Assembly (NCBI GenBank): GCA_025782345.1
Contig: JALGZG010000107.1
Location: forward strand, 1 to 34,694
From: a bacterium
Lineage (GTDB): Bacteria; Joyebacterota; Joyebacteria; Joyebacterales; Joyebacteraceae
DNA length: 34,694 nt
Reading direction: 5' to 3'
Shown here: positions 1 through 34,694 of the stretch, in pieces
How positions within the stretch are numbered: position 1 is the first letter of the stretch
Layout: every line of letters begins with the position of its first letter
Made by a program: the position numbers and the translations under genes
The notes under the pieces: model-generated
The model's input: the letters and a program-made list of their open reading frames with translations, nothing else
Told to the model about the DNA's origin: nothing
Database searches by the model: none

Positions 1-107
1 GTCCTGCTCCGATTCCTGGTCGTCGTGCTCAAGCCATCACCGCCTCTCGGGGCGAAGACAAGACCTGCCGGGACAACGGTCCGTACCCGGAGCTGGGCAC
101 GACCGGC

Positions 108-141
108 AAAGAAAACGCGCCCCGTACATCCTTCGAGGCGC
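108..141 (-). terminator. Intrinsic terminator, likely expression platform of the FMN riboswitch
   Basis: Minus strand GCGCCTC-GAAGGATGTAC-GGGGCGC followed by GTTTTCTTT; 7-bp stem with one wobble plus a T-run, 37 nt downstream of the aptamer. Confidence 0.65.
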
Positions 142-177
142 TGCGAGGCACGAGGAGAGACTGCTATCGTGCCGGCT

Positions 178-287
178 CCTTCTACCATCCAGACTGTCAC
201 TGTCGGCGCCTGGATTACACAGGCTCTGCGGATCGCTCCGCTCGCGGGCTCTGACCGCCGGTGGGGACTTGCACCCCGCCCCGAAGG
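178..287 (-). promoter_or_regulatory. FMN riboswitch (RFN element)
   Basis: Minus strand reads CCTTCGGGGCGGGGTGCAAGTCCCCACCGGCGGTCAGAGCCCGCGAGCG...GCGCCGACAGTGACAGTCTGGATGGTAGAAGG. This matches RFN consensus blocks (GGGGCRGGGUG..., ACCGGCGGU, AGCCCGCGAGC, GCCGACAGU, AGUCUGGAUG.GAGAAGG). The closing P1 pairs CCTTC with GAAGG. Confidence 0.95.
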
Positions 288-312
288 AACTTGTATTCAG
301 TTGTCACTACAG

Positions 313-341
313 AACCTACCACCCCCGGGGGGCGCTGTCAA
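313..341 (-). promoter_or_regulatory. Putative sigma-70 type promoter driving the FMN riboswitch leader
   Basis: On the minus strand TTGACA (336-341), 17-nt spacer, TAGGTT (313-318). The -35 is a perfect match and overlaps the ftsY TGA stop (338-340). Lies about 25 nt upstream of the riboswitch. Confidence 0.55.
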
Positions 342-1282
342 GCTGTCTCGGGAGGCCCTTCGTCGACTCCCAGAAGCCCCCTGGCGAACGCCGCGGAATC
401 GAAGGGCTCGATGTCGTCGATGGCCTCCCCCAGCCCTACGAACCGGACCGGAATGGCCAGTTCCCTGGCGATAGCGACCACGATGCCCCCGCGCGCGGTC
501 CCGTCGAGCTTCGTCAGCACGAGCCCGGTCAGACCCAGTGCCTCGTCGAACACCTTGGCCTGCGACAGCGCGTTCTGCCCCGTGTTCGCATCGATCACCA
601 GGAGGAGTTCGTCAGGCGCGCTCTCCAGTCGCTTTCCGAGCACGCGTTTGACCTTCACGAGCTCCTGCATCAGGTTCTTCTGTGTGTGAAGCCGACCCGC
701 CGTGTCCACAATGAGTACGTCTGCACAACGCGCGATCGCTGCGTCGAGAGCGTCGTAGGCAACCGCGGCAGCGTCGCCGCCCGGCTGCCCCGCAACGAAC
801 TGAGCGTCACTCCTGTCCGCCCAGATGGACAGCTGCTCGTTCGCGGCGGCCCGGAACGTGTCGGCCGCCGCCAGGATAACGCTGCGTCCTTTGTCCGCAT
901 GAAGACGCGAGAGCTTTCCGATCGTCGTCGTCTTACCGACGCCGTTGACGCCCGCGACCATAACGACGAGAGGCGCCCCGGGTTCTCCCTGGGCGCCTTC
1001 CTTCTCGGCAGCGCGTAGCGCTTCTTCGATCTCCAGGGCAAGGAATTCCCTGACCTCACCCTCCGTGGCCGCACCGCTCGCGCCGAACCGCTCCCTGAGA
1101 GCGTCGATCAGATGCAGCGCGGTCTCGACACCGAGGTCGGCAGCGATCAGGGTCTCCTCTATCGAGTCCAGCGCGGCGCCGTCAAGACCCGCGCCGCTGC
1201 CCAGGGCTCCCCGGATGCCCTCTGTGATCGCCCGTCTTGTCTTCGCCAGCCCGTCACACAGCCTCGAGAACCGCTTCCTCAC
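338..1282 (-). CDS. ftsY: Signal recognition particle receptor FtsY (short form lacking an acidic N-terminal domain)
   Basis: 314 aa; SRP GTPase motifs VMVAGVNGVGKTTTIGKLS, ADTFRAAANEQL, DTAGRLHTQKNLMQEL, LTKLDGTARGG. Confidence 0.96.
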   Translation of the reverse strand: MRKRFSRLCDGLAKTRRAITEGIRGALGSGAGLDGAALDSIEETLIAADLGVETALHLIDALRERFGASGAATEGEVREFLALEIEEALRAAEKEGAQGEPGAPLVVMVAGVNGVGKTTTIGKLSRLHADKGRSVILAAADTFRAAANEQLSIWADRSDAQFVAGQPGGDAAAVAYDALDAAIARCADVLIVDTAGRLHTQKNLMQELVKVKRVLGKRLESAPDELLLVIDANTGQNALSQAKVFDEALGLTGLVLTKLDGTARGGIVVAIARELAIPVRFVGLGEAIDDIEPFDSAAFARGLLGVDEGPPETA

Positions 1283-4200
1283 TCACCACCTCTTCCCTTG
1301 CATGATCGAGACTGACGGAAACCACCTTCGACACGCCCGACTCCTCCATCGTGATGCCGTAGAGCCGGTCGGCCTCCTTCATGGTCGCCTTGTTGTGCGT
1401 GATGATGATGAACTGTGTCCGGTCAGAGAAGTCCTTCAGCACCCGGACGAACCGCTGCACGTTCGCGTCATCCAGCGGCGCGTCCACCTCATCGAGAATG
1501 CAGAACGGCGACGGCTTAACCAGGTAGATCGCGAACAGAAGTGCGATCGCTGTCAGTGCCCTCTCACCGCCTGAGAGAAGTGAGAGACGGCCGAGTTTCT
1601 TCTGCCGTGGTGATGCCACTATCTCTATGGTCGAATCCAGCGGGTCGTCCGGATTGGTGAGCTTGAGGTCCGCGTCGCCCCCCTCGAAGAGCCGCTGGAA
1701 CATGTCGACGAAGTTCTTCCGCACCAGCTCGAACGTTTCGAGGAACATCTCGCGCGCGGTGTTGTTGATCTGGTCGATCGCGGCCTTCAGGGATTCCTTC
1801 GATCTCTCCAGATCCTCAAACTGACCTGTGAGAAACTCGAGACGTTTGCTCTCCTCGTCGTACTCGTCGAGCGCAAGGAGATTGACCGGCCCCATGGCGC
1901 GCAGGCGCGCCCTGAGTCGCTCGATCTCCTCCTTGGCCTTCGGCGCATCGAAGGGCGGCGCGTCCTCCTCCACCGCGAGGTCGCCAAGTTGTTCCACGTC
2001 CGCGGAGTACTCCTCCTGGAGCCGCTCGCGGAGGGACTCGAACCGGCTCCGAAGCTCGGTGTCCTTGAGCTCGATCTCGTGCAGCTCAACCTGCGCACGG
2101 TCCCTGGTATCCCTGGATGACCTGGTGTCCTCGTCCAGCTTCTCTATCTGGACGCGGAGCTGTCTCACGTCATTGCGCATCGCGTCCCTGTCACGCTCGA
2201 GCGCGTGCTTCTCCTCGTTCAGTCCGGACAGCACCTCACCGTCGGCGCCATTCCGTGTGTCCAGTTCACCGACGGTGCGAATGTGGTGCTCGCGCTCCTC
2301 GCTCTTCTTCTCGATGGCGCTTTTCGCCACCCTCACCGTCTCGCCCAGCTGCGCGTGCTCCGCCTTCAGCTGTGCAAGCTCGGACCTCGCGGCCGCGGCG
2401 GCTATCTCGCTCTGTTTCTCCTCCTCGCCCGCCCTGGCCCGCTCCCTCTCTGCCAGCTTGAACTTCCTCTGGAGTTCGCCCACCTGCTCTCCGAGCTCGT
2501 CCTCGCCCCTTGAGAGGTGAGACAGGCGGTCAGCCAGAACGACGACGTCCCTCCGTGTCGACTCCATCCGCACACCGAGCGCGTCGCGATTCGCCCCAAG
2601 GCGGGCGACGCTATCGGCCAGGTTCGTCTTGCCGAGTTCGAGTTCTGTCACCTGTCGCTTGGCCTCCCAGAGCTCGGCCTCCGCACGTTCCGCTGCTGCC
2701 TCGGCGCCCTCCGCGGCCGCAGACGCTGTCGCGAGTTCCCCCTCGGCTGTTTCCTCGGCGCGCCTCGCCTCCGCGAGACGTCGCGTGAGATCCGCGACAT
2801 CGCGCTGCGCTGCCTCGAGGCGCTCGGCACGCCGCAGAAGGCCGGCCTCCTCGTTCCCGGGCCGTCCTCCTGACAGAACACCCGCCGCGGTCGCCATGTC
2901 CCCCTCTGGAGTGACGAACGCCAGATGCTCGGCGTCCTCGCGTCCCCTGAGACCCAGCGCGGTGTCGAGGTCGCGCACGATCACGACGCCCTCGAGTAGA
3001 AACTCAGACAACGTTCCCAGGGAACCGTCACAGCTGACGAAATCCGAGGCGGGACCGACTACCCCCGCGGCCGAGCACACGGTGTCCGGAGGACGCTCCA
3101 CGTGGATGCCGGCCAGCTCCGAGACCGGGATGAACGTCGCTTTGCCGAGCGCGCCTCTCGAGAGGTGCCCCATGGCGTTCCGCGCCGATTCCACGTCGCG
3201 CGTTACGACGTACTGCACCGCGCCGGCGAGGGCCGTCTCGATGGCTCCCTCCATCCCCTGATCGATGGTGATCACGTCAGCTACCGTACCGACAAGCCCG
3301 GCGACCGAGTCGGCATCGTCCGTCAGGAGCGAGCGTACACCTTCCTGGAACCCGCCGTAGCCGTCGCGTATCTCGGACAGAAGCTGCTTCTTGTGTTCCG
3401 CCGAGTCAAGCTCACCCTCGAGCTTGGTCTTGTGCTCCCGCGCTCCCAGGAGTCCCTCCCTGGCGCCGTCAAGGCAGGCGGTTCCCTGCTTGTGCGCAAC
3501 GGCGGCGTCGTGCGCGGCGCCACGGAGGCTCTTCTCGGCCTCGAGGGCCGTCAGAATGAGTTCTTCCTTCTCGGCCAGCGCTCTCCTGCCCTCCCCGAGA
3601 CCGGTCTCGAGAGTGACGTGCTCCTCGATCAGGCCGTCGAGACGCGTCCTGTAGCTCTCGAGCTCACCCTTGAGCCCCGCGGAGCTCTCAAGGCCGGCGA
3701 GCCGCGTCTGCTTCTGGCCGTCAAGTAGATCTCTGAATCTGCGGTGCTCCTTCTCGATCTCGGACAGACCTTCCGTAACGGAGGCCAGCTCGCTGTCACG
3801 TTCATCGGTCCTGTCCGCCGCCCCCTTGATCTCGTCCTCCAACCGCGCCGTCCTGCTCAGCGCGAGCGCAAGGTCAGCCCGGATGTCCGTGAGTTCGGTG
3901 TCCAGCTCCGCGACCCGGCGCTCGGACGCGCTCCGCCTCTCGCTGCCAACCAGGAGTCCGTCCGCGAGCGAACGAACTCGCGCATCGAGCTCGCCGATCT
4001 CTATCTCGAGACTCGCCAGCGCCTCTTCCTTGTCGTGGCGTTCCGTGCGGACGCCCATGCCGTCGCGCTCGGACCTGGAAAGCACTCCGTCGCATTCGCC
4101 CATCGTTCCACGAAGCCCGCTGATCCGTCCGGTCGACTGACCCTTCCGGGTCTGCCACTCGGCGTACTCCCGTCTGCCGAGCGCGATCTCCAGCTCCTTG

Positions 4201-4865
4201 AGATCGTCCGTGTAGCGCCGGTGCCGCCGCGCCTGCGCCAACTGCCGCTTGAGCGACCGCACCTTCTTCTCGACCTCGCTGATGATGTCAGACACGCGCT
4301 GCATGTCCGTCTCTGTCGCAGTGAGCTTGTTCAGCGCCGACCGCTTCCGGACCTTGTACTTCATGATCCCGGCGGCCTCCTCGAACATGAAGCGGCGGTG
4401 CCCACTGGAATCCGAGAGGATCGAGTCAACCATCTTGCGTTCGATCAGCGAGTACGTCCGCGTGCCGACACCCGTGTCAAGGAACAGGTCCTGAATGTCC
4501 CTGAGGCGACAAGGGGTCTTGTTGAGAAGGTACTCGCTCTCTCCCGACCTGAAGACGCGGCGCCCGATGACGACCTCCGCGTAGTCGATAGGAAGGTAAC
4601 CGGCGGAGTTGTCGATGGTCAGCGCCACCTCGGCCATGCCGAGTCGGCGTCGCTGCTTGGTGCCGTTGAAGATGACGTCGGCCATGCTGGCTCCGCGCAG
4701 CTCCGAAGGGCTCTGCTCACCCAGGACCCACCGAATGGCGTCAGCGACGTTGGTCTTCCCGCACCCGTTGGGTCCCACGACGCACGTCATGCCGGAACCA
4801 AACTCGAGACCCAGCTTGTGCGCGAAGGATTTGAACCCGAAGACGTCCAGCTTCTTGAGGTACAC
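1254..4865 (-). CDS. smc: Chromosome segregation protein SMC
   Basis: 1203 aa; N-terminal MYLKKLDVFGFKSFAHK and VVGPNGCGKTNVADAIRWVLGEQS, long coiled coils, hinge, C-terminal LLSGGERALTAIALLFAI and FCILDEVDAPLDDANV. Confidence 0.98.
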   Translation of the reverse strand: MYLKKLDVFGFKSFAHKLGLEFGSGMTCVVGPNGCGKTNVADAIRWVLGEQSPSELRGASMADVIFNGTKQRRRLGMAEVALTIDNSAGYLPIDYAEVVIGRRVFRSGESEYLLNKTPCRLRDIQDLFLDTGVGTRTYSLIERKMVDSILSDSSGHRRFMFEEAAGIMKYKVRKRSALNKLTATETDMQRVSDIISEVEKKVRSLKRQLAQARRHRRYTDDLKELEIALGRREYAEWQTRKGQSTGRISGLRGTMGECDGVLSRSERDGMGVRTERHDKEEALASLEIEIGELDARVRSLADGLLVGSERRSASERRVAELDTELTDIRADLALALSRTARLEDEIKGAADRTDERDSELASVTEGLSEIEKEHRRFRDLLDGQKQTRLAGLESSAGLKGELESYRTRLDGLIEEHVTLETGLGEGRRALAEKEELILTALEAEKSLRGAAHDAAVAHKQGTACLDGAREGLLGAREHKTKLEGELDSAEHKKQLLSEIRDGYGGFQEGVRSLLTDDADSVAGLVGTVADVITIDQGMEGAIETALAGAVQYVVTRDVESARNAMGHLSRGALGKATFIPVSELAGIHVERPPDTVCSAAGVVGPASDFVSCDGSLGTLSEFLLEGVVIVRDLDTALGLRGREDAEHLAFVTPEGDMATAAGVLSGGRPGNEEAGLLRRAERLEAAQRDVADLTRRLAEARRAEETAEGELATASAAAEGAEAAAERAEAELWEAKRQVTELELGKTNLADSVARLGANRDALGVRMESTRRDVVVLADRLSHLSRGEDELGEQVGELQRKFKLAERERARAGEEEKQSEIAAAAARSELAQLKAEHAQLGETVRVAKSAIEKKSEEREHHIRTVGELDTRNGADGEVLSGLNEEKHALERDRDAMRNDVRQLRVQIEKLDEDTRSSRDTRDRAQVELHEIELKDTELRSRFESLRERLQEEYSADVEQLGDLAVEEDAPPFDAPKAKEEIERLRARLRAMGPVNLLALDEYDEESKRLEFLTGQFEDLERSKESLKAAIDQINNTAREMFLETFELVRKNFVDMFQRLFEGGDADLKLTNPDDPLDSTIEIVASPRQKKLGRLSLLSGGERALTAIALLFAIYLVKPSPFCILDEVDAPLDDANVQRFVRVLKDFSDRTQFIIITHNKATMKEADRLYGITMEESGVSKVVSVSLDHAREEVVSEEAVLEAV

Positions 4866-4881
4866 CGCCCCTCCTTACTCG

Positions 4882-6591
4882 CTACTCGTTGTCAGCGGCG
4901 CGTTCTATCCACGCGCCTTCATACCCGAGAGCCTTAATCGTTTCAAGATCTTCGCGGGCCGCCGACAGTATCGGATACCCGCCGGACACGACGACCCGGA
5001 ACCACATCCCTCTGTTCTCCACCTCCTTCGCCACGACCTCCGCACCGACACCGCGTTGGATCAGCCGTTCGGCCTCGAAGACGGCCGCTCCTTCGTGACG
5101 GTGCGAGCTGATCATGATCCGATAGCGACCGCCGGGTCCGCTGATAGCGGTGCCCCCATCGGAGCTCTCGCGCACCGCGCGTACGTCTGACTCGTCGAGG
5201 TCAGCCGAGCCGATCTCCTCGCCCGCCGCCTCCCGCTCTCCCTCAGAAGCGATCTCCCCGGTCGATGGGTCTTCCCCACCTGCGGCCCTGTCTTCGCCGT
5301 CCGTGATGAGCTCCGTCGTTCCCACCTCGCCCGCCTCGCCACGAGGTGCCGAGCTGTCTTCCACCGGCTCCCAGTCCCCACCTTCTACCACACGCTCGTG
5401 TTCTCTCCGGCTGAGGTTGTCGAGCCACAAGTTGGACCTGCGCTCTCCGTCGACGAACCACCACAGCATCACCGCGATGGCGACGATCACGAGCATGGCC
5501 ACCGTGGCTGCCAGGTGGTTCGGAGTCATCCGTCGGCGACGCACCGAGGCTCCGAGCACGACCGGCTTGTGCTTTGCCCCACCGGTGTCGTCGCGACGCG
5601 CCTCGATCTCGGGGCGCCCACGTTCCGCACGCCCCGTCCTCGATCCCTGCGGCGCCGCTTCCAACCTCGCGGACACAACTAGACCTTCGCGCATCGGGAC
5701 CACGAGTGGGGGACGCTCCGCCAGCTCACCAGGCTCTTCGACATCCGCCAGCTCGCCAGGCTGTTCGGCATCCGCTACCTCACCAGCCTCTTCGACATCC
5801 GCCAGCTCGCCAGGCTCTTCGACATCCGCCACCTCGCCAGGCTCTTCCACATCCGCCGCCTCGTCGGGCTCTTCGACATCCGCCACCTCGCCAGGCTCTT
5901 CGGCATCCGCCGCGTCGCTCTGCTCGAGGACCAGGATCCCTGTCGTCCTCACATCACCGGTGCACGAGGCCAGCGACACTATGTCGGCTCCGGTCCCGGC
6001 GACGCAGACGACGGCGTCGAGAGCACCCAGTGTCTTCGTCACGTGGACCGGAGGGACAAGCACGAGCACCAGCGCATCCTCCGCGAGTGTCCTGAGCATC
6101 TTCGAGAATGCGTCCGACTCGAAGACGTTGTCGACCGAGAGCGGATGCGAACCTGCCGTGACCACGCTGACGCCCGGCGCGAGAGTGCGCCTGACAATGG
6201 CCGCGCGTGACACCCCGAACAGCACCGCGTCCACCAATCCCTCATCCCGGTCTTCGTCGAGCGCCTTTCCGAGGACGGGACTCTCCACGGTCGCGTCAAC
6301 AAGGACCACCGTTCTTCCTCTGTCACCGAGCCAAGCCGCGGCGTCCGCCGCGAGCCCGGCGGCTTCCGACATGTCCGTTCCGGAGATCCCGACCACACCC
6401 TTCACTACATCCAGTAACCGCTCGAGATCCGGCATCCAGCCAGCCAGCGCATCCCCGATCACCGGGCGGACCAGCACCGGGTCCCCGACCCGACCGGTCC
6501 GCTCCAGAGCCACACCGCCGGCGACCACGCCGGACTCGCGCAGACGCTCGAGTTCCTCACTGGGCGTTCCGGACAAGGCTCTGAACTCCAC
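4882..6591 (-). CDS. SPOR-domain membrane protein with N-terminal degenerate BY-kinase/MinD-like domain and acidic 9-aa repeats
   Basis: The provided ORF extends to 6759, but a GTG start at 6589-6591 (VEFRALSGTPSEELERL) sits just after the selA stop (6594). N-terminal VVGISGTDMSEAAGLAADAAAWLGDRGRTVVLVDATVESPVLGKAL resembles a P-loop/CpsD fold without Walker A GKT/S. One TM segment (LAATVAMLVIVAIAVMLWWFV). C-terminal YRIMISSHRHEGAAVFEAERLIQRGVGAEVV...WFRVVVSGGYP looks like SPOR. Confidence 0.8.
   Translation of the reverse strand: MEFRALSGTPSEELERLRESGVVAGGVALERTGRVGDPVLVRPVIGDALAGWMPDLERLLDVVKGVVGISGTDMSEAAGLAADAAAWLGDRGRTVVLVDATVESPVLGKALDEDRDEGLVDAVLFGVSRAAIVRRTLAPGVSVVTAGSHPLSVDNVFESDAFSKMLRTLAEDALVLVLVPPVHVTKTLGALDAVVCVAGTGADIVSLASCTGDVRTTGILVLEQSDAADAEEPGEVADVEEPDEAADVEEPGEVADVEEPGELADVEEAGEVADAEQPGELADVEEPGELAERPPLVVPMREGLVVSARLEAAPQGSRTGRAERGRPEIEARRDDTGGAKHKPVVLGASVRRRRMTPNHLAATVAMLVIVAIAVMLWWFVDGERRSNLWLDNLSRREHERVVEGGDWEPVEDSSAPRGEAGEVGTTELITDGEDRAAGGEDPSTGEIASEGEREAAGEEIGSADLDESDVRAVRESSDGGTAISGPGGRYRIMISSHRHEGAAVFEAERLIQRGVGAEVVAKEVENRGMWFRVVVSGGYPILSAAREDLETIKALGYEGAWIERAADNE
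5725..5913 (-). repeat. In-frame 27-bp tandem repeat, about 7 copies, encoding [AVL]AD[VA]E[EQ][PA][GD]E
   Basis: Protein stretch AADAEEPGE VADVEEPDE AADVEEPGE VADVEEPGE LADVEEAGE VADAEQPGE LADVEEPGE; DNA unit approximately ctcgccaggctcttcgacatccgccac on the plus strand. Confidence 0.95.
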
Positions 6592-6593
6592 GG

Positions 6594-8006
6594 CTATTCC
6601 TCCTCGAATGCACAGAGCAAGGCGGCGACCACCGCGGTGTCCTGGCTCTCGTAGACCGTTCTCAGGTCGACGATGACGCGGTCTTCGTGAGTCCGGGCCA
6701 CGACGGCAGGAGACGCTGTGAGCATCGTCGATGTAACCGATCCCGCCGAAACGCCGCATCGCGGTTCTATCTGGACTCCCCTGCTGGGTATGACCCTCTC
6801 CGGGGCGGCGCCTCCGCCCACCAGTCCTTCCAGTTCCACCACCGACACCCGCGCGCGGTCGCCCAGCGAGGACGCCAGAGACCGGGCCATCTCGTCGGAC
6901 CTTCGTCCGAGTGAGTCGAGCGGTGCCATGATGGCCGATAGCACCGGGACCGCGGTCTCAGCCTCGCCCCTGAGATAGCTTCTGAGAGTCGCCGACAGCG
7001 CGGCAAGGGTCAGCTTCCCGGGGCGAAGGGCCCGCATCAGCGGATTGGCTCTCATGCGGGAGATGGCGCTCTCCGTCCCCACGGCGATCCCCGCCTGCGG
7101 GCCGCCGAGTATCTTGTCACCGCTGAACGTCGACACGGTCACTCCCGCCGAGACACTCTCCCTCACTGTCATCTCGCCCGAGAGTCCCAGCTTCGCGGGG
7201 TCGGCGAGGATGCCGCTTCCGAGGTCGTGGATGACGGGAATGCCGAAGTGCTCGCCGAGCGACGCCAGTTCGTTGAGAGAGACGCGTTCGACGAATCCCG
7301 AGATCGAGTAGTTGCTCCAGTGAGCCGACAGAAGCGCGCCCGTGCTGCTTCTGATAGCATCCCGGAAGTCCGACAGGTGTGTGCGGTTCGTTGTTCCCAC
7401 CTCGACCATGCGAGAGCCGCTACGCTCGAAGACGTCCGGGAGTCTGAACGAGCCGCCTATCTCAATGAGTTCACCGCGCGAAACGATGACCTCACGGCCC
7501 GGAGCAAGTGTGTTCAGAACCAGGAGGACGGCGGCCGCGTTGTTGTTGACCACAAGGGCGTCCTCGGCCCCCGTCAGCTCGCAGATCGCGTCCCTCACCA
7601 GGTAGTCACGCTTGCCACGAGTGCCCCTGATGAGATCGTACTCGAGGTTCGAGTAGCCCCGGGCGATCTCCGCGATGGATGCCACCGCCTCCGCGGACAG
7701 CGGCGCCCTTCCCAGATTCGTGTGAACCACGATTCCGGTCGCGTTGATCACCGGGACCAGCCCGCGCGCGGGCGAACGGACGATCTCCGCCTCGACTTCA
7801 GCCAGGATCCCGGCACGCACGCTCTCATCAGACTCACCGTGGCGGCATTCTCCTGCAATCATCGCCCCGCGCTCTGCTTCGAGGATCTCCCTGACAAGAC
7901 GGACCGCGATCGGCCTCGGCTGTATCGCGCCTAAGCCCCTCTCATCGAGATGAGCCAGCACGGCATCGACGGAGGGAATTGCGCTCAGATTACTCTTGTC
8001 GGTCAT
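6594..8006 (-). CDS. selA: L-seryl-tRNA(Sec) selenium transferase SelA
   Basis: 470 aa; NATGIVVHTNLGRAPLS, NNNAAAVLLVLNTLA, HWSNYSISGF, TFSGDKILGGPQAGI, characteristic of SelA. Confidence 0.95.
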   Translation of the reverse strand: MTDKSNLSAIPSVDAVLAHLDERGLGAIQPRPIAVRLVREILEAERGAMIAGECRHGESDESVRAGILAEVEAEIVRSPARGLVPVINATGIVVHTNLGRAPLSAEAVASIAEIARGYSNLEYDLIRGTRGKRDYLVRDAICELTGAEDALVVNNNAAAVLLVLNTLAPGREVIVSRGELIEIGGSFRLPDVFERSGSRMVEVGTTNRTHLSDFRDAIRSSTGALLSAHWSNYSISGFVERVSLNELASLGEHFGIPVIHDLGSGILADPAKLGLSGEMTVRESVSAGVTVSTFSGDKILGGPQAGIAVGTESAISRMRANPLMRALRPGKLTLAALSATLRSYLRGEAETAVPVLSAIMAPLDSLGRRSDEMARSLASSLGDRARVSVVELEGLVGGGAAPERVIPSRGVQIEPRCGVSAGSVTSTMLTASPAVVARTHEDRVIVDLRTVYESQDTAVVAALLCAFEEE

Positions 8007-8373
8007 GAATCAGCGCGCGCGCCTTCGTGGGCCCGCGCATCCTTCCCGGCAGGTCTGGGGCGCGAATCCCCGCGCCTACGGATGGCCGCTCCCGGACACG
8101 GCCAGAGACAGTCTACGATGCCGTCAGAATATCTGTCCGTGAACAGGTGGTCAAGCGGTTTCGCCCCCGTAAGTTGCGGAGAGCCCACGCGTAGCGCTCA
8201 GCAGACCCCGCTTCCTGGCAGGGCACCCTGCAAGAGCGTGAGTGCATCATGACTCGCGGCCCTTGTTCCCCCCTGGCGGGTAGGCGCATCGGTAGGCGTG
8301 CAGGCGCTGCGCCCGAGCCCTTGAGCGCCCCAATCCGCCGCCCTTGTGCCAGCTACAGCTCAGGCGGCAGCGG

Positions 8374-8390
8374 CTGGCACGTCAATTGCA
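8374..8390 (+). promoter_or_regulatory. Sigma-54 (RpoN) -24/-12 promoter element
   Basis: CTGGCACGTCAATTGCA: TGGCAC (8375-8380), 5-nt spacer, TTGCA (8386-8390). Matches consensus TGGCAC-N5-TTGC[AT] with correct GG/GC spacing. Confidence 0.75.
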
Positions 8391-8466
8391 CGAACAACGG
8401 CCCTGTGGGACCCCAGAGAGCACGTTCAGGGGACAATGAGTCCACGAGCCCGGCTGCAGCAAAGGA

Positions 8467-8554
8467 GGGTAAACAACGACCGTTGTTACACCCGTGGCAG
8501 ATCTGGTGCCCGGCGATCGCGACGAAAGCGAGGGGAAAGGCACTGCGTCCCCTC
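8467..8554 (+). other. Structured 5' leader of the secreted-protein gene (several stem-loops)
   Basis: GGGT-A-AACAAC-GACC-GTTGTT-AC-ACCC (8467-8493), TCGC-gacgaaa-GCGA (8517-8531) and GAGGGG...CCCCTC (8530-8554), between the putative TSS (about 8400) and the ATG at 8589. The last two stems overlap by two nt and could be alternatives. Confidence 0.4.
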
Positions 8555-8588
8555 AAGACCCAGGGCTCCAACATGGAGTTTTGCGAGA

Positions 8589-9805
8589 TGCCTAAGAGAA
8601 CGCTTTGCGTGCTGGTAGTTGCTGCCGCTATGTTCGCGTTTGCAGCGACAGCGACGGCCAAGACAACGGTTGCCGAGTACACCGGCACGGTCGACCTGCC
8701 GGATTCGCGCAGCCCCATTGTGCTGTTCTTCGACGACATGGAGAGCGGCGTCAACGGCTGGACGACCGTCGACAACACTGCCGGCGCGCCGACCCACTTC
8801 CACCTGGACACGTACATGGCCTACGAAGGCACGTACTCCTGGTGGTGCGGCACGTTCGACTATGACACCGACGGTGGCTACGGCAACGGCTGGGATGACA
8901 GGCTGATCATCCCGACGACCGATCTGACCGGTGCCGCGTATCCGATCCTGACCTACGCGTTCCGTCACGATTCGGAGATCGGCTACGATTACACGTACGT
9001 GCAGGCCGAGAGCATGGGTGTCTTCGTGGACCTGAACCGTGGCTACGACGGTTCGGCCCCGTGGACCGACATCGGTCTCTACGGCTTCATCCTCCAGACC
9101 TACGACAATCCGCTCAACGCGCGTTTCCGGTTCCTGTCGGACGGCGCCTGGTCGGATGCGGACGGCCTGTATCTGTCCGTCGGTGGCGCTTTCATGTGCG
9201 ACATCGTCAAGGTCTTTGACTACTTCGGCGGCTACGTGTACTTCTTCGACGACGGTGAGAGCGGCGGCCTCTGCGTGCCCGGCGTCCCGTCTTCGGCCGG
9301 CGACTACTGGCACATCATCGACAGGTGTTGCCCGGCGTACAGCGACCCGCACAGCTGGTGGTGCGGCAGCGACGCCGACACCAGCCTGATACCTCCGAAC
9401 CTCAACAACTCGCTGATCTCTCCCGCCGTCAACATCATCGGCGCCGGGACCTGCACGCTCCGGATGTTGGTCCACGCGGAAGTGCCCACGGGCCTCGACG
9501 ACTACTGGAACGAGGAGGTCAGTGTAGACGGCGGCGCCACTTGGCACCTGACCGGCGCGTGGTGGGGCGACTTCGGCCAGTGCGACGGTTGGGGCACGAG
9601 CGGTATCGCTGGAGTCGACATCAGTCCGTTCCTGCCTGGAACGGCGTTCCAGTTCAAGCTGACGTTCTACTCGAGCGACGACGGGTGCGGTCCGGGTGCG
9701 GCCGGCGGCGCCGGCATCATGCTCGACGACACTTGGCTTGAGGACTGGACCGGTTCCGCGGTCGAGGAGAAGAGCTGGGGCAGCATCAAGGCCATGTACA
9801 GGTAG
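8589..9805 (+). CDS. Secreted two-repeat protein (MAM/choice-of-anchor-like beta-sandwich domains) with a short conserved-looking C-terminus
   Basis: Start chosen at MPKRTLCVLVVAAAMFAFAATATAKTT (signal peptide). Two repeat units share FFDD(M/G)ESG...SWWCG...(I)I/LIP/SP. Ends EEKSWGSIKAMYR. Only convincing plus-strand gene. Confidence 0.85.
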
Positions 9806-9833
9806 AGTTCCGGAAACAGTACTTCTTGAGTAA

Positions 9834-9868
9834 GACGAGGGGTGGCGTTCGACGCCGCCCCTCGTTTC
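9834..9868 (+). terminator. Intrinsic terminator of the secreted-protein gene
   Basis: ACGAGGGGTGGCG-TTCGA-CGCCGCCCCTCGT followed by TTC; strong GC-rich stem 29 nt after the stop, T-run short. Confidence 0.75.
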
Positions 9869-9957
9869 ACGGTACGGGGGACATCGTGCCGGGCTAAGGC
9901 GGGAGGACGGCGGCAGTGCACACTGCTGGAGGCAGGGCGGCAGTTTCTGGGTGGACG

Positions 9958-11286
9958 CTAGAGGTATCGCAGCAGGAGGTACGCCGTTGTGATGAGCAGG
10001 CAGATGGCGGTCACGGGAACGCCTGTTCTCGCATAGGTCGCAAACGAGAGCGGTTCCCGCTCCTTGGACGACAGCCCGACGACCGCCATGTTCGCCGCCG
10101 CGCCGACGACGGTCGCGTTCCCACCCAGGCAGGCTCCGGCGGCGAGCGCCCACCAGAAAGCCAGCGCGACGCCCGGGTCGGACGCGCCCAGGTGGTTCAC
10201 GAGGATCTGGACCACCGGTATGAGAACGGTGACGGTCGGAACCGCGGAAAGCAGAGAGGCAGTTATGGCGGTTCCCCAGAGAATCATGACTATCAGGACG
10301 GCCGGCGTCTCGGACACCGCGAGGACTCCGCGCGCCGCCAAATCGACCACTCCCACGGCCTCAAGGGCGCCCACCAGAACGAAGAGACCGATGAAGAAGA
10401 AGAGCACCCCCCACTCCACCTCCGCAAGCAGTTCCTCCGGGTTGATGCGCGTGACCACGAGCAAGAGAGCGGCTCCCGCGAGTGCCACCGTGGCCGGTTC
10501 GAGCCCCAACTCGTGATGGAACAGGAATCCGACGAGCACGAGCCCGAGTACCGCGAGTGCGCGGCGCAGGAGCCCCGGATCTCTTATCGCTTGTGCCGCG
10601 TCCATCGATTCCAGCGCCTTGCTCTTGGCTTCGTCCGGCGAGGCGAAGAAGTCACGCTGCCCGGCCAGCCTCAGGTAGAGCAGGCTCACGCCAAGGCAGA
10701 TCAGCGCAAGAGGTCCGAGATTAACAAGGAAGTCCATGAAGGAGAGATGTCCTGACATCCCAGGAACGAGGGCGCGACTACCGACCAGTATGTTTGGGGG
10801 ATCGCCTATCAGAGTCGCCATTCCGCCGATGTTGGCCATGATTATCAACATGACCAGAAATGGCATCACGTTCTTCCCCAAGAGGTCAGAGACGAGGTAG
10901 ATGACGGGGACGATCATGAGGACGGTAGTGACGTTGTCGATGAAGGCCGAACTCACCGCCGTGATCGCGGCGAAGCCCGCGAATATCAGGAAGACCCTTC
11001 CCTTCCCACGTTGCGCTACTCTGAGGGCGAGGAACTTGAAGACCCCCGTGCGCGTGAGGACGGCCACGATGAGCATCATGCCGATCAAGAGGCCCAGCGT
11101 GTTGAAGTCTATGAACCCGACCGCCTCATCCTGGGATAGCGATAGCCCCGGCAGGAGCAGAACCAGAAGAGCTCCAGCCAGGGCGATCGTCGTTCGATGA
11201 AGCCGCTCGGTGACGATGAAGTAGTACGTGGCAACGAAGACCGTCGTCACCGCGACGAGTGGGAACATCTCTTGAAGTCCTCTCAC
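9958..11286 (-). CDS. ArsB/NhaD superfamily (SLC13-like) permease
   Basis: 442 aa, multiple TM segments; FIDFNTLGLLIGMMLIVAVLTRTGVF, AFIDNVTTVLMIVPV, ANIGGMATLIGDPPNILVGS typical of the ion transporter superfamily. Confidence 0.88.
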   Translation of the reverse strand: MRGLQEMFPLVAVTTVFVATYYFIVTERLHRTTIALAGALLVLLLPGLSLSQDEAVGFIDFNTLGLLIGMMLIVAVLTRTGVFKFLALRVAQRGKGRVFLIFAGFAAITAVSSAFIDNVTTVLMIVPVIYLVSDLLGKNVMPFLVMLIIMANIGGMATLIGDPPNILVGSRALVPGMSGHLSFMDFLVNLGPLALICLGVSLLYLRLAGQRDFFASPDEAKSKALESMDAAQAIRDPGLLRRALAVLGLVLVGFLFHHELGLEPATVALAGAALLLVVTRINPEELLAEVEWGVLFFFIGLFVLVGALEAVGVVDLAARGVLAVSETPAVLIVMILWGTAITASLLSAVPTVTVLIPVVQILVNHLGASDPGVALAFWWALAAGACLGGNATVVGAAANMAVVGLSSKEREPLSFATYARTGVPVTAICLLITTAYLLLRYL

Positions 11287-11300
11287 GCGTTCTCCCTCAG

Positions 11301-12470
11301 CTACTGGGAGATGACGTCCTCTTCATCGAAGGGTGGGTTCTCCTCACCCATGTGCTCGAGCATCCAGTCGGCGGATTCCACAAGATCCGAGTCCGGATAG
11401 CGCGTCTTCATTCTCTCGAACGCGTTACGCGCCGCCTCGTAGTTCGAAAGTTCCTCGGCATGGATGAACCCGATCATGAACTGGGCTTCCGCCGCGTGGT
11501 CTCCGTCGGGGTAGTTGAACACCAGTTCGGAGTAGTAGCTCAGCCTGGTCAGCGGGTCGTCCGTCTCCTGGGCAAGTGTGAAGAGCTCCTCTTCGCCTCT
11601 GGGCTTTGCCCTGAAGACGTCCTCGTTGACTTTGACACCGTAGCTTTCCTTCAGGTCCGCAAGGATCAGCTCGTAGTTCTCCCGCGTCTGCGCGGGCAAC
11701 AGGCTCTTCACGATCTGTTCGCGAACCTCCTCGAGAGGCTTGGTTCCCCCCTCGACCTTCTCCTCAATGAACATAACGTGCCAGCCTCTGTCGGACCGCA
11801 GCGGGTCGGTGACCTCACCGGCCTTCCACTCTCTGACACGCTCGATGAACGCGGCGTCCAGACCGGCGTCCGGCGCAGCGGCACCCTGGCTGACGGAAGC
11901 CATGAGCCCGCCGGCGCTCTTCGTCGCGGAATCGGTCGAGACCTCCCGCGCGACCGACGCGAAATCCTCGCCCCCGAGCACTCTCGACCTGGCGGCGTCC
12001 GCCTCTGCTCGGGTCGAGACGAGGATCTGACGGAACTTGACGCGCCCGCGACGCTGAAACTGCTCGCTGTGCTCATCGTAGTACGTCTGGACCTTCTCAT
12101 CCGGAACCACCGTCGTGGCCTCGATATCCTCGGCGTAGAAAGCCTGGATCACCGCGCGGCGCTTGACCGCCTCGAGTGCCCTCACCACCTCGGGATCTCG
12201 GTCGTGCCCCGCCTTGATGGCTGCCTGATAGAGTACTTCCTCATCCACCAGCCTGTGGAGAAACGCAATCGTCCCCTCGGGCCCGGTGAACTGCTGTTGT
12301 GAGAACGGCGGCAGTTCGGCCATCTTCTGCATGAGATAGGTCTTCGTGATGTTCGTTCGTCCGACCCTGGCCACAATCTCGTCGTCACCCCCGGAACCGC
12401 ATCCCACGCACCAGATACCCGCGACGAGGACGACGAGCAAGAGCGCAGCGATCGTGAAACCCCTCGACAT
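11301..12470 (-). CDS. PpiC/parvulin-type peptidyl-prolyl isomerase lipoprotein with C-terminal TPR-like region
   Basis: ATG at 12468-12470 gives MSRGFTIAALLLVVLVAGIWCVGCGSGG (lipobox). Rotamase VKFRQILVSTRAEADAARSRVLGGEDFASVAREVSTD...GG...GWHVMFIEEK; then DPLTRLSYYSELVFNYPDGDHAAEAQFMIGFIHAEEL...AFERMKTRYPDSDLVESADWMLEH. Confidence 0.85.
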   Translation of the reverse strand: MSRGFTIAALLLVVLVAGIWCVGCGSGGDDEIVARVGRTNITKTYLMQKMAELPPFSQQQFTGPEGTIAFLHRLVDEEVLYQAAIKAGHDRDPEVVRALEAVKRRAVIQAFYAEDIEATTVVPDEKVQTYYDEHSEQFQRRGRVKFRQILVSTRAEADAARSRVLGGEDFASVAREVSTDSATKSAGGLMASVSQGAAAPDAGLDAAFIERVREWKAGEVTDPLRSDRGWHVMFIEEKVEGGTKPLEEVREQIVKSLLPAQTRENYELILADLKESYGVKVNEDVFRAKPRGEEELFTLAQETDDPLTRLSYYSELVFNYPDGDHAAEAQFMIGFIHAEELSNYEAARNAFERMKTRYPDSDLVESADWMLEHMGEENPPFDEEDVISQ

Positions 12471-12512
12471 GTGCACCTCCCTGCTTGGTCGTTGCCGAAT
12501 GCTGTCGTGCGC

Positions 12513-12537
12513 GCCCGCCACGGACAGCGCGGCGGGC
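12513..12537 (-). other. Stem-loop between the PPIase gene and rplI
   Basis: GCCCGCC-gcgctgtccgt-GGCGGGC; 7-bp perfect stem, no T-run, located a few nt after the rplI stop on the minus strand. Confidence 0.35.
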
Positions 12538-12543
12538 CGCTCT

Positions 12544-12987
12544 CTACTCCCTGATGACCCAGACCTTGATCTCCGCCTCCACATCCTTGAACAGGCGGAT
12601 CTTGATGGGATAGACACCAAGCAGTTTGATGTGCTCTTCCATGATCACGTTGTTCGGGTCCGTCTTGTGGCCCTGCTCGTCCAGCGCCAGGGCGATCTCC
12701 CTCTCGCCCACCGAGCCGTAGAGCTTGTCGCCCTCATCGGCCTGAACGCGCACGGTGCAGGACACACCCTTCAGGCGTTCCGCTACCTGCTCCGCGGCTC
12801 GCTTGTCCTTCTTGACGCGTGCTTCATCCACCTGGACCTTGATCTCGAGCTGCGCAAGCGCTCCCGGCGTGGCCGGAAATGCCTTGCCGGACGGGATAAG
12901 GAAGTTCCTCCCGTAGCCGTCCTTGACCGTGACGACGTCCCCTCTCGACCCCAGTTGGTGAATGTCCTCGACCAGTATGACCTTCAT
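12544..12987 (-). CDS. rplI: 50S ribosomal protein L9
   Basis: 147 aa; MKVILVEDIHQLGSRGDVVTVKDGYGRNFLIPSGKA. Confidence 0.97.
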   Translation of the reverse strand: MKVILVEDIHQLGSRGDVVTVKDGYGRNFLIPSGKAFPATPGALAQLEIKVQVDEARVKKDKRAAEQVAERLKGVSCTVRVQADEGDKLYGSVGEREIALALDEQGHKTDPNNVIMEEHIKLLGVYPIKIRLFKDVEAEIKVWVIRE

Positions 12988-13026
12988 TGCGGCTCCACCT
13001 CCGTGTGACGGCCTTCTGCTGCCGGC

Positions 13027-13263
13027 CTAACCATGCTTGTGATGCCGGCCGACGAACGGCAGAAGGGCGATCTGGCGGGCGCGCTTCACCGCCACTGCCA
13101 GCTGCCTCTGATGTCTTGCGCAGGTTCCCGTTACCCTGCGTGGTATTATCTTGCCTTGCTCCGTGACGAAGCGCTGCAGACGCTTCTCGTCCTTGTAGTC
13201 GATCTTCACGACCTTGTCCTGGCAGAATCGGCAGAACTTGCCGTGCCTCTCACGTCTGGCCAT
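13027..13263 (-). CDS. rpsR: 30S ribosomal protein S18
   Basis: 78 aa; [62 protein letters not shown]. Confidence 0.97.
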
Positions 13264-13306
13264 TTGTGCCTCCTGAGATCTTAGATTGCAGTCCGAGCAG
13301 CCCGGG

Positions 13307-13594
13307 CTACTCGCCCATCACGATGTTCATGTTGCGGAGGATGTTCTCCCGCAGGCGATAAGCTTCCACGAGCTTCTCGATAGCAGCGGGGTCCGCTTCG
13401 AACGTGAGGAACGCGTAGTACCCGTCGTGCTCACCTTTGATCTCGTAGGAGAGCCGGCGCTTGCCCCACTTGTCCCATTCCTTGATCTCGCCACCTTCCG
13501 CGGCGATGAGCTCCTCGACCTTGCCCATCTCTTCCGTGAGGCCGGCCTCGTCGAGGCTCGGGCGGAAGATGAACGTGCCCTCGTATGTCCTCAT
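13307..13594 (-). CDS. rpsF: 30S ribosomal protein S6
   Basis: [30 protein letters not shown]...[34 protein letters not shown] at 13592-13594 chosen; an in-frame ATG at 13603 (MQGMRTYEG) is an alternative. Confidence 0.95.
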
Positions 13595-13625
13595 TCCCTG
13601 CATCCCTCCTCCTGGTCTGACTGCG

Positions 13626-13646
13626 ACCCCGTCTCCCGGACGGGGT
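13626..13646 (-). promoter_or_regulatory. Perfect 8-bp hairpin in the rpsF leader (possible S6:S18 autoregulatory site)
   Basis: ACCCCGTC-CGGGA-GACGGGGT (minus strand), just upstream of the rpsF Shine-Dalgarno (AGGAGGAGGG). Confidence 0.4.
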
Positions 13647-13723
13647 GAGGAGATCCCTGGTCTGCCAAAGACCGGGACTTGCCCCTCTTCTGTCACACAC
13701 CACTCCACCACAACCCCTGCGCA

Positions 13724-14818
13724 CTAGTTGAAGTGAACGAGAACAACGTCTCCCTCGTGCACCTCGTAATCACGTCCTTCAGTCCTCAGGTGTCCGCTGT
13801 CGCGGACCGCGTGCATCGACCCCTCGTCAACGAGGTCGTCGAACGACACGACGTCGGCCCTGATGAATCCCCTCTCCATATCCGAGTGGATTCTGCCCGC
13901 TGCCTCTGCGACGCTCGTTCCGGCGGGGACCGTCCAGGCACGCGTTTCGGGACCTTTGACCGTGAAGAACGTCACGAGCTTGAGCAGCCGGTATCCCGCG
14001 CGGATGAGCCTGTCGAGCCCCCTCTCCCTGATGCCCCAACCCTCCAAGAACTCCCCGCGTTCTCCCTCCGGCAGAGTTACCAGTTCGGCCTCGAGCGATG
14101 CCGCGATGGGCACGATCTTCCAGGTCGGCTCGCCCGTCGCAGCCGACAGTCGCTCTTTCCAGTTGTCCTCACCCGCCCCTGCATCGACCTCGGATATGTT
14201 GGCCACTATCAGATGGTCCTTGGCCGTAAGGAAGCGGTATTCCTCAAGGAGGTCACGCTCGGTCTCGGACAGCGTCGCGTCGCGAAGCGCCGTCCCGGCG
14301 TCCAGAGAGTCTCTCGCCTTCTCGAGCGCGTCGGCGGTCGGGCCTGCCTCCTTGTCGCCTCTGGCCACTTCCTTCCTTCGTTTCTCCAGGTTGCGCTCGC
14401 TGGTCTCGAGATCGGCCAGTAGAAGCTCGGTCCTGATCGTCCCCAGGTCGCGTTCCGGGTCGACCGTTCCATCGACGTGAGCGACCGACGAGTCCTCGAA
14501 GCACCGCACGACGTGAGCGACCGCATCGACTTCTCTGATGTTCGCGAGGAACTTGTTCCCGAGACCCTCGCCCCTGCTGGCTCCCCGGACGAGCCCCGCA
14601 ATGTCGACGAAACGAATCGCCGCGGGCGTCAGCTTCTCGGGAGTCAGCACATCCGCGAGCCTCGCGAGCCTCGGGTCCGGGACGGCGACCACTCCGACGT
14701 TCGCGTCGACCGTGCAGAACGGGTAGTTGCTGCAGTCAACGCTCGTCCCAGCCAGGGCATTGAAGAGCGTCGACTTGCCCACGTTCGGAAGGCCGATGAT
14801 CCCGAGCTCGAAAGCCAC
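13724..14818 (-). CDS. ychF: Redox-regulated ATPase / GTPase YchF (OLA1 family)
   Basis: 364 aa; [53 protein letters not shown]-terminal TGS region. Confidence 0.97.
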
Positions 14819-14851
14819 TGACGCCTCCCAGGGACTGCTTCCGTTCTCCGG

Positions 14852-16887
<2,036 letters not shown>

Positions 16888-16888
<1 letters not shown>

Positions 16889-17487
16889 TAGTCCTCCTGC
16901 GGTCCCTCGCCCTCGGTGGCATCCGTCCTTCGATTGAACACCGTCATCGCGGCCCCGATCCCATCCCTGAGCAGCAGCTCCACGGCCGCCACTGCCCGGC
17001 TGACCATCTCGTCTACGTCCAGGCGCTCCGTGTCCGCGAAGCGGTCGAGCACGAAATCGACCATCTCATCCCCGTCCGGGGGACGGCCGACTCCGAGACG
17101 GAGACGCGGGAAGCCCTCCGTCCCCAGCCGCTCAATGATGGACGACAGGCCCTTGTGCCCACCGGCGCTGCCCGAGCCTCTGAGACGGAGCTGACCCAGT
17201 GGCAGGTTCACGTCGTCGCAGACCACAAGAACCTCGGCCGGCGTAGCGCCGGTCTCTTCCAGAACCTGCTCGACCGCGCGGCCGCTCCCATTCATGTAGG
17301 TGAGAGGCATCACAAGCCGCACGCGGGTTCCGGCGATCTGGCCTACCCCACTCATGAAGTCGCCGCGCCCAGCCGAGAGTCGGATACCGCACCCGTCGGC
17401 CAGCCCGGCGACAACAAGGAAACCAACATTGTGGCGGGAACCCTCGTATTCCTCCCCGGGATTCCCAAGCCCGGCAATGACCCTCAC
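16888..17487 (-). CDS. pth: Peptidyl-tRNA hydrolase
   Basis: 199 aa; VIAGLGNPGEEYEGSRHNVGFLV, PLTYMNGSGRAV, CDDVNLPLGQLRLRGSGSAGGHKGL. Confidence 0.96.
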
Positions 17488-17492
17488 TGCTC

Positions 17493-18176
17493 CTAGCTCT
17501 TCTCCTCGGAGGTCGTCTCCGCAGCGCCTTCCTCGGCTCCCTCGCCGGCTTCCGCGCCCTCTTCGCCCTCAACCTCTTCGCCGACCTCCGCGCCCTCCTC
17601 GACGGGTTCCACGAACAGCGTCGGCTGGAGCACCTCAACCACCGGACGATCCGCGTTGTCGAGTATCTCGATCTTATCAACCGAAATGTCACTGACGTGG
17701 ATGGCGTGCTTGACCTCGAGCTCCGAGATGTCGACGTCGATGTGCTCCGGGATGTCGCGAGGAAGACATCGGACCTCGAGCTGACGCATTGTGTGGTCGA
17801 GGATGCCGCGTCCTTCCTTCACCGCGAGCGACTCACCCACGAGGGTGACCGGCACGTGCATCACGACCGGCTTGTTCTCCGAGATCCGCTGCAGGTCGAG
17901 GTGCAGTATCTCACGCGTGACCGCGTCGCGCACCATGTCCCTGATGACGGCCTTCGCCGAAGACTCCTCACCATCCAGCCCCAGATCAATGATCACGTTC
18001 CGTCCTGATGGCGTCGAGAGCAACGCCCGGAGGTCGTTCAGCTCTATGGATATCGGCACGTTGTCCTGCTGCTCCCCATAGAGCACCGCCGGTACGTCGC
18101 CGACCGCTCGGGTTCGTTTGCTTCCCTGCTTCCCGGTGTCGGTTCTCCGCCGGACCATTAGTTTGACAGTCGCCAT
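17493..18176 (-). CDS. rplY: 50S ribosomal protein L25/general stress protein Ctc, acidic C-terminal tail
   Basis: 227 aa; GSKRTRAVGDVPAVLYGEQQDN...VITRDM-like and HLDLQRISENKPVVMHVPV; tail EEVEGEEGAEAGEGAEEGAAETTSEEKS. Confidence 0.93.
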   Translation of the reverse strand: MATVKLMVRRRTDTGKQGSKRTRAVGDVPAVLYGEQQDNVPISIELNDLRALLSTPSGRNVIIDLGLDGEESSAKAVIRDMVRDAVTREILHLDLQRISENKPVVMHVPVTLVGESLAVKEGRGILDHTMRQLEVRCLPRDIPEHIDVDISELEVKHAIHVSDISVDKIEILDNADRPVVEVLQPTLFVEPVEEGAEVGEEVEGEEGAEAGEGAEEGAAETTSEEKS

Positions 18177-18267
18177 GTGTTCCTCTCCGTGTCTCCGTGT
18201 CAGTTGTGCCTGGCTCTACGTGCCGGCCGTAACCGGCCGCTCGGGCGTTGCCTCTCGGGCGCCCGCA

Positions 18268-19203
18268 TCAGATGAACAGCGAGCTAACCGACTTCTCCCC
18301 ATGTATCCTGTCAATCGCTTCCCCAAGCAGCTCCGCGACTGACAGAATCCGGATCTTGTCCGACCGGCTGCGCTCGCTGCTGAGCGTGTTCGTAACGACG
18401 ATCTCCTGGATCACCGAGTTGGTAAGCGCCTCGACGGCGCCCTCGGCAAAGAGCGCGTGAGTCGCGCCCGCCGTGACCTTGGCAGCTCCCAGCTTCGTCA
18501 CGGCCGTTGCCGCCTCGATCATCGAGCTTCCCGTGCTTATGATGTCATCGATCATGATGACGTGCTTGCCCTTCACGTCACCGACGACGTTCATCACCTC
18601 GGTCGCGTCGGGTCTGGGCCGCCGTTTGTCGACGAAGCCGAGCGAAGCACCCAGTCGCTTCGCGAATGCCCTTCCCATCTTGATGCTCCCGATGTCCGGC
18701 GCCATGACCACGAGGTCATTCCCGGCGTGCTCGTCGAAGTAACGAAGGAGCACGGGCGCCGCGTAGATATGATCCATCGGTATGTCGAAGAACCCCTGGA
18801 TCTGCGGGGCGTGAAGGTCCATGGTCAGGATCCTGTCGGCTCCTGCGCTGGTCACCAGATTCGCGACGAGCTTCGCAGTGATGGCCACCCGCGGTCGGTC
18901 CTTGCGGTCCTGCCTCGCGTAGCCGAAGTAAGGCAACACCGCGGTGATCCGCCGTGCCGAAGCCCTCTTGAGGGCGTCCAGCATTATCAGAAGCTCGAAC
19001 AGGGTCTCGGCCGGAGGGGCCGTCGGCTGTACTACGAACGCGTCCATGCCGCGGACGTTCTCGGAGATACTGACGCTGATCTCACCGTCCCTGAATCTCC
19101 CGACCACGGCCTCGCCCAACCTGAGACCCAAGTATCCCGCGATCTCCTCCGCGAGAGCCCTGTTCGCATTACCGGTGAAAAGCCCCAGTTCGTTAGGCAT
19201 CAC
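18268..19203 (-). CDS. prs: Ribose-phosphate pyrophosphokinase
   Basis: 311 aa; LGLFTGNANRALAEEIAGYLG, YFGYARQDRKDRPRVAITAKLVANL, VVMAPDIGSIKMGRAFAKRL, VIMIDDIISTGSSM. Confidence 0.97.
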   Translation of the reverse strand: MMPNELGLFTGNANRALAEEIAGYLGLRLGEAVVGRFRDGEISVSISENVRGMDAFVVQPTAPPAETLFELLIMLDALKRASARRITAVLPYFGYARQDRKDRPRVAITAKLVANLVTSAGADRILTMDLHAPQIQGFFDIPMDHIYAAPVLLRYFDEHAGNDLVVMAPDIGSIKMGRAFAKRLGASLGFVDKRRPRPDATEVMNVVGDVKGKHVIMIDDIISTGSSMIEAATAVTKLGAAKVTAGATHALFAEGAVEALTNSVIQEIVVTNTLSSERSRSDKIRILSVAELLGEAIDRIHGEKSVSSLFI

Positions 19204-19270
19204 GTCTCCTCCGGAGGACGCCCAGCATGTCGGCCACGTCGATACAACTCCACTGCCCCAGCAATCGGTC

Positions 19271-19344
19271 TGGCTGGGGCGGGAGGATTCGAACCTCCGA
19301 TGCGGGATCCAAAGACCCGTGTCTTGCCACTTGACGACGCCCCA
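19271..19344 (-). tRNA. tRNA-Gln (anticodon TTG), CCA encoded
   Basis: Minus strand TGGGGCGTCGTCAAGTGGCAAGACACGGGTCTTTGGATCCCGCATCGGAGGTTCGAATCCTCCCGCCCCAGCCA: cloverleaf with T-loop GGTTCGAATCC and anticodon TTG in CTTTGGA. Confidence 0.96.
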
Positions 19345-19419
19345 GCGACTACTTCACTAGTCACAGAATGCGACTACTTCACTAGTCACAGAATGCGACT
19401 ACTTCACTAGTCACAGAAT
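19345..19419. repeat. Perfect 25-bp tandem repeat, 3 copies, filling the spoVG to tRNA-Gln spacer
   Basis: GCGACTACTTCACTAGTCACAGAAT x3 (19345-19369, 19370-19394, 19395-19419). Copy 3 overlaps the last codons and stop of spoVG. Confidence 0.97.
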
Positions 19420-19724
19420 TCATCAGCGTGCACCAGCTGGTGCTCCACCGTTTGAGGTGCGTCCCCACCAAGGGCGAGCTGACGCTCGTACTCGGCAAGA
19501 ACGGCGTCCTCGATCATTTGCCGCGTCGCGTTGTTGATCGGGTGAGCGATGTCCCTGAACTCCCCGTCCTTGCGCCGCCGGCTAGGCATCGCAACGAAAA
19601 TACCCGTGTTGCCGTCGATGACCTTGAGGCCCCTGACGACGAACGCGTTGTCGAACGTGATGCTGACGAACGCCTTCAGGCGCTCCTCGTGGCGCAGCGT
19701 CAGCCGTACTTCGGTGATCTCCAT
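19407..19724 (-). CDS. spoVG: SpoVG family regulator
   Basis: 105 aa; [64 protein letters not shown]. Confidence 0.96.
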
Positions 19725-19781
19725 CGCTTCACCGCCCTCCGCCTGGATGAAGGGACTGAATCAAGTCCGTGTCATGCGTGG

Positions 19782-20699
19782 TCAGAGAGAACTCACCCGA
19801 CGGGGCTCGTTCTCGATCGGAGTCACGCGCTGACCGACATCGATCGGTGCCACGACATGTATGTCCCAACCACGCCCCGCCAGGCGTGTCGATATGCTCT
19901 GTCCAGCCGGCTCGTCCTTCACGAGGCCGACGACCGTCGGTCCGCTCCCGGACATCACTGCAGCCAGAGCGCCCTGCTCCAGCAGGGCGTCCTTGACGCG
20001 CGCGACTTCCGGATACGCAGATACGACACCGGCCTCCAGGTCGTTCCGAAGCCCCTTGGCAAGCGTCGGAACATCGCCTTGCCGGACAGCTAAACAGTTT
20101 ACTCTAATGAAGCTGACGGGCTCTGTCAACCCGATTCTCGCCATTCTGTAGGCCTCACCCGCGGAGACCCCGAACCGTGGTGTGACCAGCACGAACCAGA
20201 CCCCGCTGAGCGCCGGCAGACGTTCAAGGCTCTGCCCTCGGCCCGTGCCAAGCGCGGTCCCTCCCGACAGCATGAACGGTACGTCCGAGCCCAGGGCCGC
20301 CGCCACATCAACGAGAGTGTCGCGAGGGGCGCCAATGTCAAACAGAGCGTCCACGCCGACCAGGACCGCCGCCGCGTCGGCGCTGCCACCCCCCAAGCCG
20401 GCTGCCACGGGTATCCGCTTCGTGAGGTCAATGGAGACCCCCGGGCACCCGAACTCGGCCAGCGCGGCCTCGGCCGCCCTCCAGGCCAGATTGTCGGGTC
20501 CCTCGGGAACGGAGAACCCGTGGACACTGAGCGACACTCCCGAAGAGCTCTCCAGAGCCGCGAGAGCGAGTGTGTCCGAAAGCGACACACTCTGGAAGAG
20601 CGTCTCGATATCGTGATAGCCGTCAGGCCGCGCCGCTGTCACGGCCAGCCCCAGGTTGATCTTCGCGAACGCTTCTACACTGACGCCTTGCAGTTTCAA
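19782..20699 (-). CDS. ispE: 4-diphosphocytidyl-2-C-methyl-D-erythritol kinase
   Basis: FAKINLGLAVTAARPDGYHDIETLFQSVSLSD; TKRIPVAAGLGGGSADAAAVL; GALAAVMSGSGPTVVGL. The provided ORF runs to 21224, but homology starts at TTG 20697-20699 with SD AGGGAGG just upstream. Confidence 0.92.
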   Translation of the reverse strand: MKLQGVSVEAFAKINLGLAVTAARPDGYHDIETLFQSVSLSDTLALAALESSSGVSLSVHGFSVPEGPDNLAWRAAEAALAEFGCPGVSIDLTKRIPVAAGLGGGSADAAAVLVGVDALFDIGAPRDTLVDVAAALGSDVPFMLSGGTALGTGRGQSLERLPALSGVWFVLVTPRFGVSAGEAYRMARIGLTEPVSFIRVNCLAVRQGDVPTLAKGLRNDLEAGVVSAYPEVARVKDALLEQGALAAVMSGSGPTVVGLVKDEPAGQSISTRLAGRGWDIHVVAPIDVGQRVTPIENEPRRVSSL

Positions 20700-20710
20700 T
20701 GTCCTCCCTG

Positions 20711-20741
20711 AGAAAACGCTGCCGTGAGAGAACGGCAGCGT
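20711..20741 (-). terminator. Terminator/attenuator hairpin immediately upstream of ispE
   Basis: Perfect 10-bp inverted repeat ACGCTGCCGT-TCTCTC-ACGGCAGCGT followed by TTTCTC on the minus strand. The T-run leads directly into the ispE SD. Confidence 0.75.
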
Positions 20742-20753
20742 CCGGCCGTGGCT

Positions 20754-20809
20754 CCCGGACGGAACATGACCGGCCGGCCCCCGGGCGCGGCGTGACCGAC
20801 CCGTCCGGG
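20754..20809 (-). other. Second long hairpin in the ubiA-ispE spacer
   Basis: 9-bp perfect outer stem CCCGGACGG (20754-20762) / CCGTCCGGG (20801-20809) enclosing GC-rich inner sequence. Confidence 0.5.
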
Positions 20810-20824
20810 GCAGACCCTCGGCAG

Positions 20825-21715
20825 TTACGTCCCGTAGATAACGAAGGCCACCACGAGGACCCACAAGACGATGTTCAGTGCCAACGGAAGGTCCGACACG
20901 AGCGCACGCGACGGCCGCCCTCCGCCGCCGGCGGTGTACATCAAGTAGAAGTACCTGAACACCCCGTACACAACGAATGGTATGGTGTAGACGAGCCCCG
21001 TGCCCCCCACCTTCTCTACGGTTCCCGGCCAGATCGTGTAGATCGAGTATGAGACGACGGTCGACGCGGTCACGACGCCGAACAGTGAGTCGGTGAGCGC
21101 CGGCGGGTAGTGCTCGAGCACGGCCCGGTGCCTCTCGGCGTCCGCCCCGAGCGTCAGCACCTCGTGTCTGCGCTTCGCCAGGCCCAGGAAAAGGGCCAGG
21201 AAGAAGGTGCAGATCAGAAGCCACGGCGAGAGCTCAGTATCCGGCGCCGGCCCCCTGAGCACCTCCACACTCCCTACGGCACGAAGTACGAATCCCACGG
21301 CGATCGCCATGACGTCCAGCACCACCATCTTCCTCAGCGCGAGGCTGTAGAGGAACTGTAGAACCAGATAGCCGGTGGCTACGAACCCGAAGTTCGGGTG
21401 GAGTCTGAAGGACCACGCAAGCGCAAGCGCGGCCAGCACGACCGCGGCGGCCGCTGCGATGCCGATGGGAAGTTCCCCCGCCGCCAACGGCCTCAGCTTC
21501 TTGACGGGGTGCTCACGGTCACGGCTTACGTCCATGAGGTCGTTGAAAATGTAGGTCGCGCCCGACAGGGCGCAGAACGCGAGGAAGCCCCAAGTCGCGT
21601 GGAGAACGAGCGCCCGCGTTCCGAGACCGCCTGCGAAGAGCAGTCCGGCGAACAGCACGAGGTTCTTCGTCCACTGGTCCGGCCGCATAGTCTTGATGAG
21701 ATGTCGCACCATCAA
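20825..21715 (-). CDS. UbiA-family prenyltransferase, decaprenyl-phosphate phosphoribosyltransferase-like
   Basis: 296 aa; MRPDQWTKNLVLFAGLLFAG and YIFNDLMDVSRDREHPVKKLRPLAAGELP match DPPR-synthase subfamily signatures; multiple TM segments. Confidence 0.85.
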   Translation of the reverse strand: MMVRHLIKTMRPDQWTKNLVLFAGLLFAGGLGTRALVLHATWGFLAFCALSGATYIFNDLMDVSRDREHPVKKLRPLAAGELPIGIAAAAAVVLAALALAWSFRLHPNFGFVATGYLVLQFLYSLALRKMVVLDVMAIAVGFVLRAVGSVEVLRGPAPDTELSPWLLICTFFLALFLGLAKRRHEVLTLGADAERHRAVLEHYPPALTDSLFGVVTASTVVSYSIYTIWPGTVEKVGGTGLVYTIPFVVYGVFRYFYLMYTAGGGGRPSRALVSDLPLALNIVLWVLVVAFVIYGT

Positions 21716-21759
21716 AGGCGGGTCCCTTTCTCCGCTAAGGACGGTGACGCCCGTCGGCG

Positions 21760-22380
21760 CTAGTGATTCGCGAGGATGTCCCGCGCCTTCGTGACGATCA
21801 GATCTACGGCGACGCGGTTCTGGCCGCCCTCGGGAATTATCACATCCGCGTACCGCTTGCTGGTCTCAACGAACTGCAGGTGCATCGGCCGGACGGTCTT
21901 GAGATACTGCTCTATGACCTGATCGACCGTTCTGCCGCGATCCGCGATGTCACGCCTCAGGCGGCGTATGAAGCGCTCGTCAGCGTCCGTGTCGACGTAG
22001 AGCTTGATGTCCATACTCTCTCTGAGGACGTCCTCAGCCAGCACCAGAATACCCTCGAGCAGGATAATCCGCGCCGGACGGACCGTGATGGTCTCCTTCC
22101 GCCTGGTGTGGGTCTCGAAGTCGTAGATGGGCTTCTCGACCGGTCGCCCGCCTCTCAGCTCGTTCAGGTGAAACAGGAGCAGCTGGTTGTCGAACGAATC
22201 CGGATGGTCGTAGTTGATGTTCTCGCGGCTCGCCGGCGGGAGATCGCTACGGTCCACGTAGTACGAATCGTGATGAAGAATGACCACGCTCTCTTCCGGG
22301 AAGTGCTTACGCACCTCCCTGGCGACGGTCGTCTTCCCAGACCCGGTTCCCCCTCCGATGCCGATGATTATCGGGTCCAC
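21760..22380 (-). CDS. udk: Uridine kinase
   Basis: The provided ORF extends to 22839; GTG start at 22378-22380 gives [88 protein letters not shown]. Confidence 0.93.
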
Positions 22381-22403
22381 TTGCTCTCCCCCTGCGATGC
22401 CCC

Positions 22404-22997
22404 TCACTGGCCGAACAGCGCTGCCTCGACGATCTCGCAGATCGCGTGTCCTGCAGCGATGTGTATTTCCTGAATGCGCTGCGTGTCCTCGCTGGGAGCG
22501 ACGATCAGGTGATCGCACAGCCCCCCCATCGACCCCGTGTCCTGACCAACCAGTCCCACCGTCACGAGGCCGGCGGTTCCTGCCGTCTCCAGGGCTCTCA
22601 CAACGTTGGTCGAGCTGCCGCTCGTGGAAATGCCGACCAACACGTCTCCCTTCCGCCCCAGCGCCTCCACCTGCCTCGCAAAGACCATGTCGTACCCGTA
22701 GTCGTTTGCCAGCGCGGTCATAACTGACGGGTTCACCGTCAGGGCGATGGCCGGGAGGCCGCGGCGTTCCAAGCGCAGCCTGCCCGCCAGCTCGGCAGCT
22801 ATGTGCTGCGCATCGGCGGCGCTTCCTCCGTTGCCGCACAGCAGCACTTTGTTCCCGGCCCGAAGTGACTCGGTCACTGCAGTTGCCGCGGCGGCAATCA
22901 CATCGGAGAGAGACTCCGCCGCCATCTCGTGCACTCTCGCGGACTCCGCGAGGACGGCCCTCACTCGCTCGGCGCCTGTCTCAGCCTGTCGTTCCAT
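22404..22997 (-). CDS. gmhA: SIS-domain phosphoheptose isomerase
   Basis: 197 aa; [61 protein letters not shown]. Confidence 0.92.
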
Positions 22998-23002
22998 TCA
23001 GC

Positions 23003-23830
23003 CTACCTTTCGGCGAGGTATTCCGCCAGCGCGTCTTGCCAGCTCCGTGGCTCCTTCCCCGTGAGCGACACGAGCCTCGCGAGAGACAGGACCGAGTAGC
23101 CGGGCCGAGGCGCGGGCCTCGGGAACTCCTCACTGGTCACGGGCTCTACGGGAATGTCCTCCAGACCGGCCAGGTCGAGTATCTCGCGGGCGAACTCGAA
23201 CCAGGTGCACCACCCCCGGTTAGTAGCGTTTACCACACCCGTGGCCTCCACTGCAATCAGTTCCAGAATCGCCCCGGCAAGGTCACGGACGTTCGTCGGG
23301 GCGCCCACCTGGTCGGCCACGACCCGAAGAACTCGTCCGGAGGAAGCCAGAGACAGCATCTTCTCGATGAAGTTCGGACCCGCATGCCCGTAGAGCCACG
23401 CCGTACGAACTATCAGAGCGTCTTGCGAGACCTCCGCGACCTTTCGTTCTCCCGCAAGCTTCGAGCGCCCGTACACGCCAAGGGGCCTCGGTTCGTCCGT
23501 CTCTGCATACGGCGTGTCGCCCGTGCCGTCGAACACGTAGTCGGTGCTGACCTGAACGACTCGGTTGACGTCGAACGCGGCCTCGGGATCGCTCTCGGCG
23601 CCGTCGACGTCCGTGTAGGCGGCGCAGTTGATGATGACATCCGGAGCCGCCGCTGACACGAACGCGTCCGTCGCAGCGGCGTCCCGCATGTCGAACTCCG
23701 CGATGTCGGCCGCTGTCACGTCGAAGTCGCGCCGGAAGAGAGGCACAAGCTCCGTCCCCAGCATCCCGGCGGCGCCCGTGACCAGGACTCTCGTCCCGCC
23801 GTGCTCCCTTCCCGACGCCTCGGTTCCCAC
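23003..23830 (-). CDS. rfbD: dTDP-4-dehydrorhamnose reductase
   Basis: 275 aa; VLVTGAAGMLGTELVPLF, INCAAYTDVDGAESDPEAAFDVN, STDYVFDG, YGRSKLAGE. Confidence 0.93.
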   Translation of the reverse strand: MGTEASGREHGGTRVLVTGAAGMLGTELVPLFRRDFDVTAADIAEFDMRDAAATDAFVSAAAPDVIINCAAYTDVDGAESDPEAAFDVNRVVQVSTDYVFDGTGDTPYAETDEPRPLGVYGRSKLAGERKVAEVSQDALIVRTAWLYGHAGPNFIEKMLSLASSGRVLRVVADQVGAPTNVRDLAGAILELIAVEATGVVNATNRGWCTWFEFAREILDLAGLEDIPVEPVTSEEFPRPAPRPGYSVLSLARLVSLTGKEPRSWQDALAEYLAER

Positions 23831-24903
23831 TACGGCACCTCGATCCGGCTGGCGTCACCGACCATGAACCGGAAGGCCTTGGGCATCGTGGCGCTCTTGG
23901 TGATCTCGACGTCCTTCCCGATCAGGCTCTTCTCCATTCGGCTGCCCAGATTCGAGATTCTCGAGTTCTCGAGCACGATGCTGTGCTCGATCTCCGAGTT
24001 CTGGATCGTCACGTCGTGATAGATGGACGTGAAGGGTCCAATGTACGACTTCACGATCCTGCAGCCCCGCCCTACAACGAGGGGGCCGCGCAGTACGCTG
24101 CCCTGCACCTCAGCTCCCTCGGCGATCACCACGTTCCCGTCGACGCGCGAGGCGCTGTCCACAGTGCCCGCGATGTCGCGACTGATCGTCTCGAGGATCA
24201 TCCTGTTGGCCTCGAGGATGTCGTCGAGCTTCCCGGTGTCCTTCCACCAGCCGGTGACCTCGTGCGCCCTCACCTCTTTGCCCGTGTCTATCAGTCTCTG
24301 GATCGCGTCTGTGATCTCGAGTTCGTTGCGTGCCGACGGCTTGATGCCGTCGACGGCCTCGAAGATCTCAGCGTCGAACATGTACACACCGACCAGCGCG
24401 AGGTTGGAGCGCGGGTTCTCAGGTTTCTCCTCCAGGCGCACGACCGTTCCACCGGCCAGCTCGGCCACGCCGAATTCGCTCGGATTGTCGACGCGCGCCA
24501 GCAGGATCTGCGCGTTCGGCTTGTTCTTCTGGAACTCGGCGACGAAGTCCGTGATGCCACCCATGATCAGGTTGTCGCCGAGGTACATCACGAACGGCTC
24601 CTTGCCTATGTAGTCAGCAGCTATCTTGACGGCGTGGGCCAATCCGAGCGGCTCCTCCTGGTGGATGAACGAGACCTTGAGTCCGAACGATGAGCCGTCG
24701 CCGACCGCCGACTCTATCTCCTTCGCCGTTTCGCCAACGATGATACCGACGTCGACGATGCCCGCCTCCCTGATCGCCTCCAGCCCGTAAAAGAGAATGG
24801 GCTTATTCGCTATCGGCACGAGCTGCTTCGCGCTCGTGTGTGTGATCGGTCTCAGCCGCGTACCCTTGCCGCCGGACAGAACGAGAGCCTTGATGCGGAC
24901 CAC
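23830..24903 (-). CDS. rfbA: Glucose-1-phosphate thymidylyltransferase, long form with C-terminal left-handed beta-helix
   Basis: GTG at 24901-24903; VRIKALVLSGGKGTRLRPITHTSAKQLVPIANKPILFYGLEAI; EGAEVQGSVLRGPLVVGRGCRIVKSYIGPFTSI. Confidence 0.92.
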   Translation of the reverse strand: MVRIKALVLSGGKGTRLRPITHTSAKQLVPIANKPILFYGLEAIREAGIVDVGIIVGETAKEIESAVGDGSSFGLKVSFIHQEEPLGLAHAVKIAADYIGKEPFVMYLGDNLIMGGITDFVAEFQKNKPNAQILLARVDNPSEFGVAELAGGTVVRLEEKPENPRSNLALVGVYMFDAEIFEAVDGIKPSARNELEITDAIQRLIDTGKEVRAHEVTGWWKDTGKLDDILEANRMILETISRDIAGTVDSASRVDGNVVIAEGAEVQGSVLRGPLVVGRGCRIVKSYIGPFTSIYHDVTIQNSEIEHSIVLENSRISNLGSRMEKSLIGKDVEITKSATMPKAFRFMVGDASRIEVP

Positions 24904-24966
24904 CTGCCTTTCGAGTCTCTGCTGAAGTAGAGGCCAGGGCGCCATCGCCACCGCCCTCACGAGCCG

Positions 24967-25737
24967 CTAACGCCCGTGCACCGCCGCCGCAATTGCCTTC
25001 ACAAGCTCAGGATCACCGGTCTTCTCGACGACGTCGCCCGTGATGACGACGCTGGCACCCGCCTCGACCAACCGCCCCGCCGCCGCGGGCTCCCGAATTC
25101 CGCCGCCCACCATGATCGGCAGATCGATGTAGCCCGACACCGCGCGCACCATTTCCTCCGGAACGTGCTCGGCTGCGCCGCTGCCCGCGTCGAAGAACGC
25201 GAGCCGTAGACCCAGATACTGGGCGGCGAGCGCGTGCGCCATCGCTATGTCCGGCTTGTCTCGAGGGATAGGCCTGGTCGAGCTCATGAACTCCACGGAC
25301 GTCGTCGCGCCCCCGTCCACGAGCATGTAGGCCGTTGGTATCGGTTCGAGTCCGGTCTCCTTCAGAACGGGAGCTGCCCGGACGTGTTCCCCGATGAGAA
25401 ACTGCGGGTTGCGGCCGCTGACGAGAGACAGGAACAGGATCGCGTCGGCCGCCTCAGACACGAATCCCACATCGCCCGGGAAGATGATAACGGGCACATC
25501 GACTGCGCCCTTGACGGCGCGCACCGTCTCGTCGCATCGTCCCTTCAGCGACAGGCTGCCTCCCAGGAGCAGCGCGTCGGCTCCTGCCCCCACGGCCAGC
25601 TCGGCCAATCTCACGTTCTCCGGGGGCTCGAACCTGTCCGGGTCGAGGAGCACCAGATAGAGCGCGCCTAAGACCCCGATGCGCTCCTCCAGCCAGGCAA
25701 GTGTCCTGCCGGTCCGTAGCATCCTGCACCCTTCCAT
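24967..25737 (-). CDS. Geranylgeranylglyceryl-phosphate synthase/PcrB family
   Basis: YLVLLDPDRFEP, LLLGGSLSLKG, VIIFPGDVGFVSEAADAILFLSLVSGRNPQFLIGEHV, AYMLVDGGATTSVEF, FFDAGSGAAEHVPEEM, IMVGGGIREP. Confidence 0.92.
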   Translation of the reverse strand: MEGCRMLRTGRTLAWLEERIGVLGALYLVLLDPDRFEPPENVRLAELAVGAGADALLLGGSLSLKGRCDETVRAVKGAVDVPVIIFPGDVGFVSEAADAILFLSLVSGRNPQFLIGEHVRAAPVLKETGLEPIPTAYMLVDGGATTSVEFMSSTRPIPRDKPDIAMAHALAAQYLGLRLAFFDAGSGAAEHVPEEMVRAVSGYIDLPIMVGGGIREPAAAGRLVEAGASVVITGDVVEKTGDPELVKAIAAAVHGR

Positions 25738-25762
25738 TTCTGTCCCGTTCGCTCATGCCCCA

Positions 25763-28429
25763 TCAGCTGGCCATGAGCCGCTCCACGATCTCGTAGAATT
25801 CCTCCAGAGCCTGCTCGAGCTTCGCCGGGTCTCCCCCGCCCGCCTGCGCAAGGTGCGGTTTCCCTCCACCACGGCCTCCCATGACGGCCGCGGCCTCCCG
25901 GACGATGTCTCCGGCCTTGAGCGTGCCCCGCTTGACCAGGTCGTCCGTCACGACCGCTATGAGGATGACACCGCCCTCGCTGACGGCAGCCAGCAGCCCG
26001 GCGCCGCTCCCGAGCCCGTCGCGCAGCCGGTCGGCCTGGCCGCGAAGCGTCTTGATGTCCGGTGCGTCAGTCCGGGCCGACAGGAGCCGCACGCCGGCGA
26101 CCTCGCGGGCGCCGTCGACGAGCGAATCTATCGATCCTCCCGCCGCCCTCTGCTTCTCCTTCTCGATGGTCTTCCTGAGCTTCGACGTCTCGGCCGCCAG
26201 TTCCCTGGCCTTCGTGAGCAGCTCAGCCGGGGCCGCCTTGAGCACGTCCGCGAACTCCCGCACGAGTTCCGCGTCGTGGCGGGCGGTCACCGCCTCGATC
26301 CTCCTGACGCCGGCGGCCACGCTCGCCTCGCTGACTATCGCGAAGGCGCCTATCTCGCCGGTGCGCTCGACGTGCGTGCCGCCGCACAGCTCGAGGCTGA
26401 CCTCAGATTCATTGCACCCGATACAGATGACCCGGACTTCGGACCCATACTTCTCGCCGAAGAGCGCCATGGCTCCCCTCTCGAGAGCCGCCTCCAACGT
26501 CATGCTCTCCGGAGTGACGGGGACGTCGGCGCGGACCCAGGCGTTCACGCGGTCCTCGATGGCCGCCATCTCGCGAGGCGAGAGCTCCGCGAAGTGCGTG
26601 AAGTCGAATCTCAGCCTGTCCGCACCCACCCACGAGCCGGACTGGTGCACGTGCTCGCCCAGCTCGCCCTGCAGCGCCGCCTGAAGCAGGTGGGTCGCCG
26701 TGTGATTCTTCTCTATTCGGCGCCGCCGCGCGACGTCGACACGGGCCCGGGCTCGCGCCCCGGGCGACACCACTCCCGCGGAGTCGCTCGCGACGTGAGC
26801 GTAGCGCTCGCCTCTCGTCAGCACGTTCACCACGTCGATGGTAGCCTCGCCCACTGTGAGAGTCCCGCTGTCGGCGACCTGCCCTCCCGACTCGGCGTAG
26901 AACGGGCTCTCGGTCAGTGTGAACTCCACTCCATCGTCGCTCGTACGCCTGGCTTCCGCCACGACCGTGGCGATCGGGTCGGACAGAAGCGTCTCGGCCA
27001 CCTCGCACTCTGAACCCGCTCCGCACGCGCAAGGGAGTTCGAATCCCACGAAACTGGTCTCCGCGCGCTGCCCCTCCCAGTCCCCGGCGCCACCTGTCTC
27101 AGCGAACCTGGAAGCGCTCCTGCCGCGCTCCTTCTGCTCCTCCATCGCGGCCCGGAAACCCTCCTCATCGACGCTGAAGCCGCGCTCCGTGGCCATCTCC
27201 CGGGTAAGGTCCAGCGGGAATCCGTAGGTGTCGTAGAGGCTGAAGGCGACGTCTCCGGGCATGATCCTGGAGCCGCTTCGCCCGAGCGATTCGATCATCT
27301 CCTCGAAGACCGCGCTGCCTTGCGTCAGCGTCTCGTGGAAGCGCTCTTCCTCCGACTTGATGACGAGAGCGATGTGCTCACGCTTCTGCAAGAGATGCGG
27401 ATGCGCCTCTCCCATCGTCTCCGCGACCACTCCGCTGACACGATACAGGAACGGCTCGCTTATGCCGAGGGAGAGCCCGCGGCGGACCGCTCTCCGTATC
27501 AGCCTCCTGATGACGTAGCCCTGGGCCTCGTTCGACGGCAGAATATTCTCCGCGATGGCGAACGAGGCGGCCCGCGCGTGGTCGGCTATGACGATGAGTT
27601 CCATCCCCGGCTTGCCATCGGGCGGCCGTGTCCCGCTTGCGGCCTCGACCTCGTCCCTCACGGAGGAAAGCACCGGAAGGCCCGTGTCGATCTCATGGAT
27701 GCTCCCGGCGCCCTGCACGACACTGGCGAGGCGCTCAAACCCCATGCCCGTGTCGATCCCGGGACGTTTGAGCGGCTCGCGACTGCCGTCGGGGTGCTGG
27801 AGGAACTGCGGGAAGACCAGGTTCCCGATCTCGAAGAAACGGTCGCAGTCGCATCCCGGGTCGCAGTCCGGCCTGCCGCAGCCGACCTCGGGACCCATAT
27901 CGAGGTGAATCTCGGAGCATGGTCCGCAGGGCCCCGAGTCACCCGCCGGTCCCCAGAAGTTGTGCTTGTCGCCGAACGGCACGATACGCTCGACCGGGAA
28001 CTTCATCCGGGTGCGCCAGATATCGGCCGCCGCGGTGTCGTCCTTGTGAACGGTGACCCACAGACGGTCGCGAGGGATGCCTATGACCTCGGTCAGGAAC
28101 TCCCAACCCCATTCGATCGCTTCTTCCTTGAAGTAATCCCCGAAGGAGAAGTTGCCGAGCATCTCGAAGAACGTTGCGTGGTAAGGGGTGTGCCCGACCT
28201 CGTCCAGGTCGGAGAGACGCAGACATCTCTGGATGGAAACCGCTCTCTTGAAGGGGGGATTCTCGTCGACGTAGTAGGACTTGAACGGCACCATCCCCGC
28301 CGACGTGAAGAGAAGGGTCGGATCGTCGCGCGGTATCAAGGGAGCGCTCTCGACCTTCTCGTGTCCGCGCTCCGTGAAGTAGTCGAAGAACAGCCGTCTG
28401 ATCTCGCTCGAAGACATGCCGTCAGGCAT
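25763..28429 (-). CDS. alaS: Alanyl-tRNA synthetase
   Basis: 888 aa; SSEIRRLFFDYFTERGHEKVESAPLIPRDDPTLLFTSAGMVPFK; NHTATHLLQAALQ; CGGTHVERTGEIGAF; C-Ala region. Confidence 0.98.
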   Translation of the reverse strand: MPDGMSSSEIRRLFFDYFTERGHEKVESAPLIPRDDPTLLFTSAGMVPFKSYYVDENPPFKRAVSIQRCLRLSDLDEVGHTPYHATFFEMLGNFSFGDYFKEEAIEWGWEFLTEVIGIPRDRLWVTVHKDDTAAADIWRTRMKFPVERIVPFGDKHNFWGPAGDSGPCGPCSEIHLDMGPEVGCGRPDCDPGCDCDRFFEIGNLVFPQFLQHPDGSREPLKRPGIDTGMGFERLASVVQGAGSIHEIDTGLPVLSSVRDEVEAASGTRPPDGKPGMELIVIADHARAASFAIAENILPSNEAQGYVIRRLIRRAVRRGLSLGISEPFLYRVSGVVAETMGEAHPHLLQKREHIALVIKSEEERFHETLTQGSAVFEEMIESLGRSGSRIMPGDVAFSLYDTYGFPLDLTREMATERGFSVDEEGFRAAMEEQKERGRSASRFAETGGAGDWEGQRAETSFVGFELPCACGAGSECEVAETLLSDPIATVVAEARRTSDDGVEFTLTESPFYAESGGQVADSGTLTVGEATIDVVNVLTRGERYAHVASDSAGVVSPGARARARVDVARRRRIEKNHTATHLLQAALQGELGEHVHQSGSWVGADRLRFDFTHFAELSPREMAAIEDRVNAWVRADVPVTPESMTLEAALERGAMALFGEKYGSEVRVICIGCNESEVSLELCGGTHVERTGEIGAFAIVSEASVAAGVRRIEAVTARHDAELVREFADVLKAAPAELLTKARELAAETSKLRKTIEKEKQRAAGGSIDSLVDGAREVAGVRLLSARTDAPDIKTLRGQADRLRDGLGSGAGLLAAVSEGGVILIAVVTDDLVKRGTLKAGDIVREAAAVMGGRGGGKPHLAQAGGGDPAKLEQALEEFYEIVERLMAS

Positions 28430-29063
28430 CGGAGTCTCCCTCTATCTCCCTGAGGACGGTGGACACGACCTCGTAGGAGAAACCTCTTCTTAGCAGAAAC
28501 GAGTGCAGACGGGCGCGGCGCTTCGCGTCGTCCGCGCCCCCTGACACTCGCACCTTCTTCTCTACCGCTCTGCGGGCCAGCTCGAGCTCCGAGTGTTCCC
28601 GGAAGGTCTCCGCCACCACGCGGGCGATCAGCTCTCTGTCTATCCGTTTCGAGATGAGTTCCTGCGTGAGTCGCCGCGGCCCGGTGGGGCGAAGCCTCAC
28701 CTTCTCTTCCGCCCACGCTCTCGCAAACGCCTCGTCATCGACCAGCCCGACCTCGGCCAGTGAGGTAACGACAGTGGCCGTCAGCTCCTCGCCGAAGCCC
28801 TTGCGTCTGAGGCGGTCGACAAGCTCGCCTTCGCTTCTCGCGCGGACGGCAAGGAGCCTCAGCGCCGCCTCTCTGGCCTTCGCCCGCTCGTCGTTCGACG
28901 TCAGACGCTCGGCCGCGGCCGGGACCATCTCGCGCCCCACGGAGAGACCGAGCTCGCGCGCGACCTCCTCGGAAACCGTGAAGGCCTTTACGCCATCGAC
29001 GAACACCGTCACACAAGGCGTGTCGCCTGCACTCTTCCTGATCTCGGTGATCGTGCCGCTCAC
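28422..29063 (-). CDS. recX: Regulatory protein RecX
   Basis: 213 aa; ALRLLAVRARSEGELVDRLRRKGF, GLVDDEAFARAWAEEKVRLRPTGPRRLTQEL; adjacent to recA. Confidence 0.93.
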   Translation of the reverse strand: MSGTITEIRKSAGDTPCVTVFVDGVKAFTVSEEVARELGLSVGREMVPAAAERLTSNDERAKAREAALRLLAVRARSEGELVDRLRRKGFGEELTATVVTSLAEVGLVDDEAFARAWAEEKVRLRPTGPRRLTQELISKRIDRELIARVVAETFREHSELELARRAVEKKVRVSGGADDAKRRARLHSFLLRRGFSYEVVSTVLREIEGDSDA

Positions 29064-29103
29064 GGACGTATGTCTCCGTCATCGGCCTGGCGCCCGTCGC
29101 CCG

Positions 29104-30216
<1,113 letters not shown>

Positions 30217-30270
30217 CCTGCCCTCCCTGGGCCGCGCCCTAAGCGCGGCGACCGTAGCTCTTGTGTATGT

Positions 30271-30840
30271 TCACTCTCTCGACCCGCTGTCCAGGGGAAT
30301 CGCCTCCACCAACTCGTGTATCGCACCTCCGGGCCGAAGCGTGCTCCGCATCACCCGGGTATCCTTCACCTCCACCCTCTCCTTCGGGGCAACGAGTTCG
30401 TCCAGTATCTCCTGAACGCTCTCAGCACGGGGATCTCGTATCCTCGCCAGTGTCACGTGGGGATGGAACCTGCGCTTCTCCCGAGGGAAACCCAGCTCCG
30501 CGAGCTCGCTCTCCAGTGCCTTCTGAAGCGCGAAGAGTTCGTCGACGGGCTCGACTCCAACCCACAGCACCTTCGGCCGCCGCCCAGAGGGAAACGCGCC
30601 CAGCGAGCGCGTCTCGAAACCAAACGAAGACACGCGGCTCGAGGCGCGCGCGACAGCGGCGACGACCTCGGGCAGTTCGGTCTCCTCGACGTCTCCCAGG
30701 AACTTCAGTGTCAGATGGAGCGCAGGGCGCCTGGCCCAGCTGGCCCTCACCCCCCGCAACCTCAGCTCCTCTGCCAGGGCGAGTATGCCCTCTTTGAGGC
30801 CGTCGGACAACTCCAAAGCGATGAAGATCCGTGCGCTCAA
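30271..30840 (-). CDS. thpR: RNA 2',3'-cyclic phosphodiesterase (2'-5' RNA ligase family)
   Basis: 189 aa; ARIFIALELSDGLKEGI, LHLTLKFLGDVEE, FHPHVTLARIRDP (two HxT motifs). Confidence 0.93.
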   Translation of the reverse strand: MSARIFIALELSDGLKEGILALAEELRLRGVRASWARRPALHLTLKFLGDVEETELPEVVAAVARASSRVSSFGFETRSLGAFPSGRRPKVLWVGVEPVDELFALQKALESELAELGFPREKRRFHPHVTLARIRDPRAESVQEILDELVAPKERVEVKDTRVMRSTLRPGGAIHELVEAIPLDSGSRE

Positions 30841-32087
30841 CCCGGCTCCTCGATGTTGAGAAGGAAGCGTCTCAGAAGCTCCAGCGCGCCCTGGCAGGCG
30901 GCACGCCGGATGCTGCCCCTGCCCCCTCCCAGTCGCAGCTCACGCACGCGTTCGCCGGCTCCCCCCGCCACCGCGGCAAACACCATGCCGACAGGCTTGG
31001 TCTTCGTGCCTCCACCCGGCCCGGCCACGCCCGTGATTGCTAGCCCGTAGTCGGTGGCGCACTTTTCCCGTACACCCCGTGCCATCATGAGCGCGGTCTC
31101 AGAGGAGACCGCTCCGTGCTTCTTGAGGACGCTGGCCTTGACGCCCAGGAGACGTTTCTTGAGGTCGTCGGAGTAGGCAATGACACCGCCCTTGAAGTAG
31201 TCCGAGCTTCCGGGCACCCGTGTCAGCCGCCACCCGACCCGACCACCGGTGCACGACTCGGCAACCGATAGCGTCGATCCTCCCATCGACAGCAGATACC
31301 CCACGACCTTCTCCAGCGACTCGTCGCCGCGCGCATAGACGTAGGACCCGAGCTTTGCCGCGATCTTCTCCTGAGACTTCTCGGCCGTCTTCGTGGCCTC
31401 GACGGACGTCTGGCCGCGACCGATCACCTTGAGGTCCACGCCCGTTGCGGACGGGAGGTAGACGACGTCGGTCCTCGCCAGCCGCCGCGCGAGCTGCTCG
31501 ATCCGCTCGGCGATCTCGGATTCCGCCAGCCCCGTGGTTCGAATGAGACGCTCCTGCGCCAGCCTCCGAAGCCCCTTCCCCTCTAGAAAGGGAGAGACGA
31601 AACTCTCGAACATCGATCTGAGTTCGACGGGAACGCCCGGCAGAACAAAGAGCAGCGCCTCGCCCTTCTCGAAGAGAAGGCCCGGCGCCGTTCCTCTCTG
31701 GTTCTCTATGGAGCGAGCGCCCTCCGGGAGCATGGCCACAGCGATGTTGATCTCGGGCATGGGGACATCGCGGGCTTCGAAGCGGGCGCGCACTTTCTCG
31801 AGGACGCCCTCGTCCAGGACCAGCTTCCGCCCGAACAGCCTGGCCACGGCCTGCTTGGTGCGGTCATCCGCAGTCACGCCCAGTCCACCGGTCGTGATGA
31901 CCAGGTCGGCCCGCTCGAGGGCACGCGAGGTCGCCTCCTCGATGTCGTCGACGGCGTCGGGCACCGATGAGATGCGCACGACCTCAGCGCCGAGAGACGT
32001 GAGACGCGACCCCAGGTAGACCGCGTTCAGATCGACCTGGCTCCCGTCAAGAAGCTCTCCGCCTATGGTGATTATCTCGGCCTTCAT
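30837..32087 (-). CDS. cinA: CinA family protein (competence/damage-inducible, with nicotinamide mononucleotide deamidase domain)
   Basis: 416 aa; MKAEIITIGGELLDGSQVDLNAVYLGSRLTSLG, ITTGGLGVTADDRT, SVAESCTGGRVGWRLT, GLAITGVAGPGGGT. Confidence 0.95.
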   Translation of the reverse strand: MKAEIITIGGELLDGSQVDLNAVYLGSRLTSLGAEVVRISSVPDAVDDIEEATSRALERADLVITTGGLGVTADDRTKQAVARLFGRKLVLDEGVLEKVRARFEARDVPMPEINIAVAMLPEGARSIENQRGTAPGLLFEKGEALLFVLPGVPVELRSMFESFVSPFLEGKGLRRLAQERLIRTTGLAESEIAERIEQLARRLARTDVVYLPSATGVDLKVIGRGQTSVEATKTAEKSQEKIAAKLGSYVYARGDESLEKVVGYLLSMGGSTLSVAESCTGGRVGWRLTRVPGSSDYFKGGVIAYSDDLKKRLLGVKASVLKKHGAVSSETALMMARGVREKCATDYGLAITGVAGPGGGTKTKPVGMVFAAVAGGAGERVRELRLGGGRGSIRRAACQGALELLRRFLLNIEEPG

Positions 32088-32104
32088 GCGACCACCGTCA
32101 GGAG

Positions 32105-32182
32105 GGAGTGGACTACTGACCCTGAACCAGGGAGTGGACTACTGACCCTGAACCAGGGAGCGGACTACCAACCCTGAACCAG
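32105..32182. repeat. 26-bp tandem repeat, 3 copies, spanning the pgpA 3' end and pgpA-cinA spacer
   Basis: GGAGTGGACTACTGACCCTGAACCAG (32105-32130, 32131-32156) and diverged GGAGCGGACTACCAACCCTGAACCAG (32157-32182); the last contains the pgpA stop (32165-32167). Confidence 0.96.
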
Positions 32183-32659
32183 CAGCATGACGCGCAGGAG
32201 TATGTTCGTGTAGATGCCCGCTACGAGGTCGTCCGTCACGATGCCCACGCCGCCGGGTAGAGCCTCCGCCTGTCGCGCCGGGAAGGGCTTCACGATGTCC
32301 AGGGCTCGGAAGAGCACGAACGCCACGGCGAACAGGAGAAGCGACTTGGGCAGCAGGAGAACGGAAACGATGAAGCCGGCGTACTCGTCGATCACGATCC
32401 TCGAGGAGTCGTGCCCGAACTGCCGCTCTGCAAGATCTGCGGCCCAGATCGCCAGCGCGGCGAACGCCAGTGTGGAAAGGAGCATCACCCAGAGACCCAG
32501 GTGCGAGGTTGCCGCAGTTACCTCGGGGACAAAGAACCAGATCAGCACGGCGCAACCCAGCGATCCGACCGTGCCGGGGGCAACGGGCGCGTAGCCCAGG
32601 TAGGCTCCGGTGGCCAGGAACCTGACCACTGGATGCAGTTTCGTGCGGTGTTCTGCCAC
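32165..32659 (-). CDS. pgpA: Phosphatidylglycerophosphatase A
   Basis: 164 aa; FLATGAYLGYAPVAPGTVGSLGCAVL, VIDEYAGFIVSVLLLP, LPGGVGIVTDDLVAGIYTNILL. Confidence 0.94.
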   Translation of the reverse strand: MAEHRTKLHPVVRFLATGAYLGYAPVAPGTVGSLGCAVLIWFFVPEVTAATSHLGLWVMLLSTLAFAALAIWAADLAERQFGHDSSRIVIDEYAGFIVSVLLLPKSLLLFAVAFVLFRALDIVKPFPARQAEALPGGVGIVTDDLVAGIYTNILLRVMLLVQGW

Positions 32660-32680
32660 GTCGACCGATCCTCTCTGGCG

Positions 32681-33262
32681 TCACTCGGTCTTGCGTGCGT
32701 CGCTTTCGGAGTTCCTGTTGCAGACCACGTACTCGGCCCCGGAGATGACGGTGAGGGCCACGGCCACCACCCCGAGTCCCCAGAGCGCGCGCTCGAACGG
32801 CTGGGTGCTCGTGTCACCCGGGCTCAGTCCCAGCCCGTGGATGACCGTCAGGTAGAACAGCGAGGCTGAGATCCAGATCATCTGGGCGGCCGTCTTCCAC
32901 TTGGCCGTCCAGCTGGTAGCGAATCCTCCGCCGCTCTTGAACAGGCCCGTCCGCCAGCCGAGGATCAAGAGCTCACGCGCTATGATCACCCCGACCATCC
33001 ACAGCGAGACGAACGGCAACCCCATCAGCAGGAAGCCGACAAGGACCATAGAAACCAGGACCTTGTCGGCCAGTGGGTCCATGAGCTTCCCGAACTCGGT
33101 CACCCTGTCCCAGCGCCTCGCCAGGTAGCCGTCGTAGAGATCTGTCAGCATAGCGACGATGAAGATGTAGAAGGCCAGCCTCACGGAGCCCGCCAGGAGG
33201 CAGACGAGAACAATGGGCCCCATGATCATCCGCGCTACGGTCAGTCCGTTCGGCCAGTTCAT
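32681..33262 (-). CDS. pgsA: CDP-diacylglycerol-glycerol-3-phosphate 3-phosphatidyltransferase
   Basis: ATG at 33260-33262; MNWPNGLTVARMIMGPIVLVCLL; AMLTDLYDGYLARRWDRVTEFGKLMDPLADKVLV (CDP-alcohol phosphatidyltransferase motif). Confidence 0.93.
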   Translation of the reverse strand: MNWPNGLTVARMIMGPIVLVCLLAGSVRLAFYIFIVAMLTDLYDGYLARRWDRVTEFGKLMDPLADKVLVSMVLVGFLLMGLPFVSLWMVGVIIARELLILGWRTGLFKSGGGFATSWTAKWKTAAQMIWISASLFYLTVIHGLGLSPGDTSTQPFERALWGLGVVAVALTVISGAEYVVCNRNSESDARKTE

Positions 33263-33297
33263 GAGTGTGGACCCCCAAGGAGCGAGCCGCGGGAATC

Positions 33298-34227
33298 CTA
33301 CGCCTGAGTCAGTTCCTCGCGCTTGAGGAGCCACTCCCAGTTGCGGTCCGTGTCCTCCTGTATCTCATCGATGATGTGCCTGTTCTTGTCCTTGAACAGG
33401 TGGGCGAAGCGGCCCTGCCTCTCCAGCCACTCGGAGACCGGGCGCTTGTCCTTGGGCTTCCTGGTCACCCGGAAACGGCCGTGCTCCACCTCGTAGATCG
33501 GCCAGAAGCACGTGTCGACCGCAAGTCTGGCTATGTCCATCGACTCTTCCATCGGATACCGCCAGCCTCGCGTGCAAGGCGTCAGTATGTTCATGAAGGC
33601 CGGCCCCTCGATAGACAGGGCCTTCTCGACCTTGTCCGACAGGTCCTTGGGGTATCCGGGAGTGGCCTGCGCCACGTACGGGATCCTGTGCGCGATCATG
33701 ATGTCTGTCAGCGGCTTCGCGAACTGCTTCTTCCCCGGCATGACCTTCCCCGCCGGTGTGGTGGAAGTGGCGGTCCCCTTGGGCGTACCGCTGGATCTCT
33801 GGATCCCCGTGTTCATGTACGCTTCGTTGTCGTAGCAGATGTACAGCATGTTGTGACCACGTTCCATCGCTCCCGACAGGGCCTGTAGACCGATGTCGTA
33901 CGTCCCCCCGTCACCACCCATTGCGATGAAGTTGATCTCCTTGTCGACCCTGCCCTGACGTCGGAGCGACCTGTATGCCGCCTCGACCCCGGACATCGTC
34001 GCCGCAGAGTTCTCGAAGGCGCTGTGGATGAACGGGTTCCGCCACGCGGTGAACGGGTAGATGGTCGTCACCACTTCCACGCAGCCCGTCGAACATCCGC
34101 TTACCGTGTCCTTCCCCGCCGTCAACAGGATCTGTCTCATTGCCGTCATCGGCAGGCAGCCCGCGCAGGCACGATGCCCTGGGGCCATCAGCTCCTCGCG
34201 CTCGGCCAGTTGCTTGAGACCTGGCAT
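33298..34227 (-). CDS. porB: Pyruvate/2-oxoacid:ferredoxin oxidoreductase beta subunit
   Basis: 309 aa; HRACAGCLPMTAMRQIL, CSTGCVEVVTTIYPFTAW, IAMGGDGGTYDIGLQALSGAMERGHNMLYICYDNEAYMNTGIQRSSGTP. Confidence 0.94.
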   Translation of the reverse strand: MPGLKQLAEREELMAPGHRACAGCLPMTAMRQILLTAGKDTVSGCSTGCVEVVTTIYPFTAWRNPFIHSAFENSAATMSGVEAAYRSLRRQGRVDKEINFIAMGGDGGTYDIGLQALSGAMERGHNMLYICYDNEAYMNTGIQRSSGTPKGTATSTTPAGKVMPGKKQFAKPLTDIMIAHRIPYVAQATPGYPKDLSDKVEKALSIEGPAFMNILTPCTRGWRYPMEESMDIARLAVDTCFWPIYEVEHGRFRVTRKPKDKRPVSEWLERQGRFAHLFKDKNRHIIDEIQEDTDRNWEWLLKREELTQA

Positions 34228-34228
34228 G

Positions 34229-34694
34229 CTACACTCCTCCCTCGCCCCTCAGTCCGAGGAACCGAATATTGTCGTCTGGCGTTCCCTCGCGTGCCACCTT
34301 CTCCAGTCCGGCGAAGGCCGTCTTGATGTCCTTCACAGACATGTCTCGTCCACCGAGGCCGTAGATGTAGTTGACGATCCCGATCTTACGGTCGGTCCCG
34401 TAGAGAGCGGCCCTGATCTCCTTGTGGACGGGACCGCCCGGTGCGCCGAAGGATATGGACCTGTCGAGCACTCCTATCGCCTTGGCGTTCCCGAGCGCTT
34501 CTGCTATCTCGGCCTCTGGGAACGGCCGGAACGAGCGGATCTTCAGGAGTCCCGCCTTCGTGCCCTGGTCCCTCAACTCATCGACGACCACCTTCGCAGT
34601 ACCGCACGTCGAACCCAGCGCCACTACCGCGAGTTCGGCGTCCTCCAGCCTGTATGCTTCGAAGAGGTCGTACGACCTCCCGGACAACTCGCCG
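34229..34694 (-). CDS. porA: Pyruvate/2-oxoacid:ferredoxin oxidoreductase alpha subunit, C-terminal part (runs off window)
   Basis: SYDLFEAYRLEDAELAVVALGSTCGTAKVVVDELRDQGTKAGLLKIRSFRPFPEAEIAEALGNAKAIGVLDRSISFGAPGGPVHKEI; adjacent to porB. Confidence 0.9.
   Translation of the reverse strand, partial: GELSGRSYDLFEAYRLEDAELAVVALGSTCGTAKVVVDELRDQGTKAGLLKIRSFRPFPEAEIAEALGNAKAIGVLDRSISFGAPGGPVHKEIRAALYGTDRKIGIVNYIYGLGGRDMSVKDIKTAFAGLEKVAREGTPDDNIRFLGLRGEGGV

Follow-up and report, generated by a model that had tools for sequence, protein, structure and literature searches.

The reading that we favour, and consider reasonably probable from the sequence comparisons, is that the window (the whole 34,694-nt stretch analysed here, contig C304 of genome G000, a metagenome bin of 2.4 Mb in 400 contigs) carries a σ54-dependent gene for a surface or released adhesin-like protein, and that the last 15 residues of this protein form a tag that serves as a sorting signal read by the type IX secretion system (T9SS). 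Close relatives of the gene are found in metagenome bins labelled Candidatus Eisenbacteria. The features of the locus are the following, with coordinates in the window:

6594–8006, minus strand: selA (L-seryl-tRNA selenium transferase), the divergent upstream neighbour and a synteny marker
8375–8390, plus strand: predicted σ54 (-24/-12) promoter element TGGCAC-N5-TTGCA, with 11/11 consensus bases and conserved in orthologs
8401–8587, plus strand: predicted 5' leader of ~187 nt, with the start at ~8401 placed from σ54 geometry
8588–9805, plus strand: gene for an exported protein of 405 aa, with orthologs 81–83% identical over the full length and conserved synteny
8588–8659, plus strand: signal peptide MPKRTLCVLVVAAAMFAFAATATA, cleavage site placed by eye
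8717–9748, plus strand: two tandem jelly-roll β-sandwich domains, residues ~44–215 and ~216–387, as modelled by AlphaFold2 (pLDDT 79)
9758–9802, plus strand: C-terminal tag AVEEKSWGSIKAMYR-COOH, the last 15 residues
9833–9867, plus strand: terminator-like hairpin with a 16-bp stem and a 3-nt loop (z = -2.9)
9958–11286, minus strand: CitMHS/ArsB-type permease, the convergent downstream neighbour and a synteny marker

The gene is real on the plus strand and all neighbours tested (SMC, the SPOR protein, SelA, the CitMHS/ArsB permease, a SurA-like PPIase, YchF and H+-PPase) are on the minus strand, as the first-pass annotation had described. To call it a self-contained cassette, as that annotation does, goes too far: the gene lies in a neighbourhood with the order selA - gene - citMHS - surA that is conserved in the orthologous loci, where the contig of L041 covers the downstream side only, but no partner gene belongs to it. 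Translation starts at the ATG at 8588, located 197 bp past the σ54 box, because an upstream ATG at 8573, also considered as start, corresponds in ortholog L038 to an ATG that runs into a stop codon. The terminator assigned to the gene stands in part: there is a strong hairpin after the stop codon, but its T-tract is weak (CGTTTC) and it is absent from the list of a stricter terminator scan, so it is terminator-like and not of the textbook kind. Elsewhere in the window an FMN riboswitch (Rfam RF00050, 109 bits) is located at 173–292 on the minus strand, and the start of the SPOR-domain gene (4882–6759, minus) overlaps the end of selA (6594–8006) by at most 166 nt as ORFs (6594–6759). The SPOR protein evolves far more rapidly than the proteins around it, with 46–75% against 84–95% identity between the same genomes.

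The product was predicted to be secreted, and its 405 residues do begin with a clear signal peptide; in the AlphaFold2 model the N-terminus forms a helix at residues 3–20 with a disordered stretch after it. No Pfam or NCBIfam family was matched by the window protein, and Foldseek returned partial matches of low TM-score to tandem CBM22, MAM, reelin and InhA2 domains. The model makes a surface adhesin or glycan binder about an even prospect for its function.

The promoter element (TGGCACGTCAATTGCA) has zero mismatches on the plus strand, with the GG and GC at their fixed spacing, and is the sole perfect match in the window, which agrees with the consensus-perfect site reported before. The strict motif is not enriched in the 2.4-Mb genome, where 3 perfect matches compare with 2 for the reversed pattern and 6 one-mismatch matches with 5. 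Judged by these figures the raw counts are not beyond chance, and significance comes from conservation: the box is significant because 6/6 syntenic orthologs, the window included and representing three genera, preserve all 11 consensus bases. Within the genus the spacer and the CGAA following the -12 element are invariant too, and the invariant core runs over 20 nt at 8375–8394 (TGGCACGTCAATTGCACGAA), which is the longest invariant run in the aligned intergenic region of the four same-genus orthologs, a length reached by 14 of 20000 column shuffles of this four-way alignment. The two further genera have TGGCACGTCAATTGCA in G003 and TGGCACGTCACTTGCA in L041, and in genus g3 the spacer is altered (GTCAC vs GTCAA) and the flanks differ with the 11 consensus bases intact. 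The ortholog comparison shows the -24/-12 box to be under strong selection and to be the regulatory element of the window gene, and almost certainly it is a σ54 promoter preceding a secreted-protein gene.

The first-pass annotation had claimed σ54 control of a secreted surface protein, with the presence of rpoN and the conservation of the motif in orthologous loci as tests, and this claim has held up: the genome encodes rpoN (E 1.1e-58) and seven ORFs matching the σ54 activator domain with E < 1e-26, and the box is kept in the six syntenic orthologs of three genera. Three weaker activator-domain matches are probably other AAA proteins. The claim also included a dedicated enhancer-binding protein, for which there are the seven strong candidates in the genome, but the word dedicated is unsupported, as no such protein lies in the tested stretch of the window and none of the candidates could be assigned to the promoter. 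A search for the motif TGGCAY-N5-TTGCW in G003, a better assembled relative of which 794 kb were sampled for motif and tag counts, gave five matches, and 4/5 are intergenic, correctly oriented and 74–250 bp ahead of a gene; with the motif reversed there was one match and none between genes. The genes behind these four boxes encode the window protein's ortholog, another secreted protein with the tag, a secreted protein whose C-terminus is T9SS-domain-like by eye, and a GAF histidine kinase with a REC-GGDEF response regulator after it (G003:C1:194557–197875), and the expectation that the same motif precedes other secreted genes is therefore borne out in G003. The same family of GAF kinase has a perfect box in G000 (contig C68; 48% identity to the G003 kinase), and σ54 may feed c-di-GMP signalling via the kinase/diguanylate cyclase operon. 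A one-mismatch, σ54-like intergenic box of G000, TTGGCATGTGCCTTGCA (G000:C214, L077:1502–1517), precedes an MshEN/T2SSE ATPase of the PilB/GspE type and comes after a response regulator in which an HD-GYP-like domain was recognised by eye.

These observations resemble what is known of σ54 as a controller of the bacterial exterior (Francke et al. 2011, PMC3162934). The -24/-12 element, rpoN and the activators are shared with the σ54 promoters of surface genes described there, as are the targets, namely surface proteins, a T4P/T2S-type ATPase and signalling genes, and there is no difference in kind. The regulation of the window gene is ordinary in kind and follows this known theme. A 2025 survey of σ54 regulons (PMC12316311) has no mention of Eisenbacteria or type IX secretion.

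An inverted repeat overlapping the -24 box had also been proposed to occlude it. The 8-bp repeat GTGCCAGC/GCTGGCAC exists, yet the same 2 kb has 16 inverted repeats with a length of 8 bp or more, its first arm is broken in ortholog L039 (GTGCTCGT), and the arm was not seen in the examined upstream DNA of two other genera; being not conserved, it was ruled out as a regulatory hairpin or operator, and the proposed occlusion is unsupported. The leader is conserved within the genus only, and by BLAST no other leader similarity extends beyond the genus. It matches no Rfam family at the gathering or a relaxed threshold and was on that ground rejected as a known riboswitch, and RNAalifold gave a weak result with few compensatory pairs on the four sequences available; an RNA element in the leader is possible. 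The leader at 8401–8587 also carries an anti-Shine-Dalgarno-like AAAGGAGG that is not followed by a start codon.

More unusual than the rest of the gene is its C-terminal tag, which goes unmentioned in the first-pass annotation. Its consensus is PVE[ED]x[ST]WGxIKA[LM][YF]R, and it was searched in DNA as W-G-x-I-K-x-x-[YF]-R-stop. This pattern has 24 matches in the own genome, with 0 for the reversed pattern, and is found in 20/20 genomes of the Eisenbacteria group in 9–53 copies each, the reversed control giving 0 in all. Among 64 distinct C-termini the flanks outside the search pattern are conserved as well (P 66%, V 75%, E 78%, S/T 93%), and because PVE and [ST] are absent from the pattern their conservation constitutes independent support; R, which is part of the pattern, is the last residue in 64/64. 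A looser protein motif was searched in six frames in the 794 kb of G003 and in the window, and of its 15 matches 14 abut a stop codon, one lies within a residue of a stop and none is internal. The full-length tagged proteins start with signal peptides as judged by hydropathy, and 15 of them, compared without signal peptide and tag, form about nine unrelated groups, the passengers including β-helix, lamin-tail domain, DUF7901, jelly-roll and unnamed ones. Ten tagged proteins scanned against NCBIfam gave repeats only and no T9SS domain. The tag is absent from Pfam and NCBIfam, and its literal strings were not found in the literature searched, a scope outside which preprints and subscription papers lie. 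From the unrelated passengers and the strict C-terminal position it follows that the tag, as seen in these sequences, is a portable C-terminal signal and not the inherited end of a domain, and it is very probable that it acts after Sec export as a localisation signal. The idea of σ54 as master of all tagged genes was rejected, most of them having no box: it is found before one of about 15 tagged genes in G000 and two of about 12 in G003. As the box is absent from most tagged genes, promoter and tag are two independent features that meet at the window gene.

The T9SS was considered as reader of the tag on the grounds of an exchange with type A domains, the presence of SprA, and a porD gene beside a tagged family in a second phylum. 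Homologs of the window passenger carry the tag in L038, L039, L040, L041, L042, L043, L048, L049, L056 and L059, and a tail of the FPNPFNP...KMxLLK type A kind in its place in L044, L045, L050 and L058, with the type A domain above the curated cut-off in L044 and L050. SprA is found in 19/20 genomes, 17 of them above the curated cut-off, and in 0/14 control genomes; in the own genome it is encoded on contig C26 and scores above the curated cut-off. Canonical T9SS tails are present in 20/20 genomes, with 63 matches in the own genome. A third kind of tail, SPY[RSA][RK]F-stop, replaces the WG tag or the T9SS domain in homologs of the protein from another genus (L052:8001–9260; L053:2990–4258 and 4420–5691; L055:8001–9260 and 9422–10693), and this might possibly be another C-terminal signal. 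SprA of the full-length type occurs near single-copy outside Bacteroidota (G000:C26 and 18 other genomes). In the literature searched no paper combines Eisenbacteria with type IX secretion, and within it SprA in Eisenbacteria is apparently unreported.

In the second phylum, that of the LCP-89 bin, the tag motif is present in 38/39 genomes and exactly once in 37; the second match in G041 reads WGFLKRFFQ and is probably due to chance. All 20/20 loci read encode one family of small proteins with a signal peptide and an FnIII-like domain. The ORF directly upstream of the FnIII-tag gene is DUF4835/PorD above the Pfam cut-off in L132, L195 and L201, where the NCBIfam PorD model matches below its own cut-off; L207 completes the four loci whose upstream ORF was scanned, and DUF4835 was not matched there. 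In P. gingivalis, PorD is a bona fide component of the T9SS (PMC8754138). In the part of the Eisenbacteria genome that was searched no porD was found, beside tagged genes or elsewhere. The FnIII-like protein of the LCP-89 phylum (L132, L190–L208) is near single-copy and phylum-wide and ends with TWGSIKAMFR, and is a candidate for an undescribed T9SS component or cargo.

A short T9SS signal is plausible, since the terminal 22 residues of such a domain are enough for the secretion of GFP (PMC10202324; also PMC3120885). We give about equal weight to the tag being read by the T9SS and to its not being so. The wider proposal is put forward more tentatively, at slightly below even confidence: the tag would be an undescribed minimal (~15-residue) class of T9SS signal outside Bacteroidota, ancestral as the FnIII tail beside porD in the second phylum and expanded to tens of cargo proteins in Eisenbacteria. 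If it is linked to the T9SS, the tag would constitute a new signal class of a known system.

Short conserved C-terminal signatures on many unrelated exported proteins are known from PEP-CTERM, LPXTG and GlyGly-CTERM, and in this the tag resembles these tripartite signals. They need a transmembrane helix and a basic tail past the motif, however, whereas the tag constitutes the last residues, with the motif preceding the stop in 14/15 six-frame matches and no helix and basic tail following it. The T9SS type A CTD (TIGR04183 / PF18962) and the short CTDs of Prevotella intermedia, which are of 40–51 residues (PMC11969387), are likewise found at the extreme C-terminus of Sec-exported proteins. As with the type A CTD, the tag is portable between unrelated passengers and has hydrophobic residues and a basic residue at its end, and homologous passengers bear either of the two. 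The tag differs in having 15 residues against 40–82 and no CTD motifs; it shows a near-invariant W-G-x-I-K...R and is missed by every T9SS model used, with no match to the NCBIfam T9SS domain in P0001, L038, L043 or two FnIII-tag proteins, and the ~72-residue Ig-like type A domain (TIGR04183) with its motifs A–E is lacking in the tagged proteins scanned. In contrast to the β-sandwich of the type A CTD, the tag is predicted to be disordered or a short helix, as in the AlphaFold2 model of the window protein. T9SS types B (TIGR04131 / PF13585) and C (PMC10202324) are alternative C-terminal classes for the same translocon, but of about 100 residues or more, and they give no match to the tag; the type B region is insufficient on its own (PMC10202324).

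In the proposed mechanism one of the enhancer-binding proteins of the genome would be activated, and the σ54 RNA polymerase would start near 8401. The window gene would belong to a small exterior regulon together with the GAF histidine kinase, accompanied in G003 by the diguanylate cyclase response regulator, the PilB/GspE-type ATPase and other surface proteins. After Sec export the portable tag would direct the protein through or onto the outer membrane, and, less surely, the machine reading it would be the T9SS.

It is very unlikely that the σ54-like motif is due to chance and the conserved block something else, for instance a regulator site for the divergent region between selA and the gene. 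The lack of enrichment of strict counts in the whole genome would suit this, as would a conservation within the genus, of spacer and CGAA, that exceeds the needs of σ54, but what g2 and g3 preserve is precisely the 11 consensus bases, although spacer and flanks change in g3, and the same motif stands upstream of other G003 genes in the right orientation and at the right distance. For the tag, a role in proteolysis or quality control, as a C-terminal degron for a periplasmic tail-specific protease, is highly improbable. It would account for the strictly C-terminal position and the end in hydrophobic residues and Arg, but hardly for a tag that is found on tens of secreted proteins of abundant type with unrelated bodies and is interchanged with a secretion domain on homologous passengers, and near-invariant 15-mers on secreted proteins are not known as degrons.

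A possible but rather doubtful reading is that the tag does act in sorting or anchoring from the C-terminus, but with another machine than the T9SS; it might be an amphipathic helix with W, I, L/M and Y/F on one face and a basic end that binds the outer membrane on its inner side, or it might serve another translocon or a processing enzyme. A short helix is predicted for the tag in both structure models, the tag has zero sequence likeness to known T9SS signals or their motifs (no NCBIfam match), and since canonical T9SS domains occur alongside it in all of the genomes, it could serve a different machine. The exchange with the type A domain on homologous passengers points instead to the T9SS, as does the porD neighbourhood in the second phylum, and a simple amphipathic anchor would not require W, G, I, K and R to be nearly invariant.

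The σ54 part contributes a conserved exterior regulon from a phylum that has been little studied. The known T9SS signals are folded domains of 40–100 residues. If the proposed reading of the tag is true, a natural replacement of the whole domain by 15 residues would be a minimal natural recognition element, and signal reading by PorV/SprA would be directly testable with a peptide. It would also make the secreted proteomes of uncultured phyla of the FCB group annotatable, with tens of proteins per genome that current models leave unflagged.
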